Below are positions 1 through 64,000 of a stretch of 64,000 nucleotides of DNA, one piece after another. Source of the DNA: Kordiimonadales bacterium IMCC3096 (GTDB taxonomy: Bacteria > Pseudomonadota > Alphaproteobacteria > Minwuiales > Minwuiaceae); the NCBI GenBank assembly GCA_016865035.1, contig CP018227.1:4126115-4190114 (forward strand), in the 5' to 3' direction. Made by a program: the position numbers and the translations under genes. Each line of letters begins with the position of its first letter. Within the stretch, counting starts at the first letter, position 1. Under the pieces are notes generated by a model that saw only the letters and a list, made by a program, of their open reading frames with translations, made no database searches and was not told the DNA's origin.

Positions 1-1513
1 CCGCCAGCAGGTCCGCCCGGTCGGGCGTGGCTCCATTGGCCGGCTGGACGATGGCCACGACTTCCTGCCCCCAGCGTTCGCTGGGCCGACCTGTGACGAC
101 CACGTCGGCAACGTCGGGGTGATGCTTGATCGCCTGTTCCACTTCCTCGGCGAAGATCTTCTCCCCGCCCGAATTGATGGTGAAGGACTCGCGGCCATGA
201 AACTCCAGCAAGCCGCCCGGCAGCAACCGCACCCGGTCGCCGGGGATGACATAACGGATGCCGTTCACTGTCGGGAATGTCTTCGCCGTCTTCTCCGGGT
301 CGTTCAGATAACCCAGCGGAACGGCACCGCTCTTGGCCAGCCAGCCAAGACCTTCGTGTCCCGGCGCCAGCTCGGCGGTCATGTCGGCACTCAGGACCAC
401 CGCATCGTCGGCAATCCGGAACGACGCGGCCCCCGTATCGTCTTCCGGCCCTGTGACCTGGATGGCCTGCGGTCCACTCTCCGACGCGCCAAGGGCATCG
501 ACGGCCCGCGCGCCGGGTGCCAGGCGAAGCAGTTCGGCCTTGGTTGCCGGGGACATGATCGCGCCTGTGTTCACGATTAGGCTCAGGCTGGAAAAGTCAT
601 GATCCCGGTCCCGTGCGGCCTGCACCAGCGGGCGACCATAGGCGTCGCCGATCAGCAGCAGCATCGTGATCCGCTCCCGCGCGATGGTGTCCAGCAGATC
701 GTCCGTGTCCAGCCTGTCCGGCACGTTCGAGATGACCACCGTATTGCCGGAGCAGAGCGCCGACAGTGCTGTCTGACAGCCCGCACCATGCATGAAGGGC
801 GGTGCAGGCAGCACGATGTTGTGTGTCCGTTTCCGTGCCCGCGCGACGTACGCGGCAATGTCCGGAATCGCCACGCCATGCCGGTCCCGTCCGTCCAGGT
901 TGGCGGCAAGACAGTCTTCCTGTCGCCACAGCACGCCCTTCGGCATCCCAGTCGTGCCACCGGTGTACATGCAGTAGAGGTCGTCGGGCGACGGCGTCAC
1001 ATCCGGCTTCGTGGCGGTGGAATCAGCAAGCGCGGCCTCGTAATCGAGCGCCCCCGGCAGCAGGGCCGCGTCGGAACCATCCGCCACCTGCAGCAGCAGC
1101 ACCGGCGGTGCGATCCGGGGCAGAACCTCCGCCAGTACGGCGGCAAACTTCGCCTGATAGACAATCGCCCTGGGCCGGGCGTCGCGGAACAAATACGCCA
1201 TCTCCTCCGCCACATAGCGGTAATTGACGTTGAAGGGCACGGCGCGCGCCTTGTAAGCACCCAGCAAGGTCTCGATGTACGCGGGGCAATTGTGCATCAG
1301 CACCGCGACATGATCCTGCCCGGATTCCCAGCCCTGAAGAGCCTCGCGATCCGTATGGATGCTGATTCCGTGCGCCAGGAAAAGGTTGGCCAGCCGACGT
1401 GTCCTGTCGGTCAGTTCCGCGTAGCTGATGCGTCGCGCGCCATGCACGATGGCCTCGCGATCCGGCAGCGCAGCGGCAATTGCCTCCTGCACCTCTCCGA
1501 TGGTCAGTGTCAT
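1..1513 (-). CDS. Acyl-CoA synthetase (AMP-dependent ligase), 3' end cut by window
   Basis: Activates a carboxylic acid to its acyl-CoA through an acyl-adenylate (ANL superfamily). About 504 residues are present; the C-terminus runs off the left edge. The P-loop-like signature YTGGTTGMPKG lies near residues 181-191, and the later GDR and GGEKIFAEEVE motifs of the hinge and C-terminal subdomain are readable. The ATG at 1513 begins MTLTIGEVQEAI. It sits 4 bp downstream of the stop of the nitronate monooxygenase gene, so the two are probably co-transcribed. The sequence resembles FadD-type enzymes acting on fatty or degradation-product acids; the substrate cannot be told. Confidence 0.9.
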   Translation of the reverse strand, partial: MTLTIGEVQEAIAAALPDREAIVHGARRISYAELTDRTRRLANLFLAHGISIHTDREALQGWESGQDHVAVLMHNCPAYIETLLGAYKARAVPFNVNYRYVAEEMAYLFRDARPRAIVYQAKFAAVLAEVLPRIAPPVLLLQVADGSDAALLPGALDYEAALADSTATKPDVTPSPDDLYCMYTGGTTGMPKGVLWRQEDCLAANLDGRDRHGVAIPDIAAYVARARKRTHNIVLPAPPFMHGAGCQTALSALCSGNTVVISNVPDRLDTDDLLDTIARERITMLLLIGDAYGRPLVQAARDRDHDFSSLSLIVNTGAIMSPATKAELLRLAPGARAVDALGASESGPQAIQVTGPEDDTGAASFRIADDAVVLSADMTAELAPGHEGLGWLAKSGAVPLGYLNDPEKTAKTFPTVNGIRYVIPGDRVRLLPGGLLEFHGRESFTINSGGEKIFAEEVEQAIKHHPDVADVVVTGRPSERWGQEVVAIVQPANGATPDRADLLA

Positions 1514-1517
1514 CGTG

Positions 1518-2663
1518 TCAGTCCTGAGCGGTCAGGCCGGACAGGCGTTCGGAGGCGTCCAGAAACTCCTCCATGAACTGATAGACTACGCCCTTGGCGC
1601 TCTGGGCCGTGTTCATCAGGCCGACACCTTGCCCTACGTAGTAGGAAGCCAGGTCGCGCGCGCCTTCATGTCCACCCTCCGCCAGCCGCGTGATGCGGGC
1701 CATCGCGGGTTCGGCGATGATCGACTGCAGCGGCATCGGCAGCGGCTCCGGTGCATCAGGCGCCTCCCACGCATCGGTCCAGGCGGAGCGCAACTGGCGC
1801 GATGGCTTGCCGGTGCGGGATTTCGCGCGGATGGTCTGACGACTGGTTGCCGCCAGCATCTTCTCCTTCACCACGGGTGAGGTCTCGGCCTCCGCCGTGG
1901 TGAGCCAGACCGATCCGGTCCATACTCCCTGCGCCCCCATGGCCATGCAGGCGGCCATCTGCTCCCCCGTCACGATGCCCCCGGCAGCAACGACCGGAAT
2001 ATCGGAAATCTCCCGGACCGCGCGGACGACTTCCGGCACCAGGATCATGGTGGAGACCTCGCCACAATGGCCACCAGCCTCCCCGCCCGAGGCCACGATC
2101 ATGTCCACACCGGCCTGAACCTGCTTGATCGCATGTTCGCGCGCGCCAACCAGCGCCGCCACAGGCACACCGTGCTTCCGCGCCATCTCGATCATGTAGG
2201 CGGGCGGCGTACCCAACGCATTGGCGATCAGCCTGATCGGATGGGAGAAAGCCACTTCCAGCAGCGCACTGGCGCCGTCGTCACGGATGTTGGTGCCAAG
2301 GCGCGTGCCCCGCTTCAGACTCTCGGGATCAAGCGCGTCGCCCTCGATACCATGGCGGTTGAACACCCCTGTGACGAAATCGAGATGGGTCTGCGGCACC
2401 TTGGACACCTGATCGTCGCGGGTGACCTTCGCGCCCTTGGACTCGTAGCGCATGGGTACGATCAGATCGACGCCATAGGGCTTCCCGTCCACGTGGTCGT
2501 CGATCCAGGCGAGCTCGGCCTCCAGCTTGCCCGGGCCGATACCGGCGGCACCGAAGATGCCGAAACCGCCGGCCTTCGAGACTTCCGCCACCACATCACG
2601 ACAGTGCGAGAACGCTATCAGCGGGAACTCGACTCCCAGCATTTCCGTTACTGCTGACCGCAT
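1518..2663 (-). CDS. Nitronate monooxygenase (2-nitropropane dioxygenase family)
   Basis: FMN-dependent TIM-barrel oxygenase family that oxidises nitronates; in acyl-CoA gene clusters, family members often have unknown substrates. About 381 residues. Phosphate- and flavin-binding motifs GGEAGGHCG and AAGGIVTGEQM followed by GAQGVWTGS are clear. I start at the ATG at 2663 (MRSAVTEML) because a GGGGAGG ribosome site lies about 8 nt upstream; an in-frame ATG at 2681 would put that site inside the gene. It is divergent from a LysR gene, and the acyl-CoA synthetase follows 4 bp downstream. Confidence 0.88.
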   Translation of the reverse strand: MRSAVTEMLGVEFPLIAFSHCRDVVAEVSKAGGFGIFGAAGIGPGKLEAELAWIDDHVDGKPYGVDLIVPMRYESKGAKVTRDDQVSKVPQTHLDFVTGVFNRHGIEGDALDPESLKRGTRLGTNIRDDGASALLEVAFSHPIRLIANALGTPPAYMIEMARKHGVPVAALVGAREHAIKQVQAGVDMIVASGGEAGGHCGEVSTMILVPEVVRAVREISDIPVVAAGGIVTGEQMAACMAMGAQGVWTGSVWLTTAEAETSPVVKEKMLAATSRQTIRAKSRTGKPSRQLRSAWTDAWEAPDAPEPLPMPLQSIIAEPAMARITRLAEGGHEGARDLASYYVGQGVGLMNTAQSAKGVVYQFMEEFLDASERLSGLTAQD

Positions 2664-2706
2664 GACCCGATCCTCCCCCATGTTTCACAGTCAGGGAGTG
2701 TCGCGC

Positions 2707-3690
2707 GTGTTTGCAATTCAGTCCAATTCCTTTGAAAATCAAAACCATTCACCAGGCGAATGGAGTCCTGTCATTGCCATCGATCTGAGAAAGCTGCGGC
2801 ATGTCGTGGAGACGGCGCGCTTCGAGAACGTGACCCGCGCGGCGGAGGCGCTGTACATCACCCAGTCCGCCCTGACGCGCAGTCTCGCGGATGTGGAGGC
2901 GGAGCTGGGCACGCCGCTGTTTGTCCGTCTGCCCCGCGGCGTGCGCCTGACCGAACAGGGTCGCCGCTTTGTCGCGCGCGCACGGATGATCATCGGCGAT
3001 GTGGATGACCTGCTGGCCGATGTCGCCGATCATCGGGGTCTGCATGCAGGGCGCCTCAGGATCGGCGTCTGTCCGCCCGGCTACCAGCGCTACATCGCGC
3101 GCGCCATCGCGGCGCTGGCGGCGGAGCGCCCGGGTCTCAGGATCGAGATCACCACCGGTGCGACGGATGACCTGGTCCCCCGCCTGACCACGGGAGATCT
3201 GGATGGTGTGGTCGGTCACCGGGGTTGGCTGAAACGCTGGCCGGACCTGAAACTGACCACGCTTGCCGCCTTCCACAGCGCCTTCACCGTCCGTCGCGAC
3301 CACCCGCTGACCCGGCAGAGCATCGTGACGGAGCGGGACATCCTGGCCTGCCCGATGATCATCCCGGCAACAGTGGAACCCCTGCAGACCGACCTGGCCT
3401 CGCTCTACGCCCGCAACGGCCTGCCGCCCCTGAACCCCCACTACGTCTGTGACGACATGGACGTGATACAGGACCTGATCGACCATACGGATGCCTGTGC
3501 GCCGCTGATCAGCCAGAACCCGGAGTTCGGCAGGCTCCGTTCCCGCTTTCACCTGTTCACCAGGGAAGTCGACATGCCGATACAGCGCATGGTGTTTGCC
3601 ATCAGCCAGGCCCGTCTGCCGTCCCCTGGCGCGAGCGCATTCGAGCAATTCCTGCAGGAGTCGTTCAATTTCCATTCCCTCAGCGAATAG
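2707..3690 (+). CDS. LysR-family transcriptional regulator
   Basis: DNA-binding regulator with an N-terminal winged helix (IDLRKLRHVVETARFENV then AAEALYITQSALTRSL) and a periplasmic-binding-fold effector domain starting near GRLRIGV. The start is uncertain. GTG at 2707 has GGGAG 8 nt upstream but gives a 22-residue leader unusual for the family. An ATT at 2773, preceded by GGAG at 7 nt, would give the classic MAIDLRKLRH start. ATG at 2680 is also open but overlaps the divergent gene's leader. The gene is divergent from the nitronate monooxygenase/acyl-CoA synthetase pair, which it probably controls. Confidence 0.88.
   Translation: MFAIQSNSFENQNHSPGEWSPVIAIDLRKLRHVVETARFENVTRAAEALYITQSALTRSLADVEAELGTPLFVRLPRGVRLTEQGRRFVARARMIIGDVDDLLADVADHRGLHAGRLRIGVCPPGYQRYIARAIAALAAERPGLRIEITTGATDDLVPRLTTGDLDGVVGHRGWLKRWPDLKLTTLAAFHSAFTVRRDHPLTRQSIVTERDILACPMIIPATVEPLQTDLASLYARNGLPPLNPHYVCDDMDVIQDLIDHTDACAPLISQNPEFGRLRSRFHLFTREVDMPIQRMVFAISQARLPSPGASAFEQFLQESFNFHSLSE
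2731..2743. promoter_or_regulatory. Candidate LysR box (T-N11-A dyad)
   Basis: TTTGA-AAA-TCAAA is a perfect 13-bp dyad with the T-N11-A form of LysR operators. It lies in an AT-rich stretch between the divergent nitronate monooxygenase and LysR genes. Auto-regulation and control of the divergent operon by the adjacent LysR protein is inferred from position only. If the LysR gene starts at 2707 the dyad lies inside its first codons; if it starts at 2773 it lies just upstream. Confidence 0.45.
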
Positions 3691-3768
3691 CCACCCCTGC
3701 GCTTCGCATTGGACTCGCACTGCCGTCATCGGGAATGATGCGTCCAGTCATGCAAGGGGAGGCAGACA

Positions 3769-4533
3769 ATGGCCGTGAATACAGAAACAAAGGGCCGCGT
3801 GCTCGTCATCACGCTGGACCGGCCGGAAGCACGCAACGCCGTGAACGGCGACGTGGCATCCGGGATCGAAGCCGCCATCGACAAGCTGGAGAATGATCCG
3901 GAGCTGTGGGTTGGCATCATCCAGTCCAGCGGCACGGTCTTCTGTGCCGGCGCGGACCTGAAGGAAGTCTCGGCAGGCAATGGGCGCGCGCTCTCGACCG
4001 AAAAGGGCGGTTTCGCCGGTCTGGTGAAGCGCGAACGCACCAAGCCCCTGATCGCCGCCGTCAATGGCGCGGCCGTCGCGGGTGGCTGCGAGATCGTGCT
4101 GTCCTGCGACATGGTCATCGCGGCAGAAGGTGCGCGCTTCGGCCTGCCGGAAGTGAAACGGTCACTCGCCGCGGCCGCCGGTGGCCTGTTCCGCCTGCCC
4201 CGCGCGGTGGGTATGGGTCCGGCAATGGAAATGATCCTGACCGGCGATCCGATCAGCGCTGACCGTGCCTACCAGCTTGGCCTCGTGAACCATGTGGTAC
4301 CGCTCGATGGCCTGGCGCAGGCCGCGCTCGACCTGGCAGACCGCATCGTGGTCAATGCGCCGCTGGCTGTTCGCGCCAGCCGCGAGATTGCCGTGAACGC
4401 GCTGAAGCTGGACGATGCCGAACTCTGGAAGATGAGCGCCGCCGCCAGCAAGGCCATGTCGGAGACCGAGGACTTCAAGGAAGGCCCCCGCGCCTTCATC
4501 GAGAAGCGCGATCCGGTCTGGAAGGGCCGGTAG
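3769..4533 (+). CDS. Enoyl-CoA hydratase/isomerase (crotonase)
   Basis: Crotonase-fold acyl-CoA enzyme, 254 residues, a normal length for the family. Both glutamates that activate water in true hydratases are present: AGGCE and, 20 residues on, FGLPE. The oxyanion-hole stretch FCAGADLKEV is also readable. This supports real hydratase activity in beta-oxidation or a related acyl-CoA pathway. ATG at 3769 has a GGGGAGG site just upstream. It lies downstream of the LysR gene on the same strand, and its product fits the acyl-CoA synthetase cluster to the left. Confidence 0.92.
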   Translation: MAVNTETKGRVLVITLDRPEARNAVNGDVASGIEAAIDKLENDPELWVGIIQSSGTVFCAGADLKEVSAGNGRALSTEKGGFAGLVKRERTKPLIAAVNGAAVAGGCEIVLSCDMVIAAEGARFGLPEVKRSLAAAAGGLFRLPRAVGMGPAMEMILTGDPISADRAYQLGLVNHVVPLDGLAQAALDLADRIVVNAPLAVRASREIAVNALKLDDAELWKMSAAASKAMSETEDFKEGPRAFIEKRDPVWKGR

Positions 4534-4703
4534 GCATTTCAGTGCCAGCCATGCCTGCTCGTAATGCAGGAAAAGGACGTCGAGGCCATGGCGGTGCAAC
4601 GCGATGCAATGGACCTCCATGTCGCCCGCATCGACCCACGACGCGGAGAACTTTGTCCTGCTGACAGCGTGTAGCGGATCGGCAGCATGCCCGGAGGCGG
4701 TGG

Positions 4704-5657
4704 CTAATGCGGTGACGGCATCGCCCCGGCTTCCTCCAGCAGCCAGTCGCGGTAGAGCATCGCGCTCCTGTCGTCCAGTCTGTGCCGCTGATAGACGACA
4801 TGAAAGCTCTTGCTGCTCCTGCGGCGGAAACCGAAAGGCTCGACAAGAAGACCGTCCCGAATCTCCTCGTCGACCAGACAGCGTATGCCGATGGCAACGC
4901 CGATACCTTCCAGCGCAGCCTGGAATGCCAGGTTCTGGGTCTCGAAGGTCAGACCCTGATCGGTTTCGATGCAACCGAGCGCGTTCCAGAGATCCGCATC
5001 GTCACGTGTATCGGCATAGCTCCGCAGCCAGTTCCGCCAGGCACCCGGCAGCGCCGTCGCATGAACCAGCGTCTTTCCCGCCAGTGCACGCACGAGTTCG
5101 GGAGGTGTTTCCAGTCCCCTGAAGAGATCGGGTCGCGAAACCGGACAGATGTCGATGTCGAGAAGATGATCACTGACCAGGCCCTTGGATGATCGGGCGG
5201 GCACTGTGTTTGGACCAAGCTGGATTGCCAGATCGACCGTCCGTTCCGCGTGCAGGTCAATGTCGGTCAACGTGGTGGCGATCTGCACTTCGATGTCCGG
5301 ATGCCGGTCGAAGAATCGCACCCAGCGGGGCATTAGCCAGCGTGCGGCAAATGTCGGGTAGCAGGAAATCGTCAGCCGACGTTTCGCCCCCCGATCCCGC
5401 AACCGACGCGTCGCATCCGCAACTGCACCCAGCGGCCCTTCGACTTCACGAAGGAGATCAGCCCCCTCGGCAGTCAGTTCAAGTCCACCGGATGTGCGCC
5501 GGAACAACACTGTCCCGACATGCTCCTCCAGTTTCTGGACCAGTCGGCTTACCGCTCCGGGCGTCACGTTGAGCTCAATGGCAGCTTTCGTAAAACTCAA
5601 TTGCTGCCCTGCCACGACAAAGCTCTTCAGCGCATTCAGTGGAGGAAAATCGCTCAT
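4704..5657 (-). CDS. LysR-family transcriptional regulator (GcvA-like)
   Basis: 317 residues. The N-terminal helix-turn-helix (LNALKSFVVAGQQLSFTKAAIELNVTPGAVSRLVQKLE) is typical of the GcvA/AmpR branch, followed by the effector domain from RRLTISCYPTFAARWL. It is divergent from the AidB-like acyl-CoA dehydrogenase gene, with a T-N11-A dyad between them, so it most likely regulates that gene and itself. The effector is unknown. Downstream it converges on the crotonase gene; the 170 bp between them shows no gene. Confidence 0.92.
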   Translation of the reverse strand: MSDFPPLNALKSFVVAGQQLSFTKAAIELNVTPGAVSRLVQKLEEHVGTVLFRRTSGGLELTAEGADLLREVEGPLGAVADATRRLRDRGAKRRLTISCYPTFAARWLMPRWVRFFDRHPDIEVQIATTLTDIDLHAERTVDLAIQLGPNTVPARSSKGLVSDHLLDIDICPVSRPDLFRGLETPPELVRALAGKTLVHATALPGAWRNWLRSYADTRDDADLWNALGCIETDQGLTFETQNLAFQAALEGIGVAIGIRCLVDEEIRDGLLVEPFGFRRRSSKSFHVVYQRHRLDDRSAMLYRDWLLEEAGAMPSPH

Positions 5658-5695
5658 TCGGACCCCAGGACTCTGGCCTTCAGATCGACAAACTA

Positions 5696-5708
5696 TGAGA
5701 AAAACTCA
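5696..5708. promoter_or_regulatory. Candidate LysR box between lysR and acyl-CoA dehydrogenase
   Basis: TGAG-AAAAA-CTCA fits T-N11-A with a perfect 4-bp dyad and an A-tract centre. It lies 39 bp upstream of the LysR start and 83 bp upstream of the acyl-CoA dehydrogenase start. Its role as the LysR binding site is inferred from form and position. Confidence 0.5.
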
Positions 5709-5790
5709 AATTTCTCCACGATAAAGTCGTTTGCTCCCAAGGCTCCCTCGCCTGACGATCCATACGAAACCTCGATCAGGGAGAAGCCCG

Positions 5791-7587
5791 ATGGTTCTTC
5801 ACGACCCACAACTTGCCGCAAACAGCCAGTCCCGGTCGGCGTCAACGCCTACCGGCTCCGACCATGTCGGCGGCGACAGCCGCGGGGCGAACTTCTTCGC
5901 CATCGACCATGCACTCCAGGATCTGCTGGGCCTCTACCTCACGGATGAGGAGCGGCAGCACTTCTGGCCGCACTTCGATCAACTTGGAGCGTTGGCTGGC
6001 AACGAACTCGATGAATGGGCGACACTCTCCGACAAGACGCCTCCCAAACTGCACAATCGGGACCGCTTCGGTCGGGACCGGCAGTGGATCGAGTACCATC
6101 CGGCCTACGAACGAATGGTGGAAGTCGGCTTCCATCAGTTCGGAATTCATGCAGCGCCGCACCGGCCGATCCTGGGCTGGAAGACCGGTGTATCTCCGGT
6201 CGTGAAGTTCGCCCTGCATTACTTGTTCTCGCAGGCCGAGTTCGGCCTGATGTGCCCCCTTGCCGTGACCGAGCTCGCGGCGATGCTTGTCCTGAAGTAC
6301 GGCTCCGATGAGCTGAAGAGCAAGTATGGCGAGCGCATGATCTCGCTTGATCCTGCCGAGCTGTTGCAGGGCGCGCAGTTCATGACCGAAAAGGCCGGTG
6401 GCTCCGATGTCGGCGCGAACGAATTGTGTGCAAGGCAGGAAGACGGGGTCTGGCGGCTCTATGGAGAGAAGTGGTTCTGCTCGAACCCCGACTGCGGGGT
6501 CGCTGTCCTGCTGGCGCGATGTGAAGGGGACGGGCCCGGTACGGCAGGACTGACTGCCTTTGTCGTTCCGCGTGATCTGGATGACGGCTCCCGCAACAGC
6601 TACCGGATCGTGCGCCTGAAGGACAAGCTTGGAAGCCGGTCCCTGGCAAGCGGCGAGATCGTCTACGAAGGGGCCGTCGCGCATGTCCTTGGTGAGCGGC
6701 GGCAAGGCATCAAGATCCTTCTCGACCAGGTCAACATGTCTCGCCTCTCGCATGGCATGCGGGCAGCAGCCACCATGCGGCGGGCCCTGAACGAGGCGCT
6801 TGCCTTTGGCCGCTCGCGGAAGCTGTTCGGGAAAGCCGCCCTCGAGCAGCCGCTGTTTCGTCGCCAGATCATGCAGTTGCTCGTACCCACCGAGGCAGCC
6901 CTTTCGACGTCGCTCTACGGCGGCAATCTCCTGGCTAAGGCCGAGGGAGGCTCCAACGACGCGACGCTGCTGCTCCGCATCGTCACCCCTGTGATCAAGA
7001 TGCGCAGCAATCGGGACAATGTGCGTGCATGCGCGAAGGCAATCGAGGTGCGCGGTGGCAATGGTGTCATCGAGGACTGGGTGAACGCGCGGTTGCTGCG
7101 GGATTCCTTCGTTCCGGTGCTGTGGGAAGGGACAAGCGTCGTCAATGCCCTCGATGTCGTGCAGCGTGCTGTCGCGAAGTCACGGGCGCATGAGCTTTTC
7201 AGAGCGGAACTCCACCGCCTGATCGATGAGATCGAGACCCTGCCGGACCATTTTCTTGAACGGCTGCGCAACGTTGCGGACGAGGTGACGGAATATGTGC
7301 AGGCCGTGGCCGAGAACCCCGACAACGAACGTTACGCCCGTCTGGCGACAAGCCTGCTTTATCATGCATTGAGCGCGGTCCTGCTCGCCTGGGAGGGTGA
7401 CAGGCTCGGCCGTGACGGGGGTGACGCACGGCGCGCCCTCATCTCGCGGATGATCCTGGAACATCACCTGGCGCCGCATCACCCGACGGCTCCGCCAAGG
7501 CAGCAGGACTGGGAGAATGCGGCGGAACACCTGCTGCTCCGTGACGGGACGGTCGAGTTGAAGGATGTGATCCCTCTGCTCGGCTGA
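5791..7587 (+). CDS. Acyl-CoA dehydrogenase, AidB-like
   Basis: FAD-dependent acyl-CoA dehydrogenase family, about 598 residues, longer than ordinary 380-residue members. MTEKAGGSDVGANE, the RLKDKLGSRS stretch and the C-terminal WEGTSVVNALDV match the AidB branch, including the glutamate in WEG. E. coli AidB is an alkylation-response protein, but most homologues are uncharacterised, so the substrate is unknown. I use ATG 5791, which has GGGAG 7 nt upstream, rather than an earlier in-frame ATG at 5731. It is divergent from a LysR regulator that probably controls it. Confidence 0.88.
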   Translation: MVLHDPQLAANSQSRSASTPTGSDHVGGDSRGANFFAIDHALQDLLGLYLTDEERQHFWPHFDQLGALAGNELDEWATLSDKTPPKLHNRDRFGRDRQWIEYHPAYERMVEVGFHQFGIHAAPHRPILGWKTGVSPVVKFALHYLFSQAEFGLMCPLAVTELAAMLVLKYGSDELKSKYGERMISLDPAELLQGAQFMTEKAGGSDVGANELCARQEDGVWRLYGEKWFCSNPDCGVAVLLARCEGDGPGTAGLTAFVVPRDLDDGSRNSYRIVRLKDKLGSRSLASGEIVYEGAVAHVLGERRQGIKILLDQVNMSRLSHGMRAAATMRRALNEALAFGRSRKLFGKAALEQPLFRRQIMQLLVPTEAALSTSLYGGNLLAKAEGGSNDATLLLRIVTPVIKMRSNRDNVRACAKAIEVRGGNGVIEDWVNARLLRDSFVPVLWEGTSVVNALDVVQRAVAKSRAHELFRAELHRLIDEIETLPDHFLERLRNVADEVTEYVQAVAENPDNERYARLATSLLYHALSAVLLAWEGDRLGRDGGDARRALISRMILEHHLAPHHPTAPPRQQDWENAAEHLLLRDGTVELKDVIPLLG

Positions 7588-7600
7588 GGGTGGCCTCAGC
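7583..7600 (+). terminator. Stem-loop at the end of the acyl-CoA dehydrogenase gene
   Basis: GCTGAGG and CCTCAGC form a perfect 7-bp stem around a 4-nt loop; the stop codon lies in the left arm. No U-tract follows, so intrinsic termination is uncertain. It lies between convergent genes. Confidence 0.4.
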
Positions 7601-7690
7601 AACCATGCCTTTCAGGCAATGCCCGGCGACGTGTCGGGGCCTGGACCCGGAGTCCCCCCGCCTTCGTTCCGGATAACAGTCCGAGGCGGT

Positions 7691-8140
7691 TCAGGCTCCG
7701 TCGTCCGGGTTCCAGGCAGACTGGTCATCGAAGGTCAGCAGGGCCGGGTTCATCGTGTCCCATGCGGGCCGGGAGCGGGCGAAGACAACGACTTCGGGCG
7801 TGAAGGCGGACGGATCGTCCAGCGTGCCGAGAGCGATGGTGACATGCCCGGTCGTGCCGTCGTTGCGTCCGAATATCCCGCTGCCACAGGTCGGACAGAA
7901 CGACCGGACGACGCGGGTTCCGTTGTCGGACGTGATTGTGAACGCGCTCAGGTCGCCGCTGATCCTGAACCGGTCCACGGGGAACATGGCCCCGGTCGAA
8001 TGCCCTGCCCCGCCACTGCGCTGGCAATCCCGGCAGTGGCAGTGGGCCACGATCGCCGGCGCACCGGCCACGCTGTAGCGCACGGCACCGCAGAGGCAAC
8101 CGCCGGAATGTAACTGATCGCGTCCGCCCCCGGCTGTCAT
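7691..8140 (-). CDS. GFA/CENP-V family zinc protein
   Basis: Small zinc-binding fold related to glutathione-dependent formaldehyde-activating enzyme (Gfa); 149 residues. Zinc-ligand motifs are CLCGAVRY, HCHCRDCQRSGG and FCPTCGSGIF. Most family members have no proven reaction, so the formaldehyde role should not be assumed. I start at ATG 8140, which has GAGGG upstream and avoids a longer overlap with pelG; a TTG at 8176 is an in-frame alternative. It follows pelG by 10 bp and may be the last gene of the same transcript. Confidence 0.85.
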   Translation of the reverse strand: MTAGGGRDQLHSGGCLCGAVRYSVAGAPAIVAHCHCRDCQRSGGAGHSTGAMFPVDRFRISGDLSAFTITSDNGTRVVRSFCPTCGSGIFGRNDGTTGHVTIALGTLDDPSAFTPEVVVFARSRPAWDTMNPALLTFDDQSAWNPDDGA

Positions 8141-8150
8141 GGACCAGCCC

Positions 8151-9527
8151 TCACACCGACGCGTTGTTGCGGACAAAGGTCAGGAACGGCAACCGACCGA
8201 CATGCCAGGCGCAGACGCCATAGCCGACCAGGAAGGTCACCAGCGAGGCCACGAAGTAGCCGTATCCGTAGTAGGGAAATCCGAGTTCCATCGTCACCCA
8301 GGTGAACAGGCCGTTGGTCAGCAGGTAGAGCACCTGCACCCCCAGCATGACCTTGCGCAGATCGAAGTAGGCCAGCACGATTCCGACGAACATCAGCAGT
8401 ACATGGAACAGGGCGCCCAGCACACCGAAGCGGAAGACGCCCAGTTGCAGCGCCGGAATGCCCACCGCCTCGAACAGTGGGCCGGCAACCAGGATGGCGG
8501 TCACACACAGGCAGAACTGCAGCACGATCACGTTTCGGGACGCGGCCAGCAGGGCGTCGATCAGGTTCTTGTGGTTTTCCTCGATCCGCTCGTAGTTCGC
8601 GTGATGCTCGATGTCGCGATAGAACCGCTGGTAATGCTCGAAGAAGCGCGTCTCGATATTGACGATGAACACCGCCATCGCCGGAACGATGGTCAGATAG
8701 GCCAGGAACATGGCGCCGTCATAGATCGGGTAGGAAACGAACCCGCTTTCCAGCACCTCGCGTTCCGGCGCGCACCACATCACCCACTTGTCGACCCAGA
8801 TCGCCAGATTGTAGATCAGCCCGGCCAGCGCCAGATCCCAGTACTTGCGGAAATAGGCAAGGAACGCGAACGGGCGCGTGATGCGATAGGGATATTCGGC
8901 AAACACCCGGGCAACCAGGGCGAAGAAGATCAGGCCCAAACCGAAGTTGAAACCGACGAGAATGCCGAAGGCACCGAAATCGGCGGCAAGGAACAGCCCC
9001 ATTCCACCGCCGGACATCATGCCGATGAAGAACGCCAGGGTGATGGAGCGATAGTCCTTCAGCGCTGTCAGGAAGACATTCACCATCCAGATGGCGGTGA
9101 CGAGGAAGTAGTTCATCAGCGCCCCGGCGATGATCAGCGGCGGCACATCGACCACGAAGAAATAGAACGGAACGACGATGAATGCCTGTGTGGTCAGCAG
9201 CATGAACAGCGCCGCGACCAGCATCCCCGGAGCCTCGACGACCGCCTTCTTGTAGATCATGTCGGCCAGGTATCGGGTCGCGACCAGCAGGATCGGCCCG
9301 GAGAAGGCCAGGCTGAAGGCAAAGTTGTAGATCAGCACGATGCGGAAGGAGATCAGCTCCTCCAGATCGGTGAAATAGATCCCGAAGAGATTGATCGACC
9401 CCACAGCCAGGATCGTGAACAGCCACGGCCCCGACGAGACGATCGTCGAATGCGCATAGCCCTGCACGATACCAAGCAGGTCATCGCGATCCGTCAGACG
9501 GCGCAGGGCAAATCCGATACCGGCCAT
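8151..9527 (-). CDS. pelG: Pel polysaccharide inner-membrane transporter PelG
   Basis: 458-residue polytopic membrane protein of the MATE/MOP-like PelG family, thought to move Pel polysaccharide across the inner membrane with PelD, PelE and PelF. The family N-terminus GIGFALRRLTDRDDL is present, followed by about twelve hydrophobic segments spread over the whole length. Its start shares one base with the end of pelF, which indicates translational coupling. It is the last recognisable pel gene of the operon. Confidence 0.94.
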   Translation of the reverse strand: MAGIGFALRRLTDRDDLLGIVQGYAHSTIVSSGPWLFTILAVGSINLFGIYFTDLEELISFRIVLIYNFAFSLAFSGPILLVATRYLADMIYKKAVVEAPGMLVAALFMLLTTQAFIVVPFYFFVVDVPPLIIAGALMNYFLVTAIWMVNVFLTALKDYRSITLAFFIGMMSGGGMGLFLAADFGAFGILVGFNFGLGLIFFALVARVFAEYPYRITRPFAFLAYFRKYWDLALAGLIYNLAIWVDKWVMWCAPEREVLESGFVSYPIYDGAMFLAYLTIVPAMAVFIVNIETRFFEHYQRFYRDIEHHANYERIEENHKNLIDALLAASRNVIVLQFCLCVTAILVAGPLFEAVGIPALQLGVFRFGVLGALFHVLLMFVGIVLAYFDLRKVMLGVQVLYLLTNGLFTWVTMELGFPYYGYGYFVASLVTFLVGYGVCAWHVGRLPFLTFVRNNASV

Positions 9528-11065
9528 CAGGCGGCCTCCTGCTCGGCGCGCTTCACGCGTTCGTCCGGGGACATGGTCTCATAGGCAATGAAGGTCTCGT
9601 AGAGCTCGTGGTAGATCCGGTCGATCTCCAGCTTGTTGTAGTACTTGCGGACACGTTCCTTGATCGCCTTCCGGGCGCTGGCCATGTAGGCCGGATCCTT
9701 GATCAGTGCCGCAAGCTCCTTCGCTGTCTCCGCCGGGTTGGATAGTGGCGTGATGGCCCCGCCCGTACCCAGCGGCGGATCCTCGTGCGGCATGCCGAAC
9801 AGCATGTCGCGACAGGCGCCGACGTCAGTTGAAACCGTCGGAATTCCTGCCGCACCACCCTCCAGAATGACAAGCGGCTGCGCCTCCGAGATGGAGGTCA
9901 GGACCATGACATCCACCTGGCCCAGGTACTCGGTCAACTGAACGCGACCGGTGAAGATGAAATTCTCCTTCAGGTCCAGATGATCGACCATCTGCTGACA
10001 CTCGCGGTAGTAATCCACGTCCTCGTCCGTGGGCCCCATCATCAGGGCCTTGATGTCGGGAACCTCCCGCCGCAGCAGGGCAACCGCGCGGATGTAGGTC
10101 TTCACGTCCTTGATGGGGACGACACGCCCGATCAGGGCGATCGTCGGCCGGTCGTTCGGTGTCCGCTCCACCTTGGAATACTTCTCGTAATCGACACCAT
10201 TCGGGATGATGCGCAACAGTTCCTCTGCCGCGCCGTCGCGCCGCTGCAGGTCCTGATTGCCCGTATAGAGCGTGATGATCTGATCGCAGGCCTGATAGCA
10301 GCAACGGCTGTAGGCCACGAAGGTATCGATCCAGAGGTCCTTCAGGTCACGTTTCGGCTTCTCCAGCCCGAGGCTGCCGCCCGGTGCCTCATAGAGCCAG
10401 TCGGCCATGGCGATCTCGATCCGGCGTTCATTGGTGTAGATGCCATGCTCGGTCAGCAGCACCGGCCGTCCGGTCTCCAGCTTCGCCCGCGCGGCGAACA
10501 GACCCGCATAACCGGTGGAAACGGTGTGGAACACCTTCGCCTCCGGCATCGGCGACAGCAGGATGTTGAACAGCCCCCCCAGCAGGGACCGCCAGGTCCA
10601 GAAGTAATCGAGGAACGAACTCTCCGGCATGTCCTGGCGGTACATGCGCAGCAGCATCTGCCAGGCTGGCTCGGAGTTCAGCAGGGTGTCACGCCCGAAC
10701 GCCTTTCGGTTCGGCGCAAGGGTCTTCAGCAGGTGGGCGACATCCTTCAGGTCACCTGCCGCCTGCATGGATTTCAGCGCCGGTTCCATGTCGCTCAGAT
10801 GCTGCTTCAACCGTCTGATCCTGCCACTGCCTGACGGCATCTTCTGCAGGAACACGTGATTGATGCCCCGGACATTGTCCGGCACCTCGTAGCGACGCTC
10901 CGGTGGCTTCTCGCCCGGCATCAGGCTGACGATATGGAAGGTCAGATCGCTCTGCGCACCCACCAGGTCATGCACCCAGCTCGACACGCCGCCCGCCACA
11001 TAGGGGTAGGTGCCTTCCAGAACCAGGCACACGTCCACAGGTTCGAAATGATCAACGCGCGCCAT
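9527..11065 (-). CDS. pelF: Pel polysaccharide glycosyltransferase PelF (GT4)
   Basis: Cytosolic GT4 glycosyltransferase that polymerises the Pel backbone from UDP-sugars; 512 residues, the usual length. The N-terminal VCLVLEGTYPYVAGGVSSWVHDL and the nucleotide-sugar motif SEAQPLVILEGGAAGIP are diagnostic. It overlaps pelE by 14 bp and touches pelG by one base. In characterised systems PelF acts with the PelD/E/G membrane complex, all encoded here. Confidence 0.95.
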   Translation of the reverse strand: MARVDHFEPVDVCLVLEGTYPYVAGGVSSWVHDLVGAQSDLTFHIVSLMPGEKPPERRYEVPDNVRGINHVFLQKMPSGSGRIRRLKQHLSDMEPALKSMQAAGDLKDVAHLLKTLAPNRKAFGRDTLLNSEPAWQMLLRMYRQDMPESSFLDYFWTWRSLLGGLFNILLSPMPEAKVFHTVSTGYAGLFAARAKLETGRPVLLTEHGIYTNERRIEIAMADWLYEAPGGSLGLEKPKRDLKDLWIDTFVAYSRCCYQACDQIITLYTGNQDLQRRDGAAEELLRIIPNGVDYEKYSKVERTPNDRPTIALIGRVVPIKDVKTYIRAVALLRREVPDIKALMMGPTDEDVDYYRECQQMVDHLDLKENFIFTGRVQLTEYLGQVDVMVLTSISEAQPLVILEGGAAGIPTVSTDVGACRDMLFGMPHEDPPLGTGGAITPLSNPAETAKELAALIKDPAYMASARKAIKERVRKYYNKLEIDRIYHELYETFIAYETMSPDERVKRAEQEAA

Positions 11066-12320
11066 CGGGTACCAGTGCCTCCCCTGTCATCATGGCTTCG
11101 CGCGCGGCATCAGTCGGCGTGTCCGTTGTCGAACTGATGGCATCTCCCTCCGGCGGGTGCATCTGCCGCTCGGCCTCTTCCAGTTCCCTTGTCGGGTCCA
11201 CGCCCTGCCAGGCCATGATAACGTCGCGCAGGCGATCATTGATCGTCGGATCGGCCAGCAGATCATCCCCAAATCCCGCAACGGCGTACCGCAGCCGGTC
11301 GAAATCACCCAGGCGGAAGACCGTTTCCATGTACCAGGCCAGTTCGCTGGGGCGCAGGATACCCTTGGCGAAACCAGCCTCGAACCAGCGTGCGGCTTCT
11401 TCCAGCCGGTCTGTCCGCACCATAAGCCGGCCAACCCCCAGCAGCGCATCCGCAAGTGTCGGCTCCAGATCCAGCGCCCTGCGATACCCCTCCTCGGCCT
11501 TGCGGCGGTTCTCCGCCTGCCGGTCACCATCAAGAATGCCGCTGAAGGCATACTTGTCGAAATGGCGGGCGACCTCCAGTTGGGCCGCATAGTCACCGGA
11601 AGCAGCCCTGGCCGCCTGCTCCAGCTCCATCGCCCGCTCCAGGAAGTCGTTCTCGATGCTTGCGGCGGCCGTTGCCGCCTGCACCCGCACCGCCGGATTG
11701 CTGTCGGAAAGGGCTGATTGCAGCGCCGGGGCGAATTCCGGCTTGAAGTCGCGGGTCAGCAGGGAGATCACCGCCCGCTTCTGCTCGATGGAGCCATATT
11801 GCAGGACATCTGTGAAGGAGGTGACATTCTGCTGCTTCGCCGAGTCGGCCAGTCCACGGGTCAGCATCTCGTAGAGCTTCTCGGAGGGCTCGTCGAAATG
11901 ATCGGGAAACAGGGACGCATACCACTCCTCGAACGGTGTCGCGTTCCTGCGGAAATGGACATGCAGCAGCATTGCCATCATGGTGCCAAGGGGCCCGAAG
12001 ATGCCGAGGAAGGTCGTCGCGACGAACACCAGCACCAGATAGCGGGAGTGGCCGCCGTTGGGTCGCACCTTCCATGCAGCAAACCCCAGCAGAACCGCTG
12101 CCAGGGCGTGCATCACCGCCGCAATCCAGGCCGGACCGAGGCGCGCATAGAGAAAGTACAGAATGCCTGCCTCGGCAATGGTCGCCAGAAGGGCAATTCC
12201 CAGAATGGAGAGGGTCGCATGATCACTGCCGCCGACCGATGCCTTGCGACGCTCACGCTCGACCTCGATCCGTTCCAGTTCCGCCTCAAGAGCCGCATCG
12301 GAAAGTGCCGCACCGCTCAT
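11052..12320 (-). CDS. pelE: PelE, inner-membrane TPR/repeat protein
   Basis: 422 residues. Several hydrophobic segments occupy roughly residues 35-125, followed by a soluble helical-repeat region with HEAT-like stretches (RVQAATAAASIEND) and TPR-like repeats (AEEGYRRALDLEPTLADALLGVGRLM). This matches PelE, which binds PelD in the inner membrane. Its start overlaps the pelD stop by 4 bp (ATGA), and its end overlaps pelF. It was identified from architecture plus position in the operon. Confidence 0.88.
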   Translation of the reverse strand: MSGAALSDAALEAELERIEVERERRKASVGGSDHATLSILGIALLATIAEAGILYFLYARLGPAWIAAVMHALAAVLLGFAAWKVRPNGGHSRYLVLVFVATTFLGIFGPLGTMMAMLLHVHFRRNATPFEEWYASLFPDHFDEPSEKLYEMLTRGLADSAKQQNVTSFTDVLQYGSIEQKRAVISLLTRDFKPEFAPALQSALSDSNPAVRVQAATAAASIENDFLERAMELEQAARAASGDYAAQLEVARHFDKYAFSGILDGDRQAENRRKAEEGYRRALDLEPTLADALLGVGRLMVRTDRLEEAARWFEAGFAKGILRPSELAWYMETVFRLGDFDRLRYAVAGFGDDLLADPTINDRLRDVIMAWQGVDPTRELEEAERQMHPPEGDAISSTTDTPTDAAREAMMTGEALVPDGAR

Positions 12321-13849
12321 CCCCGGCCTGCCCTGAGGATCGGCGTGTCCGGGGTGGTCCCGGCGTCACGCTCGGTGGGTGTGGTATAGATCGCCTTGGC
12401 GGTCGCGGTGATCTTCACCTCCTCCACCCTGGCCACTTCCAGATAGTGCATCACGGCACTGGCAATGCTCTCGGCCACCGTTGCGCCATCCGTTTCGGCG
12501 TTGACGGTAGGCAGGATGAGCGCGAACTCGCGCCCGTTCTGCTTGTACTCGAAAGCCTGCACCATGGGCGACATATGCTGCTCGACAACATCACGCAGGG
12601 CCTTGATCACCGCATGGCGGCGGTTCTCGTGCAACACGTCCAGCCCCTCTGCCTTCAGCTGCACCGCAGTCACGTCGATCCCCAGGTTCTCGCCCAGGAT
12701 CTTCATGAACCGCGAATGCTGGCGATAGACGGTGTCGCTCAACAGTGTCCGGTCATCATTGAAGTACATGTTGCCCTGCGCCTTCCGGAAGCGACGGGCG
12801 TTGGCGAAGGCCGTGCCGACCCATTCGCTGAGAATGCGGAAGTTCTCCAGTGAGGAAACATGCAGGTCCAGGAAGCCCAGCTTCTCGATCTTCAGCATGC
12901 CGACGACTTCGCCGGTATCGACGGACGTCAGAGGCCCGGCGAGAATGCCCTCCCCCGCCAGCAGCCGCTCATCGACCGTGTTGACGACGGACATGATGTG
13001 GCGGCGGCCCACCACTTCCTGAAAGATCGCGGTCGAGGAATCGAACACCCGCGCGTAGGTATCGTCGTCGTCCCACCCGTCATTGGTCACGGCCTCCAGT
13101 ACGCTGCCGTTCAGCAGATAGAGCGAGAACTTGGTCGGCTGCATGACCGCGCGGACCAGATCGGCAATACCGATCAGGACCTCACCGGGGCCGAGCTTCT
13201 CGATGGCCTTCGCCGCCTGGTAGAGCGTGAACACCGTCTTGAGCTGGCCCGCGACACGGACTTCCAGATGTTCCTTGGTATGAAGCAGCTGCTCATAGGC
13301 GGAGGTAAGCACCTGCTCGCGTTCCGATGTCTCGCTCAATTGCCGGGCGAGCTGCTGATTGCGCTGGCGCAGCCGCTCTCGCAGCAGGCCCACCATCAGG
13401 GCAACGATCAGCCAGAGCAGTGGCTCGGCGGCATACTGCCAGGCAATCAGGTAGTCCTCGTTGTTGAAGGAGGTGAAATCGCCGCCGATGGCATCGCTTA
13501 TGGCCACATCCAGACCATTGTCGATGGCATCTTCCAGAATGGGCCCGATCAGGCGGGACCCGACCGACAGGATGGAGGAAAGGAAGGCGGCAACCAGCCC
13601 CTCGAAGACGCCGTACTGGACCGAGATCAGGATGACCGGAATCCAGTAGGGATTCGGATTGACCGTCGCGAAGCCATTGATGCCGCCGATCAGATAGTCG
13701 ATGCCCACGAGCAGCATCATGATCAGCGCGATTTCCAGATAGGCGACACCCTGTGCCGACTTCAGGAACATGGATTCCTGCTTCACGATCGTGCGTGCGG
13801 CCTCTTCCTCACCAAAACCCAGCAGCTGTCTGGCCTGTTCGGACTGCAT
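12317..13849 (-). CDS. pelD: PelD, c-di-GMP receptor-type membrane protein
   Basis: 510 residues. Transmembrane segments are at about 35-57, 68-100 and 138-160, followed by a coiled linker, a GAF domain (about 205-350) and a degenerate GGDEF domain (about 365-490). In Pseudomonas, PelD binds c-di-GMP through an RxxD site just before the degenerate GGDEF motif and so turns on Pel synthesis. Here the GGDEF position reads NGREF (about 438-442), and the RxxD position reads MVQA. It lies 2 bp downstream of the PelB-like gene and is coupled to pelE. Confidence 0.92.
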   Translation of the reverse strand: MQSEQARQLLGFGEEEAARTIVKQESMFLKSAQGVAYLEIALIMMLLVGIDYLIGGINGFATVNPNPYWIPVILISVQYGVFEGLVAAFLSSILSVGSRLIGPILEDAIDNGLDVAISDAIGGDFTSFNNEDYLIAWQYAAEPLLWLIVALMVGLLRERLRQRNQQLARQLSETSEREQVLTSAYEQLLHTKEHLEVRVAGQLKTVFTLYQAAKAIEKLGPGEVLIGIADLVRAVMQPTKFSLYLLNGSVLEAVTNDGWDDDDTYARVFDSSTAIFQEVVGRRHIMSVVNTVDERLLAGEGILAGPLTSVDTGEVVGMLKIEKLGFLDLHVSSLENFRILSEWVGTAFANARRFRKAQGNMYFNDDRTLLSDTVYRQHSRFMKILGENLGIDVTAVQLKAEGLDVLHENRRHAVIKALRDVVEQHMSPMVQAFEYKQNGREFALILPTVNAETDGATVAESIASAVMHYLEVARVEEVKITATAKAIYTTPTERDAGTTPDTPILRAGRG

Positions 13850-13851
13850 GA

Positions 13852-16005
13852 TCAGAACCTGACCAGCAGATGGCCGCCGAAGCGCGTGAAGACCGCGTCA
13901 TCGCCACGGCCCGAAACCCGGGAATGCCCGGCGCGCAGGCCGAGTTGCGAATCCTCGGTGATTTCCCAGAACAGCTCGCCACCGATGCTGGGACCGATCC
14001 CGTCACCGATCCGGTCCGCCGACAGGCTGAGGAAGGTGTTGTAGCGGAAGTCGGAGCCGATCGCGTCACCCAGTGAAATGTCCAGCGAGTGGAACTCGGT
14101 ATCGGTCAGGGGCAATGGATTGAATGCGTTGCCATTGGCGTCGCGTCGCGTCTCGACAGCGCCGACATAGCGCCCGCTGATCGTGTACCCGACGGTCAGG
14201 TCCGCCGCGTCCCAGGGCACCCGATAACGCAGGGCGCCGCCAATATCGAAGGACGTTGCAGCAGTGTCGATGGTGTCGATACCGAAGCGGTTCAGGCTTG
14301 CCTCCGCCTCGGCGAACCAGCGGCGGCTGAGTTGATGCTCGTGCCGCAGACCGATGGCGTCCTGCAGCGCATCATCGACGATGCCCTCAACCAGTTCCCA
14401 GTAAGAGCGATGCAGGGTCAGGCGCAGCGTGGTCCTGGTCTGCGGCGTCCGATAGTCGTAGCGCAGCGCGGCCCCCGGAGAACCGGCACCCGCGAGCAGG
14501 GTCCCCTCCAGGTCATGCCCCGGTGCGAGTTCAACGGCGCCATAGACCTCACCGCGCTGATGCATCTCGCTGACAGCTTCCGTGACGCCGCTGGCACGCA
14601 GCACCTGATCGTCATCCAGCCAGCGATTCTCGACGCGGACGCCGAACTCCGTGGTCATTGACGTGATGACCCGACCACTGCCTACGGTGATCCACTGGGT
14701 ATCACCGCCCTCCACGAACTGGATATCGCTGTCGAGGCGAAGCTGTGAACCGTGCTCCCGGTCCAGTGAACGCCGGGCCGAAGCCAGTTCGCGCCGGTTC
14801 GGGTCCAGATTGAGCGCCCTGTCATAGAGGCTGACCGCGCGGCGCCATGAGCCTACGCTTTCCTCCAGGGTCGCAAGCTCGACCAGCACATCCGCATTGT
14901 CGGGTGCGGTCTGCTGCAGGTCCTGCAGATCGGAACGGGCAGCATCCGTCTTGCCCTGCCGCGCCTTCAGCCGTGCGCGCAGGACATCCAGCCGAAGGTC
15001 CTCTGCCGACCTGGCGTCGGCTGACGCTCCGCCCGCCTCCGTCAGCGTGATCCGTGTCACCGCGCCCTCGTGCCCGAGCCCGAAGTTCACCGGGCGCGTG
15101 GCAACGATGAGCATGCTGTCGTAGCCGACGGAGACACTGCTGAGCCAGCCGGGCAACTGCTCCGCGATCCCGTCCGCGACGCTGCTGTCAATCGGCTCAG
15201 CGAACCGGAGCAGCAATTCGCTCTCACTTGCCTCCGGTTCGATCGTCACCGTCTTGGGCCAGAAAAACTGGATGTCGACACCCGCCGGGCCGGACGAAAC
15301 CTCGACGCGCGGCTGCAGGACAAGTTCCGTCACGGTGGTGGTGCTCTGTTCGACGGTCGCGCTGGAAACCTCCGGCCGGACGTTCGGTCCCTTGAGCCTG
15401 AGCAGTTTCAGGGCGCGTTCCGCCGCCGCGTCTAGACGCCGCTGAACTGCCGGATCGCGGTTCGGAACCGGAGCCGGAGCCGGAACGGCCGGCACACGCG
15501 CTGTCGAAGATCCCCCCGGGGGCACCAGAACAACCGATCGGTCGCGTGTGGCGTCCTGCTTTGCCCTGCCCGGCGGCTGCAGGTTCAGTGCGGCTGTCGC
15601 TCCACCGGCCGCTGTCGTGCCGTCCAGCCGTGCGGGACGGGCCGTGATCTCCACCGCCAGGACGTTGCCGTCGATCTGAACGGCAAACTCGGCGTCCTGC
15701 CGTGTCGTGATGGCAATGGAGCGCGCGCGCTTGTCAACTCCGACAACCCAGTTGGCCAGCCGCTGTCGCAAGGCGCCGACGAACGGGCTGTTGAACTCCT
15801 GATCAAACCGCAGGACCAACTGCCGGTCGCTGCGGTCGATCTCGGCATGGAAAGGACCGGGCCAGGAAAACTCGAGCCGTGCCATGGGTCCCAGATCGGC
15901 CGAAAGCACGCGTACCAGCGGCGCATCGACGGCTGCGGACTGGCCGATGCCGCTGGTGACCGGCGACATGATCAGCGCAAGCACCAGCAGGGCGCGGGAC
16001 AGCAT
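13852..16005 (-). CDS. pelB: PelB-like outer-membrane porin with AMIN-like modules
   Basis: Probable outer-membrane export pore for Pel, 717 residues. Order: signal peptide (about 1-25, ending SGIGQSAA); beta module A (about 41-120); Pro/Ala linker; similar beta module B (about 242-322); about two TPRs (335-415); then a beta-rich region from about 420 ending GGHLLVRF, whose terminal Phe is typical of outer-membrane barrels. Pseudomonas PelB is near 1190 residues with a long TPR superhelix, so this form is short and remodelled. ATG 16005 has AAGGG 8 nt upstream; 16044 is an alternative. The symbol is assigned by architecture and operon position, not by full-length similarity. Confidence 0.75.
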   Translation of the reverse strand: MLSRALLVLALIMSPVTSGIGQSAAVDAPLVRVLSADLGPMARLEFSWPGPFHAEIDRSDRQLVLRFDQEFNSPFVGALRQRLANWVVGVDKRARSIAITTRQDAEFAVQIDGNVLAVEITARPARLDGTTAAGGATAALNLQPPGRAKQDATRDRSVVLVPPGGSSTARVPAVPAPAPVPNRDPAVQRRLDAAAERALKLLRLKGPNVRPEVSSATVEQSTTTVTELVLQPRVEVSSGPAGVDIQFFWPKTVTIEPEASESELLLRFAEPIDSSVADGIAEQLPGWLSSVSVGYDSMLIVATRPVNFGLGHEGAVTRITLTEAGGASADARSAEDLRLDVLRARLKARQGKTDAARSDLQDLQQTAPDNADVLVELATLEESVGSWRRAVSLYDRALNLDPNRRELASARRSLDREHGSQLRLDSDIQFVEGGDTQWITVGSGRVITSMTTEFGVRVENRWLDDDQVLRASGVTEAVSEMHQRGEVYGAVELAPGHDLEGTLLAGAGSPGAALRYDYRTPQTRTTLRLTLHRSYWELVEGIVDDALQDAIGLRHEHQLSRRWFAEAEASLNRFGIDTIDTAATSFDIGGALRYRVPWDAADLTVGYTISGRYVGAVETRRDANGNAFNPLPLTDTEFHSLDISLGDAIGSDFRYNTFLSLSADRIGDGIGPSIGGELFWEITEDSQLGLRAGHSRVSGRGDDAVFTRFGGHLLVRF

Positions 16006-16081
16006 TGTCCCCGCCCTTCCCGTCCCGTCGCGAGCCGCCGACATCCTACGCACGCAAGCCAAACCCCCGGATCGTTTCCCA

Positions 16082-16096
16082 TGTGCAAATTGCACA
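16082..16096. promoter_or_regulatory. Perfect palindrome upstream of the pel operon
   Basis: TGTGCAA-A-TTGCACA is a perfect 7+7 dyad with a single central base, 77 bp upstream of the PelB-like start codon. It lies in the AT-rich gap between metA and the pel operon. It has no U-tract and looks like an operator, not a terminator. The binding protein is unknown. Confidence 0.5.
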
Positions 16097-16215
16097 ATAG
16101 ACCAACTGATCTCCAGATTAATGCAAGTTGATGACCAGCAAGCTAACGCTTCTGGCGCCGGAAGTGGTTGAAATAAAACAACACACGCCCGTTATGGCAC
16201 AATGGCGGCTTCCCC

Positions 16216-17142
16216 TCAGACGCCTGATGCGCGACGGCTCGCGACGCTGTCGAGCCAGTTGCCATAGAATGCCCGACCATCCTGCTGCCAGTGCGCCACC
16301 GGTTGGGCGGTGTCATCATCGTCGGGATAGTAGTTCAGCGGCAGCTCTATCGCCGCACCGGATTTCTTGTCGCGATCGTACTCTCGCTTCAGGGTATCGG
16401 CGTCATATTCGAAGTGATTGAGCATGTAGACGCAGCCCTTCGCCGGGTCCTCGAGCAGACAGATCCCCGCCTCGGCGCTTTCCGCCAGAACCACCAGACC
16501 CGTGTCAGCCGGCAGATCCTCCCGACGGGTTTCGGAATGTCGGGACACTGGAACCGCGAAGGGCCTGCTGACGCCACGCAGCACCGATCCTTCATCCAGT
16601 ACTGCATGAGAAAAAACGCCGAACCTCTTGGCACTCAATACGTGTTTCGGCATTCCGTAATAGTGCTTCAACGCGGCCTGTGCGCCCCAGCAGATGCTGA
16701 ACACACCCAGGTGACGCTGTCCGATCCAGTCCAGGATCTGTTCCATCTCCGACCAGTAGGGCACCTCTTCAAAGGGCACCTGCTCGACAGGCGCACCTGT
16801 GATGATCAACCCGTCGAAGCGGAATTCCCGCACCTCCGCGAAGCTGCGATAGAACTTCCTCAGATGGTCCACCGGGGTATTCGCGGACCGGTAGTCTGGC
16901 TGACGCACGCGGTCCATGTAGGCGCTGGTGGCAAACAGCACGACCGCCACGTCGTGGGTCTCATGCGCCAGCATGCGGATGAGCTGCACCTCGGTCGCGA
17001 TCTTGTCCGGCATCAGGTTCAGGATGCCGATGCGAAGCGCGCTGTCAGGTGCCGCATCAGGCGTGGCGACCTCCGCCACCGACAGGCCCTCCTGGCGCAA
17101 TTGCGCCAGACAGGGCAATCCTTCGGGCAGGAACAGTGTCAT
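16216..17142 (-). CDS. metA: Homoserine O-acyltransferase MetA, predicted acetyl-CoA specific
   Basis: First committed step of methionine synthesis: acylation of homoserine. 308 residues, the usual length for the family. The catalytic cysteine is C151 in SICWGAQAAL. In the MetA fold, Glu or Gly after the GAP motif decides acetyl- versus succinyl-CoA; here GAPVE carries Glu (E120), as in Bacillus acetyltransferases, where E. coli has Gly. I therefore predict homoserine O-acetyltransferase. It follows a P-loop ATPase gene by only 21 bp, so no SAM riboswitch can lie directly in front of it. Confidence 0.93.
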   Translation of the reverse strand: MTLFLPEGLPCLAQLRQEGLSVAEVATPDAAPDSALRIGILNLMPDKIATEVQLIRMLAHETHDVAVVLFATSAYMDRVRQPDYRSANTPVDHLRKFYRSFAEVREFRFDGLIITGAPVEQVPFEEVPYWSEMEQILDWIGQRHLGVFSICWGAQAALKHYYGMPKHVLSAKRFGVFSHAVLDEGSVLRGVSRPFAVPVSRHSETRREDLPADTGLVVLAESAEAGICLLEDPAKGCVYMLNHFEYDADTLKREYDRDKKSGAAIELPLNYYPDDDDTAQPVAHWQQDGRAFYGNWLDSVASRRASGV

Positions 17143-17163
17143 TTCGAAACGCTCCCCGCCGGT

Positions 17164-18072
17164 TCAGGCCGCGGCCCGGACGCGACGGTCAATCGCGTCC
17201 GCGACCAGATTGATCACGTCATCATGATCACGGACCCCGGCAACATCCGCAGCCTCGACCACATAGCCATATCTGTCCGCGATGGCCTGGTAGCGGGGGA
17301 TGCGATGCTGCCACAGCTTCGGAAACACCCACTTCACGAAATCATCCGGATCGATGTCCGCCACCTGCTCGACGGGTGCGGCAGGCAGGCCGCGCTCCTC
17401 CCGATACTCGGGGATCACGGAGCGCAGGAAGTCGTCGCGATAGAACAGTGGTTTCGGATTGCGCATCGCCGCCGCCTGGATCCGGTTGTAGTCCGCCTCC
17501 CCCGCGCGGATGTAGAGCAGCAACGTATGCTCGGCCAGCGCATGCAGTACCGGATCCTCCTGGCTGCCCGAAGGATCCACGATCTCGCAGATGCTGCCGG
17601 ACGCATCATTGATGAAATTCGGGTAGCCGTAGATATCCAGCGCCTTGCGCATGAAACGGGCGACATCATGCATGGAGCTGATCTCGCCCTGTTCATGCAG
17701 GTCCTGGCGCTCACGGAAGTCGGCATAGCTCAGGCCGCCTTCCTCCATCCCATCCGGTGCCGGTCGCCCGATCTTGCCCAGAAAGGTCGAGATCGGGTCC
17801 AGGTTCTGGACGGTGATGTTGGAGCAGATGTAGATCGAGTCCGACAGCAGCAGGTTCCGCAGGAACGGGACCTGCATCGCCTGACGCTTGATGTTGTCGA
17901 GAATGTCCTCTTCCAGATACTTCGTCCCGATCCGGTAATCCGCCGAATAGTGGAACCAGAGATCGGTCGGCAGGCGTTCCGCCAGCATCGTCTTGCCGAC
18001 ACCCGACATGCCGAGCAGCGTGATCGACTTGTGCGCCGCGCGGCGGAACGCATCGCCGGATTCGTAGAACAT
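17164..18072 (-). CDS. P-loop ATPase/kinase-like protein upstream of metA
   Basis: 302 residues. A Walker A motif GMSGVGKT is at residues 21-28, right after a short N-terminal strand, as in small nucleotide or metabolite kinases. The rest (FHYSADYRIGTKYLEEDI, NDASGSICEI, HALAEHTLLLYIRA) does not let me name a family, and I cannot assign a reaction. ATG 18072 is chosen because GGAG lies 7 nt upstream; the longer reading starts in sequence with no such site. Tight spacing to metA (21 bp) and to the DUF1330 gene (34 bp) suggests one transcript and a possible link to methionine metabolism. Confidence 0.8.
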   Translation of the reverse strand: MFYESGDAFRRAAHKSITLLGMSGVGKTMLAERLPTDLWFHYSADYRIGTKYLEEDILDNIKRQAMQVPFLRNLLLSDSIYICSNITVQNLDPISTFLGKIGRPAPDGMEEGGLSYADFRERQDLHEQGEISSMHDVARFMRKALDIYGYPNFINDASGSICEIVDPSGSQEDPVLHALAEHTLLLYIRAGEADYNRIQAAAMRNPKPLFYRDDFLRSVIPEYREERGLPAAPVEQVADIDPDDFVKWVFPKLWQHRIPRYQAIADRYGYVVEAADVAGVRDHDDVINLVADAIDRRVRAAA

Positions 18073-18106
18073 CAGACAACTCCAGAAGTCAGAAAGACCG
18101 AAAGGC

Positions 18107-18394
18107 TCAGAGCCCCTCCACCGCGATGAAGGAGCCATCGGCAGCGCCCTCACGCTCCTTCTTCGCCGCCTGATATTCCGGCGAGTTGTACCAGGTCTTC
18201 GCGGCCTCCAGCGAGGCGAAGCGCAGGACCACCACACGGTGGGTTTCGGCCGGTCCCTCCAGCGTCACGGTCTCCCCGCCCCTGGCGACATACTCTCCCT
18301 GGTACTTGGCGATCGTCGCGGGCGCGAGCGCCTTGTAATTCTCGTACTTGGCCGGATCGGTGACATTAACTCTGGCAATGACGAACGCGCTCAT
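18107..18394 (-). CDS. DUF1330 domain protein
   Basis: 95 residues matching the DUF1330 dimeric alpha/beta-barrel family: AFVIARVNVTDPAKYENY at the start and VVLRFASLEAAKTWYNSPEYQ in the second half. Function is unknown for the family. It is the first gene of the minus-strand group with the P-loop ATPase and metA, and it is divergent from a crotonase gene 71 bp away. Confidence 0.88.
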   Translation of the reverse strand: MSAFVIARVNVTDPAKYENYKALAPATIAKYQGEYVARGGETVTLEGPAETHRVVVLRFASLEAAKTWYNSPEYQAAKKEREGAADGSFIAVEGL

Positions 18395-18465
18395 GGACTT
18401 GGCTCCCCGGTTGATGTGAATTGTTCCACTCGGATCATTGGCAGACAGTTATGGGGGAGGAAGCC

Positions 18466-19260
18466 ATGGAATGGAAGTTCTCGACGATAGAGAAAATGGG
18501 ACGCATCGCGATCGTTCGCTTCGATCGCGGTGTCGCGGCCAATCCGCTGTCGCTGGAGGCCATGCAGGAACTGACCGCGATCGCGAAGCACTTCGATGAG
18601 GATCTGGAGACATCCGTCATCGTGCTGACGGGCCGGGAAGACAATTTCTCCATGGGTTTCGATCTCAAGGACCCCCATTCCGTGGCCATGCGCACGGCTC
18701 CGCTGCAGAAGCGGCGGAAGCTGCTGCAGACCGGCCCGCGCATGTGCAAGGCCTGGGAGGATCTGGAGCAGATGACGATCTGCGCCATCGAGGGCTGGTG
18801 CGTCGGGGGCGGAGTCGCGCTGGCCGTGTCGCTGGACCTGCGTGTCATGGCGGAAGGCTCGACGCTCTATGTCTCGGAGATCGAGCGGGGCATGAACATG
18901 AGCTGGAATTCGGTCCCGCGCTTCGTGAACCTGTGCGGCCCGGCAAAATCGAAGCGCGTGGTTGTCATGGCAGAACGCGTAGGGGCGGATCGGGCGCTCG
19001 ACTGGGGTCTGGCGGACGAAGTCGCGCCGAAGGGCGAAGCCCTGGCCGAATCCATGAAGATGGCCGAACGCATCGCGTCACTGCCGCCGGTGCAGGTGCG
19101 CATGTGCAAGCGCGACGTGGACGTGGCCGCCAAGGCGCTGAACCATGCCGTCAGCTTCATGGACCTGGACCAGTACGCCCTCAGCCAGACATCCAACGAC
19201 TATCAGGAGGGCGTTGACTCGTTCCTGGAGAAACGCCCGCCGAACTGGACAGGCAGTTGA
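18466..19260 (+). CDS. Crotonase-family protein with one catalytic Glu missing
   Basis: 264-residue crotonase fold (oxyanion stretch NFSMGFDLKD, then CVGGGVALAVSLDLRVMAEG). The first hydratase glutamate is replaced (GGGVA) while the second is kept (YVSE), a pattern more common in isomerases or other crotonase reactions than in water addition. Start ATG 18466 has GGGGGAGG 5-6 nt upstream, better than the in-frame ATGs before it. It is divergent from the DUF1330 gene and ends at a bidirectional stem-loop. Confidence 0.88.
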   Translation: MEWKFSTIEKMGRIAIVRFDRGVAANPLSLEAMQELTAIAKHFDEDLETSVIVLTGREDNFSMGFDLKDPHSVAMRTAPLQKRRKLLQTGPRMCKAWEDLEQMTICAIEGWCVGGGVALAVSLDLRVMAEGSTLYVSEIERGMNMSWNSVPRFVNLCGPAKSKRVVVMAERVGADRALDWGLADEVAPKGEALAESMKMAERIASLPPVQVRMCKRDVDVAAKALNHAVSFMDLDQYALSQTSNDYQEGVDSFLEKRPPNWTGS

Positions 19261-19306
19261 TCAGGCGCGGGCCGCATGCACCAGCATCCGGCCCGCGTCC
19301 GCCTGA
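19261..19306. terminator. Bidirectional stem-loop between convergent genes
   Basis: An interrupted stem of TCAGGC plus GCGGGCC pairs with GGCCCGC plus GCCTGA, with a GTCC bulge on one side. It fills the gap between the crotonase stop (19260) and the diiron protein stop (19310), the place expected for a terminator serving both strands. There is no clear U-tract. Confidence 0.55.
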
Positions 19307-19309
19307 GCC

Positions 19310-20398
19310 TCAGCCTGCTGCTGCCTGGCTCGGCAGTGGTCCGGCTTCCCGTTCGACGAACATCTTCAGGTCATGTTCATCGGCAACCTTGCTGTCGTTC
19401 TCCAGCATCTCCTCGGTATTCACATCCGCGAACTGGATCGCCCCCATCTCGGCAAAGGCGCTCTGGACCCGCGGACCCCAGAGACCGATATCCTTGACGA
19501 TGGGCACGACGCGGCTGAACAGGCGCTGGCGGAACTGGGCCATGTGCTGTGATTCCATCACTGCAGCGGCGCACTCCCTGGCAGGCAGACCAAGCTGTTC
19601 CCAGACTTCCATCTGGTTGAAGCGGTCGCGCATGTGGTAGCAGGCCTCGACGACGAACTCTTCCCGCTCGTCCCGCTCCGACTGGGTCAGTTCCGGATAG
19701 AAGTCCCGCAGCGACAGACGGCCGAACGCAACGTGGCGCGCCTCGTCCTGCATGACATAGGCGTTGACGGCCGCGGCCAGCGGATTGGTCGAATAGTCCC
19801 GGATACGCTGGAACGCAGCCAGCGCCAGCCCTTCGATCAGGACCTGCATGGTCAGATAGGTCATGTCCCAGCGGCTGTCGGTCAGCCCCTGCTCCAGCAG
19901 CGTCTTCAGGCCCGGGGTCATCGGATAGGCCAGTTCCATCTTCTCGTGCAGCAGCCGGTTGTAGGCTTCCACATGCCGGGCCTCGTCCATCACCTGTGTT
20001 GCGGCGTAGAACTTGGCATCCAGATGCGGCACCGTCGCCACGATCTTGGAGGTGGCGATCAGGGCACCCTGCTCCCCGTGCAGGAACTGGGAGATCTGCG
20101 CGGCCTGCTGATGGATGCGGGTCTGCGTCTTTTCCTTGTCCGTCATCCGGTTCCAGATGTCGGTCCCGTAGATCGGAACGATCCGGTCATCGATCTCCAT
20201 CGGGTTCTCGGGATCCAGGTCTATCGACCAGTCGATGCGCTCGGCGGCGTCCCACTGCTGCTTCTTTCCCTTGTCGTAGAGCTGCAGCAGCTTCTCGCGC
20301 TCGTCATCATACTCCCAGACAAATGCGATCTCGGTTTTGCCATCAAAATTCCAGCCAGTGCTCTCCACCGGCAGGACATAGCGGTCGATTGTTGTCAT
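19310..20398 (-). CDS. Ferritin-like diiron protein (R2/AurF-type fold)
   Basis: 362 residues. The helical-bundle carboxylate ligands are visible: GEQGALI, VMDEARHVE, VLIEGLAL and MQDEARHVAFG. Two E/D-x-x-H pairs plus single glutamates match ribonucleotide-reductase-R2-like and N-oxygenase/desaturase-like diiron oxygenases. The substrate is not recognisable. ATG 20398 (MTTIDRYVLP) has GGGAG 7 nt upstream; the long upstream reading runs through promoter DNA. It is divergent from a TetR gene with a palindromic operator inside its promoter, so it is probably repressed until a small molecule appears. Confidence 0.85.
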   Translation of the reverse strand: MTTIDRYVLPVESTGWNFDGKTEIAFVWEYDDEREKLLQLYDKGKKQQWDAAERIDWSIDLDPENPMEIDDRIVPIYGTDIWNRMTDKEKTQTRIHQQAAQISQFLHGEQGALIATSKIVATVPHLDAKFYAATQVMDEARHVEAYNRLLHEKMELAYPMTPGLKTLLEQGLTDSRWDMTYLTMQVLIEGLALAAFQRIRDYSTNPLAAAVNAYVMQDEARHVAFGRLSLRDFYPELTQSERDEREEFVVEACYHMRDRFNQMEVWEQLGLPARECAAAVMESQHMAQFRQRLFSRVVPIVKDIGLWGPRVQSAFAEMGAIQFADVNTEEMLENDSKVADEHDLKMFVEREAGPLPSQAAAG

Positions 20399-20429
20399 CT
20401 GCTCTCTCCCTTGTTCCTGTTTGACAAAC

Positions 20430-20458
20430 ATGAAAGTGAATTCATATTCACTTGTCAA
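20430..20458 (-). promoter_or_regulatory. Sigma70-type promoter of the diiron-protein gene
   Basis: Perfect TTGACA (plus-strand 20453-20458), 17-nt spacer, then TTTCAT (4 of 6). A second TTGACA faces the other way at 20421-20426, suggesting overlapping divergent promoters around one operator. Confidence 0.5.
20434..20453. promoter_or_regulatory. Operator dyad for the TetR/diiron-protein pair
   Basis: AAGTGAAT-N4-ATTCACTT, a perfect 8+8 dyad in the gap between the divergent diiron-protein and tetR genes. It lies inside the -35/-10 spacer of the minus-strand promoter, so a bound repressor would block RNA polymerase. Assignment to the neighbouring TetR protein is inference. Confidence 0.65.
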
Positions 20459-20603
20459 GGAATACCTGTTCTGGCAAGAATCAGGGCGCAGTTCCCGCTC
20501 CGGCCATCCGGCTGATGCGCGCGAAACCGGTGCCTCAGCGAACGGGGCTGGAGTGAGGCCGCACGATGGGCTACGGCAACACGAATGAACATGGTGGGAA
20601 GTC

Positions 20604-21260
20604 ATGAGCGCCTCTGACCCGGAAGAAAACGACGCACGTGTCATGCCCGTCCGACAGCAACGGTCGATGGCGCGCCAGCAGGCCATCCTGCGGGCGGGAC
20701 GGAGCCTGTTGCAGAACGTGCCGTTCGACACCCTGCGCATGGAACAGATCGCGACAGAGGCCGGATGTTCCGTCGGGACGCTCTATCAGCGTTTCAAGGA
20801 CAAGGATGCCCTGCTGGATGTCATTCTGGAGGAGGTCGTCGCCGAGCTGGACGACCTGGTGACCGAGGAACTGTCGCCTTCCCGTTTCAAGGACCTGTCC
20901 GCCCAGGTCGGGATCTGGCACGTCGTTTCTGTCGCGCACGGTTTCCTGCATGCCAATCAGGGCCTGCTGCGCGCGATCACGGCCCGGCAGCTTCGTCAGC
21001 CGGACGCGATTTCCGTGCTGCAGCAGGCCGGCGCTCGTGTCGTCCGGGTCAGCTTTGAGTCCCTGTCCGAATGCAGCGACAATTTCCGCGAGACAGTCGA
21101 GAAGCGGACCTACCAATTCGCCCTGCAGATGGTGATCGGCACCCTGAACAACGCGATCATCAACCGGCCGGGTCCTTACCAGATCGGCGATTCGGCTCTC
21201 GTCGACCAGTTGACCCTGGCCGTCTGCCGCATCACCGGACTGCCTGTATCGCGGCCCTGA
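20604..21260 (+). CDS. TetR-family transcriptional regulator
   Basis: 218 residues. The N-terminal helix-turn-helix is classic: RQQAILRAGRSLLQNVPFDTLRMEQIATEAGCSVGTLYQRFKDKDALL at about residues 23-70, followed by a ligand-binding helical domain. It is divergent from the diiron-protein gene; the 8+8 dyad between them is the likely operator. The ligand is unknown. Confidence 0.92.
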   Translation: MSASDPEENDARVMPVRQQRSMARQQAILRAGRSLLQNVPFDTLRMEQIATEAGCSVGTLYQRFKDKDALLDVILEEVVAELDDLVTEELSPSRFKDLSAQVGIWHVVSVAHGFLHANQGLLRAITARQLRQPDAISVLQQAGARVVRVSFESLSECSDNFRETVEKRTYQFALQMVIGTLNNAIINRPGPYQIGDSALVDQLTLAVCRITGLPVSRP

Positions 21261-21286
21261 GGCTTCGGCATCGGCCCGAGGCGACT

Positions 21287-24200
21287 CTACCGGTCGTTGA
21301 CCGGCGGTTCGAAGGTCTCGAGCTGCTGGTTCGGATCCACCGGTTCCAGGAACATGCGCCGCAGGATACCTGGCGCCAGCGCCGAGAGCGGGTTCACGGT
21401 AATGGTCGGCCTGGCCGCCGGACCTTCGATCAGGTAGGTCACGCCGAAGATGCCGTCATCGCCGCCCAGGATTGTCCCGATCAGCGGTATCGCCCCCAGC
21501 ACCCGGGTCAGCGAATAGGCGGGTATGACGTTGCCAACCAACCGGATTTCCTCTGTTTCCCGGTCGACATAGCCATCGGCCGTGATCCCGAGTGCTGGAC
21601 CGGTGGCCCGCGCGCCGCTGAAGCTCAACCGCGCACCGTCATAGCGAAACGGAACATCGGCCCGCACGAATCCCAGCCCTTCCCCCGACATGGCCTGGCC
21701 GATCCCGGTCAGGGAGGCGAGGGAAAGCAGGCGTGCGGCTGTGGGAGTCTCCGTCAGGCGGAAACTGTCTATCCCCAGCAAGCCCGTGGCCTGCCCGTCC
21801 GGGGCGATGCTTGCCGTGATCTGCAGCTTGCCCCCCCGCAAGGCATCGGTGAGGTCCAGCGCGGAGAGCATGGCGCCCGCATCACCACTCTCGACCAGCA
21901 GATCCCTGGTCCCCACGCCGCCCGCCGTGCCGGGCTGTTTCGGCGTCACGGAAACCGAAAGCGGCTCCGTTCCCCCGACCAGCCCGCTGGTCTCAAGCCG
22001 CGCGAGATGACCATCAACCAGAGAGAGTTGTCCGCTGGCGCTGGTGATCGTCAGCGCTGGATCAAGCCGCAGGCTGCCAAACGTGAAAGCCGCCTCGAGG
22101 TTCAGTTCGGACGGCTCATCCGATGATGATTCCCGAGTGATGCCGACGAAGGGTTCCGCATTCAGTGACTCCGCCGCGATATCCAGTCCCCAGGCCGACC
22201 CGTCAAGGCGGCGAAGCTGTCCGGACAGGCGATCATCCCCCAACTGCAGCAGCTCGATCTCCAGATTCTCCAGGCCGCCTGCCAGCGAGCCGGAAACCGC
22301 ACCCCGGAACGTCAGATCAGGGGCGGACACTTCCACCGCATCCAGACGTATGACGTTGGATGGGGTACGAAATACCTGGAACGCGGCCTCGGCTGGTGCG
22401 CCGGGCATCTTCCGCCAGACGCCGCCCGGTGGCTCCAGTCCCGTCTGGACGAGATCAAGGTTCACCGTTGCGGCAATGACGCCATCATCCTTGATGTGTA
22501 TGTCGGAGCGCAGACCAACCGCGCCAGTGATCCAGTCCGGCACTTCAAGGCCAAGTCGCGTGAACGAGGCGCGGTCCATGCGGCCCCCGACGCTGAAATG
22601 CTGTCCGAAACCGTCATCCGGCCGGAACTCCTGGATCCAGCGCAATGCCAATGGCACATCGTTCAGTTCACCGGCTCCCTCCACGGCCAGACGTTCCGCA
22701 TCGACACGAAGCGCCAGCGCATCAGCCGTGAACCGCATGCCGCCATACAGTCCTTCCGCCGTGACATTCCGCACATGGGATGCGGCTGCAATGCTGATCT
22801 CTTCCAGCTTCGTGTCCGACGAGACGGGCAGCGAAAGGCGTACCCGGGTGGCGGCTTCGCCAGTCATGCCGGAAACATCCGGCGCACCGCCGACGGAGCG
22901 GGCCAAGGCACCACGGACGGAAGCCGCCACGGACGCGGCAATTGTCCCCTCCCCCACGAACTCCGTCGTCAGCAGCGGTGCGGCCTTGCCGAAGTCGTCA
23001 ATGCTCAGGACGCCATCGGACAGTTTCAGACCGGCGCTCCGGCCCTGATCCATCGATACCTTCAGGGTCCGCCCGGTGACCGCCACCGCGCCCTTGCCGC
23101 CCGTAATGTCGTCATAGGGTTCGTAGAGGGCGACGCGCGCGTCCCGGAACTTCAACTGGACGTCCAGCGACGCATCAGGCGGCACCTGCAGCGACCAGTG
23201 CTCCGGTCGCATGTCCAGGTGCGCCCGGACCTGATCGGCGCGACCGCCAAGCAGATGTGCCTCGATCCATTTCCTTGCGTTGGCGGCGCGATCCACGGGC
23301 CAGTAGGCCGGAATCAGCACCACGGGCAGATCATCGCCCTCGATCACGATATCAAGGTCAGGGCCAGCATCGGTTATCGCGACCCGCCCGCTGGCCTGGG
23401 CCTGCACGACACCTGAATCATAGTCGAGCCGGTCGACTGACAGGACCAGCGAAGTCGGATCGAAGACACCTTTCAGTTCGGCTCTGGTGACCGGCACCGG
23501 CGCGGCAAGAATGCCGGGCAAGGCGATCTGGCCGCGACCGGCAGTCAGTTCCAGCCGGATCTTCTCGGCAGTGCCCTCGGCATTCACCTGGACGGAAACA
23601 CGCCCCGAAACCGGAAACTGGAACCCCAGCAATGGTTTCGGGCCCGACAGGGCCTCCGACATTTCGGGGATCGAGAATGGTTCGAAGTCGATGTTGGCCA
23701 GCGTGAATCCGGTCTCCCGGTTGATGATGAGTCCGACATCGAGCGGCAGTTCCAACCGTCCCGCCTCCAGAACCATCTGTCCCTCGACGAGGACTGAACG
23801 GGACGCGGCGCTGATGGAGATGCTGTCAACGCGCAGCAGGAAGAACCGGTTCCGGGCGACATCGTTCAGGACAATCTGACTGTCCCGGAGCACGATACGG
23901 CTGAGCCGCGAGAACGGCCCGGTGTCACCGTCCCCCGGTGCGAACAACTCATCCAGCAAGTCATTCATCGGACGCAGGGCGCTGTCTGCTTCCCCGTCAT
24001 CACTGTCCGTACCCGCCAGTCCGAGTTCGAGGCCGCCATCGACCTTGCGCCGAACATCGAGCATCAGCCCCCGCAGCTTGACGGTCCGCAGTCTCACTTG
24101 GCCCTGCAGCAGGGAAGCACCATCGAACGACAGCGCGGCCTCGGGCACGCTTGCGACCTGGGTGCCATCTGCCGAGGTCAGGCCGGCGTCCAGAACCTCA

Positions 24201-24409
24201 AGATCCAGCGCGCCTGACTCCCCGTCCCAGACGACCTGCACGCTGGTGAAATGCAGGGTATTGCCGTTCGGCAGTTCGCCGATGCGTTCCTGCAGCCAGG
24301 GAGTCATGAAACCAAGTGCGACCGGTCCTTCGGACAGACGCCAGGCCGCGACGATACCGGCGGCTGTGCTGACCGCGAAGACGGCACCGAGCAGTGCCAT
24401 CAGCAGCAT
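21287..24409 (-). CDS. YhdP/AsmA-like DUF3971 protein
   Basis: About 1040 residues: an N-terminal membrane anchor (MLLMALLGAVFAVSTAAGIVAAWRL), then a very long beta-rich periplasmic part with the DUF3971 stretch around PVVLIPAYWPVDRAANARKWIEAHLLGG and an AsmA-like C-terminal region (GIGQAMSGEGLGF, GITADGYVDRETEEIRLVG). Relatives such as E. coli YhdP help move phospholipid to the outer membrane. ATG 24409 is the only standard start; the frame stays open upstream and encodes an Arg-rich stretch (RRTRRRGTRKR) that looks like a cytoplasmic n-region, so a non-standard upstream start is possible. It is divergent from glnE. Confidence 0.85.
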   Translation of the reverse strand: MLLMALLGAVFAVSTAAGIVAAWRLSEGPVALGFMTPWLQERIGELPNGNTLHFTSVQVVWDGESGALDLEVLDAGLTSADGTQVASVPEAALSFDGASLLQGQVRLRTVKLRGLMLDVRRKVDGGLELGLAGTDSDDGEADSALRPMNDLLDELFAPGDGDTGPFSRLSRIVLRDSQIVLNDVARNRFFLLRVDSISISAASRSVLVEGQMVLEAGRLELPLDVGLIINRETGFTLANIDFEPFSIPEMSEALSGPKPLLGFQFPVSGRVSVQVNAEGTAEKIRLELTAGRGQIALPGILAAPVPVTRAELKGVFDPTSLVLSVDRLDYDSGVVQAQASGRVAITDAGPDLDIVIEGDDLPVVLIPAYWPVDRAANARKWIEAHLLGGRADQVRAHLDMRPEHWSLQVPPDASLDVQLKFRDARVALYEPYDDITGGKGAVAVTGRTLKVSMDQGRSAGLKLSDGVLSIDDFGKAAPLLTTEFVGEGTIAASVAASVRGALARSVGGAPDVSGMTGEAATRVRLSLPVSSDTKLEEISIAAASHVRNVTAEGLYGGMRFTADALALRVDAERLAVEGAGELNDVPLALRWIQEFRPDDGFGQHFSVGGRMDRASFTRLGLEVPDWITGAVGLRSDIHIKDDGVIAATVNLDLVQTGLEPPGGVWRKMPGAPAEAAFQVFRTPSNVIRLDAVEVSAPDLTFRGAVSGSLAGGLENLEIELLQLGDDRLSGQLRRLDGSAWGLDIAAESLNAEPFVGITRESSSDEPSELNLEAAFTFGSLRLDPALTITSASGQLSLVDGHLARLETSGLVGGTEPLSVSVTPKQPGTAGGVGTRDLLVESGDAGAMLSALDLTDALRGGKLQITASIAPDGQATGLLGIDSFRLTETPTAARLLSLASLTGIGQAMSGEGLGFVRADVPFRYDGARLSFSGARATGPALGITADGYVDRETEEIRLVGNVIPAYSLTRVLGAIPLIGTILGGDDGIFGVTYLIEGPAARPTITVNPLSALAPGILRRMFLEPVDPNQQLETFEPPVNDR

Positions 24410-24543
24410 GCCGAGACGGCCCGCAATACCGCGTTTGCGGGTACCGCGACGACGCGTACGCCTGCCTTGACCGGACCGCGCGTGGCGCTCAGGGTTGGTG
24501 GGACGGTCGTGTGGACCCGATTGTTCCAGCTCAGGAATCTGAC

Positions 24544-27480
24544 TTGACCTCTTTTGCCGACAGCATCATCGAAAAGCCACTGGTGGACAATGCCGACGCC
24601 GTCGCACGTTCGCGCGAGAAATGGCTGTCTGCGGGCACGTCTGACGGTGGTGTGACAGCCGAGGACCGGCAGAACGTCATCGGACATCCGCACATGGGTG
24701 AACTGCTGGATGGCATCTTTGGCAACAGCCCCTACCTGACCGCCCTGATTCACCGGGAGGCGGATCTGCCGGTGTCCCTGTTGCAGGTCCCCGTCGAGAC
24801 CCTGCTGGAATCCGAGATGCGACAGCTGGAGAGTTGCTGGTCGGACCCGGCCTCCTTCCGACAGATGGCGGGAAGCCTGCGCCGTATCAAGCGCCGGATC
24901 GCATTATTGATCGCCATGGCCGACACCGGCGGTGTCTGGACAGTCGAACAGGTGACGCAGGCCCTCAGCAACTTCGCTGATGGCGCGGTTCGGAGTGCGC
25001 TGCGATTCCTGCTCAGGCAGGCCGAAGCCGAAGGCCACATGAAGCTGGCCAATGCCGATGACCCGGCTGAAGGGTCAGGACTGTTCGTCATCGCAATGGG
25101 CAAGATGGGTGCCGGTGAGCTCAACTATTCCAGCGACATCGACCTGATCGTCCTGTTCGACGAACAGGCGGCTCACGCCCGCGCACTCGAAGCCCCCCGG
25201 GAGTTCTATCCGCGCATGATCCGGAAGCTCGTCCAGCTCATGCAGGAACGCACACCGGAGGGGTACGTGTTCCGCACCGATCTGCGGCTGCGCCCGGACC
25301 CGGCGGCCTCCCCGCTCGCACTATCGTCGGAGGCGGCGATTCTCTATTACGAGACACTGGCCCAGAACTGGGAACGCGCGGCGATGATCAAGGCACGCAT
25401 CGCCGCCGGAGATCTGGTCGCGGGCGCAGGCTTCATGGAGGAGATCGACGCCTTCATCTGGCGTCGCAACCTCGATTATGCGGCAATCGCCGACATCCAG
25501 TCGATCAAGCGCCAGATTCATGCCCACAAGGGCCATGACCGGATCACCGTCGCCGGTCATGACATCAAGGTCGGGCGTGGCGGCATTCGGGAGATCGAGT
25601 TCTTCGCCCAGACGCAGCAGCTGATCTTCGGGGGCCGGGATCCGAGCCTGCGCAACCGCAGGACAATCGAGGCCCTGCACCTGCTGGTGGCAGCCGAGCG
25701 TCTGGAGCCGGATGTGGCGGAGGAAATGGCACAGGCATACCGCTTCCTGCGGCGCATCGAACATCGCCTGCAGATGCTCGATGACAGTCAGACGCAGGTG
25801 CTGCCGAAATCCGATGAGGCGCTGCGGCGGCTCGCCCGCTTCTCCGGCTTCGCTGACGCGGATGCCTTTGCCGAAGCGCTGACCGCGCAACTGACCCTGG
25901 TCCATGATCACTATGCCGACCTGTTCGCGGAGGCCCCGAGCCTGGCGGCAGATCGCGGCAACCTGGTCTTCACCGGCACCGATCTGGATCCGGGTACGGT
26001 CGAGACGCTGAAACAGATGGGGTTCCAGTCACCCGAAGGGATCATCGAGACCATCAAGGGCTGGCATGCGGGCCGGTACCGGGCCACCCGGACCTCCCGC
26101 GCGCGCCAGTTGATGAACGATCTGGTCCCGGCGCTGCTGAAGGCGATTGCCGCCACGGCCAATCCCGATGCGGCCCTGCGACGCTTCGACAGTTTCCTGA
26201 AGCAACTGCCGGCCGGCATCCAGTTCATGTCGCTGCTGCATGCCAATCCGGGACTGCTGCGTCTGCTGGCCCGAATCATGGGAACCGCGCCGGGGCTGGC
26301 TGAAACACTCAGCCGCAAGGTGCACCTGCTCGACAGTCTGCTGGAACCCGGCGACGACGATCTGCTGGACCCGCAGGCCGCGCTGGATCGGATTGCCGTC
26401 GAGCAGTCCCATGCCGAGGATCACGAGGGTGAACTGGACGCCGTCAGGCGTTTCGCGAACGAACGGAAGTTCCGCATCGGTGTCGACCTGCTGGAGGGGC
26501 GGATCGGCGCCCATGTGGCGGGCGAGGGACTCAGCCTCACCGCCGATACCGTTCTGCAGGACCTGCTGCCCCGTGTCATCCGGCAGGTCGCGGTGCGCCA
26601 CGGCACCGTCGCACCCGCCGGCATGGCCGTGATCGCAATGGGCAAGCTGGGGGGCCAGGAACTCGCGTTCGGGTCCGACCTGGATCTCGTCTTTGTCTAT
26701 GACGACGGGCAGGACGTGCAAAGCTCGGACGGGGACAGCCCCCTGTCGATCGGCCCATGGTTCACCCGCGTCAGTCAGCGCTACATCACCGCCATCTCCA
26801 GCCTGACGTCGGAGGGGATGCTGTACGAAGTCGACATGCGGCTGCGCCCGTCCGGCAATTCCGGCGCCGTCGCGGTCCCGCTTTCCGCCTACGCCAGCTA
26901 CATGCGGCAGGATGCCTGGATATGGGAACTGATGGCGGCGACGCGGGCGCGGGTCATCACCGGCCCCGAGTCGCTGGTGTGCGACCTGAACCGCGTCCTG
27001 CATGAAGTGGTGACGCGGGAACAGGATGCGGACGAGTTGCGCAACAGGGTCCGGGACATGCGGGCACGGATCATGGCGCACCACGGCACCCGCGATATCT
27101 GGGGCGTGAAACATGTTCGCGGCGGGCTCGTCGACCTGGAGTTCATGGTGCAGTACCTGATCCTGGCCAATGCCCACCGCCATCCCGGGATCGTCAGTGG
27201 CAATGTCGCGACCGCGCTGAAGCGGCTGGGCGCGCACGACCTGCTGGACGGGGCGGATACCGGGTCACTGATCCAGGCCCATGCCGATCTGCAGGGGACC
27301 CAGTCCCTGCTGCGGCTCTGCTTCAGCGGCAAGTTCACCGAAGAAGCAGCCTCACCGGATTTCCGCAACCTGCTCGCCCGTCTCATGGGAACGGAATCAT
27401 TCGACGGTGTGCGCGAAAGGCTGGTTGAAACCCAGACGCTGATCAGTGACGTATATGATCGGATTGTCGGTCGGGACTGA
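24544..27480 (+). CDS. glnE: Bifunctional glutamine synthetase adenylyltransferase/removase
   Basis: Adenylylates and deadenylylates glutamine synthetase in response to PII. About 978 residues, close to E. coli GlnE (946). The two nucleotidyltransferase domains are marked by SSDIDLIVLFD (about residue 196) and GSDLDLVFVYD (about 709), each preceded by an AMGKxG motif. I start at TTG 24544 (LTSFADSIIEKPLV) with AGGA 7 nt upstream; the only earlier ATG (24394) would overlap the divergent AsmA-like gene. Position and length are otherwise normal. Confidence 0.94.
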   Translation: MTSFADSIIEKPLVDNADAVARSREKWLSAGTSDGGVTAEDRQNVIGHPHMGELLDGIFGNSPYLTALIHREADLPVSLLQVPVETLLESEMRQLESCWSDPASFRQMAGSLRRIKRRIALLIAMADTGGVWTVEQVTQALSNFADGAVRSALRFLLRQAEAEGHMKLANADDPAEGSGLFVIAMGKMGAGELNYSSDIDLIVLFDEQAAHARALEAPREFYPRMIRKLVQLMQERTPEGYVFRTDLRLRPDPAASPLALSSEAAILYYETLAQNWERAAMIKARIAAGDLVAGAGFMEEIDAFIWRRNLDYAAIADIQSIKRQIHAHKGHDRITVAGHDIKVGRGGIREIEFFAQTQQLIFGGRDPSLRNRRTIEALHLLVAAERLEPDVAEEMAQAYRFLRRIEHRLQMLDDSQTQVLPKSDEALRRLARFSGFADADAFAEALTAQLTLVHDHYADLFAEAPSLAADRGNLVFTGTDLDPGTVETLKQMGFQSPEGIIETIKGWHAGRYRATRTSRARQLMNDLVPALLKAIAATANPDAALRRFDSFLKQLPAGIQFMSLLHANPGLLRLLARIMGTAPGLAETLSRKVHLLDSLLEPGDDDLLDPQAALDRIAVEQSHAEDHEGELDAVRRFANERKFRIGVDLLEGRIGAHVAGEGLSLTADTVLQDLLPRVIRQVAVRHGTVAPAGMAVIAMGKLGGQELAFGSDLDLVFVYDDGQDVQSSDGDSPLSIGPWFTRVSQRYITAISSLTSEGMLYEVDMRLRPSGNSGAVAVPLSAYASYMRQDAWIWELMAATRARVITGPESLVCDLNRVLHEVVTREQDADELRNRVRDMRARIMAHHGTRDIWGVKHVRGGLVDLEFMVQYLILANAHRHPGIVSGNVATALKRLGAHDLLDGADTGSLIQAHADLQGTQSLLRLCFSGKFTEEAASPDFRNLLARLMGTESFDGVRERLVETQTLISDVYDRIVGRD

Positions 27481-27551
27481 GCCGGACCGGCACGCATTCA
27501 GACTGCGGCGACACCCGTTTCGCCGCCACAACGACGGGAGAATCGAAGAAC

Positions 27552-28022
27552 ATGACTGACAGGGTCGATACAGGCGACAAGGCACCGGGGTTCAGCATGC
27601 CGACCGACAGCGGCGGCACGGCAAGCCTTGATACAATGGGCGGCAAGGCTGTTGTCCTCTACTTCTATCCGCGCGACGACACACCGGGCTGCACCAAGGA
27701 AGCGATTGCCTTCACGGGCCTGATCGGCGACTTCCGCGCTGCGGGCGCTGAGGTCATCGGCGTCTCGAAGGATACCGTCGCGAAGCACGACAAGTTCAAG
27801 GCCAAGTACGAACTGGATGTGGTGCTGGCCGCCGACGAGGATGGATCGGTCTGCGAGGCCTATGGCGTCTGGGTCGAGAAGAGCATGTACGGCAAGAAGT
27901 CGATGGGTATCGAGCGTTCGACATTCCTGATCGGCGCTGATGGCAAGATTGCCAGGACCTGGCGCAAGGTGAAGGTGCCGGGCCATGCGGAGGAAGTGCT
28001 GGAGGCCGTGAAGGCCCTTTGA
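27552..28022 (+). CDS. bcp: Peroxiredoxin, BCP family
   Basis: Thiol peroxidase, 156 residues. The peroxidatic cysteine is in DDTPGCTKEAI. The resolving cysteine five residues later in E. coli BCP is replaced by Ile; another cysteine lies far downstream (SVCEAYG), so it is a one-Cys or atypical two-Cys form. It follows glnE by 71 bp and overlaps the next gene's possible TTG start by 4 bp. Confidence 0.92.
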   Translation: MTDRVDTGDKAPGFSMPTDSGGTASLDTMGGKAVVLYFYPRDDTPGCTKEAIAFTGLIGDFRAAGAEVIGVSKDTVAKHDKFKAKYELDVVLAADEDGSVCEAYGVWVEKSMYGKKSMGIERSTFLIGADGKIARTWRKVKVPGHAEEVLEAVKAL

Positions 28023-28849
28023 CCCCTCCCATTCCCGAAACCATGACGGCGGCGGCGGCGGCGATCCTCTCCATCCCTGACGCGGTGGAGAAGGCCGGGG
28101 CGGCGCGCCGCCTTCATGCCGACTGGCAGGCGGGACGCTTCGCTGTACCTGGTCAGCCGGATGCCCCACGGCGTCCGGCCCGACCGGCCCGCCCGGAACT
28201 GCTGCCGCCCCGCGAGATGCCGCGACGGCGCAAGGGCGGCACCCGCGCCACCCGTATTGCGCTGATCCACGCCATCGCGCACATCGAACTCAATGCAATC
28301 GATCTGGCGGTCGATCTGGTGGCACGCTTCGCCTCCCCGACCCTGCCCCGGCGATTCTTCGACGACTGGCTGCAGGTCGCGGATGACGAGGCCCGGCATT
28401 TCCTGATGCTGCAACAGCGCCTGCGTGATCTGGAAGCTGACTATGGCGACCTGCCGGCTCACGACGGTCTGTGGGAAGCGGCAATGGATACGTCCCACGA
28501 TCTCGTGGCCCGGCTGGCCGTTGCGCACATGGTACTGGAAGCGCGCGGACTGGATGTGACACCGGCCATGATCGATCGGATGCGGCGGCTGGGGGATGAG
28601 GAGACCGCGCAGGTCCTGTCCGTCATCTACCGTGACGAGATCACGCATGTGGCCACGGCGACACGCTGGTACGGCGCACTGACCGGACTTGCCGGGGCGG
28701 AACTGGAACAGCACTGGCACGCGCAGGTGCGCGCCGGTTTCCGGGGAAAGCTGAAGCGTCCCTTCAACGAGTCCGCGCGACGTGAAGCCGGCATGGAGCC
28801 GGACATGTATGAGCCCCTGGCCGATCCCCTGCCCGGCATTGATGCATGA
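28019..28849 (+). CDS. DUF455 ferritin-like protein
   Basis: 276 residues. Ferritin-like helical ligands are visible as AHIELNAID, VADDEARHF, EARGLDVTP and RDEITHV, which match the DUF455 family (function unknown, predicted diiron). The TTG at 28019 overlaps the bcp stop (TTGA) and has AAGG close upstream, suggesting translational coupling; the first ATG is 28043. Pairing of a peroxiredoxin with a diiron protein hints at oxidative-stress or tRNA-modification-like chemistry, but this is only inference. Confidence 0.87.
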   Translation: MTPPIPETMTAAAAAILSIPDAVEKAGAARRLHADWQAGRFAVPGQPDAPRRPARPARPELLPPREMPRRRKGGTRATRIALIHAIAHIELNAIDLAVDLVARFASPTLPRRFFDDWLQVADDEARHFLMLQQRLRDLEADYGDLPAHDGLWEAAMDTSHDLVARLAVAHMVLEARGLDVTPAMIDRMRRLGDEETAQVLSVIYRDEITHVATATRWYGALTGLAGAELEQHWHAQVRAGFRGKLKRPFNESARREAGMEPDMYEPLADPLPGIDA

Positions 28850-28875
28850 TCGACACTGTCAATTGTTTTTTGTCG

Positions 28876-28904
28876 TTGAACTGATCGTCTGATTTGCGTT
28901 TTAT
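28876..28904 (+). promoter_or_regulatory. Weak sigma70-like promoter before the M23 peptidase
   Basis: TTGAAC, 17-nt spacer, TTTTAT, in a clearly AT-rich gap after the DUF455 gene. Four of six bases match in each box, so this is a candidate only. Confidence 0.3.
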
Positions 28905-29007
28905 CCAGATCATTCCGGCATCAGGGTGGCTTGGCCGGACAACATGATTGATCGTCGGACCGTTGCAGACCGGAACCGATGGCGAACCAATGCAGGAGGT
29001 TGGCGCG

Positions 29008-30603
29008 TTGGCGCACTTGTGGGACCGCGTTCGGCACCTATTGCCGGAACGCAACGTCATTGTGAGGGTGGACGCGCGGGTCCGATACCTCACCATCGGA
29101 ACCGGGCTTCAGGTCAGTGTACTCGTTGCGCTTGCGACGCTTGTCGGCTGGATGTCGTACGCGACATTTGATCGGGAGCGGCGCGCGGACGTCATTGCCC
29201 AGCAGCAATCGACCATTGTCGATCTGGAACGGCAGCGCATGCGGCTGAACGGCATGCTGGCCGCCACGCAGGCACATTATTCCAATGCAACAACCGAAAT
29301 AGAACGCCAGTACGGTGAGTTGCGCCGACTTCTTGCGACACGAAGTGAACTTGAAGGAGAGCTGACTCAGGCGCAGATCCGGTTGGCAGCAGTCGAGAAC
29401 GACTACCGCCGGACACGCTCTGCATCCGCCGAACTGGATGACGAGGTCGCAGCCCTGAACCGACGCCTGAACGCGCGTCTCGCCGCGAGCCAGCTTGTCG
29501 AGCAGCGCCTGGTCGAGATGTCGGCGGCACTGGCGGGCGCCTCGAACGGCCTGCAACTGCAGACACATGCGCGGCGGGACCAGGCACAGCAGATCAGCGC
29601 CATGCAGTCGGCCCTGAATGAAACCACGGAAGGCATGATCGCCCTGCGCCAGCAGTTGAAGGATCGCGGGCGGCAGCTTGCCTCCACAGCCGACGCACGG
29701 GATCTGGCCATGTCGGAGGCCAGCAGGCTGGCCATCCAGCTTGGTGTCCTGCGCAACGATCTGGGCGATACCCGTCGCAGCAATGCCGACCTGCGTCGTC
29801 GGCTGGCCGCGACCGCTGATGCCCTGACCAACACCCATCAGGGCCAGGTCCTTGCCGAGCAGCGTGGCTCCGCCCTCGCCGGTCTGGTGGACAACCTGGA
29901 AATGCGTCTCGACGATGTGCGGCAGAACCAGCTCGTGCTGTTGCGGGGCGTGGGCGAGCGTGCGCGGCGGAACATCGGCACGCTGACCCGCACCCTGCAG
30001 CAGACTGGCCTGCCGCTGGACAAGCTGCTGGCCGCGGCACGCGATGACAGTCAGGGACAGGGTGGTCCGCAGATCGATGTGGCCATCGATGCGCCTGAGG
30101 ACAGCTTCGAGCATGTGGTCGGCACGCTGGAGCAGGACCTCGCCCGTTGGGAAACCATGCAGGTGCTGCTGGAGCGTGTGCCCCTCGCCCGCCCGACGGT
30201 GGTCGGCTACATCTCCTCCAAGTTCGGCACGCGGAAGGACCCCATCAACGGTCGCCGGTCGGTGCACAAGGGCATCGACATAGCCGCGCCGCCACGGACA
30301 CCGATCCATGCCACGGCACCCGGCATCGTGACATTCGCGGACTGGAACGGCGCCTATGGCCGGATGGTCGAGATCGACCATGGTGCCGGATTCATCACCC
30401 GTTACGGGCACTTGCGGTCGATCGACGTCAAAGTGGGTGACCGGGTCGCTTTCCATGATCAGGTAGGTAGAATGGGGTCGAGCGGTCGCAGTACCGGCAG
30501 CCACGTGCACTACGAGATCGAGTTCCAGGGGGAGCTTGTCGACCCGGAGCAATTCCTGAAGGCAGGACGCAATGTTTTCAAAGTCGAAGACGCCAAGGGC
30601 TGA
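29008..30603 (+). CDS. M23 (LytM) peptidoglycan endopeptidase with coiled coil
   Basis: About 531 residues. Order: short cytoplasmic tail, one transmembrane anchor (about 33-52, LQVSVLVALATLVGWMSY), a long coiled coil rich in Arg/Glu/Leu (about 60-350), then a C-terminal M23 domain. The zinc ligands HxxxD (HKGID) and HxH (HVHYE) are both present, so it should cleave peptidoglycan. TTG 29008 is chosen because AGGAGG (28994-28999) lies 8 nt upstream; ATG 28990 has no such site. It overlaps the bactofilin gene by 32 bp, a known functional pairing in cell-shape control. Confidence 0.9.
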   Translation: MAHLWDRVRHLLPERNVIVRVDARVRYLTIGTGLQVSVLVALATLVGWMSYATFDRERRADVIAQQQSTIVDLERQRMRLNGMLAATQAHYSNATTEIERQYGELRRLLATRSELEGELTQAQIRLAAVENDYRRTRSASAELDDEVAALNRRLNARLAASQLVEQRLVEMSAALAGASNGLQLQTHARRDQAQQISAMQSALNETTEGMIALRQQLKDRGRQLASTADARDLAMSEASRLAIQLGVLRNDLGDTRRSNADLRRRLAATADALTNTHQGQVLAEQRGSALAGLVDNLEMRLDDVRQNQLVLLRGVGERARRNIGTLTRTLQQTGLPLDKLLAAARDDSQGQGGPQIDVAIDAPEDSFEHVVGTLEQDLARWETMQVLLERVPLARPTVVGYISSKFGTRKDPINGRRSVHKGIDIAAPPRTPIHATAPGIVTFADWNGAYGRMVEIDHGAGFITRYGHLRSIDVKVGDRVAFHDQVGRMGSSGRSTGSHVHYEIEFQGELVDPEQFLKAGRNVFKVEDAKG

Positions 30604-31051
30604 GGCCGGTCGCAAGACCGAACCTTCGCCTCCTTCCATCATCAGTCGCGGCCTGGAGATCACAGGTGACATGGTCACGGATGGCGAGGTGCATATCGAT
30701 GGCCGCGTCATCGGCGACATCAAGTGCGGCAAGCTGGTCGTCGGTACGGGTGCCGCGGTGGAGGGCGAGGTGCGGGCGAAGCACGTCGATATCCGGGGCC
30801 AGATCAGCGGACGCATTCATGGGGATGTCGTGACCCTTGCCAGCACGGCGCGGGTCGTTGGCGACATCTGGCATTCCTCCCTCGCCATGGAGGCGGGTGC
30901 CCATCTCGAAGGCCAGGTCCGCAAGGCGGATGGCAAGGGCATGATGGACGAGCCGCTGAAGGCCATTCTGCGCACGAAGCCCGATCAGGATCCGGCGCCG
31001 ACCGTGAAACCGGTCAGCATCGACGGTGACCGGGTCGCCAGTGCGTCCTGA
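30572..31051 (+). CDS. Bactofilin (polymer-forming cytoskeletal protein)
   Basis: 159 residues with the bactofilin beta-helix core (about 25-125: GLEITGDMVTDGEVHIDGRVIGDIK, repeated GxIxGxV-type turns) and disordered ends. Bactofilins polymerise without nucleotide and position cell-wall enzymes. The gene overlaps the M23 peptidase by 32 bp, indicating coupled expression and a probable membrane-associated pair for localised wall remodelling. Confidence 0.93.
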   Translation: MFSKSKTPRAEAGRKTEPSPPSIISRGLEITGDMVTDGEVHIDGRVIGDIKCGKLVVGTGAAVEGEVRAKHVDIRGQISGRIHGDVVTLASTARVVGDIWHSSLAMEAGAHLEGQVRKADGKGMMDEPLKAILRTKPDQDPAPTVKPVSIDGDRVASAS

Positions 31052-31078
31052 TGATCGTCAGCAGCAACGCCTGATACC

Positions 31079-31939
31079 ATGACCCAGAGTCCAGAAATCA
31101 TCACCACCGTGCGCCAGTTGCGCGCGCGGGTCAGCGGTTGGCGGCAGTCCGGCGAGAGCGTCGGCATGGTTCCCACCATGGGCTTCCTGCATGACGGACA
31201 CATGTCCCTGGTGCGCAATTCCCGCGCCCAGAACGACCGGACCGTGGTCTCCATCTTCGTCAATCCGAAGCAGTTCGACCGCGCCTCCGACCTGGAGGCC
31301 TATCCCCGCGACATGGATCGTGACGCAGCCATGCTGGCATCCGCCGGCGTCGATGCCATCTGGTCGCCGTTGCCGGACGAAATGTACCCGTCCGGGTTCG
31401 CCACCAGCGTGGAGGTTGCCGGCCTGACGGACTGTCTCTGCGGCGCGACGCGGGCCGGTCACTTCGGCGGAGTCGCCGTTGTCGTCACCAAGCTGCTGCT
31501 GCAGTGTCTGCCGGACCGGGCCTACTTCGGCCGCAAGGACTACCAGCAGCTGATGGTGGTACGGCGCATGGTCGAGGACCTGAACATCCCCGTCGATATT
31601 CGCGGCATCGACACGGTGCGGGAGGCGGATGGCCTCGCCATGTCATCGCGCAACTGGCATCTGACCGAGCCGGAGCGTGCCGTCGCGCCGCAGCTCTTCA
31701 GCATCCTGACGGACATTGCCGAGACCGCGGGACGTGGTGAGGATGTGCGCGGCTCCATCGACAAGGGGCTGAAGCGACTGGCGAAATCCGGGTTCGGCCA
31801 GGTGGACTATCTGGAAGTCCGCGACGCCGAGACGCTGGAACTCAGCCATCGGCCAAAACGTCCTGCACGCGCCTTCGCAGCCGTCTACCTCGGCAAGGCC
31901 CGCCTGATCGACAATGTACCGGTCGATACGCCGACCTGA
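31079..31939 (+). CDS. panC: Pantothenate synthetase
   Basis: Joins pantoate and beta-alanine with ATP in CoA synthesis. 286 residues, normal length. The nucleotidyl-transfer motif PTMGFLHDGHMSL and the KMSKS-like AMSSRN are intact, as is FVNPKQF. It follows the bactofilin gene by 27 bp and is convergent with the monooxygenase gene. Confidence 0.96.
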   Translation: MTQSPEIITTVRQLRARVSGWRQSGESVGMVPTMGFLHDGHMSLVRNSRAQNDRTVVSIFVNPKQFDRASDLEAYPRDMDRDAAMLASAGVDAIWSPLPDEMYPSGFATSVEVAGLTDCLCGATRAGHFGGVAVVVTKLLLQCLPDRAYFGRKDYQQLMVVRRMVEDLNIPVDIRGIDTVREADGLAMSSRNWHLTEPERAVAPQLFSILTDIAETAGRGEDVRGSIDKGLKRLAKSGFGQVDYLEVRDAETLELSHRPKRPARAFAAVYLGKARLIDNVPVDTPT

Positions 31940-31954
31940 CGGACCTGCCGCCGC

Positions 31955-33457
31955 TCAGCGATAGACCAGCGATCCGTCCTCCAGATCAGCCTTCGGCAGG
32001 ATGTCCTTCTCCGCGAAATAGTCATGCTCGAACAGCCACGGTTCGTGGTCACCCTGCTTCGGCATCCGGTCCAGGCTGCGGCTGACATAGCCGGGATTGA
32101 AGTTCTCGGGATCGATGAAGGGGCCGAGCTTCATGCCCTGATCCTGATCCCGCAGTTCCGGGGTCACGGACTTCGCGTCCTTCGCCGCCATATGGTTCAG
32201 CAACCGCGTCACGAAGGCGGAGATCAGATCCGCACGCAGGGTCCAGCTCGCCCGGAAGTAGCCGAAGACCCAGGCCATGTTCGGGAAGTCCGAATACATG
32301 AAGCCGCGCCAAGTGATCCGGTCGGCGAAGTTCATCGGCTTGCCGTCGATGGTGAAGGCAATGTCGCCCAGGATCGCCATGTTGAAGCCCGTCGCCGTGA
32401 CGATGATGTCGGCCTCCAGCTCGTCCCCGGACTTCAGCCTGATGCCCGTCTCCGTGAACGTGTCGATCCGGTCGGTCACCACGGACGCCTTCCCCGACTT
32501 CAGCTTCTGGAACAGGTCCCCGTCCGGGATCAGCGCCAGCCGCTGCTGCCACGGGCGGTAGGACGGGGTGAAATGCTTGTCGATGTCGAAGTCGTCACCC
32601 AGATGCTCCCTCGCCATGGTCAGCAACTGCTGCTTCACCACCTCCGGCGTATGCACTGCTGCGGCAGTGATCATCCGCTGTTCCTTCAGGATGTTGCGGC
32701 GCACGATCTCGTGCGTCCACTCCTCCGGAATGTCCAGGCTGCGCAACTGCTCCGCCAGTTCGTTGACGTTCGGGCGGGCCGCGAAATAGGTCGGGGACCG
32801 TTGCAGCATCGTGATGTGCTCGCAATCGTCGGCCATGGCCGGGATCAGTGTCGCGGCGGTCGCGCCGGAGCCGATCACCACGACCTTCTTGCCCGTGTAG
32901 TCCAGATCCGCCGGCCAGCGCTGCGGGTGCACGATCTGCCCCTTGAAGTCCGCCATGCCGGGGAAGTCCGGCGTGTAGCCTTCCTGATGCTTGTAGTAGC
33001 CCTGGCACATCCAGAGGAAATTGCAGGTCATCTCCACGGTTTCACCCGTTTCGTGCTGCAGGACCTCCAGCGTCCAGGTCTGGGTCTCACTGGACCAGGT
33101 CGCGGTCCTGACCTGGCGCTGATAGCGGATGTGGCGGCGGATATCCTGCTCGTCCAGCACCTCGTTCAGGTAGCTCAGGATCTTGTCGGCCCGCGCGATG
33201 GGCTTGCCGTGCCAGGGCTTCCAGCCATAGCCGAAGGTGAACAGGTCACTGTCGGACCGGATGCCGGGATAGGTATGGGTCAGCCAGGTCCCGCCGAAGC
33301 TCTCCTGGTTCTCCAGCAGGGCAAAACTGCGTTCCGGGCAATGCTGCTGCAGATGGTAGGCGGCATCGATGCCGGAGATGCCGGCACCGACAATCAGTAC
33401 ATCGAAGTGTGTCGCTGCCTGATCTGCCTCATGCCGAGCCGCAACATTGACGTTCAT
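31955..33457 (-). CDS. Flavin-containing / Baeyer-Villiger monooxygenase
   Basis: FAD- and NADPH-dependent monooxygenase, about 500 residues. Rossmann motifs GAGISG and GSGATA flank the Baeyer-Villiger fingerprint FKGQIVHPQRWP (FxGxxxHxxxWP). It probably inserts oxygen into ketones or oxidises soft heteroatoms; the substrate is unknown. ATG 33457 has GGGGAGG 8 nt upstream, better than the TTG two codons earlier. An interrupted dyad of TetR type lies just upstream, so ligand-induced expression is likely. Confidence 0.92.
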   Translation of the reverse strand: MNVNVAARHEADQAATHFDVLIVGAGISGIDAAYHLQQHCPERSFALLENQESFGGTWLTHTYPGIRSDSDLFTFGYGWKPWHGKPIARADKILSYLNEVLDEQDIRRHIRYQRQVRTATWSSETQTWTLEVLQHETGETVEMTCNFLWMCQGYYKHQEGYTPDFPGMADFKGQIVHPQRWPADLDYTGKKVVVIGSGATAATLIPAMADDCEHITMLQRSPTYFAARPNVNELAEQLRSLDIPEEWTHEIVRRNILKEQRMITAAAVHTPEVVKQQLLTMAREHLGDDFDIDKHFTPSYRPWQQRLALIPDGDLFQKLKSGKASVVTDRIDTFTETGIRLKSGDELEADIIVTATGFNMAILGDIAFTIDGKPMNFADRITWRGFMYSDFPNMAWVFGYFRASWTLRADLISAFVTRLLNHMAAKDAKSVTPELRDQDQGMKLGPFIDPENFNPGYVSRSLDRMPKQGDHEPWLFEHDYFAEKDILPKADLEDGSLVYR

Positions 33458-33483
33458 GCCCAAATCCTCCCCAAGCTGGCCAC

Positions 33484-33516
33484 AACAGACCGACGTTAAC
33501 TGACCGCCGGTCTGTT
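33484..33516. promoter_or_regulatory. Nested inverted repeats upstream of the monooxygenase
   Basis: AACAGACCG and CGGTCTGTT form perfect 9-bp arms 15 nt apart; inside, GACCG-C-CGGTC (33502-33512) is a second dyad. Three related half-sites resemble a TetR-family operator. It could also act as a terminator for the thi genes, but no U-tract follows. Confidence 0.5.
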
Positions 33517-33533
33517 ACGTCCTTCATATTGCC

Positions 33534-34493
33534 TCAGCGCCCGTCTTGTCGACCTGCTTCGACCGCATAGTCGCTGACGGGAGCCGCCTTTTCGATCAGC
33601 CCCTGCGCCGCCAGAAATGCCGCGAAACGGGCATAGCGCCCGTGATCAAGCGCGGCGGGACGCAATGCGAAGCGAGGCAGCGTGTCGCGCCAGGCGCGGC
33701 GGTTCAGCTCATCGTCCAGGTCCGGGTTGGCGACAAGGAACAGTTCCCATGCACCTTTCGGGTCGTTGACCATGTACTGCACCGCTTCCTCGATCGCGGC
33801 GAGGAAGCGCACATGACGGGGGTCATCCACCGTATCCCGGTGCGAGACGACGATGAGTTCGTCATAGGCGGGCACACCCTCTGCCTCCACAAAGAAGGCA
33901 CGGCCCGGCTTGCCGACAATGTCCATCTGGTTCAGCTCGAAATTGCGAAACGCACCGATCACCGCATCGACCTGACCAGAGTAGAGCGCAGGCGAGAGGG
34001 AGAAATTGACATTGATCAATTCGACGTCCGAAAGCGAAAGCCCGTGCGGAGCCAGCATCGCGGCCAGGATCGCATCCTCGAAGCCACCGACGGAGAAGCC
34101 GATCCGCTTGCCCTTCAGGTCGGCCAGCGATCGGATCGGCCCGTCGGCCAGAACGACGAGGCTGTTCAGCGGCGTCGCGACCAGCGTACCGATGCGCTTG
34201 AGCGGCAGCCCCTGCGCCACCTGGATATGCAGTTGCGGCTGGTAGGAGATGGCCAGCTCCGCCTGCCTGGCCGCAACCAGTTTCGGCGGATCGTTCGGAT
34301 CAGCCGGGGCGATGAAGGTCACCTCCAGGTCGCGCCGTTCGAACGCGCCGATCTGTTGGGCGACATACAGGGGGCCATGGTCCGGGTTGACGAACCAGTC
34401 CAGCAGGACGGTCAGCTTGTCCGCCGCCCTGACAGGCAGGGCGGTTGCCGTCAGCAGCAGGGCTGACAGCATCAGGGGCAGAATTCTTTTCAT
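33534..34493 (-). CDS. thiY: ABC substrate-binding protein for a thiamine precursor (ThiY-like)
   Basis: Periplasmic NMT1/THI5-like binding protein, 319 residues with a signal peptide (MKRILPLMLSALLLTATALPVRA). The family's LDWFVNPDHGPLYVA and AISYQPQLHIQVAQGLP stretches are present. ThiY proteins bind a formylaminopyrimidine salvage precursor of thiamine. ATG 34493 is supported by the signal peptide and GGAG about 10 nt upstream. It is the third gene of a riboswitch-controlled importer operon; the ligand is inferred from family and the TPP riboswitch. Confidence 0.88.
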   Translation of the reverse strand: MKRILPLMLSALLLTATALPVRAADKLTVLLDWFVNPDHGPLYVAQQIGAFERRDLEVTFIAPADPNDPPKLVAARQAELAISYQPQLHIQVAQGLPLKRIGTLVATPLNSLVVLADGPIRSLADLKGKRIGFSVGGFEDAILAAMLAPHGLSLSDVELINVNFSLSPALYSGQVDAVIGAFRNFELNQMDIVGKPGRAFFVEAEGVPAYDELIVVSHRDTVDDPRHVRFLAAIEEAVQYMVNDPKGAWELFLVANPDLDDELNRRAWRDTLPRFALRPAALDHGRYARFAAFLAAQGLIEKAAPVSDYAVEAGRQDGR

Positions 34494-34534
34494 GAGATAT
34501 TCACTCCAGCGTTCTGAAAGGAAAGGGAATTCAC

Positions 34535-35305
34535 TCATCTGGCAAAGCTGTCCGGCTGCCATGGCAGCGCCCTGCGCAACAGCGCATCGACGCTGAGCCA
34601 GAGCAGGACGGAAAACAGCGCCAGGACAAAGAGCGCGGCGAACAGCAGGTCGATCTGCATCCGTCCGTTGGCGTGCAGCATCAGGTAGCCGAGCCCGGCA
34701 CTGGAGCCGACCCACTCCCCCACGACGGCCCCGATAGGCGCGACACCGGTCGCAACGCGCAGCCCGGATGCCAGCGCAGGCAGGGCGGCAGGAATGCGGA
34801 CATGCAGCATCAGCGCGACCGTGCGCCGGAAAGGAGGCAGGGTGGCCGACATGATGCTGGCCAGATCGAGCATCCCCGGCTCCGTCCGCCGCAGGCCGTC
34901 GAGGAAGGCCGTTGTTACGGGGAAGAAGATGATCAGCACCGCCATGGCGACCTTCGACCAGAGACCGTAACCGAGCCAGAGCACCAGCAGCGGTGCCAGA
35001 GCGAAGACCGGCACGGCCTGACTGATGACCAGCAACGGCAGGCCAATGCGCCGCGCTGCCGGAATGGCGTGTATCAGGATCGCGGCGGCGACACCCAGCG
35101 TCGTGCCGATCAGCAGCCCCAGGACGATCTCCTGCGCGGTGGTGCCCAGATGGCGCAGGATCAGTTCATGCCGTGCGATCAGTGTCTCGATGACCGCAAT
35201 CGGGCCGGGCAGCAGGAATGGCTCGATCCCGCTGACCTGGACGTAGCCCTGCCAGAGCCCCAGCAACACGAAGGTGGTGGCGACAGCGGTCAGCAGGCGG
35301 CTCAT
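34535..35305 (-). CDS. thiX: ABC transporter permease (ThiX-like)
   Basis: 256-residue inner-membrane permease with about six hydrophobic segments and the EAA-type cytoplasmic loop (AFLDGLRRTEPGMLDLASIM, GVAPIGAVVGEWVG). It overlaps the ATPase gene by 4 bp and precedes the binding-protein gene. Together these form a thiamine-precursor importer under the upstream TPP riboswitch. Confidence 0.9.
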   Translation of the reverse strand: MSRLLTAVATTFVLLGLWQGYVQVSGIEPFLLPGPIAVIETLIARHELILRHLGTTAQEIVLGLLIGTTLGVAAAILIHAIPAARRIGLPLLVISQAVPVFALAPLLVLWLGYGLWSKVAMAVLIIFFPVTTAFLDGLRRTEPGMLDLASIMSATLPPFRRTVALMLHVRIPAALPALASGLRVATGVAPIGAVVGEWVGSSAGLGYLMLHANGRMQIDLLFAALFVLALFSVLLWLSVDALLRRALPWQPDSFAR

Positions 35306-36063
35306 GCCATCTCCCCCAGCGCTTCCATCAACTGGCGCCAGTGATCCCGGGCGCTGTCGGTGTCGATGGCGCGTGGCGTCTGTCCGCCCGGTTCCAGGGT
35401 TCGGCTGATGGTCGCCGGATCACCGGTCATGACCGTGATCGCATGACTGATGCGGATCGCTTCCCACGGATCATGGGTCACCATCAGCACCGTGCGCCCG
35501 GCCAGCATTTCCGCGGCCAGATCCTGCAGGCGAAGCCGGGTGAGCGCATCCACGGCGGAGAAGGGTTCGTCCATCAGGACCAGCGGGCAGTCCTCCATCA
35601 GGGTCCGGGCAAGCGCCACCCGCTGCCGCATGCCGCCCGAGAGAGTTGCCGGTCGGGATTCAGCCGCCTCCGCCAGGCCGACCCGCGCCAGCATGGCAAG
35701 TCCCCTGTCCCGATCCGCGCGCTCTCCGCGCAGCCGCGACCCCAGCAGGACATTGTCCAGTGCGTTGAGCCAGGGCAGCAGCCCGTCCCCCTGCCCCATC
35801 AGTGCCACACGGCCCGCCAGCGGCTGGCCATCCGTCGCCTGCACCGTGCCCGGCCCGTCAATCAATCCGGCCACCCGTCGCAGCAGGGTCGACTTGCCGA
35901 TCCCGCTCGGCCCCAGCAGACAGGTCGTGCTGCCCGCAGGCACATCCAGTGACAGGTCGCGCAGGATCGTACGCGCGCCATAGGCGACGGAAAGGTCGCG
36001 CAGCGCGAGGCCAAAGCCTTCGTCGGCAGATGCTTCTGGTGATGTGCCCGGCGGAACGCCCAT
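35302..36063 (-). CDS. thiZ: ABC transporter ATP-binding protein (ThiZ-like)
   Basis: 253-residue ATPase. Walker A GPSGIGKST, signature LSGGMRQRVALARTL and Walker B LVLMDEPFSAVD are intact, in the nitrate/sulfonate/taurine-type subfamily. ATG 36063 lies just downstream of the TPP riboswitch, whose 3' edge contains the GGGAGGG ribosome site 10 nt before the start. First gene of the thiZXY operon. Confidence 0.92.
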   Translation of the reverse strand: MGVPPGTSPEASADEGFGLALRDLSVAYGARTILRDLSLDVPAGSTTCLLGPSGIGKSTLLRRVAGLIDGPGTVQATDGQPLAGRVALMGQGDGLLPWLNALDNVLLGSRLRGERADRDRGLAMLARVGLAEAAESRPATLSGGMRQRVALARTLMEDCPLVLMDEPFSAVDALTRLRLQDLAAEMLAGRTVLMVTHDPWEAIRISHAITVMTGDPATISRTLEPGGQTPRAIDTDSARDHWRQLMEALGEMA

Positions 36064-36069
36064 GGGCCA

Positions 36070-36160
36070 CGATCCCTCCCTACGCCGGTACCAACCGGAT
36101 CAGGTTCAAGGGGTCGTGCGTCATGCACCTCTCAGCCACACTTGCGGCTCCCCCGGTTCG
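36070..36160 (-). ncRNA. TPP riboswitch (THI element)
   Basis: Conserved aptamer pieces read on the minus strand: CTGAGAG (36129-36135), ACCTGATCC (36097-36105) and GCGTAGGGA (36077-36085), in the correct order and spacing. TPP binding should hide the GGGAGGG ribosome site at the 3' edge and shut down translation of thiZ. This is the first signal on a transcript that begins about 36158. Confidence 0.95.
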
Positions 36161-36164
36161 ACGC

Positions 36165-36192
36165 ACTATATAGGCAGAAGTCATCCTGTCGA
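36165..36192 (-). promoter_or_regulatory. Promoter of the TPP-riboswitch/thiZXY operon
   Basis: TCGACA (-35), 16-nt spacer, TATAGT (-10), five of six bases matching in each box. Predicted start near 36158, immediately in front of the aptamer. Confidence 0.65.
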
Positions 36193-36207
36193 GGGGAGCG
36201 GTTCGAC

Positions 36208-37323
36208 GTGCGGGCAGACACGGTCTTCATCGGCAGCGAGATCTACCGGACCTCGCGCTACGGGCGGCGGCATCCACTGGCCATCCCCCGTGTCTCCACG
36301 GTGATGGACCTTTGCCGGGCGCTCGGCTGGCTGGATGACGACTGCTACATCGAAAGCCCGCTGGCGACCGTGGACCAGCTCTGCCGGTTCCACGATCCGG
36401 CCTATGTCACGGCGGTGATGCAGGCCGAGCGGACGCAGAAGGCAACACCGGAGCTGATCGCCAGGCACAACATCGGCAAGCTGGAGAACCCGGTCTATGG
36501 CGAGATCTTCCGCCGACCGGCCACCGCTGTCGGGGCCAGCCTGCTCGCCGCCGACCTGATTGCCGGCGACAGGGCACGGCGGGTTCACACGCCTGCGGGC
36601 GGCACCCATCACGGGCGTCCCGACCGCGCCTCCGGCTTCTGTTACTTCAACGATCCCGTGCTGGCGATCCTGCGACTGCAAGACCACGGCGTCGGACGTA
36701 TCGCCTATGTGGACGTGGACGCGCACCATTGCGACGGGGTGGAGGATGCGACCCACGATGATCCCACCGTCCTGACGCTCTCCATCCACGAACATGGCCG
36801 CTGGCCGCATCGGGTGGAAACCCCGCACCGCCAGACGCCGACGGTGGGCAACTGGCCGCTGCCAAGGGGGTCCGGTGACAGCCTGTTCCGCAGCGTGTTC
36901 GAACAGGAACTGCTGCCCCGCGTCACGGCCTTCGCGCCGGATGTGGTGATCATGCAGTGCGGTGCCGACGCACTGGCCGATGATCCGCTGAGCCGCCTGG
37001 AGCTCTCCAACCGTGCCATCTGGCGGGCCGTGCGCTCCGTTGACCGGATTGCGCCAAGACTGATCGTGCTGGGCGGCGGCGGCTACAATCCCTGGTCGGT
37101 CGCGCGCTGCTGGACCGGTATCTGGGGTGCCCTGGCCGGGTTTGCGCGGCCATCGCGCCTGCCTGCCGGGGCGGAACGGATCCTGCGGGACCTCACATGG
37201 CATCGCCAGGCGGGCCGCAATCCGCCGGAGCACTGGTTCACGACCCTGGCCGACCAGCCGAACGACGGCCCTGACGGTCTGGCGGCACTTGCCACGGCCC
37301 TGCCGGGAATGGAAACCTCCTGA
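36208..37323 (+). CDS. Histone-deacetylase-like protein (AcuC/HDAC family)
   Basis: Zinc amidohydrolase that removes acetyl groups from lysines, polyamines or other amines; 371 residues. Catalytic elements are complete: paired histidines in GGTHHG, zinc ligands in DVDAHHCDG and QCGADAL, and the active-site tyrosine in GGGGYN. The GTG at 36208 has GGGGAG 9 nt upstream; the earlier in-frame ATG lies in the divergent riboswitch. The bacterial substrate cannot be told. Confidence 0.92.
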   Translation: MRADTVFIGSEIYRTSRYGRRHPLAIPRVSTVMDLCRALGWLDDDCYIESPLATVDQLCRFHDPAYVTAVMQAERTQKATPELIARHNIGKLENPVYGEIFRRPATAVGASLLAADLIAGDRARRVHTPAGGTHHGRPDRASGFCYFNDPVLAILRLQDHGVGRIAYVDVDAHHCDGVEDATHDDPTVLTLSIHEHGRWPHRVETPHRQTPTVGNWPLPRGSGDSLFRSVFEQELLPRVTAFAPDVVIMQCGADALADDPLSRLELSNRAIWRAVRSVDRIAPRLIVLGGGGYNPWSVARCWTGIWGALAGFARPSRLPAGAERILRDLTWHRQAGRNPPEHWFTTLADQPNDGPDGLAALATALPGMETS

Positions 37324-37325
37324 CC

Positions 37326-37787
37326 ATGCGAATCCTTCTCCGCCCCATCCTCCTGCTGCTGCTCCTGACCGTGGCGACCGTTGCCCCCGCTGCGGCACAG
37401 GATCTGAGCAGCCTGACTGTCGAGACCGCCGGCGGCGAACGGCGCTTCGCCGTGGAGCTTGCCGATGATGCGGCCAGCCGCCGTCGCGGCCTGATGTTCC
37501 GGCAGTCCATGCCACTCGACCACGGCATGTTGTTCGATTTCGAACGGGAACAGCCTCTCAGCTTCTGGATGAAGAACACCCCGCTGCCGCTCGACATCAT
37601 CTTCATCGACCGGCGGGGCATCATCGTCCACATCCATCATCGCGCCGTCCCCTACGACGAGACCCCGATCCCCTCCATGAAACCCGCTTCAGCGGTGCTG
37701 GAGATCAACGGCGGCGTGGCCCGTGTGATCGGCATTGCCGAAGGCGACCAGGTCAGACACCGGATCTTTGGCAATCAGCCCGGCTGA
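37326..37787 (+). CDS. DUF192 exported protein
   Basis: 153 residues with a signal peptide ending near VAPAAAQ, then the DUF192 core (RRRGLMFRQSMPLDHGMLFDF, SFWMKNTPLPLDIIFID). Function is unknown for the family. It starts 2 bp after the HDAC-like gene, so they are probably co-transcribed, and overlaps the convergent isomerase gene by 13 bp. Confidence 0.92.
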   Translation: MRILLRPILLLLLLTVATVAPAAAQDLSSLTVETAGGERRFAVELADDAASRRRGLMFRQSMPLDHGMLFDFEREQPLSFWMKNTPLPLDIIFIDRRGIIVHIHHRAVPYDETPIPSMKPASAVLEINGGVARVIGIAEGDQVRHRIFGNQPG

Positions 37788-38380
37788 CCCCAGCCGAGTG
37801 CCTGGTCCAGCCGGTCCTGACCGAAGAACAGTTCCTCACCGACCAGGAAGCTCGGGGCGCCGAAGATGCCTGCGGCAATGGCTGTTTCGCCGTTCCGGCG
37901 CAATTGGCGCTTGATCTCCGCGGATTCGGCGGCCTGCTGCTGCACTTGGCCCGATGCGCCCGCGAGGGACGCGAGCACCACCGGGTCGGCGATATCCCGA
38001 TCCTCCGCGAATGCGGCGCGAAAGACCTTTAGGGCAAATCCAGGATCATCGATCACGAGGGCGAGGCGCAGCGCCCGCAGGCTGTCGGGCGGGTATCTGC
38101 GCAGCCCCTCCCCGTACCAGCCGATCCCGAACCATGCACAGAGGCGCGCGAGATCACGCCACTTGTTGGCGCGTGCGGCGGCATTCATCGGCTGACGGTT
38201 GCCCGCGTCCGGGTCGTGGTGTGCGAAGACGGCGCCAAGCAGAAACGGGCGCCAGATGAACCGCGCCCTGTCCGCTTCCGGCAATCGGGCGATTCTCTCT
38301 GCCGCGACATAGGCATAGGGGCTGGCGAAGTCGTACCAGAATTCGATCCGGGATCGCCCGGCCCCCTGCCCCGCCGTCAC
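37775..38380 (-). CDS. 2-hydroxychromene-2-carboxylate isomerase family (DsbA fold)
   Basis: 201-residue thioredoxin-fold protein of the kappa glutathione-transferase/HCCA isomerase family: EFWYDFASPYAYVAAERI at the start and GIFGAPSFLVGEELFFGQDRLD near the end. Family members isomerise aromatic-ring-cleavage intermediates using glutathione. GTG 38380 start. It follows the acyl-CoA synthetase by 6 bp, so both may serve degradation of an aromatic or related acid. Confidence 0.9.
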   Translation of the reverse strand: MTAGQGAGRSRIEFWYDFASPYAYVAAERIARLPEADRARFIWRPFLLGAVFAHHDPDAGNRQPMNAAARANKWRDLARLCAWFGIGWYGEGLRRYPPDSLRALRLALVIDDPGFALKVFRAAFAEDRDIADPVVLASLAGASGQVQQQAAESAEIKRQLRRNGETAIAAGIFGAPSFLVGEELFFGQDRLDQALGWGQPG

Positions 38381-38386
38381 CGCCGG

Positions 38387-39928
38387 TCAGCTGCCAGCGA
38401 CGCGGCGGTCGATGCCTTTCCAATAGGGTTCGCGCAGATCCTTGCGGCGGATCTTGCCGACCGGTGACTTGGGCAGCGGATCCTTCTGGAACACGGCCTT
38501 CGAAGGCTTCTTGTAGGACCCCAGCCGCTCGACGCAGGTGCGGATCACGTCTTCCTCCGTCACCTCTGCCGTGCCGTCCAGCACGCAGATCGCCAGCGGG
38601 GTCTCGCCCCAGCGTTCGTGCGGCACGCCGAACACGGCAACCTCCACCACGCCCGGCAGGTCGGCGATGACGTTCTCCAGTTCCAGCGGCCAGATATTGA
38701 AGCCACCGGAGATGATCATGTCGTCGGAGCGGTCGAGGATGTAGAGGTAGCCGTTCCGGTCCAGCCGGCCGACATCGCCGGTCTTCACCCAGCCCCGCAC
38801 GATGCGTTCCGCCGTCGCCTCCGGGTTGTTCCAGAAGCCGACCATCTGGCCGTCCGTCCGGGCCACGATCTCGCCCGGATCACCCAGCGGGACCGGATTG
38901 TTCTCCTCGTCCCAGATCTCGATCTCGGCAAAGGGCAGCGGCATGCCACAGGACCGGATGGGATTCGAGCCCTCCATCTCCGCAAACCACTGCCTTGGCC
39001 CCATCATGGACACCGGCAGCACCTCCGTCTGGCCATAGCCCTGATACAGCGCATCCTGGCCAAAGACATCGCGCGCCAGATAGGCGGTGGCATCCGAAAT
39101 CGGCGCGGCAGCAACCAGAATGCACTTCAGGCTGGAATAGTCACGGTCCCGAGCCGTCGGGTCCTGCAGCATGGTGTTGAGCATGGTCGGCACGAAGAAG
39201 GCATAGGCGATGCCCTCCTCCGCGATCAGGTCCAACGTCTCGCCGGGGTGGAAGTGGTCCAGCAGCACGTTGCAGCCACCCGAGAGATAGACCGGCAGGT
39301 ACTGGTAACCGGAACCATGGCTGATCGGGCCGACATGCAGGCACTTGTCCCCCGGCTCAACCGGCGGAAACAGGTAGAACCAGTCACGCCCCGCCGCAAG
39401 CCAGGCCTTGTGCGTATAGGCGACGCCCTTCGGCTTGCCGGTCGTGCCGCCGGTGTGGCGGATGATGAAATTGTCGTCGGGGTCGATCTCCACCTCCGGC
39501 ATCACGTCCGACTGCGCCGCCAGCCAGTCCTCGTAGCCATCATCACGCACGATCACATGCTCAAGATCCGGCAGTTCATCGACGAAGCCGTCCATGTCGC
39601 TGGCATAGTGCGCAGCCACCAGCACGGCCTTGCAGTTGGTATGCCCAAGCATGTGCAGGTGCATCTCCCGCTTGTCACGGGCGTAGAGCGGCACGCGCAC
39701 GACGCCCGCGATGGCGGCCCCGGCGAAGAAGTCCGCCGCCTCGATGGAATTGTCCTCCAGCACCCCGACCCGGTCGCCGGGCTTGACCCCCAGCGCGATC
39801 AGACCATTGGCCAGGCGGACCGCACGGTCCCAGGCCTCGGCAAAGGTCAGCCTGCGGTCACGCCAGACCACCGCTTCGCGATCCGCATAGAAGGTTGCCG
39901 CGCGGGCCATCAGCGTCCGGACATCCAT
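38387..39928 (-). CDS. Acyl-CoA synthetase (AMP-dependent ligase)
   Basis: 513-residue ANL-superfamily ligase. HTGGTTGKPKGVAYT, GYGQTE and the C-terminal SDDMIISGGFNIWP and lysine motif SPVGKIRRKDL are intact. ATG 39928 is preceded by GGGGAGGAG; the longer reading begins inside the intergenic region. It shares a likely transcript with the isomerase downstream. The substrate is unknown; neighbours suggest an aromatic or hydroxy acid. Confidence 0.93.
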   Translation of the reverse strand: MDVRTLMARAATFYADREAVVWRDRRLTFAEAWDRAVRLANGLIALGVKPGDRVGVLEDNSIEAADFFAGAAIAGVVRVPLYARDKREMHLHMLGHTNCKAVLVAAHYASDMDGFVDELPDLEHVIVRDDGYEDWLAAQSDVMPEVEIDPDDNFIIRHTGGTTGKPKGVAYTHKAWLAAGRDWFYLFPPVEPGDKCLHVGPISHGSGYQYLPVYLSGGCNVLLDHFHPGETLDLIAEEGIAYAFFVPTMLNTMLQDPTARDRDYSSLKCILVAAAPISDATAYLARDVFGQDALYQGYGQTEVLPVSMMGPRQWFAEMEGSNPIRSCGMPLPFAEIEIWDEENNPVPLGDPGEIVARTDGQMVGFWNNPEATAERIVRGWVKTGDVGRLDRNGYLYILDRSDDMIISGGFNIWPLELENVIADLPGVVEVAVFGVPHERWGETPLAICVLDGTAEVTEEDVIRTCVERLGSYKKPSKAVFQKDPLPKSPVGKIRRKDLREPYWKGIDRRVAGS

Positions 39929-40099
39929 CGTGTAACTCCTCCCCGGGTCATGTCGAATTCGGCCCGCAGTAAAGGCGGGTTTGGCTGTCGGTTGCAATAG
40001 GTTGCCTGGGTTACGGTCAACGTTTCATCGGCCCCGCAATTGCTATAACGTGCAAGCAACAAGAGGTGCGCATCTGCGCCCGGACGGAGGATTGTGAAC

Positions 40100-41500
40100 A
40101 TGGCCGATACCGCCCTGAGACCCGACAGCGAGACGCTCGACACCACGCTGGCGGCATTGAAGGACCTGCTTGGCGACCGCGTGACCACGGCCACGGCGGT
40201 GCGTGAACACCACGGCCATGACGAGAGCTATCATCATGGTTCCATGCCCGACGCGGTCTGTTTCGCCCACTCGACGGAGGAAGTGTCGGCCATCGTGAAG
40301 ATCTGCGCCGCCAACGACGTGCCGATCATCGCCTATGGCACAGGCACTTCGCTGGAAGGCCACGTCATCCCGACCCGCGGCGGCGTGACGGTTGATCTGA
40401 GCCAGATGGATGCTGTCGTTGAGGTCAATCCCGAGGATCTGGACTGCACCGTGCAGGCCGGTGTCCGCCGCAAGCAGTTGAACGAGTACCTGCGCGACAC
40501 CGGGCTGTTCTTCCCCATCGATCCGGGCGCGGACGCCTCCCTCGGCGGCATGGCGGCAACCCGGGCCTCCGGCACCAATGCCGTCCGGTACGGAACGATG
40601 CGGGAAAACGTGCTCGCCCTGACCTGCGTCATGGCCGACGGGCGCATCATCCGCACCAACCGCCGCGCCCGGAAATCCTCCGCCGGGTATGACCTGACCC
40701 GGCTGATGGTCGGGTCGGAGGGAACGCTCGGCATCATCACCGAGGTGACGCTGAGGCTCTATGGCATTCCGGAGGCCATTACCTCCGCCGTTGTGTCCTT
40801 CCCCGATCTGGAGGGCGCGGTGAACGCGGTCATCACCACGATCCAGTGCGGCATTCCGATTGCGCGCATCGAACTGCTGGATGACGTGCAGATGGACGCG
40901 ATCAACCGTCATTCCGGTCTCGACTATCCCGTCATGTCGACCCTGTTCCTGGAGTTCCATGGCTCGGAAGCCAGCGTGGCCGAACAGGCCAGCAGCATGG
41001 GCGATATCTGCGGCGAGTTCGGCGGTGCCAACTTCCAGTGGACGTCCCAGGCGGAGGAGCGGACCAAGCTCTGGCAGGCCCGCCATGACGCGGCCTATTC
41101 GGCCAAGGCGCTGCGCAACAATTCCGTGCTGTGGGCGACGGACGTCTGCGTACCGATCTCCCGGCTGGCGGAATGCATCCTGGAGACCAAGAAGGACATC
41201 GTGGAATCGAAGCTGATCGCCCCGATTGTCGGCCATGTCGGCGACGGCAACTTCCACCTCGCCTTTGTCCTGGGTGAGGGTGACGAGGAGGAGTTCAAGC
41301 GCGCCGATGCCCTGAACGACCGCATGGTGGAGCGCGCCCTGTCCATGGGCGGCACCTGCACCGGCGAACATGGGGTCGGTACCGGCAAGATGAAGTTCCT
41401 GCAGGCGGAGCACGGCGATGCCATCAGCTTCATGCGCATGATCAAGAATGCGCTGGACCCGCAGAACATCATGAATCCGGGCAAGATCTTCACCGTCTGA
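40100..41500 (+). CDS. FAD-linked D-lactate/glycolate-type dehydrogenase
   Basis: 466 residues of the GlcD/Dld family. The PCMH-type FAD domain (YGTGTSLEGHVIP, PTRGGVTVDLSQMD, DPGADASLGGMAATRASG) is followed by the C-terminal FAD-oxidase cap and GEHGVGTGKMKF. It oxidises a 2-hydroxy acid and passes electrons to a cytochrome or quinone in relatives. ATG 40100 has GGAGGA 8 nt upstream. It is divergent from the acyl-CoA synthetase and precedes ubiX by 16 bp. Confidence 0.92.
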   Translation: MADTALRPDSETLDTTLAALKDLLGDRVTTATAVREHHGHDESYHHGSMPDAVCFAHSTEEVSAIVKICAANDVPIIAYGTGTSLEGHVIPTRGGVTVDLSQMDAVVEVNPEDLDCTVQAGVRRKQLNEYLRDTGLFFPIDPGADASLGGMAATRASGTNAVRYGTMRENVLALTCVMADGRIIRTNRRARKSSAGYDLTRLMVGSEGTLGIITEVTLRLYGIPEAITSAVVSFPDLEGAVNAVITTIQCGIPIARIELLDDVQMDAINRHSGLDYPVMSTLFLEFHGSEASVAEQASSMGDICGEFGGANFQWTSQAEERTKLWQARHDAAYSAKALRNNSVLWATDVCVPISRLAECILETKKDIVESKLIAPIVGHVGDGNFHLAFVLGEGDEEEFKRADALNDRMVERALSMGGTCTGEHGVGTGKMKFLQAEHGDAISFMRMIKNALDPQNIMNPGKIFTV

Positions 41501-41516
41501 GGAAACCGCGCACCCC

Positions 41517-42089
41517 ATGACCGAACGCCTGATCATCGGCATGTCAGGGGCCAGCGGCGCGGCCTATGGCATCCGCCTGCTGGAGGTCCTGCGCGACCAG
41601 TCGGTGGAAACCCACCTGGTGATGAGCAAGGCCGCGGCCCTGACCATCAACGCGGAGACTGACCGGAGCGTCGATGCGGTGCGTGCGCTGGCCGACGTCA
41701 GCTATCCCGTGGGCGATGTCGGTGCCGGGATCGCCAGCGGGTCCTTCCGCACCAGGGGCATGGTCATCGCCCCCTGCTCCATCAAGACATTGTCGGAGGT
41801 GGCGAACTGTGCCGCCGGAAACCTGCTGGCGCGGGCCGCCGACGTGACGCTGAAGGAACGGCGGCGACTGGTGCTGATGGTGCGGGAAACCCCGCTGCAT
41901 GCCGGTCACCTGCGGCTGATGAGCCAGGCGACCGAAGCCGGCGCGATCATCATGCCGCCGGTCCCGGCCTTCTATGCCCGGCCGTCGAGCCTGGATGAAA
42001 TGGTGGATCACACCGTCGGGCGGGTACTGGACCTGTTCGACATCGACAGCGGCCTCGCCCACCGCTGGAAGGAGACGCCGGAAGGCTGA
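41517..42089 (+). CDS. ubiX: Flavin prenyltransferase UbiX
   Basis: Makes prenylated FMN, the cofactor of UbiD-type decarboxylases. 190 residues, the usual length; RLIIGMSGASGAAYGIRLLE, the central MVIAPCSIKTLSEVA and the C-terminal LMSQATEAGAIIMPPVPAFY are diagnostic. Ends one base before the convergent lipoprotein stop. No ubiD is nearby in the window. Confidence 0.95.
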   Translation: MTERLIIGMSGASGAAYGIRLLEVLRDQSVETHLVMSKAAALTINAETDRSVDAVRALADVSYPVGDVGAGIASGSFRTRGMVIAPCSIKTLSEVANCAAGNLLARAADVTLKERRRLVLMVRETPLHAGHLRLMSQATEAGAIIMPPVPAFYARPSSLDEMVDHTVGRVLDLFDIDSGLAHRWKETPEG

Positions 42090-42731
42090 TCAGATCCGCT
42101 CCAGGATCCGCCGGATCCGTGTCACCTTCTCACCCTTGCCGTGCAATGCTGGATACTCCGCCTCGATGGTCGCGTAATAGGCCTCCAGCGGCACCGAAAC
42201 CGTCCGCATCAGGTCCCGTCGGCCCTCCCGCTCGAACAGCAACCCGCAGGCGCTGACAACAGCGTCATGACCATCGACCGGGGTCGTGGCGAGAATGTTG
42301 ATCTGGTCCGCCATCATGCCGGGCACATCCATCTTCGCACGGCGCATCGCCAGCAGTGCGATCACCGCCCGTTCCCGGCCATCACCGGCCAGACGCAGCC
42401 GCTCCGTTTCCATGGCAATGGCGCGCTGCACCCCGTTCGTCAGTCCGCGCTGCACCAGCAGCGCGAACTCGCCCAGGAAATCCGTGTGCTCCGGGAACAG
42501 GTTCGTGCATTCGGTGCCGAGACGTTCGAGAAAGCCCAGCCTGAAGACCGCGCGTTTCAGGTCCCGGTCCAGCGCGTTCCAGTCGTCCTGGGTCAGCCCC
42601 GCGACCCCTGACAGCTCACCATTGCGCGACAGGCGCGGATCCTCGATCACCGGCGGGGGCAGATCACCACGCCCGCCGCAGGCCGCCAGCAGCAACAGCA
42701 GCCCGCCAAGTGTCAGCCCGCGCAAGCTCAT
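42090..42731 (-). CDS. Hypothetical lipoprotein
   Basis: 213 residues with a lipobox LLLLLAACGG after the signal sequence, so it is probably anchored in the outer or inner membrane. The rest is helical and charged, without a family I recognise. Coupled by a 4-bp overlap to the upstream MaoC gene. Function unknown. Confidence 0.78.
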   Translation of the reverse strand: MSLRGLTLGGLLLLLAACGGRGDLPPPVIEDPRLSRNGELSGVAGLTQDDWNALDRDLKRAVFRLGFLERLGTECTNLFPEHTDFLGEFALLVQRGLTNGVQRAIAMETERLRLAGDGRERAVIALLAMRRAKMDVPGMMADQINILATTPVDGHDAVVSACGLLFEREGRRDLMRTVSVPLEAYYATIEAEYPALHGKGEKVTRIRRILERI

Positions 42732-43183
42732 GCCGCTTCCCGCCGCCGCAGCAGATGCATGCAGTCGAAGGTCAGGATCAGTTCATCATGCTGATTGAAG
42801 GTGTCGTGGCGCATGGTCAGCATGCCCCTGTCGGGCTTGCTGCGGGATGGCACGATCTTCGTGACCTCGCAGATCACATGGATTGTGTCACCGGGGCGCA
42901 GCGGCCGCGTCCAGCGCAGGTTGTCCAGGCCAGGTCCCCCCAGGGCCACGGGCTGCACCAGCTCCAGCCTGAAGAACAGGGCGAAGCTGAAGTTGAGGGT
43001 CTGCAATCCGCTGCCGATCAGACCGCCGAAATTGCTCTCCGCCGTCTTGTCGAGATTGATGTGAAACAGTTGCGTGTCGTACATCCGCGCGAACTGCAGG
43101 ATCATCCCCTCCGTGATCGTCACGCGATCCGTGACGAACCTGTCCCCCAAAACGTAATCATCGAAATATCTGACCGGGCGCAT
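42728..43183 (-). CDS. MaoC-like dehydratase
   Basis: 151-residue hot-dog-fold hydratase/thioesterase-like protein. YFDDYVLGDRFVTDRVTITEGMILQFARMYD followed by HINLDKTAESNFGGLIGSGLQT matches the MaoC branch with its hydratase D/H motif area. It probably adds water to an enoyl-CoA. I start at ATG 43183, where family similarity begins; an earlier ATG exists at 43291 but its leader has no family match. The ribosome site is weak. It overlaps the lipoprotein gene by 4 bp. Confidence 0.85.
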   Translation of the reverse strand: MRPVRYFDDYVLGDRFVTDRVTITEGMILQFARMYDTQLFHINLDKTAESNFGGLIGSGLQTLNFSFALFFRLELVQPVALGGPGLDNLRWTRPLRPGDTIHVICEVTKIVPSRSKPDRGMLTMRHDTFNQHDELILTFDCMHLLRRREAA

Positions 43184-43289
43184 GGGGCGAGCGTAACTGA
43201 TGCCATGCACAATGGAAACGCGTTGCGGTCTTTCGGAACCGGCCAGATGCTCTACCTTGGGTGCTGCAACACTGCTGGGGAGCAAGACC

Positions 43290-43991
43290 ATGATCGACGC
43301 CTACTACTGGCCGACACCGAACGGCTGGAAGATCTCCATCGCGCTGGAGGAAATGGAACTGGACTACAACGTCATTCCGATCAACATCGGTCGCGGTGCC
43401 CAGTTCGAACCGAAATTCCTGAAGATCAGCCCGAACAACAGGATGCCGGCAATTGTTGACAATGATCCTGAAGACGGCGGGGAACCTGTCTCCGTCTTCG
43501 AGACCGGGGCCATACTGGTGTATCTGGCAGAGAAGTCCGGCAGGTTCCTGCCCACCGACCTGCGCGGGCGCAAGACGGTCATGGAATGGCTGATGTGGCA
43601 GATGGGCGGCATGGGACCGATGTTCGGCCAGGCCGGGCACTTCCGCTTCTACGCGCCGGAACCCATTCCCTACGCGCGGGAGCGCTATGACAACGAGATG
43701 CATCGCCTCTACGGCGTCCTCGACCGTCGGCTGGAAGGGCGGGAATTCATCTGCGACGACTATTCTATCGCGGACATGGCCTGCTGGCCCTGGGTCATCA
43801 CCTACAAGCGCCAGGAAGTGGACCTGGACCAGTTCCCCAACGTGAAGCGCTGGTACAAGGCACTGCAGCAGCGCCCGGCGCTGCGGCGCGGCTATGCTGT
43901 GGGGCAGGAGTTCGGCAAGCCCACCGGCAACTGGGACGAGGAAGCGCGCAGGAACCTCATCGCCCACCGCAACCCCGGCAAACCGGACTGA
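43290..43991 (+). CDS. Glutathione S-transferase (nu-type, YfcG/YghU-like)
   Basis: 233 residues: an N-terminal thioredoxin-like domain (YYWPTPNGWKISIALEEM, then NRMPAI and FETGAILVYLAEK) and an all-helical C-terminal domain. The TPNG start resembles nu-class enzymes that act on disulfides and peroxides. ATG 43290 has GGGGAG 7 nt upstream. It is divergent from the MaoC gene. Confidence 0.92.
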   Translation: MIDAYYWPTPNGWKISIALEEMELDYNVIPINIGRGAQFEPKFLKISPNNRMPAIVDNDPEDGGEPVSVFETGAILVYLAEKSGRFLPTDLRGRKTVMEWLMWQMGGMGPMFGQAGHFRFYAPEPIPYARERYDNEMHRLYGVLDRRLEGREFICDDYSIADMACWPWVITYKRQEVDLDQFPNVKRWYKALQQRPALRRGYAVGQEFGKPTGNWDEEARRNLIAHRNPGKPD

Positions 43992-44088
43992 GCAGGGTCA
44001 GCCTTTCGACATTGGACCCCTGCAGGCGACGCAACTAAGGTCCGTCCGGTCGCACGTTGCACGGCTGGACGAGAACGGGAGAATGAAG

Positions 44089-44709
44089 ATGACGGACAAC
44101 ATTCTGCGCACCGAGGATGCCTTGCGCGAAGTCTATGGCCATGCCTCCGGCCGGGCCGCGACGAAGGCGATCCCGTCACTGGACCCGCATTGCCGCCGTT
44201 TCATCGAGCTCTCGCCATTTCTCGTGATGGGCAGCGCGGCGAAGGATGGTCCGGCGGATGTCTCGCCGAAGGGCGACCTGCCGGGCTTCGTGCAGGTACT
44301 GGATGACCACACGCTGGTCATCCCGGATCGCCCCGGTAACCGGCGGATCGATTCGATGACCAACATTGTCGAGAACCCGCACGTGGCGCTGATCTTCATG
44401 ATTCCGGGGATCAGCGAGACCCTGCGCGTCAACGGGCGTGCCCATGTCTCGGTGGATCCGGACCTGCTGCAGTCCATGGCGGTCAACGGCAAACCGGCGG
44501 TTTCGGCCATCGTGGTGCAGGTCGATGAGGCCTATCTGCACTGCGCCAAGGCCTTCATCCGCTCGAAGCTCTGGGATCCGTCGGTGCAGCAGGACCGCAA
44601 GGTGCTGCCACCACTGTCGAAGATGATCGCGGATCAGACCAACACGGTGATCGATGTGGAAGCATCCGAGAAACAGCTTGAGCAGGCCTATCGCGAAACG
44701 CTTTATTGA
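44089..44709 (+). CDS. PPOX-class FMN-binding flavoprotein (MSMEG_1061-like)
   Basis: 206 residues of the pyridoxamine-phosphate-oxidase-like split barrel: FIELSPFLVMGSAAKDGPADVSPKGDLPGF, LVIPDRPGNRRIDSMTNIVENPHVALIFMIPG and NGRAHVSVD. It binds FMN; relatives reduce or oxidise varied small molecules and the substrate is unknown. The ATG at 44089 has GGGAG 7 nt upstream; 44083 is an in-frame alternative. The 3-hydroxyisobutyrate dehydrogenase gene follows 35 bp downstream. Confidence 0.88.
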   Translation: MTDNILRTEDALREVYGHASGRAATKAIPSLDPHCRRFIELSPFLVMGSAAKDGPADVSPKGDLPGFVQVLDDHTLVIPDRPGNRRIDSMTNIVENPHVALIFMIPGISETLRVNGRAHVSVDPDLLQSMAVNGKPAVSAIVVQVDEAYLHCAKAFIRSKLWDPSVQQDRKVLPPLSKMIADQTNTVIDVEASEKQLEQAYRETLY

Positions 44710-44744
44710 GCACACGACAACAGCATTCCGGGGAGGAAGAGCAA

Positions 44745-45647
44745 ATGGCGGAAATCGGTTTCATCGGTGTCGGCAACATGGGGGGGCCGATGGCCCGCAA
44801 CCTTCTGAAGGCCGGTCACGCGGTTACCTGCTTTGACCTGTCGGCAGACGCCGTGCAGGGCGTGGTGGCAGCGGGCGGCAAGGCCGCAGCCAGCGCACAG
44901 GAGGCCGCAACGGGCCGCGATGTCGTGGTCTCCATGCTGCCGAAGGGGGACCATGTCCGCGCCGCCTACCTGGGCGACAGCGGTGTCATTGCCGCGGCGA
45001 AGGCATCCGGATCGCTGCTGATCGACTGCTCCACGATCGACGTCTCGACCGCGCGCGAAGTCGCCGCGACAGCCGCTGCGTCGGGACTGGAGATGGTGGA
45101 TGCGCCGGTTTCCGGCGGCGTCGGCGGCGCCGAGGGTGGCACGCTGACCTTCATGTGCGGCGCGACGGACGACGGCTTCGCGCGGGCGGAGCCGATCCTG
45201 TCGAAGATGGGGGCGAAGATCGTCCATGCCGGCGGGTCGGGCAATGGCCAGGCCGCGAAGATCTGCAACAACATGGTGCTCGGCATTTCCATGGCCGCAG
45301 CTAGCGAGGCCTTCGTGCTGGCGGAGAAGCTGGGGCTGGATCACCAGACCTTCTTCGACATCGTCTCCACCTCCTCCGGTTACTGCTGGTCGATCAATGT
45401 CTACTGCCCGGTTCCGGGTCCTGTGGAGACCAGCCCGGCCAACCGCGACTATCAGGCGGGCTTCACGGCGGAGAACATGCTGAAGGATCTGCGCCTGGCG
45501 GCGGCTGCGGCGGCCGACACCGGCACCGACACCCACATGGGTGCGGAGGCGGAGAAGCTCTATACCGCCTATGCCGAGCAGATGGCACAGGGGCCGAAGG
45601 ACTTCTCCGGCATCATCAACATGGTGCGGCAGAACAGCAGCAAGTGA
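44745..45647 (+). CDS. mmsB: 3-hydroxyisobutyrate dehydrogenase
   Basis: NAD-dependent oxidation of 3-hydroxyisobutyrate in valine breakdown; 300 residues. GFIGVGNMGGPMARNLLKAGH (NAD fold), DAPVSGGVGGAEGGTLTFM and the catalytic lysine in GNGQAAKICNNM are intact. ATG 44745 with GGGGAGGA upstream. The family also includes tartronate-semialdehyde reductases, so the exact hydroxy acid is less certain than the enzyme class. Confidence 0.93.
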   Translation: MAEIGFIGVGNMGGPMARNLLKAGHAVTCFDLSADAVQGVVAAGGKAAASAQEAATGRDVVVSMLPKGDHVRAAYLGDSGVIAAAKASGSLLIDCSTIDVSTAREVAATAAASGLEMVDAPVSGGVGGAEGGTLTFMCGATDDGFARAEPILSKMGAKIVHAGGSGNGQAAKICNNMVLGISMAAASEAFVLAEKLGLDHQTFFDIVSTSSGYCWSINVYCPVPGPVETSPANRDYQAGFTAENMLKDLRLAAAAAADTGTDTHMGAEAEKLYTAYAEQMAQGPKDFSGIINMVRQNSSK

Positions 45648-45675
45648 AGCCGGGCAGGCAGGGGGACCGTTCACC

Positions 45676-46095
45676 ATGAACTACTGGCTGTTCAAGTCGG
45701 AGCCGAACACCTGGGGCTGGGATGATCAGGTCGCCCGTGGTGACAAGGGCGAACACTGGGACGGTGTCCGCAACTACCAGGCCTCCAACAACATGAAGGC
45801 CATGAAGGTCGGTGATCGCGGCTTCTTCTACCACTCGGTGAACGAGAAGCGGATCGTCGGCATCGTCGAGGTGATCCGGGAATACTACCCCGATCACACC
45901 GACCCGAAGGAACGCTTCGGCATGGTGGACGTGAAGGCGGTGCGCCCCTTCACGACCCCCGTGACGCTGGAAGATGTGAAGGCGGAGCCACGGCTGGCCG
46001 ATCTGCCCCTGATCCGCCAGTCGCGCCTGTCGGTCATGCCGATCCCGAAGGAAGCCTGGGATCTGATCTGTCAGATGGGGCAGACCGAGCCCTGA
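45676..46095 (+). CDS. EVE-domain protein
   Basis: 139 residues, almost entirely an EVE domain: YWLFKSEPNTWGWDDQVARG, WDGVRNYQASNNM and GDRGFFYHSVNEKRIVGIVEV. EVE domains read modified bases in DNA or RNA, but this small stand-alone protein has no settled role. It lies 28 bp after mmsB and 18 bp before the DNA glycosylase gene, which may suggest a nucleic-acid-repair context. Confidence 0.92.
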   Translation: MNYWLFKSEPNTWGWDDQVARGDKGEHWDGVRNYQASNNMKAMKVGDRGFFYHSVNEKRIVGIVEVIREYYPDHTDPKERFGMVDVKAVRPFTTPVTLEDVKAEPRLADLPLIRQSRLSVMPIPKEAWDLICQMGQTEP

Positions 46096-46113
46096 GCACC
46101 GGAACCTGATGCC

Positions 46114-46791
46114 GTGTGTCCTGAACCGGTGAGCGCCCCTGCCCCGTTCCGGTCCGGTGAGTCACCGGAACTCGCGGCGACACTCGAAGTCCTGTTTCAG
46201 GCGGACCCGGACCTGCGGCAGGCGCGGGCTGTCGCCGGGGCGCTGCCCGACCGCAGCCGCCCGCCCGGCCTGAAGACCCTGATGAAGCTGATCGTCGACC
46301 AGCAGGTCTCGCTTGCCTCTGCCGCCGCCATCTGGGCACGGGTGGAGGCCGCGACGGACCCGTTCACGGCGGAGCGGTTCCTGGACCATGACGGGGATGC
46401 ACTGAAGGCCATGGGTCTGAGCCGTCCGAAGATGCGCTACATGCGCGCGCTGAGCGCCGACATTGTCTCCGGTGCCCTGCCACTCGACCGGTTGCCCCGG
46501 ATGAGCGATGAGGATGCCATGGCCGCGCTGACCGCCGTCACCGGGATCGGGCGCTGGACGGCGGAGGTCTATCTGCTGTTTGCCCTGAACCGGCCGGACA
46601 TCTTCCCCTCCGGCGATCTGGCACTGCAGGTGGCGGTACAGGACCTGAAACGCCTGCCCGAACGCCCCGGTGAGAAGCAGTTGCGGGAGATCGCGCAGGC
46701 CTGGCATCCAAACCGGGGCGTCGCCGCGCGGCTGCTTTGGCGCTATTATGGGGTTGTCCGCAAACGCGCCGATCCGGTGAGCGTTGCCTGA
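46114..46791 (+). CDS. DNA-3-methyladenine glycosylase (AlkA-type HhH-GPD)
   Basis: 225 residues with the helix-hairpin-helix VTGIGRWTAEVYLLF and the catalytic aspartate in FPSGDLALQ. It removes alkylated bases. The GTG at 46114 is the longest start; GTG 46129 is an alternative. It follows the EVE gene and precedes a VOC-family gene. Confidence 0.92.
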   Translation: MCPEPVSAPAPFRSGESPELAATLEVLFQADPDLRQARAVAGALPDRSRPPGLKTLMKLIVDQQVSLASAAAIWARVEAATDPFTAERFLDHDGDALKAMGLSRPKMRYMRALSADIVSGALPLDRLPRMSDEDAMAALTAVTGIGRWTAEVYLLFALNRPDIFPSGDLALQVAVQDLKRLPERPGEKQLREIAQAWHPNRGVAARLLWRYYGVVRKRADPVSVA

Positions 46792-46824
46792 GCGGAGCAG
46801 ACAGCCCCCGGTGGAGCAGCAACG

Positions 46825-47196
46825 ATGGAACTCGGCAACTTCTCTCTCAGCCTCGCGGTGAAGGACATCGAAGCTTCCCGCGCCTTCTACGAGAAACTCG
46901 GTTTCACGGCCTTCGGCGGTGGCACCGACCAGGGCTGGCTGATCATGACCAGCCCCACCTGCGTCATCGGCCTGTTCCAGGGCATGCTGGAACGCAACAC
47001 GCTGACCTTCAATCCTGGCTGGGACTCCCAGGGCCGGACGCTGGAGGACTTCACCGACATCCGCGAGATCCAGCGCCGCCTGAAAGCCGACGGCGTCACC
47101 TTCGTCAGCGAGGCCGACGAGGACAGCACCGGCCCCGCCAACTGCATTGTCGTCGACCCCGACGGCAACCCGATCCTGATCGACCAGCACGTGTGA
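46825..47196 (+). CDS. VOC-superfamily (glyoxalase/dioxygenase-like) protein
   Basis: 123 residues with the VOC beta-alpha-beta fold: FSLSLAVKDIEASRAFYEKLGF and NCIVVDPDGNPILIDQHV. Members are metal-binding enzymes or drug-binding proteins; I cannot assign a substrate. ATG 46825 lies 33 bp after the glycosylase gene. Confidence 0.9.
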   Translation: MELGNFSLSLAVKDIEASRAFYEKLGFTAFGGGTDQGWLIMTSPTCVIGLFQGMLERNTLTFNPGWDSQGRTLEDFTDIREIQRRLKADGVTFVSEADEDSTGPANCIVVDPDGNPILIDQHV

Positions 47197-47237
47197 GGCA
47201 TCCGGCCTGATCCAGCCTGCCAGTCCCGAGACCGGCG

Positions 47238-48167
47238 TCAGCGGTCCAGCACGGTCTGGATGTGGCGGTCCCAGTAGGGCGGGTCGCCGAAGTGGTTGCC
47301 GAGGAAGTCGATGAAGGCCCGCACCTTGGGCGAGAGGTGGCGGCGGTTGGGGTAGACGGCGTGGATGCCGGACCGTGGCAGTTCGTAGTCACAGAGCAGC
47401 GGCACGAGCCGTCCGTCGCGGATCGCGCGGTAGGTGATGAAGGTCGGATCGACCAGGATGCCGAGACCGGCAATCGCGGCCTCCCGCAGTACCTCTCCAT
47501 TGTTGGACCGGATGGAGCCCTGCACCGGAATCGGCATGGCCGATCCATCCGCCTCACGGAACACCCATGTGCCCGGGTTTGGAGCCAGCGAATAGATCAT
47601 GCAGTTGTGGCGGCTCAGGTCCCGCGGGTGCTGCGGCGTGCCGTGTTCGGCCAGGTAGTCGGGGCTGGCGGCCACCATGCGGCACGCCGGGGCGAGTTGC
47701 CGTGCGATCAGGGTGGAGTCCTGCATGGAGGTGATGCGGACGGCCACGTCGATTCCACCGTCCACCAGATCGACGAAGGCGTCCGTCAGCTCGAGATCCA
47801 CAGTGATCTCGGGATAGGCATTCGCGAAGCCGGTCAGCGCCGCCGCCAGGTGCATGGTGCCGAAGCTCATGGGCGCATTGACCCGCAGGCGGCCACGCGG
47901 CGCGTCCTGCAGGTTGGCCACGGCTGCCTCCGCGGCCTCGGCCTCCTCCAGGATGCGGGCGCAGAAGTCGAAATAGACGATGCCGACCTCCGTCAGGCTG
48001 ACCTGGCGGGTATTGCGGTTGACCAGCCGCGCGCCCAGCCGTTCCTCCAGCCGCGAAAGCTGCTTGGAAACGGCGGACTTGGAGAGCGAGAGCCGTTCGG
48101 CGGCCTGCGTCAGGCTTCCCGCCTCCGCGATCGCGGCGAAGACGGCCATGGCAGATAGATCATGCAT
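47238..48167 (-). CDS. LysR-family transcriptional regulator
   Basis: 309 residues. HTH: DLSAMAVFAAIAEAGSLTQAAERLSLSKSAVSKQLSRLEERLGA, followed by a GRLRVNAPMSFG effector domain. It is divergent from the glutathionyl-hydroquinone reductase gene with a perfect 16-bp dyad between them, so it probably controls quinone detoxification. ATG 48167. Confidence 0.93.
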   Translation of the reverse strand: MHDLSAMAVFAAIAEAGSLTQAAERLSLSKSAVSKQLSRLEERLGARLVNRNTRQVSLTEVGIVYFDFCARILEEAEAAEAAVANLQDAPRGRLRVNAPMSFGTMHLAAALTGFANAYPEITVDLELTDAFVDLVDGGIDVAVRITSMQDSTLIARQLAPACRMVAASPDYLAEHGTPQHPRDLSRHNCMIYSLAPNPGTWVFREADGSAMPIPVQGSIRSNNGEVLREAAIAGLGILVDPTFITYRAIRDGRLVPLLCDYELPRSGIHAVYPNRRHLSPKVRAFIDFLGNHFGDPPYWDRHIQTVLDR

Positions 48168-48178
48168 CCGGGGTTCCT

Positions 48179-48194
48179 GTTTCCATCTGGAAAC
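48179..48194. promoter_or_regulatory. Perfect LysR-type dyad upstream of the hydroquinone reductase
   Basis: GTTTCCA-TC-TGGAAAC is a 7+7 dyad that contains T-N11-A. It lies 12 bp upstream of the LysR start codon and 81 bp upstream of the hydroquinone reductase start. Assignment to this LysR protein is inferred from position. Confidence 0.6.
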
Positions 48195-48274
48195 CGGATT
48201 GTTCCACGTGCGCGGTGGTCTGTCAGCCCGCACCGCGCCATATTTCCCTGACAGCGCAACGGGAGGCGGGAACC

Positions 48275-49225
48275 ATGGGACAACTCGAGGACGGTGTTTG
48301 GCGCGCGGTGCCGCGCAAGCCATCGGAAAAGGGCGAGTTCGTCCGCATCGACGCGCAGATGCGCAACTGGATCCGGGCCGATGGCAGCACGGACTTCCCC
48401 CCGGAGGCCGGGCGCTACCACCTCTATGTTTCCTACGCCTGCCCCTGGGCGCACCGCACCCTGATCTATCGGGCGATCAAGGGGCTGCAGGATGTCATCG
48501 GCTTCTCCGTCGTCAGCCCGCTGATGATGGAGAACGGCTGGGAGTTCACGGCATATCCAGGCGCGACCGGGGACCGGGTGAACGGATTTACCTATTCGCA
48601 CCAGCTCTATACCACCGCCAACCCGCGCTATTCCGGGCGCAGCAGCGTGCCCGTCTTTTGGGACACCCATGGCCAGACCATCGTTTCCAACGAGTCGTCC
48701 GAGATCATCCGGATGCTGAACAGCGAGTTCGATGCCTTCGCGAAGCCCGGCGACTATTACCCGAAAGAACTGCGCGACGAGATCGATGCCGTGAACAAGC
48801 GGGTCTACGAGACCGTCAACAATGGTGTCTACCGCAGCGGCTTCGCGGTGAAGCAGGACGCCTACGAGGAGGCTGTCCACGCCCTATTCGATTCACTGGA
48901 CTGGCTGGAGGAACGGCTGGGCCGGCAACGCTACCTGGTGGGGGATCGCATCACGGAGGCCGACTGGCGCCTGTTCCCGACACTGATCCGCTTCGATCAT
49001 GTCTACCATGGGCACTTCAAGTGCAATATCCGGCGGCTGGTCGACTATCCGAACCTGTTCGCCTGGACGCGGGAGCTCTACCAGTGGCCCGGCGTGGCGG
49101 AGACGGTGAACATGGACCACATCCGCACCCACTATTACGCCAGTCATGAGAACGTGAACCCGACGCGTATCGTCTCCGTCGGACCCGACATCGACTTCAA
49201 CGCGCCGCACGGACGCGGCGACTGA
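48275..49225 (+). CDS. Glutathionyl-hydroquinone reductase (GS-HQR, YqjG/ECM4 family)
   Basis: 316-residue xi-class glutathione transferase that removes glutathione from hydroquinone conjugates. The active-site YACPWAHRTL and the YSGRSSVPVFWD stretch, followed by the helical domain, are typical. ATG 48275 has GGGAGG 8 nt upstream. Under likely control of the divergent LysR regulator. Confidence 0.94.
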   Translation: MGQLEDGVWRAVPRKPSEKGEFVRIDAQMRNWIRADGSTDFPPEAGRYHLYVSYACPWAHRTLIYRAIKGLQDVIGFSVVSPLMMENGWEFTAYPGATGDRVNGFTYSHQLYTTANPRYSGRSSVPVFWDTHGQTIVSNESSEIIRMLNSEFDAFAKPGDYYPKELRDEIDAVNKRVYETVNNGVYRSGFAVKQDAYEEAVHALFDSLDWLEERLGRQRYLVGDRITEADWRLFPTLIRFDHVYHGHFKCNIRRLVDYPNLFAWTRELYQWPGVAETVNMDHIRTHYYASHENVNPTRIVSVGPDIDFNAPHGRGD

Positions 49226-49233
49226 CTGCGGTG

Positions 49234-49500
49234 TCAGTCGCCGCTGCTGTCCCGGAAGGTGTCGAGTACGGAGATGCCGACATGTTCCCCGGTCACGACG
49301 ATCTCGCCACGGGCGATGACCTTGTCGTTGGCCAGGATCCAGGCCGGGTCGTCCACGTCGGCATCGAGTTCGATGACCGCCCCACGCCCCATCTTCAGCA
49401 ACTGGTGAATGGGCATCTGGGCTCGCCCGAGCACGACGGAGATTTCCACCTCCACATCGCTCAGCGCCATTTCGACGGTTGCCGTATCCTGCTTGCTCAT
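49234..49500 (-). CDS. fliN: Short FliN-like SpoA-domain protein
   Basis: 88 residues, essentially only the SpoA (FliN/YscQ C-terminal) domain: VEISVVLGRAQMPIHQLLKMGRGAVIELD and VIARGEIVVTGEHVGISV. FliN forms the flagellar switch ring; type III secretion homologues are similar. ATG 49500 has AGGAG 5 nt upstream, better than GTG 49506. No other flagellar gene is nearby. It converges on the hydroquinone reductase gene and is divergent from lipB. Confidence 0.9.
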   Translation of the reverse strand: MSKQDTATVEMALSDVEVEISVVLGRAQMPIHQLLKMGRGAVIELDADVDDPAWILANDKVIARGEIVVTGEHVGISVLDTFRDSSGD

Positions 49501-49565
49501 GTCCACTCCTGCTGAAACTGGCCTTATGATGAGGCAACGTGGTTAGCAGGCGGTAAACAGAACGC

Positions 49566-50213
49566 ATGAATTCCGAATGGCGGATATCGGGCGATCCGGT
49601 CCCCTACACGCAGGCCGTGGACTGGATGGAGCAGCGCGTCGCGGCAATCCGCAACGACGGCGCAGCGGATTGTGTATGGCTGCTGGAGCATCCGCCGCTC
49701 TATACCGCCGGCACCTCCGCCAATGCCGCCGATCTGCTGCAGCCGGACCGGTTTCCGGTGTTCCACAGCGGGCGCGGCGGCGAATATACCTATCACGGGC
49801 CGGGACAGCGGGTTGGCTATGTCATGCTGGACCTGAAGCCGCGCGGTCAGGACATCCGCCGCTTCGTGCATGATCTGGAGTCATGGGTCATAGCCACCCT
49901 CGCCGCCTTCGGCGTGACCGGGGAGCGGCGGGACGGCAGGGTCGGCGTCTGGGTGGTCCGCGATGACGGGCGGGAGGACAAGATCGCCGCCATCGGGGTC
50001 CGCGTCCGGCGCTGGGTCAGCTTTCACGGCATCTCCATCAACGTGGCCCCCGACCTGGACCACTTCAGCGGCATCGTGCCTTGCGGTATCCAGGAACATG
50101 GGGTCACATCGCTGGCCGATCTGGGCATCGATGCGAGCGTGGCGGAGGTGGATGCAGTGCTGAAGCAGGCGTTCCTGACCATCTTCGAAGCGCGGGAGGG
50201 CGTGGCGGCATGA
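49566..50213 (+). CDS. lipB: Octanoyltransferase LipB
   Basis: Moves octanoyl from acyl carrier protein to lipoyl domains. 215 residues, usual size. [21 protein letters not shown], the lysine region [22 protein letters not shown] and the catalytic cysteine in GIVPCGI are intact. Its stop overlaps the CoA-transferase start (ATGA). Confidence 0.95.
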
Positions 50214-51403
50214 GTGTTTCAGCGGATTCTCCCCTGCCCCTTGCGCCCTATACGGTGCTGGATCTGACACGGGTGCGCGCCGGGCCGACCGCTGTCCGGC
50301 AGCTGGCCGACTGGGGCGCGGATGTCATCAAGATCGAGATGCCGGACGCCGCCGGCGGTGACGGCGGGCTGGGTGGGCCACGGGATGGCCCCGACTTCCA
50401 GAACCTGCACCGCAACAAGCGCAGCATGACCCTGAACCTGAAACAACCGGAGGGACGGCAGGTCATGGCCGATCTGGTGCGACAGGCCGACGTGGTGGTC
50501 GAGAACTACCGCCCCGACGTGAAGGAACGGCTGGGCATCGACTGGCCCGCGCTGGAAGCCATCAACCCGCGCATCATCCTGGCCTCCATCTCCGGGTTCG
50601 GTCAGGACGGTCCCTACCGGAAGCGTCCCGGCGTCGACCAGATCGCCCAGGGCATGGGCGGACTGATGTCGATCACCGGCGATCCGGACGGGCCGCCGAT
50701 GCGGGTGGGTATACCCATCGCCGACCTGACGGCGGGGCTGCTGGCGGCGCAGGCGATCCTGATGGCGCTGATCGGGCGGGGACAGACCGGCAAGGGCCAG
50801 TGGGTGCGCACGTCGCTGCTGCAGGCCCAGACCTTCATGCTCGACTTCCAGGCGGCGCGCTGGCTGGTGGAGGACGAAGTGGCAGGCCGCGTCGGCAACG
50901 AGCACCCGACCTCGGTTCCCACCAACGCCTATGCAACTGCCGACGGTCACATCAACGTGGCTGCCGTCGGTGACACGATCTATCGCCGGTTCTGCGAATG
51001 CATCGGTGCGCCGGAGCTGGCGGATGACCCGGACTATGTCAGCGGCGGCAGGCGCTATCGCAACCGGGCCGCACTGAACGACCGGGTCGCGGCCATCCTG
51101 AAGACCCGCAGCAGTGCCGACTGGATCGAGGTGCTGAACGCGGCAGGTGTCCCCTGCGGCCCGATCAACGGCATCGACCAGACCTTCGCCGACCCGCAGG
51201 TCCGGCATCTCGGCATGGCACGCCGGGTGGAGGATGACGGGCCGGACCTGACACTGGTGGGACAGCCGATCCAGATGGGTGACCTGGACCCGGCGCTGCG
51301 CCACCGCATTGCGCCGAAGGGCGAACACACCAACGACATTCTTGCCGGATTGGGCTACGACGCTGACCGGATCGCGGCGCTGCGCGCCGATGGCATCATC
51401 TGA
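50210..51403 (+). CDS. CaiB/BaiF-family CoA transferase
   Basis: 397-residue type III CoA transferase. [28 protein letters not shown], the stretch with the expected catalytic aspartate ([14 protein letters not shown]) and [15 protein letters not shown] are present. It moves CoA between carboxylic acids. Overlaps the lipB stop by 4 bp and precedes a crotonase-fold gene, with which it may form a small pathway. Confidence 0.92.
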
Positions 51404-51417
51404 CTGGGGAAGACGCG

Positions 51418-52212
51418 ATGAAACTCGAAACGACACGGATGCTGGCGGAAAAGGACGGGGCCATCGGCTGGATCATCTTCAACCAGCCGGAGAAGCGGAA
51501 CGCCGTCTCCGTCGACATGTGGGCCGCGATTCCGGCGATCGTCGATGCCTATGCCGCGGATCCGGACATCCGGGTGATCATCATGAAGGGCGCGGGCGAC
51601 AAGGCCTTCATCGCGGGCGCGGACATTTCGGAATTCGGCGAGAAGCGCAACTCGCCCGAAGCCACCAAGGTCTATGACGCCGTGGCGGGCAAGGCCCACG
51701 CGGCGCTGGTGAAGGTGAAGAAGCCGGTCATCGCCATGATCAACGGCTTCTGCATCGGTGGCGGTGTCGCCGTGTCGCTGTCCGCCGACATCCGCATCGC
51801 CGCCGACAATGCCCGCTTCGCCGTGCCGGCCGCGCGGCTCGGCCTCGGCTATGGCGTCGGTGGCACGAAGCGGCTGCTGGACATCGTCGGTCCGGCCTAT
51901 GCCAAGGAGATCTTCTTCACCGCCCGCCAGTTCGACGCGCCGGAGGCAGAACGCATGGGCCTGATCAACCGCATGGTCCCGACGGCGGAACTGGAGAGCT
52001 ATACCCGCGACTATGCCGCCCGCATCGCCGCCAACGCGCCGCTGACCATCCAGGCCGCCAAGATGACCATCGACGAACTCGCCAAGGACCCCGACCATCG
52101 CGACATCGCCGCCTGCGACGCTGCCGTCGAAGCCTGCTTCGCCAGCGACGACTTCCGTGAGGGCCGCACCGCCTTCATGGAAAAGCGCCAGCCTGCGTTC
52201 AAGGGAAGCTGA
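51418..52212 (+). CDS. Crotonase-fold protein without both catalytic glutamates
   Basis: 264 residues; FIAGADISEF, FCIGGGVAVSLSADIRIAADNARFAVPAARLGLGYG and the rest match the crotonase fold. At both positions where true hydratases carry Glu, this protein has Ala (GGGVA and AVPA). It should therefore not be a classical hydratase; its reaction is unknown. 14 bp after the CaiB/BaiF CoA transferase. Confidence 0.88.
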   Translation: MKLETTRMLAEKDGAIGWIIFNQPEKRNAVSVDMWAAIPAIVDAYAADPDIRVIIMKGAGDKAFIAGADISEFGEKRNSPEATKVYDAVAGKAHAALVKVKKPVIAMINGFCIGGGVAVSLSADIRIAADNARFAVPAARLGLGYGVGGTKRLLDIVGPAYAKEIFFTARQFDAPEAERMGLINRMVPTAELESYTRDYAARIAANAPLTIQAAKMTIDELAKDPDHRDIAACDAAVEACFASDDFREGRTAFMEKRQPAFKGS

Positions 52213-52573
52213 AGGGCCTCCGCCTGCACCGCTGCATGGGCTCGTGGATCAAGTCCGCGAGCGTCGGAGCGAGGGTGGAGAGACTGTTTCCATGCCTGGC
52301 CACCCCCATGACGCCGTGCCCAGGCTCGACCCGGGTACCCAGCAGTGTCGCACAAGCGTCGGAGACTGGGCTCGCGGATCAAGTCCGCGAGCGTCGTGGC
52401 TGGGGTGGATGCAATTTGATCACCAGCTGCCCCACCCCGCATGACGCCGTGCCCGGGCTCGACCCGGGTACCCAGCAGTGCCGCACAGACGTCGGAGACT
52501 GGGCTCGCGGACCACCTCCGCGAGCGTCGTGTCTGGGGTGGGCGCGGGGAAAATCCAGGCAAGGGCGTACCCC
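52213..52573. repeat. Two and a half tandem copies of a palindromic repeat
   Basis: A 361-bp gap without a convincing gene. Two near-identical copies (about 52308-52408 and 52441-52541, 133-bp period) plus a partial copy (about 52235-52280). Each full copy has two stems: CCGGG/CCCGG flanking CTCGA, and GCTCGCGG with CCGCGAGC around a 7-nt loop. The loop differs between copies (ATCAAGT and ACCACCT) but the arms do not. Short ORFs here are fragments of the repeat. Confidence 0.85.
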
Positions 52574-54295
52574 TTACCCTCTTGCCGCCCGCGTCGCTTC
52601 CATGTCCACCGACCGGCCATCCCCGGCAATCACAACGCCGTAGACCTCCCGCGCCGCCTCCGTGCTGACGATCTCGTCGCGGACGTCGCGGAGCACCAGT
52701 GCCGGATCGCGCTGTTTCGGGTCGCCCCAGCCGCCACCGGCAGGGGATGAGGCCTCCAGACGGGCGGGCGGGAACTCGCGGACGCCATACTTCGGCGCCG
52801 TAAATGTGGTGCCATCGGCGGACTGCACATGCATCGTACCGGCGGACCCGGTGCCGCCGCCCTGGATGCCGAAGCCGGAGGGGGTGTCCAGTCCCTCCCC
52901 CCGGAAGGAATAGGTCGCGTCGCCGGTCACATCGACGGCGTAGTGCACCCCGCTGCCGCCCCGGAACGTGCCGGCCCCTGCCGCATCGGTGCGGAATTCC
53001 TGGCGACGGATCATGGCGGGGTAGATCCGCTCATACCCCTCCGCGTTGGGCAGATGCAGCCCGCCGAGGGCGATCAGCAGGCCGATCTGGTTGAAACCGT
53101 CCCGGCCCTCCACCGCACCGCCCGCCGCATTGGCGGCCCAGTTGTACATCACATAGGGCTCGGTGCTGCCGGGCTGGCGGCCGGAGGTGATGTTGTGGAT
53201 CGTCTTGCCCCAACCGGCGCAGGCGCGGGACGGCACCGCCTCCCCCAGCGCGCGCCAGATGGCGTGGACGATCTCGTGCGCGATGAACACGGTGCACATG
53301 GTCAGAGGCGCGGGCGGGCGCGGGTTCACCACCGTGCCGTAGGGCGCGACGATCTCGACGGAGCGGAACGCGCCTTCGTTGCGCGGCATGTCCGGGTCGA
53401 AGAAGGACGCCAGCGCCATGTAGACGGCGGAATGGGTATTGGCGAGGGAGGAGTTCTTGAAGCCGCGCATCTGCGGGTCGGACCCGGTGAAATCCACCTT
53501 CACCCCGTCATCGGTCACGGTCACCGCCACGCAGACCTTGATGTCGCGCTGCTCGAAGCAGTCATTGTCGGTGATCTCCGTGGCGCTGTAAGTGCCGCGC
53601 GGCAGTTCCTCACAGGCCTGGCGGAAACGCTGGTCGGCATAGGACAGCAGGGCGTCGAAATAGCCTGCCCCGGCCTCCCGCCCCAGTTCGGTGACCAGCT
53701 CCGCCAGCCGCTCCGCGCCGATGCGGGTGGAGCCGATCATGGCGCGCAGGTCACCGTCCAGCAGTTCCGGCGTGCGGCTGTTGAGCAGCAGCAACTGCCA
53801 GAGGTCGTCACGCACCTCCCCGCGCTCGAACAGTTTCAGCGGCGGCAGTCGGATGCCTTCATGGAATATCTCCGTGGCTTCGGGGTTGTAGGTGCCTGCC
53901 GCACCACCGCCGATGTCGGACTGGTGCGCCCGGTTGCAGGTCCAGGCGGCCAGTTCCCCGTCGACGAAGACCGGGCGGCTGATCACCCAGTCCGGCAGAT
54001 GGTTGCCGCCCGCCACGTAAGGGTCGTTCGACAGGAAGATGTCGTCAGGCTCGATCCGTCCGGCAAAGGCATCGATGAGTGCCCGCACCGTGAAGCCGCC
54101 ACCGCCGGTATGGATCGGAATGCCGTCCGCCTGGCTGATCAGGGTGCCGGCCGCATCGGCGATGAAACAGGAGAAGTCGTGACTCTGGTTGAAGATCGGG
54201 CTGCGCGCGGTACGCGTCATGACGAAGCCCATCTGGCGGGAGATGTGGTCCAGACGGTTCTGTACCAGCGCCAGGGTCACCGGATCGATGTTCAT
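52574..54295 (-). CDS. hyuB: Hydantoinase/5-oxoprolinase subunit B (HyuB)
   Basis: 573-residue subunit of an ATP-dependent N-methylhydantoinase/oxoprolinase-type enzyme. RSPIFNQSHDFSCFIAD, GGGGFTVRALIDAF and ACAGWGKTIHN are family stretches. Translationally coupled to hyuA by a 4-bp overlap. The substrate may be a cyclic amide or acetophenone-like acid; it cannot be told from sequence. Confidence 0.93.
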   Translation of the reverse strand: MNIDPVTLALVQNRLDHISRQMGFVMTRTARSPIFNQSHDFSCFIADAAGTLISQADGIPIHTGGGGFTVRALIDAFAGRIEPDDIFLSNDPYVAGGNHLPDWVISRPVFVDGELAAWTCNRAHQSDIGGGAAGTYNPEATEIFHEGIRLPPLKLFERGEVRDDLWQLLLLNSRTPELLDGDLRAMIGSTRIGAERLAELVTELGREAGAGYFDALLSYADQRFRQACEELPRGTYSATEITDNDCFEQRDIKVCVAVTVTDDGVKVDFTGSDPQMRGFKNSSLANTHSAVYMALASFFDPDMPRNEGAFRSVEIVAPYGTVVNPRPPAPLTMCTVFIAHEIVHAIWRALGEAVPSRACAGWGKTIHNITSGRQPGSTEPYVMYNWAANAAGGAVEGRDGFNQIGLLIALGGLHLPNAEGYERIYPAMIRRQEFRTDAAGAGTFRGGSGVHYAVDVTGDATYSFRGEGLDTPSGFGIQGGGTGSAGTMHVQSADGTTFTAPKYGVREFPPARLEASSPAGGGWGDPKQRDPALVLRDVRDEIVSTEAAREVYGVVIAGDGRSVDMEATRAARG

Positions 54296-56391
54296 GCTGC
54301 GCCTCCCACTGCAATATTGATCAGGTAGTTGCCGTGGTCATCCACGCTCAGTTCATCCCCCGCGCCGACAAGTACGGTCGTTGTCGGGGCCTCGATGATC
54401 GCCGGGCCTGTCAGCCGGTGCCCGGGCAGCAGGCTGTCGGAGGCATGCACAGGCACATCCGCCCAGCCCGTTGCCGCATCAACGAAGGCGCGACGGTGAT
54501 CCTGCGGCACCGGCTTGCCGCCGTCAGAGCGTTCGGCCATGCCCTTCGGTGCCTGCCGTTCGATGCGCCCCGTGGCGACGGCGCGCAGTGCGGTGATCAG
54601 CAGTTTGCCATCGGGCTGGATATGGCCGAAGCGCCGTTCGTGATCGGCCTCGAACGCCTGACGGATGGAGGACCGGTCAAGTGTTTCACCACTCTCCGGT
54701 ACCACAGTGCGCAGCGACCACTGCTGCCCCTTGTAGCGCAGGTCGAAGACCCGCTGGACCTCCGCCTCCGCCGCCGTGAAACCTTCCCGCTCCAGCGCCC
54801 GCGCGGCCGTGTCGAGCAGGGGACCGAAGCCTTCGGCCACTTCGTCTGCCGTGATCGCGTCCAGGTCGCCATCCATCACCCTGAGCGAATCCAGCCGCAC
54901 GTCCGACCAGAGCATCCCCAGCGCACAGAAGGCCCCGGCCTGCACCGGCACGAAGACCCGTTCGCAGCCGAGCGCGCGGGCGACCGCCACCCCATGCATC
55001 GGTCCCGCACCCCCCGCCGCGACCAGGGTGAAACGCTTCGGATCGTAGCCACGCTCCACCGACAGCCGCTCCACCGCGTGCAGCAGGTTCTGCTCCAGCA
55101 GGCGCAGGATTCCGATGGCCGCCTGCTCCACGCTCAGGCCCAGCGGTCGGGCGACATGATCCTCGATTGCCCTTGCCGCACGCGCCTCGTCCAGTGTCAC
55201 CGCGCCGCCTGCCATGGGTCCGGGCCGCAGCCGCCCCAGCACCAGATGCGCATCCGTGGCCGTCGGGCGGTCATTGCCCAGCCCGTAGGCGGCGGGTCCG
55301 GGATCGGCCCCTGCCCCCTCCGGCCCGACACGCAACATGCCGCCGCCGTCCACGCCGGCCAGCGTCCCGCCTCCGGCACCGACGGTGTGAATATCCACCG
55401 CAGGCGTTGCCAGGTGATAGCCGTCGATCTCCAGCGCATCGGAGACGGGGACATCGCCACCGGCCATCAGAGTGACATCACAGCTTGTGCCGCCGATCTC
55501 CATCGCCACCAGATCGTCGATGCCGGTCAGCGTCCGATAGAGGTTCAGCGCCCCGACACCGGCTGCCGGTCCCGACAGGGCCAGGTTGACGGGCCGCGCC
55601 GCAGCCTCCTGCGCCGAGACCACACCGCCGTTCGACTGCACCAGCAGGATGGACTGCTGCAGTCCCGCCGCCTGCAACTGCTGCTCCAGCCGTTCCAGGT
55701 ATCCGACGACCTTCGGTGCGATATAGGCATTCATGACGGTGGTGGAGCCGCGTTCGTACTCACCCACCACCGGATTGATCTCCGATGACAGGGACAACCA
55801 GCGACCTGACCATTCCGCCGAGACAACTTCCGCCACCTGCCGCTCGTGCACCGGATCGACGTAGGCATTCATCAGGCAGACGGCGATGGACTCCACGCCC
55901 TCAGCCTCGAAGAACCGCACGGCGTCACGTACATCGTCAGTGTTCAGGGGCGACTCCTCACTCCCGTCCCGGTCCAGACGCCCGCGCACGGGACGGCGCA
56001 GGTATCGCGGCACCAGCACAGGGGGAAAGGGCGCGCGATGGTCCCACTGGTCGGCGCGCAGGCCGCGCCTGATCTCCAGGAAGTCGCGAAACCCTTCTGT
56101 CACCAGCATGCCGACCGACACGCCCTTCCGCTCCAGGATCGTGTTGGTGGCGATGGTTGATCCATGCACGAACAGACGGCACTGCCGCAGCAGGTCGCCC
56201 ACCGCGACGCCCAGCGCCGCGGCTGCGACTTCCAGCACGTTCACCACGCCCTTCGCCGGATCGGCGGGCGTCGAGGGGGACTTGAACACACGCAACGACC
56301 CGCTGGCGTCGATCAGCGCCATGTCGGTGAAGGTGCCCCCAATGTCGACGCCAATGCGCCATGGCGGTGTTATCGCGGCCTCAGGCTTCAT
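54292..56391 (-). CDS. hyuA: Hydantoinase/5-oxoprolinase subunit A (HyuA)
   Basis: 699-residue ATPase subunit with the acetate/sugar kinase-like fold: GVDIGGTFTDMALID near the start, AMEIGGTSCDVTLM and AAGGAGPMHGVAVARALGC. ATG 56391 has GGGAGG 7 nt upstream, so I omit the longer reading to 56442. Coupled to hyuB. Together they hydrolyse a cyclic amide using ATP. Confidence 0.94.
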   Translation of the reverse strand: MKPEAAITPPWRIGVDIGGTFTDMALIDASGSLRVFKSPSTPADPAKGVVNVLEVAAAALGVAVGDLLRQCRLFVHGSTIATNTILERKGVSVGMLVTEGFRDFLEIRRGLRADQWDHRAPFPPVLVPRYLRRPVRGRLDRDGSEESPLNTDDVRDAVRFFEAEGVESIAVCLMNAYVDPVHERQVAEVVSAEWSGRWLSLSSEINPVVGEYERGSTTVMNAYIAPKVVGYLERLEQQLQAAGLQQSILLVQSNGGVVSAQEAAARPVNLALSGPAAGVGALNLYRTLTGIDDLVAMEIGGTSCDVTLMAGGDVPVSDALEIDGYHLATPAVDIHTVGAGGGTLAGVDGGGMLRVGPEGAGADPGPAAYGLGNDRPTATDAHLVLGRLRPGPMAGGAVTLDEARAARAIEDHVARPLGLSVEQAAIGILRLLEQNLLHAVERLSVERGYDPKRFTLVAAGGAGPMHGVAVARALGCERVFVPVQAGAFCALGMLWSDVRLDSLRVMDGDLDAITADEVAEGFGPLLDTAARALEREGFTAAEAEVQRVFDLRYKGQQWSLRTVVPESGETLDRSSIRQAFEADHERRFGHIQPDGKLLITALRAVATGRIERQAPKGMAERSDGGKPVPQDHRRAFVDAATGWADVPVHASDSLLPGHRLTGPAIIEAPTTTVLVGAGDELSVDDHGNYLINIAVGGAA

Positions 56392-56464
56392 GTATCGTCC
56401 TCCCTGTCGGCGCAGTCTGGACGTTCCGGGCAGGCGCATCAATCACGGGAAGCGGGTGGCAGCC

Positions 56465-57061
56465 ATGGCGAAGGAAATCGAGTTCTTCTGGGACACGGGC
56501 AGCACCAATACCTATTTCGCCCTGCACCTGATCCGCCCGCTTGCGGCCCGTCACGGCGCGACCATCCGGATGCGCCCGTTCAACCTCGGCCATGTCTTCC
56601 GGCACCACAAGTATGTGCTGATGGAGGAACCCGCCGCCAAGATCGCCAACCGCAAGCGCGATCTCGAACGCTGGGCCGCGCGCCATGACCTGCCCTTCCG
56701 CTTCCCCGACACCTTTCCGATCAAGACCAGCATTTCATTGCGCGGATCGCTGGTCGCGCGTGAGTTCGGCTGCGAGGACGCCTATCTGGACGCCATCTTC
56801 CGCCGCTACTGGGAGCAGAACGACGCCAGTGTCGCGACCCTGGCCGGGCTGGCCGATGTCGCGCGGGAAATCGGTCAGGACCCCGAGGATTTCGTCCGCC
56901 GGACCGAGGAACCCGCCATGAAGCAGGCGCTGATCGACGAAACCGACAATGCCCTGAAGCGCGGCGTCTTCGGCGCCCCGTCATTCATCGTCGGCACGGA
57001 GCTGTTCTGGGGCAAGGACCGCATGGAATTCATCGCGGACGCCTTGCAGGCGGCGGACTGA
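56465..57061 (+). CDS. 2-hydroxychromene-2-carboxylate isomerase family (DsbA fold)
   Basis: 198 residues. IEFFWDTGSTNTYFALHLI and the C-terminal GVFGAPSFIVGTELFWGKDRMEF match the kappa glutathione-transferase/HCCA isomerase family. It is a second member of the family in this window, sharing little sequence with the copy at 37.8 kb. Divergent from hyuA with only 73 bp between. Confidence 0.9.
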   Translation: MAKEIEFFWDTGSTNTYFALHLIRPLAARHGATIRMRPFNLGHVFRHHKYVLMEEPAAKIANRKRDLERWAARHDLPFRFPDTFPIKTSISLRGSLVAREFGCEDAYLDAIFRRYWEQNDASVATLAGLADVAREIGQDPEDFVRRTEEPAMKQALIDETDNALKRGVFGAPSFIVGTELFWGKDRMEFIADALQAAD

Positions 57062-57193
57062 GGTGCGTCTGCGGCTGCATACCCGCCACCAGAACTCCGC
57101 CGGAGAACTGGTGCGGATCGCGGCGCCCTGAAGCGGTCTGCTGACCTCACCAGAGGAATTCTGTCGCGAACCGGCAGGAAATCTCACTTGTCC

Positions 57194-57208
57194 GTCTTAA
57201 AAACAGAC
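57194..57208. promoter_or_regulatory. Candidate HxlR operator
   Basis: GTCT-TAAAAAC-AGAC, a 4+4 dyad with an A-rich 7-nt centre, 44 bp upstream of the HxlR start. Position suggests auto-regulation of the HxlR-thioesterase-MFS operon; the arms are short. Confidence 0.35.
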
Positions 57209-57251
57209 CTGATGCTGGCGCGACGATCAGATCGGAGTGGAATACAGACCC

Positions 57252-57722
57252 ATGCGGTGGAGCGATCTCGAAAACCAGCAGTGTGCCGTGGCCCGCGCCG
57301 AGTCGGTGCTGGGTGACCGCTGGACAATGATGGTGGTGCGTGACTGCCTGCTGGGCGTGCGCCGGTTCGAGGATTTCCATTCCCGCCTCGGCATCGCCCG
57401 GCGTGTGCTGACGGAACGGCTGAACATGCTCGTGGAGAAGGGCGTGCTGCGCCGCGAAGCCTATTCGCAGCGGCCCCTGCGGGAGGAGTATCGCCTGACC
57501 GAGGCCGGACGCGATCTGATGCCGGTCATCCTGGCGCTCTCCGCCTGGGCCGACCGGCACCTGCCCCACCCGGACGGCACGGCGGTCAGCTATCTCCATA
57601 CCGACTGCAACACGGTCATCGAACCGCGCATCGACTGCCCGCAATGCGCCAGTCCCCTGACCACGAGAAACACACGGGCCGTCGTGCACGGCAGTGTCAG
57701 CGAGAAGGAACGACGATCATGA
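57252..57722 (+). CDS. HxlR-family regulator with a C-terminal Cys-rich tail
   Basis: About 156 residues. The winged helix (CAVARAESVLGDRWTMMVVRDCLLGVRRFEDFHSRLGIARRVLTERLNML) carries an N-terminal cysteine in the position used for sensing in HxlR proteins. The tail adds DCNTVIEPRIDCPQCASPL, which resembles half a zinc ribbon. ATG 57252; a GTG at 57237 is in frame. Its stop overlaps the thioesterase start (ATGA), so it controls its own operon. Confidence 0.9.
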   Translation: MRWSDLENQQCAVARAESVLGDRWTMMVVRDCLLGVRRFEDFHSRLGIARRVLTERLNMLVEKGVLRREAYSQRPLREEYRLTEAGRDLMPVILALSAWADRHLPHPDGTAVSYLHTDCNTVIEPRIDCPQCASPLTTRNTRAVVHGSVSEKERRS

Positions 57723-58168
57723 ATGCTCCGGGATCACTGAAGGAAATGACCGGCCTGCAGGCGCTCGAGATGGCTTTCAGCAATGCCGGTTCCGCGCCCA
57801 GCATCGGGCGGACGCTGAACTTCACCGTGGCCCACGTCGAGCACGGGCGCGTCGATTTCGAGGGCGAGCCGAACGAGAACCACCTGAATCCGCTGAAGAC
57901 GGTCCACGGCGGCTATGCCGCGACCCTGCTGGACTCCTGCATGGGCTGCGCGGTGCATTCCACGCTGCCGGCGGGCAAGAGCTACACGACGCTGGAACTG
58001 AAGATCAATTACATCCGCGCCATGCGCCCGGGCATCGGCAAGGTGCGCGCCATCGGCAAGGTGATACATGCCGGACGTTCCACCGCCACGGCGGAGGGCA
58101 AGCTGGTCGATGCCGAGGATCGGCTGATTGCACATGGCACCACAACCTGCATCATCATGGACATGTGA
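57719..58168 (+). CDS. PaaI-family thioesterase (hot-dog fold)
   Basis: 149 residues. HLNPLKTVHGGYAATLLDSCMGCAVHSTLPAG and TTLELKINYIRAMRP are typical of PaaI-like thioesterases that release free acids from CoA esters. The GGYAATLLD aspartate is present. Translationally coupled to the HxlR gene; MFS gene follows 57 bp on. Confidence 0.92.
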   Translation: MNAPGSLKEMTGLQALEMAFSNAGSAPSIGRTLNFTVAHVEHGRVDFEGEPNENHLNPLKTVHGGYAATLLDSCMGCAVHSTLPAGKSYTTLELKINYIRAMRPGIGKVRAIGKVIHAGRSTATAEGKLVDAEDRLIAHGTTTCIIMDM

Positions 58169-58225
58169 TCGGACAGGACTATCTGGTCGAGGCCGGCGCA
58201 CCGCGCCGTGGGGGAGAACAGGCAA

Positions 58226-59446
58226 ATGACGGCAACATCTGAAACATCCGCGCTGGTGCGGCGCTGGCCGCTCTGGCTGATGGTCATCTCGGCGTCGCTG
58301 ATCGTGTTCTTCGGCATGGGCACGCGGAACATGTTCGGCCTGTTCCTGGATCCGATCTCCGACTCCATGTCCTGGGGGCGGGAGGTCTTCTCCATGACCC
58401 TGGCGCTGCAGAACATCATGTGGGGCGTGACGCAACCCTTCGCCGGGGCCATCGCCGACCGCTACGGCGCGGGCAAGGTCATGGCGCTGGGCGGCATCTT
58501 CTATGTCGTCGGCATCCTGGCGATCAGCTTCTCCGGCGTGCCGGTGGCCATGCACCTGGCAGGCGGGGTGCTGATCGGCATCGCGCAGGGCTTTGCCTCC
58601 ATGAACATCGGCATGGCGGTCGTGGCGCGGCGCACGCCGATGCACCGGCGGACCCTGGTCATGTCCGTCGTGACCATGGGCGGATCGGCCGGACAGATGG
58701 TGCTGTCCCCGCTCGCCCAGACCTTCATCGACGGCTATGGCTGGGTCACGGCGCTGCTGATCATGTCCATGATGGTGCTGATCATCGTGCCCCTGACCAT
58801 TCCGCTGGCCGGACGTCCGCAGGCGACGGTCGGCAGCACCCAGACCTTTGGCGCAGCGCTGCGGGAGGCGGGTCGGCATCGCGGCTACATCCTGCTGATC
58901 GCCGGCTTCTTCGTCTGCGGTTTCCATGTCACCTTCATCGGCAGTCACCTGCCCTCCTACATCCGCGACCTCGGGCTCGATCCCGGACTGGGAGCCGTCG
59001 CGCTGATGGTCATCGGCATGTTCAACATCTTCGGCACGCTGATGGCCGGGGTGCTGGGGGATCGCTACAGCAAGAAGTACATGCTGAGCTTTCTCTATCT
59101 GGCACGATCCGCGGCAATCCTGTTCCTGCTCTACTCCCCGGTCAGTGAAACGACGATCCTGATCTTCTCCGGCATGATCGGGCTGCTCTGGCTCTCCACC
59201 GTGCCGCTGACCACCGGGCTGGTGGGCCAGATCTTCGGCGCCCAGTACATCGGCATGCTGGCAGGCATCGTCTTCTTCAGCCATCAGGTGGGGGCCTTCC
59301 TCGGCGTCTGGCTGGGGGGGCTGCTGTTCGACATCTATGGCAGCTATGACATCGTCTGGTGGCTCAGCATCGCGCTGGGTGTGCTGGCGGCACTGGTCCA
59401 CTTCCCCATCGACGAGCGACCGCTGGAGCGGAAGGTGGCGGCCTGA
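58226..59446 (+). CDS. MFS transporter
   Basis: 406 residues with about twelve hydrophobic segments; the first is at about 12-35 (WPLWLMVISASLIVFFGMGTRN). It resembles the oxalate/monocarboxylate-type MFS group. ATG 58226 has GGGGGAG 9 nt upstream; a GTG at 58208 is the alternative. Substrate unknown, probably an organic acid related to the neighbouring thioesterase and aldehyde dehydrogenase. Confidence 0.9.
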   Translation: MTATSETSALVRRWPLWLMVISASLIVFFGMGTRNMFGLFLDPISDSMSWGREVFSMTLALQNIMWGVTQPFAGAIADRYGAGKVMALGGIFYVVGILAISFSGVPVAMHLAGGVLIGIAQGFASMNIGMAVVARRTPMHRRTLVMSVVTMGGSAGQMVLSPLAQTFIDGYGWVTALLIMSMMVLIIVPLTIPLAGRPQATVGSTQTFGAALREAGRHRGYILLIAGFFVCGFHVTFIGSHLPSYIRDLGLDPGLGAVALMVIGMFNIFGTLMAGVLGDRYSKKYMLSFLYLARSAAILFLLYSPVSETTILIFSGMIGLLWLSTVPLTTGLVGQIFGAQYIGMLAGIVFFSHQVGAFLGVWLGGLLFDIYGSYDIVWWLSIALGVLAALVHFPIDERPLERKVAA

Positions 59447-59535
59447 GCCACCGCCACGCTTCGTCGCGTTTCATGTCCGCTCCGGGCCGTGATAGGTTGC
59501 CCGCAAATCACGCATCAGAAGCGAGGGAGAGCGTC

Positions 59536-61026
59536 ATGAACGACCAGACACCCATGGGCGTGCCGGCCATCGGCATGAAGGATGCGGACCTGTTCCGCGA
59601 ACAGTGCTTCATCAACGGCGAGTGGTGCGACGCGGACGGCGGAGAGACCATCGACGTCACCAATCCCGCGTCCGGCGCCAAGCTCGGCACCGTGCCGAAG
59701 ATGGGCGCGGACGAAACCGCGCGCGCCATCGCGGCGGCCGAGGCCGCGATGCCCGGCTGGCAGGCCAAGACCGCCAAGGAACGGTCGGTGATCCTGCGCC
59801 GCTGGCACGATCTGATGTTCGAGCATCAGGAAGACCTGGCCCGCCTGATGACCGCCGAACAGGGCAAGCCGCTGGCCGAGGCAAAGGGCGAAGTCGCCTA
59901 TGCCGCAAGCTTCATCGAATGGTTCGCGGAAGAGGGCAAGCGCATCTATGGCGACACCATCCCGAGCCACCGCGCGGACGCCCGCATCGTGGTCATCAAG
60001 CAGGGCATCGGCGTCTGTGCCGCCATCACGCCGTGGAACTTCCCCGCCGCGATGATCACCCGGAAGGCCGCCCCGGCGCTGGCCGCCGGATGTGGCATGG
60101 TGGTGAAACCCGCGACATCGACCCCCTATTCGGCGCTGGCCATGGCGGAACTGGCGCATCGCGCCGGTCTGCCCGCCGGGCTGCTGTCGGTGGTCACCGG
60201 CTCCTCATCTGCCATCGGCGGGGAGATGACCAGCAATCCGACAGTGCGGAAGCTGTCCTTCACCGGCTCCACGGAGATCGGCAAGATGCTGATGAAGCAG
60301 TGCGCCGACACCCTGAAGAAGACCACCATGGAACTGGGCGGCAACGCGCCGTTCATCGTCTTCGATGACGCCGACCTGGATGCGGCGGTCGAGGGCGCAA
60401 TCATGTCCAAGTTCCGCAACACCGGTCAGACCTGCGTCTGCGCCAATCGTATCCTGGCACAGGACGGCATCTATGACGCCTTCCTGGACAAGTTGCAGGC
60501 CGCTGTGGCGAAACTGCGCGTCGGTGACGGCCTGAAGGGTGAAACCGACCAGGGGCCGCTGATCGACGACGCTGCGGTCGCCAAGGTGGAGGAGCACGTC
60601 AACGACGCCATTGCCAAGGGCGGACGGCTGGTCCAGGGCGGCAAGCGCCACGAACTTGGTGGCCAGTTCTTCGAACCCACCATCGTGGCGGACGTGACGC
60701 CGGGCATGAAGGTGGCAAGGGAAGAGACCTTCGGCCCCCTCGCCCCCGTGTTCCGCTTCACTGACGAGGCGCAGGCAATCCAGATGGCGAACGATACCGA
60801 GTTCGGTCTCGCCGCCTATTTCTATGGCCGTGACCTGGGTCGTGTCTGGCGGGTTTCGGAGGCGCTGGAATATGGCATCGTCGGCATCAATTCCGGCATC
60901 ATCTCCACCGAGGTCGCACCGTTCGGTGGCATGAAGGAGTCCGGCTTCGGTCGCGAAGGCTCCAAGTACGGCATCGATGACTATCTGGAGATCAAGTACA
61001 TGCTGATGGGTGGCATCGACAGCTGA
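59536..61026 (+). CDS. gabD: NAD(P)-dependent succinate-semialdehyde dehydrogenase family
   Basis: 496 residues. The catalytic cysteine lies in GQTCVCANR, the general base in MELGGNAPF, and the NAD-binding stretch is FTGSTEIGK. ITPWNFPAAMITRKAAPALAAGC places it in the GabD group. ATG 59536 with GAGGGAGA upstream. Other semialdehydes are possible substrates. It ends before a strong stem-loop. Confidence 0.9.
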   Translation: MNDQTPMGVPAIGMKDADLFREQCFINGEWCDADGGETIDVTNPASGAKLGTVPKMGADETARAIAAAEAAMPGWQAKTAKERSVILRRWHDLMFEHQEDLARLMTAEQGKPLAEAKGEVAYAASFIEWFAEEGKRIYGDTIPSHRADARIVVIKQGIGVCAAITPWNFPAAMITRKAAPALAAGCGMVVKPATSTPYSALAMAELAHRAGLPAGLLSVVTGSSSAIGGEMTSNPTVRKLSFTGSTEIGKMLMKQCADTLKKTTMELGGNAPFIVFDDADLDAAVEGAIMSKFRNTGQTCVCANRILAQDGIYDAFLDKLQAAVAKLRVGDGLKGETDQGPLIDDAAVAKVEEHVNDAIAKGGRLVQGGKRHELGGQFFEPTIVADVTPGMKVAREETFGPLAPVFRFTDEAQAIQMANDTEFGLAAYFYGRDLGRVWRVSEALEYGIVGINSGIISTEVAPFGGMKESGFGREGSKYGIDDYLEIKYMLMGGIDS

Positions 61027-61054
61027 CCATCACATGTTGCTGAACGCGGCATTC

Positions 61055-61082
61055 AGGCGGCGGGACTTGGCTCCCGCCGCCT
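61055..61082 (+). terminator. Strong GC stem-loop after the aldehyde dehydrogenase gene
   Basis: AGGCGGCGGGA and TCCCGCCGCCT form a perfect 11-bp stem with a 6-nt loop. It lies 28 bp past the stop and 67 bp before gor. The downstream bases are not U-rich, but the stem is the strongest in the window. Confidence 0.65.
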
Positions 61083-61149
61083 GTTGCCTATCTGCTGAAA
61101 CGAAACACCGACCCATCCGCACCGATACGACCGCAAGGAAGCCCCGCAC

Positions 61150-62502
61150 ATGAGCAACTATGATTACGACCTCTTCGTCATTGGCGTTGGTTCCGGGGGC
61201 ACCCGTGCTGCCCGCATGATCGCGTCGACCGGCGCGCGGGTCGCGGCTGCGGAGCAGCAGTTCCTGGGCGGTACCTGCGTCAATGTCGGCTGCGTGCCGA
61301 AGAAGCTGATGGTCTTCGCCAGCCACTTCGCGGAGGATTTCGAGGATGCGGCAGGTTTCGGCTGGGACGTGAAGCCCGACCGCTTCAACTGGGACCGCCT
61401 GATCGCCAACAAGAACACGGAAATCAGCCGCCTGAACGACGTCTACCGCCGCCTGCTCGACAATGCCGGTGTGAAGCTCTACGAGGCCCCGGCGAAGATC
61501 GTGGACCGCCACACGATCCTGGTCGGCAACGAGACCGTGACCACCGACCGGATCATCGTCGCCACCGGCGGCTGGCCGACGATGCCGGAGATCCCCGGGA
61601 TCGAGCACGCCATTTCATCCAACGAGGTCTTCTTCCTGCCCGACCTGCCGAAGCGTTTCGTGGTGGTCGGCGGCGGCTTCATTGCCGTGGAATTCGCGGG
61701 GATCATGAACGGGCTCGGGTCGCAGGTAACGCAGATCTATCGCAGCGAGAAGATCCTGCGCGGCTTTGACGAGGATGTGCGCGACGTGCTGTCGACCGAG
61801 ATCGTGCGCAAGGGCGTGGATCTGCGTACCAACACCAACATCACGGCCATCGAGAAACAGGGCGAGACCCTGGTCGCCACCCTGACTGACGGTTCGACGC
61901 TGGAGGCCGACTGCATCATGTTCGCCATCGGTCGCCACCCGCGCACAGGAGGCATCGGGCTGGAGGAGATCGGTGTCGAGCTTGCGCCGAACGGCTCGAT
62001 CAAGGTGGACGAATATTCCCGGACCAATCTCGACAATGTCTGGGCCATCGGCGACGTCACTGACCGCATCGCCCTCACCCCGGTGGCCATCCAGGAAGCC
62101 ATGGCGCTCTACCGCACGGAGTATCTGGACGACCCGACCCCCTGCGACCACGCCAACGTCCCTTCCGCCGTTTTCAGCCAGCCCCCGGTGGGTACTGTCG
62201 GGCTGACCGAGGACCAGGCCCGGGAACTGCACGGGACCATCGACATCTACCGCTCCACCTTCACCCCGATGAAGCTCAGCCTGACCGGGCGGGAGGAGAA
62301 GACGATGATGAAGATCATCGTCGACCGCGTTACCCAGAAGGTCCTCGGCGTGCACATGGTTGGCCCCGACGCCGGCGAGATCATCCAGGGCATCGCCATC
62401 GCAGTGAAGATGGGCGCCACAAAGCGCGACTTCGACCGCACCGTCGGCATCCACCCGACAGCAGCGGAGGAGTTCGTGACGATGCGGGAGAAGGCAGCCT
62501 GA
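61150..62502 (+). CDS. gor: Glutathione-disulfide reductase
   Basis: Reduces glutathione disulfide with NADPH and FAD; 450 residues, the usual length. The redox disulfide is in GGTCVNVGCVPKKL, the NAD(P)-site in GGGFIAVEFAGIMNGLG, and the C-terminal HPTAAEEFVTM has the catalytic His-Glu pair. ATG 61150 is preceded by AAGGAAG. It supports the many glutathione-dependent enzymes in this window. Confidence 0.95.
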   Translation: MSNYDYDLFVIGVGSGGTRAARMIASTGARVAAAEQQFLGGTCVNVGCVPKKLMVFASHFAEDFEDAAGFGWDVKPDRFNWDRLIANKNTEISRLNDVYRRLLDNAGVKLYEAPAKIVDRHTILVGNETVTTDRIIVATGGWPTMPEIPGIEHAISSNEVFFLPDLPKRFVVVGGGFIAVEFAGIMNGLGSQVTQIYRSEKILRGFDEDVRDVLSTEIVRKGVDLRTNTNITAIEKQGETLVATLTDGSTLEADCIMFAIGRHPRTGGIGLEEIGVELAPNGSIKVDEYSRTNLDNVWAIGDVTDRIALTPVAIQEAMALYRTEYLDDPTPCDHANVPSAVFSQPPVGTVGLTEDQARELHGTIDIYRSTFTPMKLSLTGREEKTMMKIIVDRVTQKVLGVHMVGPDAGEIIQGIAIAVKMGATKRDFDRTVGIHPTAAEEFVTMREKAA

Positions 62503-62539
62503 AACGGGGGCTCTCACGGCGAAAGAAAATTACAATTAA

Positions 62540-62558
62540 AGGTCAATATTTCTGACCT
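62540..62558. promoter_or_regulatory. Inverted repeat in the iorA promoter region
   Basis: AGGTCA-N7-TGACCT, a perfect 6+6 dyad in the most AT-rich gap of the window. TATAGT (62558-62563) abuts it and could be a -10 box, with the dyad filling the spacer. An operator role is inferred; no regulator gene is adjacent. Confidence 0.45.
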
Positions 62559-62632
62559 ATAGTTGACTTTGCGTCACCCGGCAGATAGCTTCTGATGAGA
62601 CGTCGGAAACACTGACCGCGGGAGCGCAGAGA

Positions 62633-64000
62633 ATGGACCTCGCCCAGGTATCGCTGAACGACAAGTACGAACTGGAAGAAGGCCGCGTGTTCATCACCGG
62701 CACGCAGGCCCTGATCCGCCTGCCGATGATGCAGCGTAACCGGGACCTCGCGACAGGGCTGAACACGGCCTGTTTCATTTCCGGCTATCGCGGCTCCCCG
62801 CTCGGCACCTATGACCAGCAGCTCTGGCAGGCCAAGGAGTATCTGGAGAAGAACCACATCCGGTTCCAGCCGGGCCTGAACGAGGATCTGGCCGCGACCT
62901 CCGTCTGGGGTTCGCAGCAGACCAACCTCTATGCCACCGCAAAATATGACGGGGTCTTCGCCATCTGGTACGGCAAGGGTCCGGGCGTCGATCGCTCTGT
63001 CGATGTGCTGAAGCACATGAACTCCGCCGGCATGTCGAAGAACGGTGGCGTGCTGGTTCTCGCAGGCGATGACCATGCTGGCGTTTCATCGACGCTGCTG
63101 CACCAGTCGGAACATGTCTTCATGTCCGCCATGATCCCGGTGCTGCATCCCTCCAACGTGCAGGAGTATCTGGATTTCGGCCTGCTGGGATGGGCCATGA
63201 GCCGCTATTCCGGCCTCGCAGTCGGGTTCAAGTGTGTCTCGGAAACCGTTGAAAGTGCTGCGAGTGTCTATATCGATCCGCATCGCGTGAACATCCGGCA
63301 GCCGGACTTCGAGATGCCGCCGGGTGGCCTGTCGATCCGCTGGCCCGATGACCGGTTCCAGGAAGAACACCGCCTGCACCGCCACAAGATCTACGCCGCC
63401 CTGGCCTTCGCCCGCGCCAATGGCATCGACAAGACGATGATCGACAGCCCGAAGCCGCGCATCGGCATCATCACCACCGGCAAGTCCTATCTGGACGTGA
63501 TGCAGGCGCTGGACGATCTGGGCATCGACGAGGAACTGGCTGCCGAGATCGGCATCCGCCTCTACAAGGTCGGCATGCCCTGGCCGCTGGAGCCGGAAGG
63601 CGCGCGCCACTTCGCGGAAGGCCTGGAAGAGGTCATCGTGATCGAGGAGAAGCGCGCCGTCATCGAGAACCAGTTGAAGGAACAGCTCTACAACTGGCGC
63701 GAGGATGTGCGCCCGCGCATCGTCGGCAAGTTCGACGAGCACCGCAACTGGCTGTTCCCCAGCCATGGGGAACTCAGCCCTGCCGAGATCGCCCGTTTCA
63801 TCGCCGCGCGCCTGAAGCCGTTCCACAGCAATCCGGAGATGGAGGAACGGATCGACCAGCTGGACGCCAAGGAGCGGATGAAGAAGATCGCGGCCGAGAC
63901 CCGTGACGCCGGCGACAAGCTGGAGCGTGTCCCCTACTTCTGCTCCGGCTGCCCGCACAATACCTCCACCCGCGTGCCGGAGGGGTCGCGGGCCACGGCA
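62633..64000 (+). CDS. Indolepyruvate:ferredoxin oxidoreductase, 5' part
   Basis: Decarboxylates indolepyruvate or other aryl 2-oxo acids to acyl-CoA using thiamine diphosphate and ferredoxin. The first 456 residues are present; the gene runs off the right edge (full enzymes exceed 1100 residues with alpha and gamma parts fused). GYRGSPLGTYDQQLWQAK, IWYGKGPGVDRSVDVLKH and FCSGCPHNTST are diagnostic. ATG 62633 has GGGAG 8 nt upstream. Confidence 0.93.
   Translation, partial: MDLAQVSLNDKYELEEGRVFITGTQALIRLPMMQRNRDLATGLNTACFISGYRGSPLGTYDQQLWQAKEYLEKNHIRFQPGLNEDLAATSVWGSQQTNLYATAKYDGVFAIWYGKGPGVDRSVDVLKHMNSAGMSKNGGVLVLAGDDHAGVSSTLLHQSEHVFMSAMIPVLHPSNVQEYLDFGLLGWAMSRYSGLAVGFKCVSETVESAASVYIDPHRVNIRQPDFEMPPGGLSIRWPDDRFQEEHRLHRHKIYAALAFARANGIDKTMIDSPKPRIGIITTGKSYLDVMQALDDLGIDEELAAEIGIRLYKVGMPWPLEPEGARHFAEGLEEVIVIEEKRAVIENQLKEQLYNWREDVRPRIVGKFDEHRNWLFPSHGELSPAEIARFIAARLKPFHSNPEMEERIDQLDAKERMKKIAAETRDAGDKLERVPYFCSGCPHNTSTRVPEGSRATA

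Follow-up and report, generated by a model that had tools for sequence, protein, structure and literature searches.

A Pel exopolysaccharide operon without pelA and pelC as the probable second half of a split, PelC-less system in a relative of Minwuia

The pel operon found in the window (the whole 64,000-nt stretch of DNA analysed here) is probably the second half of a Pel system that was split by a chromosomal rearrangement. By this reading, in which we have good confidence, the system comprises a distant PelA-TPR pair, exports its polymer without PelC and has probably lost or changed the control of PelD by c-di-GMP. Judged from its genes, it most likely forms a functional Pel-type exporter whose PelB is divided between two proteins, whose PelA is confined to the deacetylase function and which has no PelC.

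The genome carrying the window (G000) consists of one contig of 4.29 Mb, 100% complete with 0.03% contamination, and its nearest titled relatives are Minwuia, of the order Minwuiales. On the minus strand of the window, the ORF list contains five coupled reading frames encoding PelB-like, PelD, PelE, PelF and PelG proteins; three junctions overlap, by 1, 14 and 4 bp, and the fourth leaves a gap of 2 bp, exactly as originally predicted. PelG, the inner-membrane transporter (8151..9527, minus strand), matches PF16933 with 418 bits (cut-off 29), and PelF, a GT4 glycosyltransferase (9527..11065, minus), matches NF038011 with 454 bits (cut-off 100); by these curated models, both sequence assignments can be called certain. 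The pelE gene (11052..12320, minus), for a TPR/HEAT-type inner-membrane partner, is tentatively assigned from its position in the operon and from likeness to ORFs at the equivalent place in other pel loci, its TPR/HEAT matches lying under the curated cut-offs. Next are pelD (12317..13849, minus), encoding membrane helices, a GAF domain and a degenerate GGDEF domain, and the barrel half of pelB (13852..16005, minus), whose ORF spans 13852-16095 and yields a 717-aa protein from the ATG at 16005.

The operon is flanked by metA, for homoserine O-succinyltransferase (16216..17142, minus; PF04204 and synteny), and by a gene for a GFA-family protein (PF04828); the locus contains neither pelA nor pelC, and the original prediction was right on both counts. 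Beyond metA lies a P-loop ATPase-like gene (17164..18237, minus) that has weak Pfam matches only and is 79% identical to L067:5476-6381 and to L068:13732-14637. A promoter and terminator scan of the metA-pelB interval was uninformative (no promoter-like element; one terminator-like element against 0.8 expected). The same five-gene order recurs in the five other Minwuia loci covered over the whole operon (L026, L027, L028, L067 and L068), and dN/dS for all seven pel genes is 0.05-0.18 relative to L027 and L028; therefore the operon is the product of neither chance nor decay. Relative to the distant G006, the ratios are moderate only (0.18-0.35, with pS 0.5-0.6). PelG was found in all seven Minwuia genomes.

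The absence of pelC extends from the locus to the whole genome. With a profile built from 13 PelC proteins of related loci, no score in the complete own genome exceeded 18.8 bits, and this was also the maximum over the seven Minwuia genomes, none of which has a PelC recognisable by this search. The 18.8-bit match was discarded as a candidate, lying inside a 605-aa ORF that, by eye, resembles class III adenylate cyclases. As controls, four solved PelC chains score 71-84 bits and GNA1162, which is not a PelC, scores 33. Over 26 genomes, the profile recovered PelC in eight, at 245-267 bits or, where the protein is truncated at the end of a contig, 97 bits; six of these eight supplied PelC to the profile and thus provide no independent control. 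Such a control comes from outside the Alphaproteobacteria, where 24 of 25 PelG genomes contain a PelC scoring at least 70 bits. In nine further genomes with a PelG match (G035 and G072 have a partial PelG only), the maximum was 31.5 bits. Background reaches 39.7 bits in G008, a genome without PelG.

PelC was undetected in 8 of the 15 non-Minwuia alphaproteobacteria that have a full-length PelG and a PelA match (G022, G052, G088, G133, G135, G202, G309 and G694) and present in the other seven. Left out of this set were G697, where PelG is present without a PelA match, and G121, where PelC was found without a PelA match; the search for PelA was also negative in another PelG-bearing genome, G648. 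At the level of loci, PelC occurs in 12 of the 33 that cover pelB and its flank and is absent from 21, among which are five Minwuia loci; where the locus alone was searched, absence refers to the fetched stretch only. These loci, which overlap the genome set, were gathered by likeness to the window PelF. The corresponding PelF tree omits 8 of 41 rows, seven in which no pelB was recognised in the stretch (L029, L031, L032, L034, L035, L044 and L063) and one, L075, that duplicates L028; it needs six changes in PelC, only one of which is forced by well-supported branches alone. With PelC undetected in so many alphaproteobacterial genomes and loci, its apparent loss is not special to the window.

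We considered whether PelC has diverged too far to be detected, or has been replaced by an unrelated lipoprotein, with export proceeding as in Pseudomonas aeruginosa. PelC is short, outer-membrane pel loci are described as more divergent than the rest (PMC7112194), and weak matches do occur, namely that of G008 and one of 31.5 bits in G052, within a long frame of a different contig. However, the profile reaches the solved chains as well as the PelC of other bacterial classes, and in four loci (L030, L040, L042 and L065) no gene would fit between pelB and pelD, whose ORFs overlap or are separated by 15-18 bp. Altogether, these data make a hidden or replaced PelC rather unlikely, though it deserves to be kept in mind.

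The window PelB is recognised by fold only, from its predicted structure. The AlphaFold model (mean pLDDT 79) has 16 strands within residues 421-716, and in the PDB it agrees best with chain M of 9h80, a PelBC structure (E 4e-17, TM 0.76 by target length). This barrel half joins a pair of N-terminal beta domains and a short TPR portion to the 16-stranded outer-membrane barrel; a gene elsewhere encodes the long TPR scaffold. Model strands and BLAST place the first beta domain at residues 30-122 (15640..15918, minus) and the second at residues 233-323 (15037..15309, minus); in a two-sequence BLAST search they are 26% identical to each other over 110 aa (E 2e-9). The idea that these domains simply substitute for PelC found no support, as PelC-bearing loci L048 and L059 also carry one (by eye). 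The barrel and the long scaffold of PelB are thus supplied by two genes: the barrel gene of the window and, in a second cluster, the gene for a 1614-aa TPR protein, which matches the periplasmic half of PelB and adjoins a distant pelA.

This pelA was found by comparison with loci sharing PelF with the window, taken with their flanks. In one of them, the contiguous pel locus L030 of Aerophototrophica, the operon starts with a 740-aa PelA, followed by a TPR protein and then by a separate barrel protein. When the L030 PelA was used as query against nine family genomes, matches were obtained in all seven Minwuia and in neither of two other genera; hence seven of the nine have both PelG and PelA, and two have neither. 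The match in the own genome (G000:C1:1209083-1211206; E 5e-177, 44% identity to the L030 protein) belongs to a gene at G000:C1:1209065-1211341. Its product aligns with the PDB structure of PelA, 9cgy (E 8e-61), with the HIDGDG, HHTYSH, NEN and YYH motifs in register. The base, the acid, the metal triad and the helper residues identified for PelA (PMC12022489) fall in these motifs, residue numbers having been mapped by hand from the 9cgy alignment. By this alignment, the PelA of the second cluster has both the metal triad and the base of the deacetylase. The pelA and TPR genes lie 7 bp apart on the same strand, 2.9 Mb from the window operon, or 1.35 Mb across the contig ends if the contig is circular.

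The disposition of these genes in other Minwuia genomes suggests how the two clusters came apart. In G003 and G006, a single strand carries, in order, pelA, the TPR gene, the P-loop gene, metA, the pelB barrel gene, pelD, pelE, pelF and pelG. Here the pel cluster encloses metA, which stands between the pelB halves, and metA and the P-loop gene mark the place where the pelA-TPR pair adjoins. Both flanks place the pair elsewhere in G000, G001, G002 and G004, while in G005 the PelG and PelA matches fall on separate short contigs. The seven Minwuia PelA proteins form one clade (100/100), in which the locus-linked G003 and G006 are sister to the other five. Given the contiguous arrangement in G003 and G006 and the single PelA clade, we take the window operon to be one half of a split operon. 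Upstream of pelA, a divergent MFS-type transporter gene is kept in each of the six Minwuia genomes for which this flank was retrieved, whether linked or unlinked; therefore the pelA-TPR pair moved with that side. In the simplest history, the Minwuia ancestor would already have carried one continuous cluster enclosing metA and the P-loop gene, and in one Minwuia subclade this cluster would later have been broken between the TPR and P-loop genes. In the other alphaproteobacteria, PelA lies on the same contig as PelG and within about 15 kb of it in 11 of 15 genomes, and on another contig in four (G052, G088, G223 and G356).

The megabases separating the clusters in the own genome could mean that they are unrelated, the window operon making a polymer of its own and the distant pelA-TPR pair serving another pathway. 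Their contiguity in G003 and G006, the single Minwuia PelA clade and the co-occurrence of PelG and PelA among the family genomes argue against this, and we regard it as improbable. That the system is truly reduced, its polymer unmodified or PelA replaced by a non-orthologous enzyme, as the original prediction proposed from the lack of pelA at the locus, is very improbable in view of an own-genome PelA that retains its catalytic motifs, stands beside the TPR half of PelB, is under purifying selection and belongs to one clade with the locus-linked proteins of G003 and G006. A PgaB-type stand-in was also sought, and PF14883 has no match in the own genome. The finding that was to overturn the prediction, pelA and pelC in a second cluster, was thus obtained for pelA and not, genome-wide, for pelC. 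The word "reduced" is better replaced by "split, PelC-less".

Like the L030 protein, which matches the solved PelA from chain residue 257 on, the own PelA lacks the hydrolase domain, its alignment to 9cgy starting at chain residue 245. A GH114-like PF03537 protein is found in all seven Minwuia. The single one in the own genome is encoded 19 kb from pelG, among unrelated genes; LpxK-like and TatC-like genes (named by ORF reading) adjoin it. It was rejected as an ortholog of the lost hydrolase: 12 pel-type hydrolases are 42-57% identical to the pel-linked hydrolase of L045 and only 22-29% identical to this protein, which falls in a different group and has another gene context. With the only PF03537 protein outside the pel-type group, the hydrolase part of PelA seems to be gone from the own genome.

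Assignment of PelD rests on the predicted fold and on operon position. The protein has a GAF_3 match, and its family profile matches GGDEF domains; neither the window sequence nor the profile reached the solved PelD structures. In the fold search, the diguanylate cyclase 4zmu ranks first, and the PelD crystal structures 4etx, 4dmz and 4etz take ranks 2, 4 and 5 (E 4e-7 to 8e-7), with modest agreement (TM to target 0.40, rmsd 12-13). At the place of the RxxD site for c-di-GMP, residues 427-430 (12560..12571, minus), the window PelD reads SPMV. RxxD is present in 23 of 32 ungapped PelD rows (four more are gapped): in 23 of 25 others and in none of the seven of the Minwuia group, made up of six Minwuia and L029, from a MAG 82-90% like the window. 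In Pseudomonas aeruginosa, c-di-GMP binding and pellicle formation depend on R367, D370 and R402 (PMC2170427); our comparison covered the R367 and D370 positions. With the site lost, PelD has probably escaped c-di-GMP control or come under an altered form of it. The cells probably still make c-di-GMP, since the own genome encodes 10 GGDEF domains.

Orthology and co-location in G003 and G006 suggest that the two clusters act together. In the system so assembled, family knowledge would have PelF polymerise the sugar and PelG, with PelD and PelE, move the polymer over the inner membrane. The distant PelA, whose deacetylase motifs are in place, would then remove acetyl groups in the periplasm; the polymer typical of Gram-negative Pel systems is alpha-1,4 GalNAc, deacetylated in part. 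Export over the outer membrane would fall to the separate PelB barrel, with no PelC ring involved, and the N-terminal beta domains of this protein may dock it to the TPR protein or to the cell wall. PelD, devoid of RxxD, would probably respond to c-di-GMP differently or not at all. In a wider reading, to which we give slightly less than an even chance, these features define a Gram-negative Pel class, common in Alphaproteobacteria, that is PelC-free and has a two-protein PelB with extra beta domains on the barrel, PelD having been freed from c-di-GMP in Minwuia.

Pel is a known kind of system; the variant combining PelB halves in distant clusters, a deacetylase-only PelA, no PelC and a PelD without RxxD is undescribed in the literature found. 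Among the literature matches listed, none describes a PelC-less Gram-negative pel system, and none of those listed for Minwuia or exopolysaccharide names Minwuia. The own genome departs from two statements in the available text of recent papers: that PelC is essential and a hallmark of Gram-negative Pel systems (PMC12141448), and, in a 2025 study, that every PelA homologue with a searchable genome lay in a pel operon (PMC12022489). Should the system prove functional, a Pel exporter with a divided PelB could do without PelC, and surveys relying on PelC or on operon completeness would overlook such systems. A further point of interest is a PelD naturally devoid of RxxD in a species still bearing GGDEF domains.

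With the pelABCDEFG system of Pseudomonas aeruginosa, the window system shares homologues of PelF, PelG and PelD, a probable PelE, the PelA deacetylase core, the barrel fold of PelB (9h80) and its TPR scaffold. It differs in having its genes in two places, PelB as two proteins, a PelA without hydrolase domain, no PelC found and a PelD without RxxD. The Bacillus cereus pelDEADAFG operon likewise leaves PelC outside its set and has a separate deacetylase (PMC7112168, PMC13254593), PelADA being a known case of a deacetylase-only PelA (PMC13254593); unlike that Gram-positive system (as described in PMC7112168), the present one possesses a PelB barrel and scaffold. Streptococcal PelD, reported to lack the GGDEF domain (PMC7112168), has lost c-di-GMP recognition, as appears to be the case here, whereas the window PelD keeps the domain and has lost RxxD, in a genome with its 10 GGDEF domains. 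Finally, fission of pelB in aquatic thermophiles and rearrangement of pelA, with gain and loss of loci, in Nitrosospira (PMC7112194) offer precedents for a split pelB and a moved pelA as evolutionary events. Those rearrangements concern the operon locus, with no PelC loss described in the available text of that source, whereas here pelA and the TPR half of pelB lie megabases away.

The Minwuia PelB barrel protein (window 13855-16005) carries two copies of an N-terminal beta domain, at residues 30-122 and 233-323, which are 26% identical to each other. Judged by eye, PelB of locus L039 likewise has two such domains, and a single one is present in PelB of L030 (Aerophototrophica) and of two PelC-bearing loci, L048 and L059. 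The length of the separate TPR scaffold protein (gene at L084:8214-13058) differs with the position of its gene: the protein measures 1318 aa where the pelA-pelB(TPR) pair is in line with the rest of the pel cluster (G003 and G006) and 1613-1614 aa where the pair lies elsewhere (the window's own genome, G001, G002 and G004).

PelD of an uncultured alphaproteobacterium (L037:1119-2543) resembles that of the Minwuia group in lacking the RxxD c-di-GMP site, the sequence there being LGASA; in this locus, pelD and pelE precede the remaining pel genes. A GH114-like secreted protein (L161:7424-8356) was found in all seven Minwuia genomes. Its closest relatives are proteins of G072 and G035, two further genomes in which PelG matches are partial only.

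PelC was not found within the fetched stretches of two Acidobacteriota loci, L041 and L052. Their PelB-matching ORFs (L041:3050-7447 and L052:3268-7509), immediately followed by pelD, encode 1413-1465 aa, a length as if barrel and TPR were joined in a single protein.
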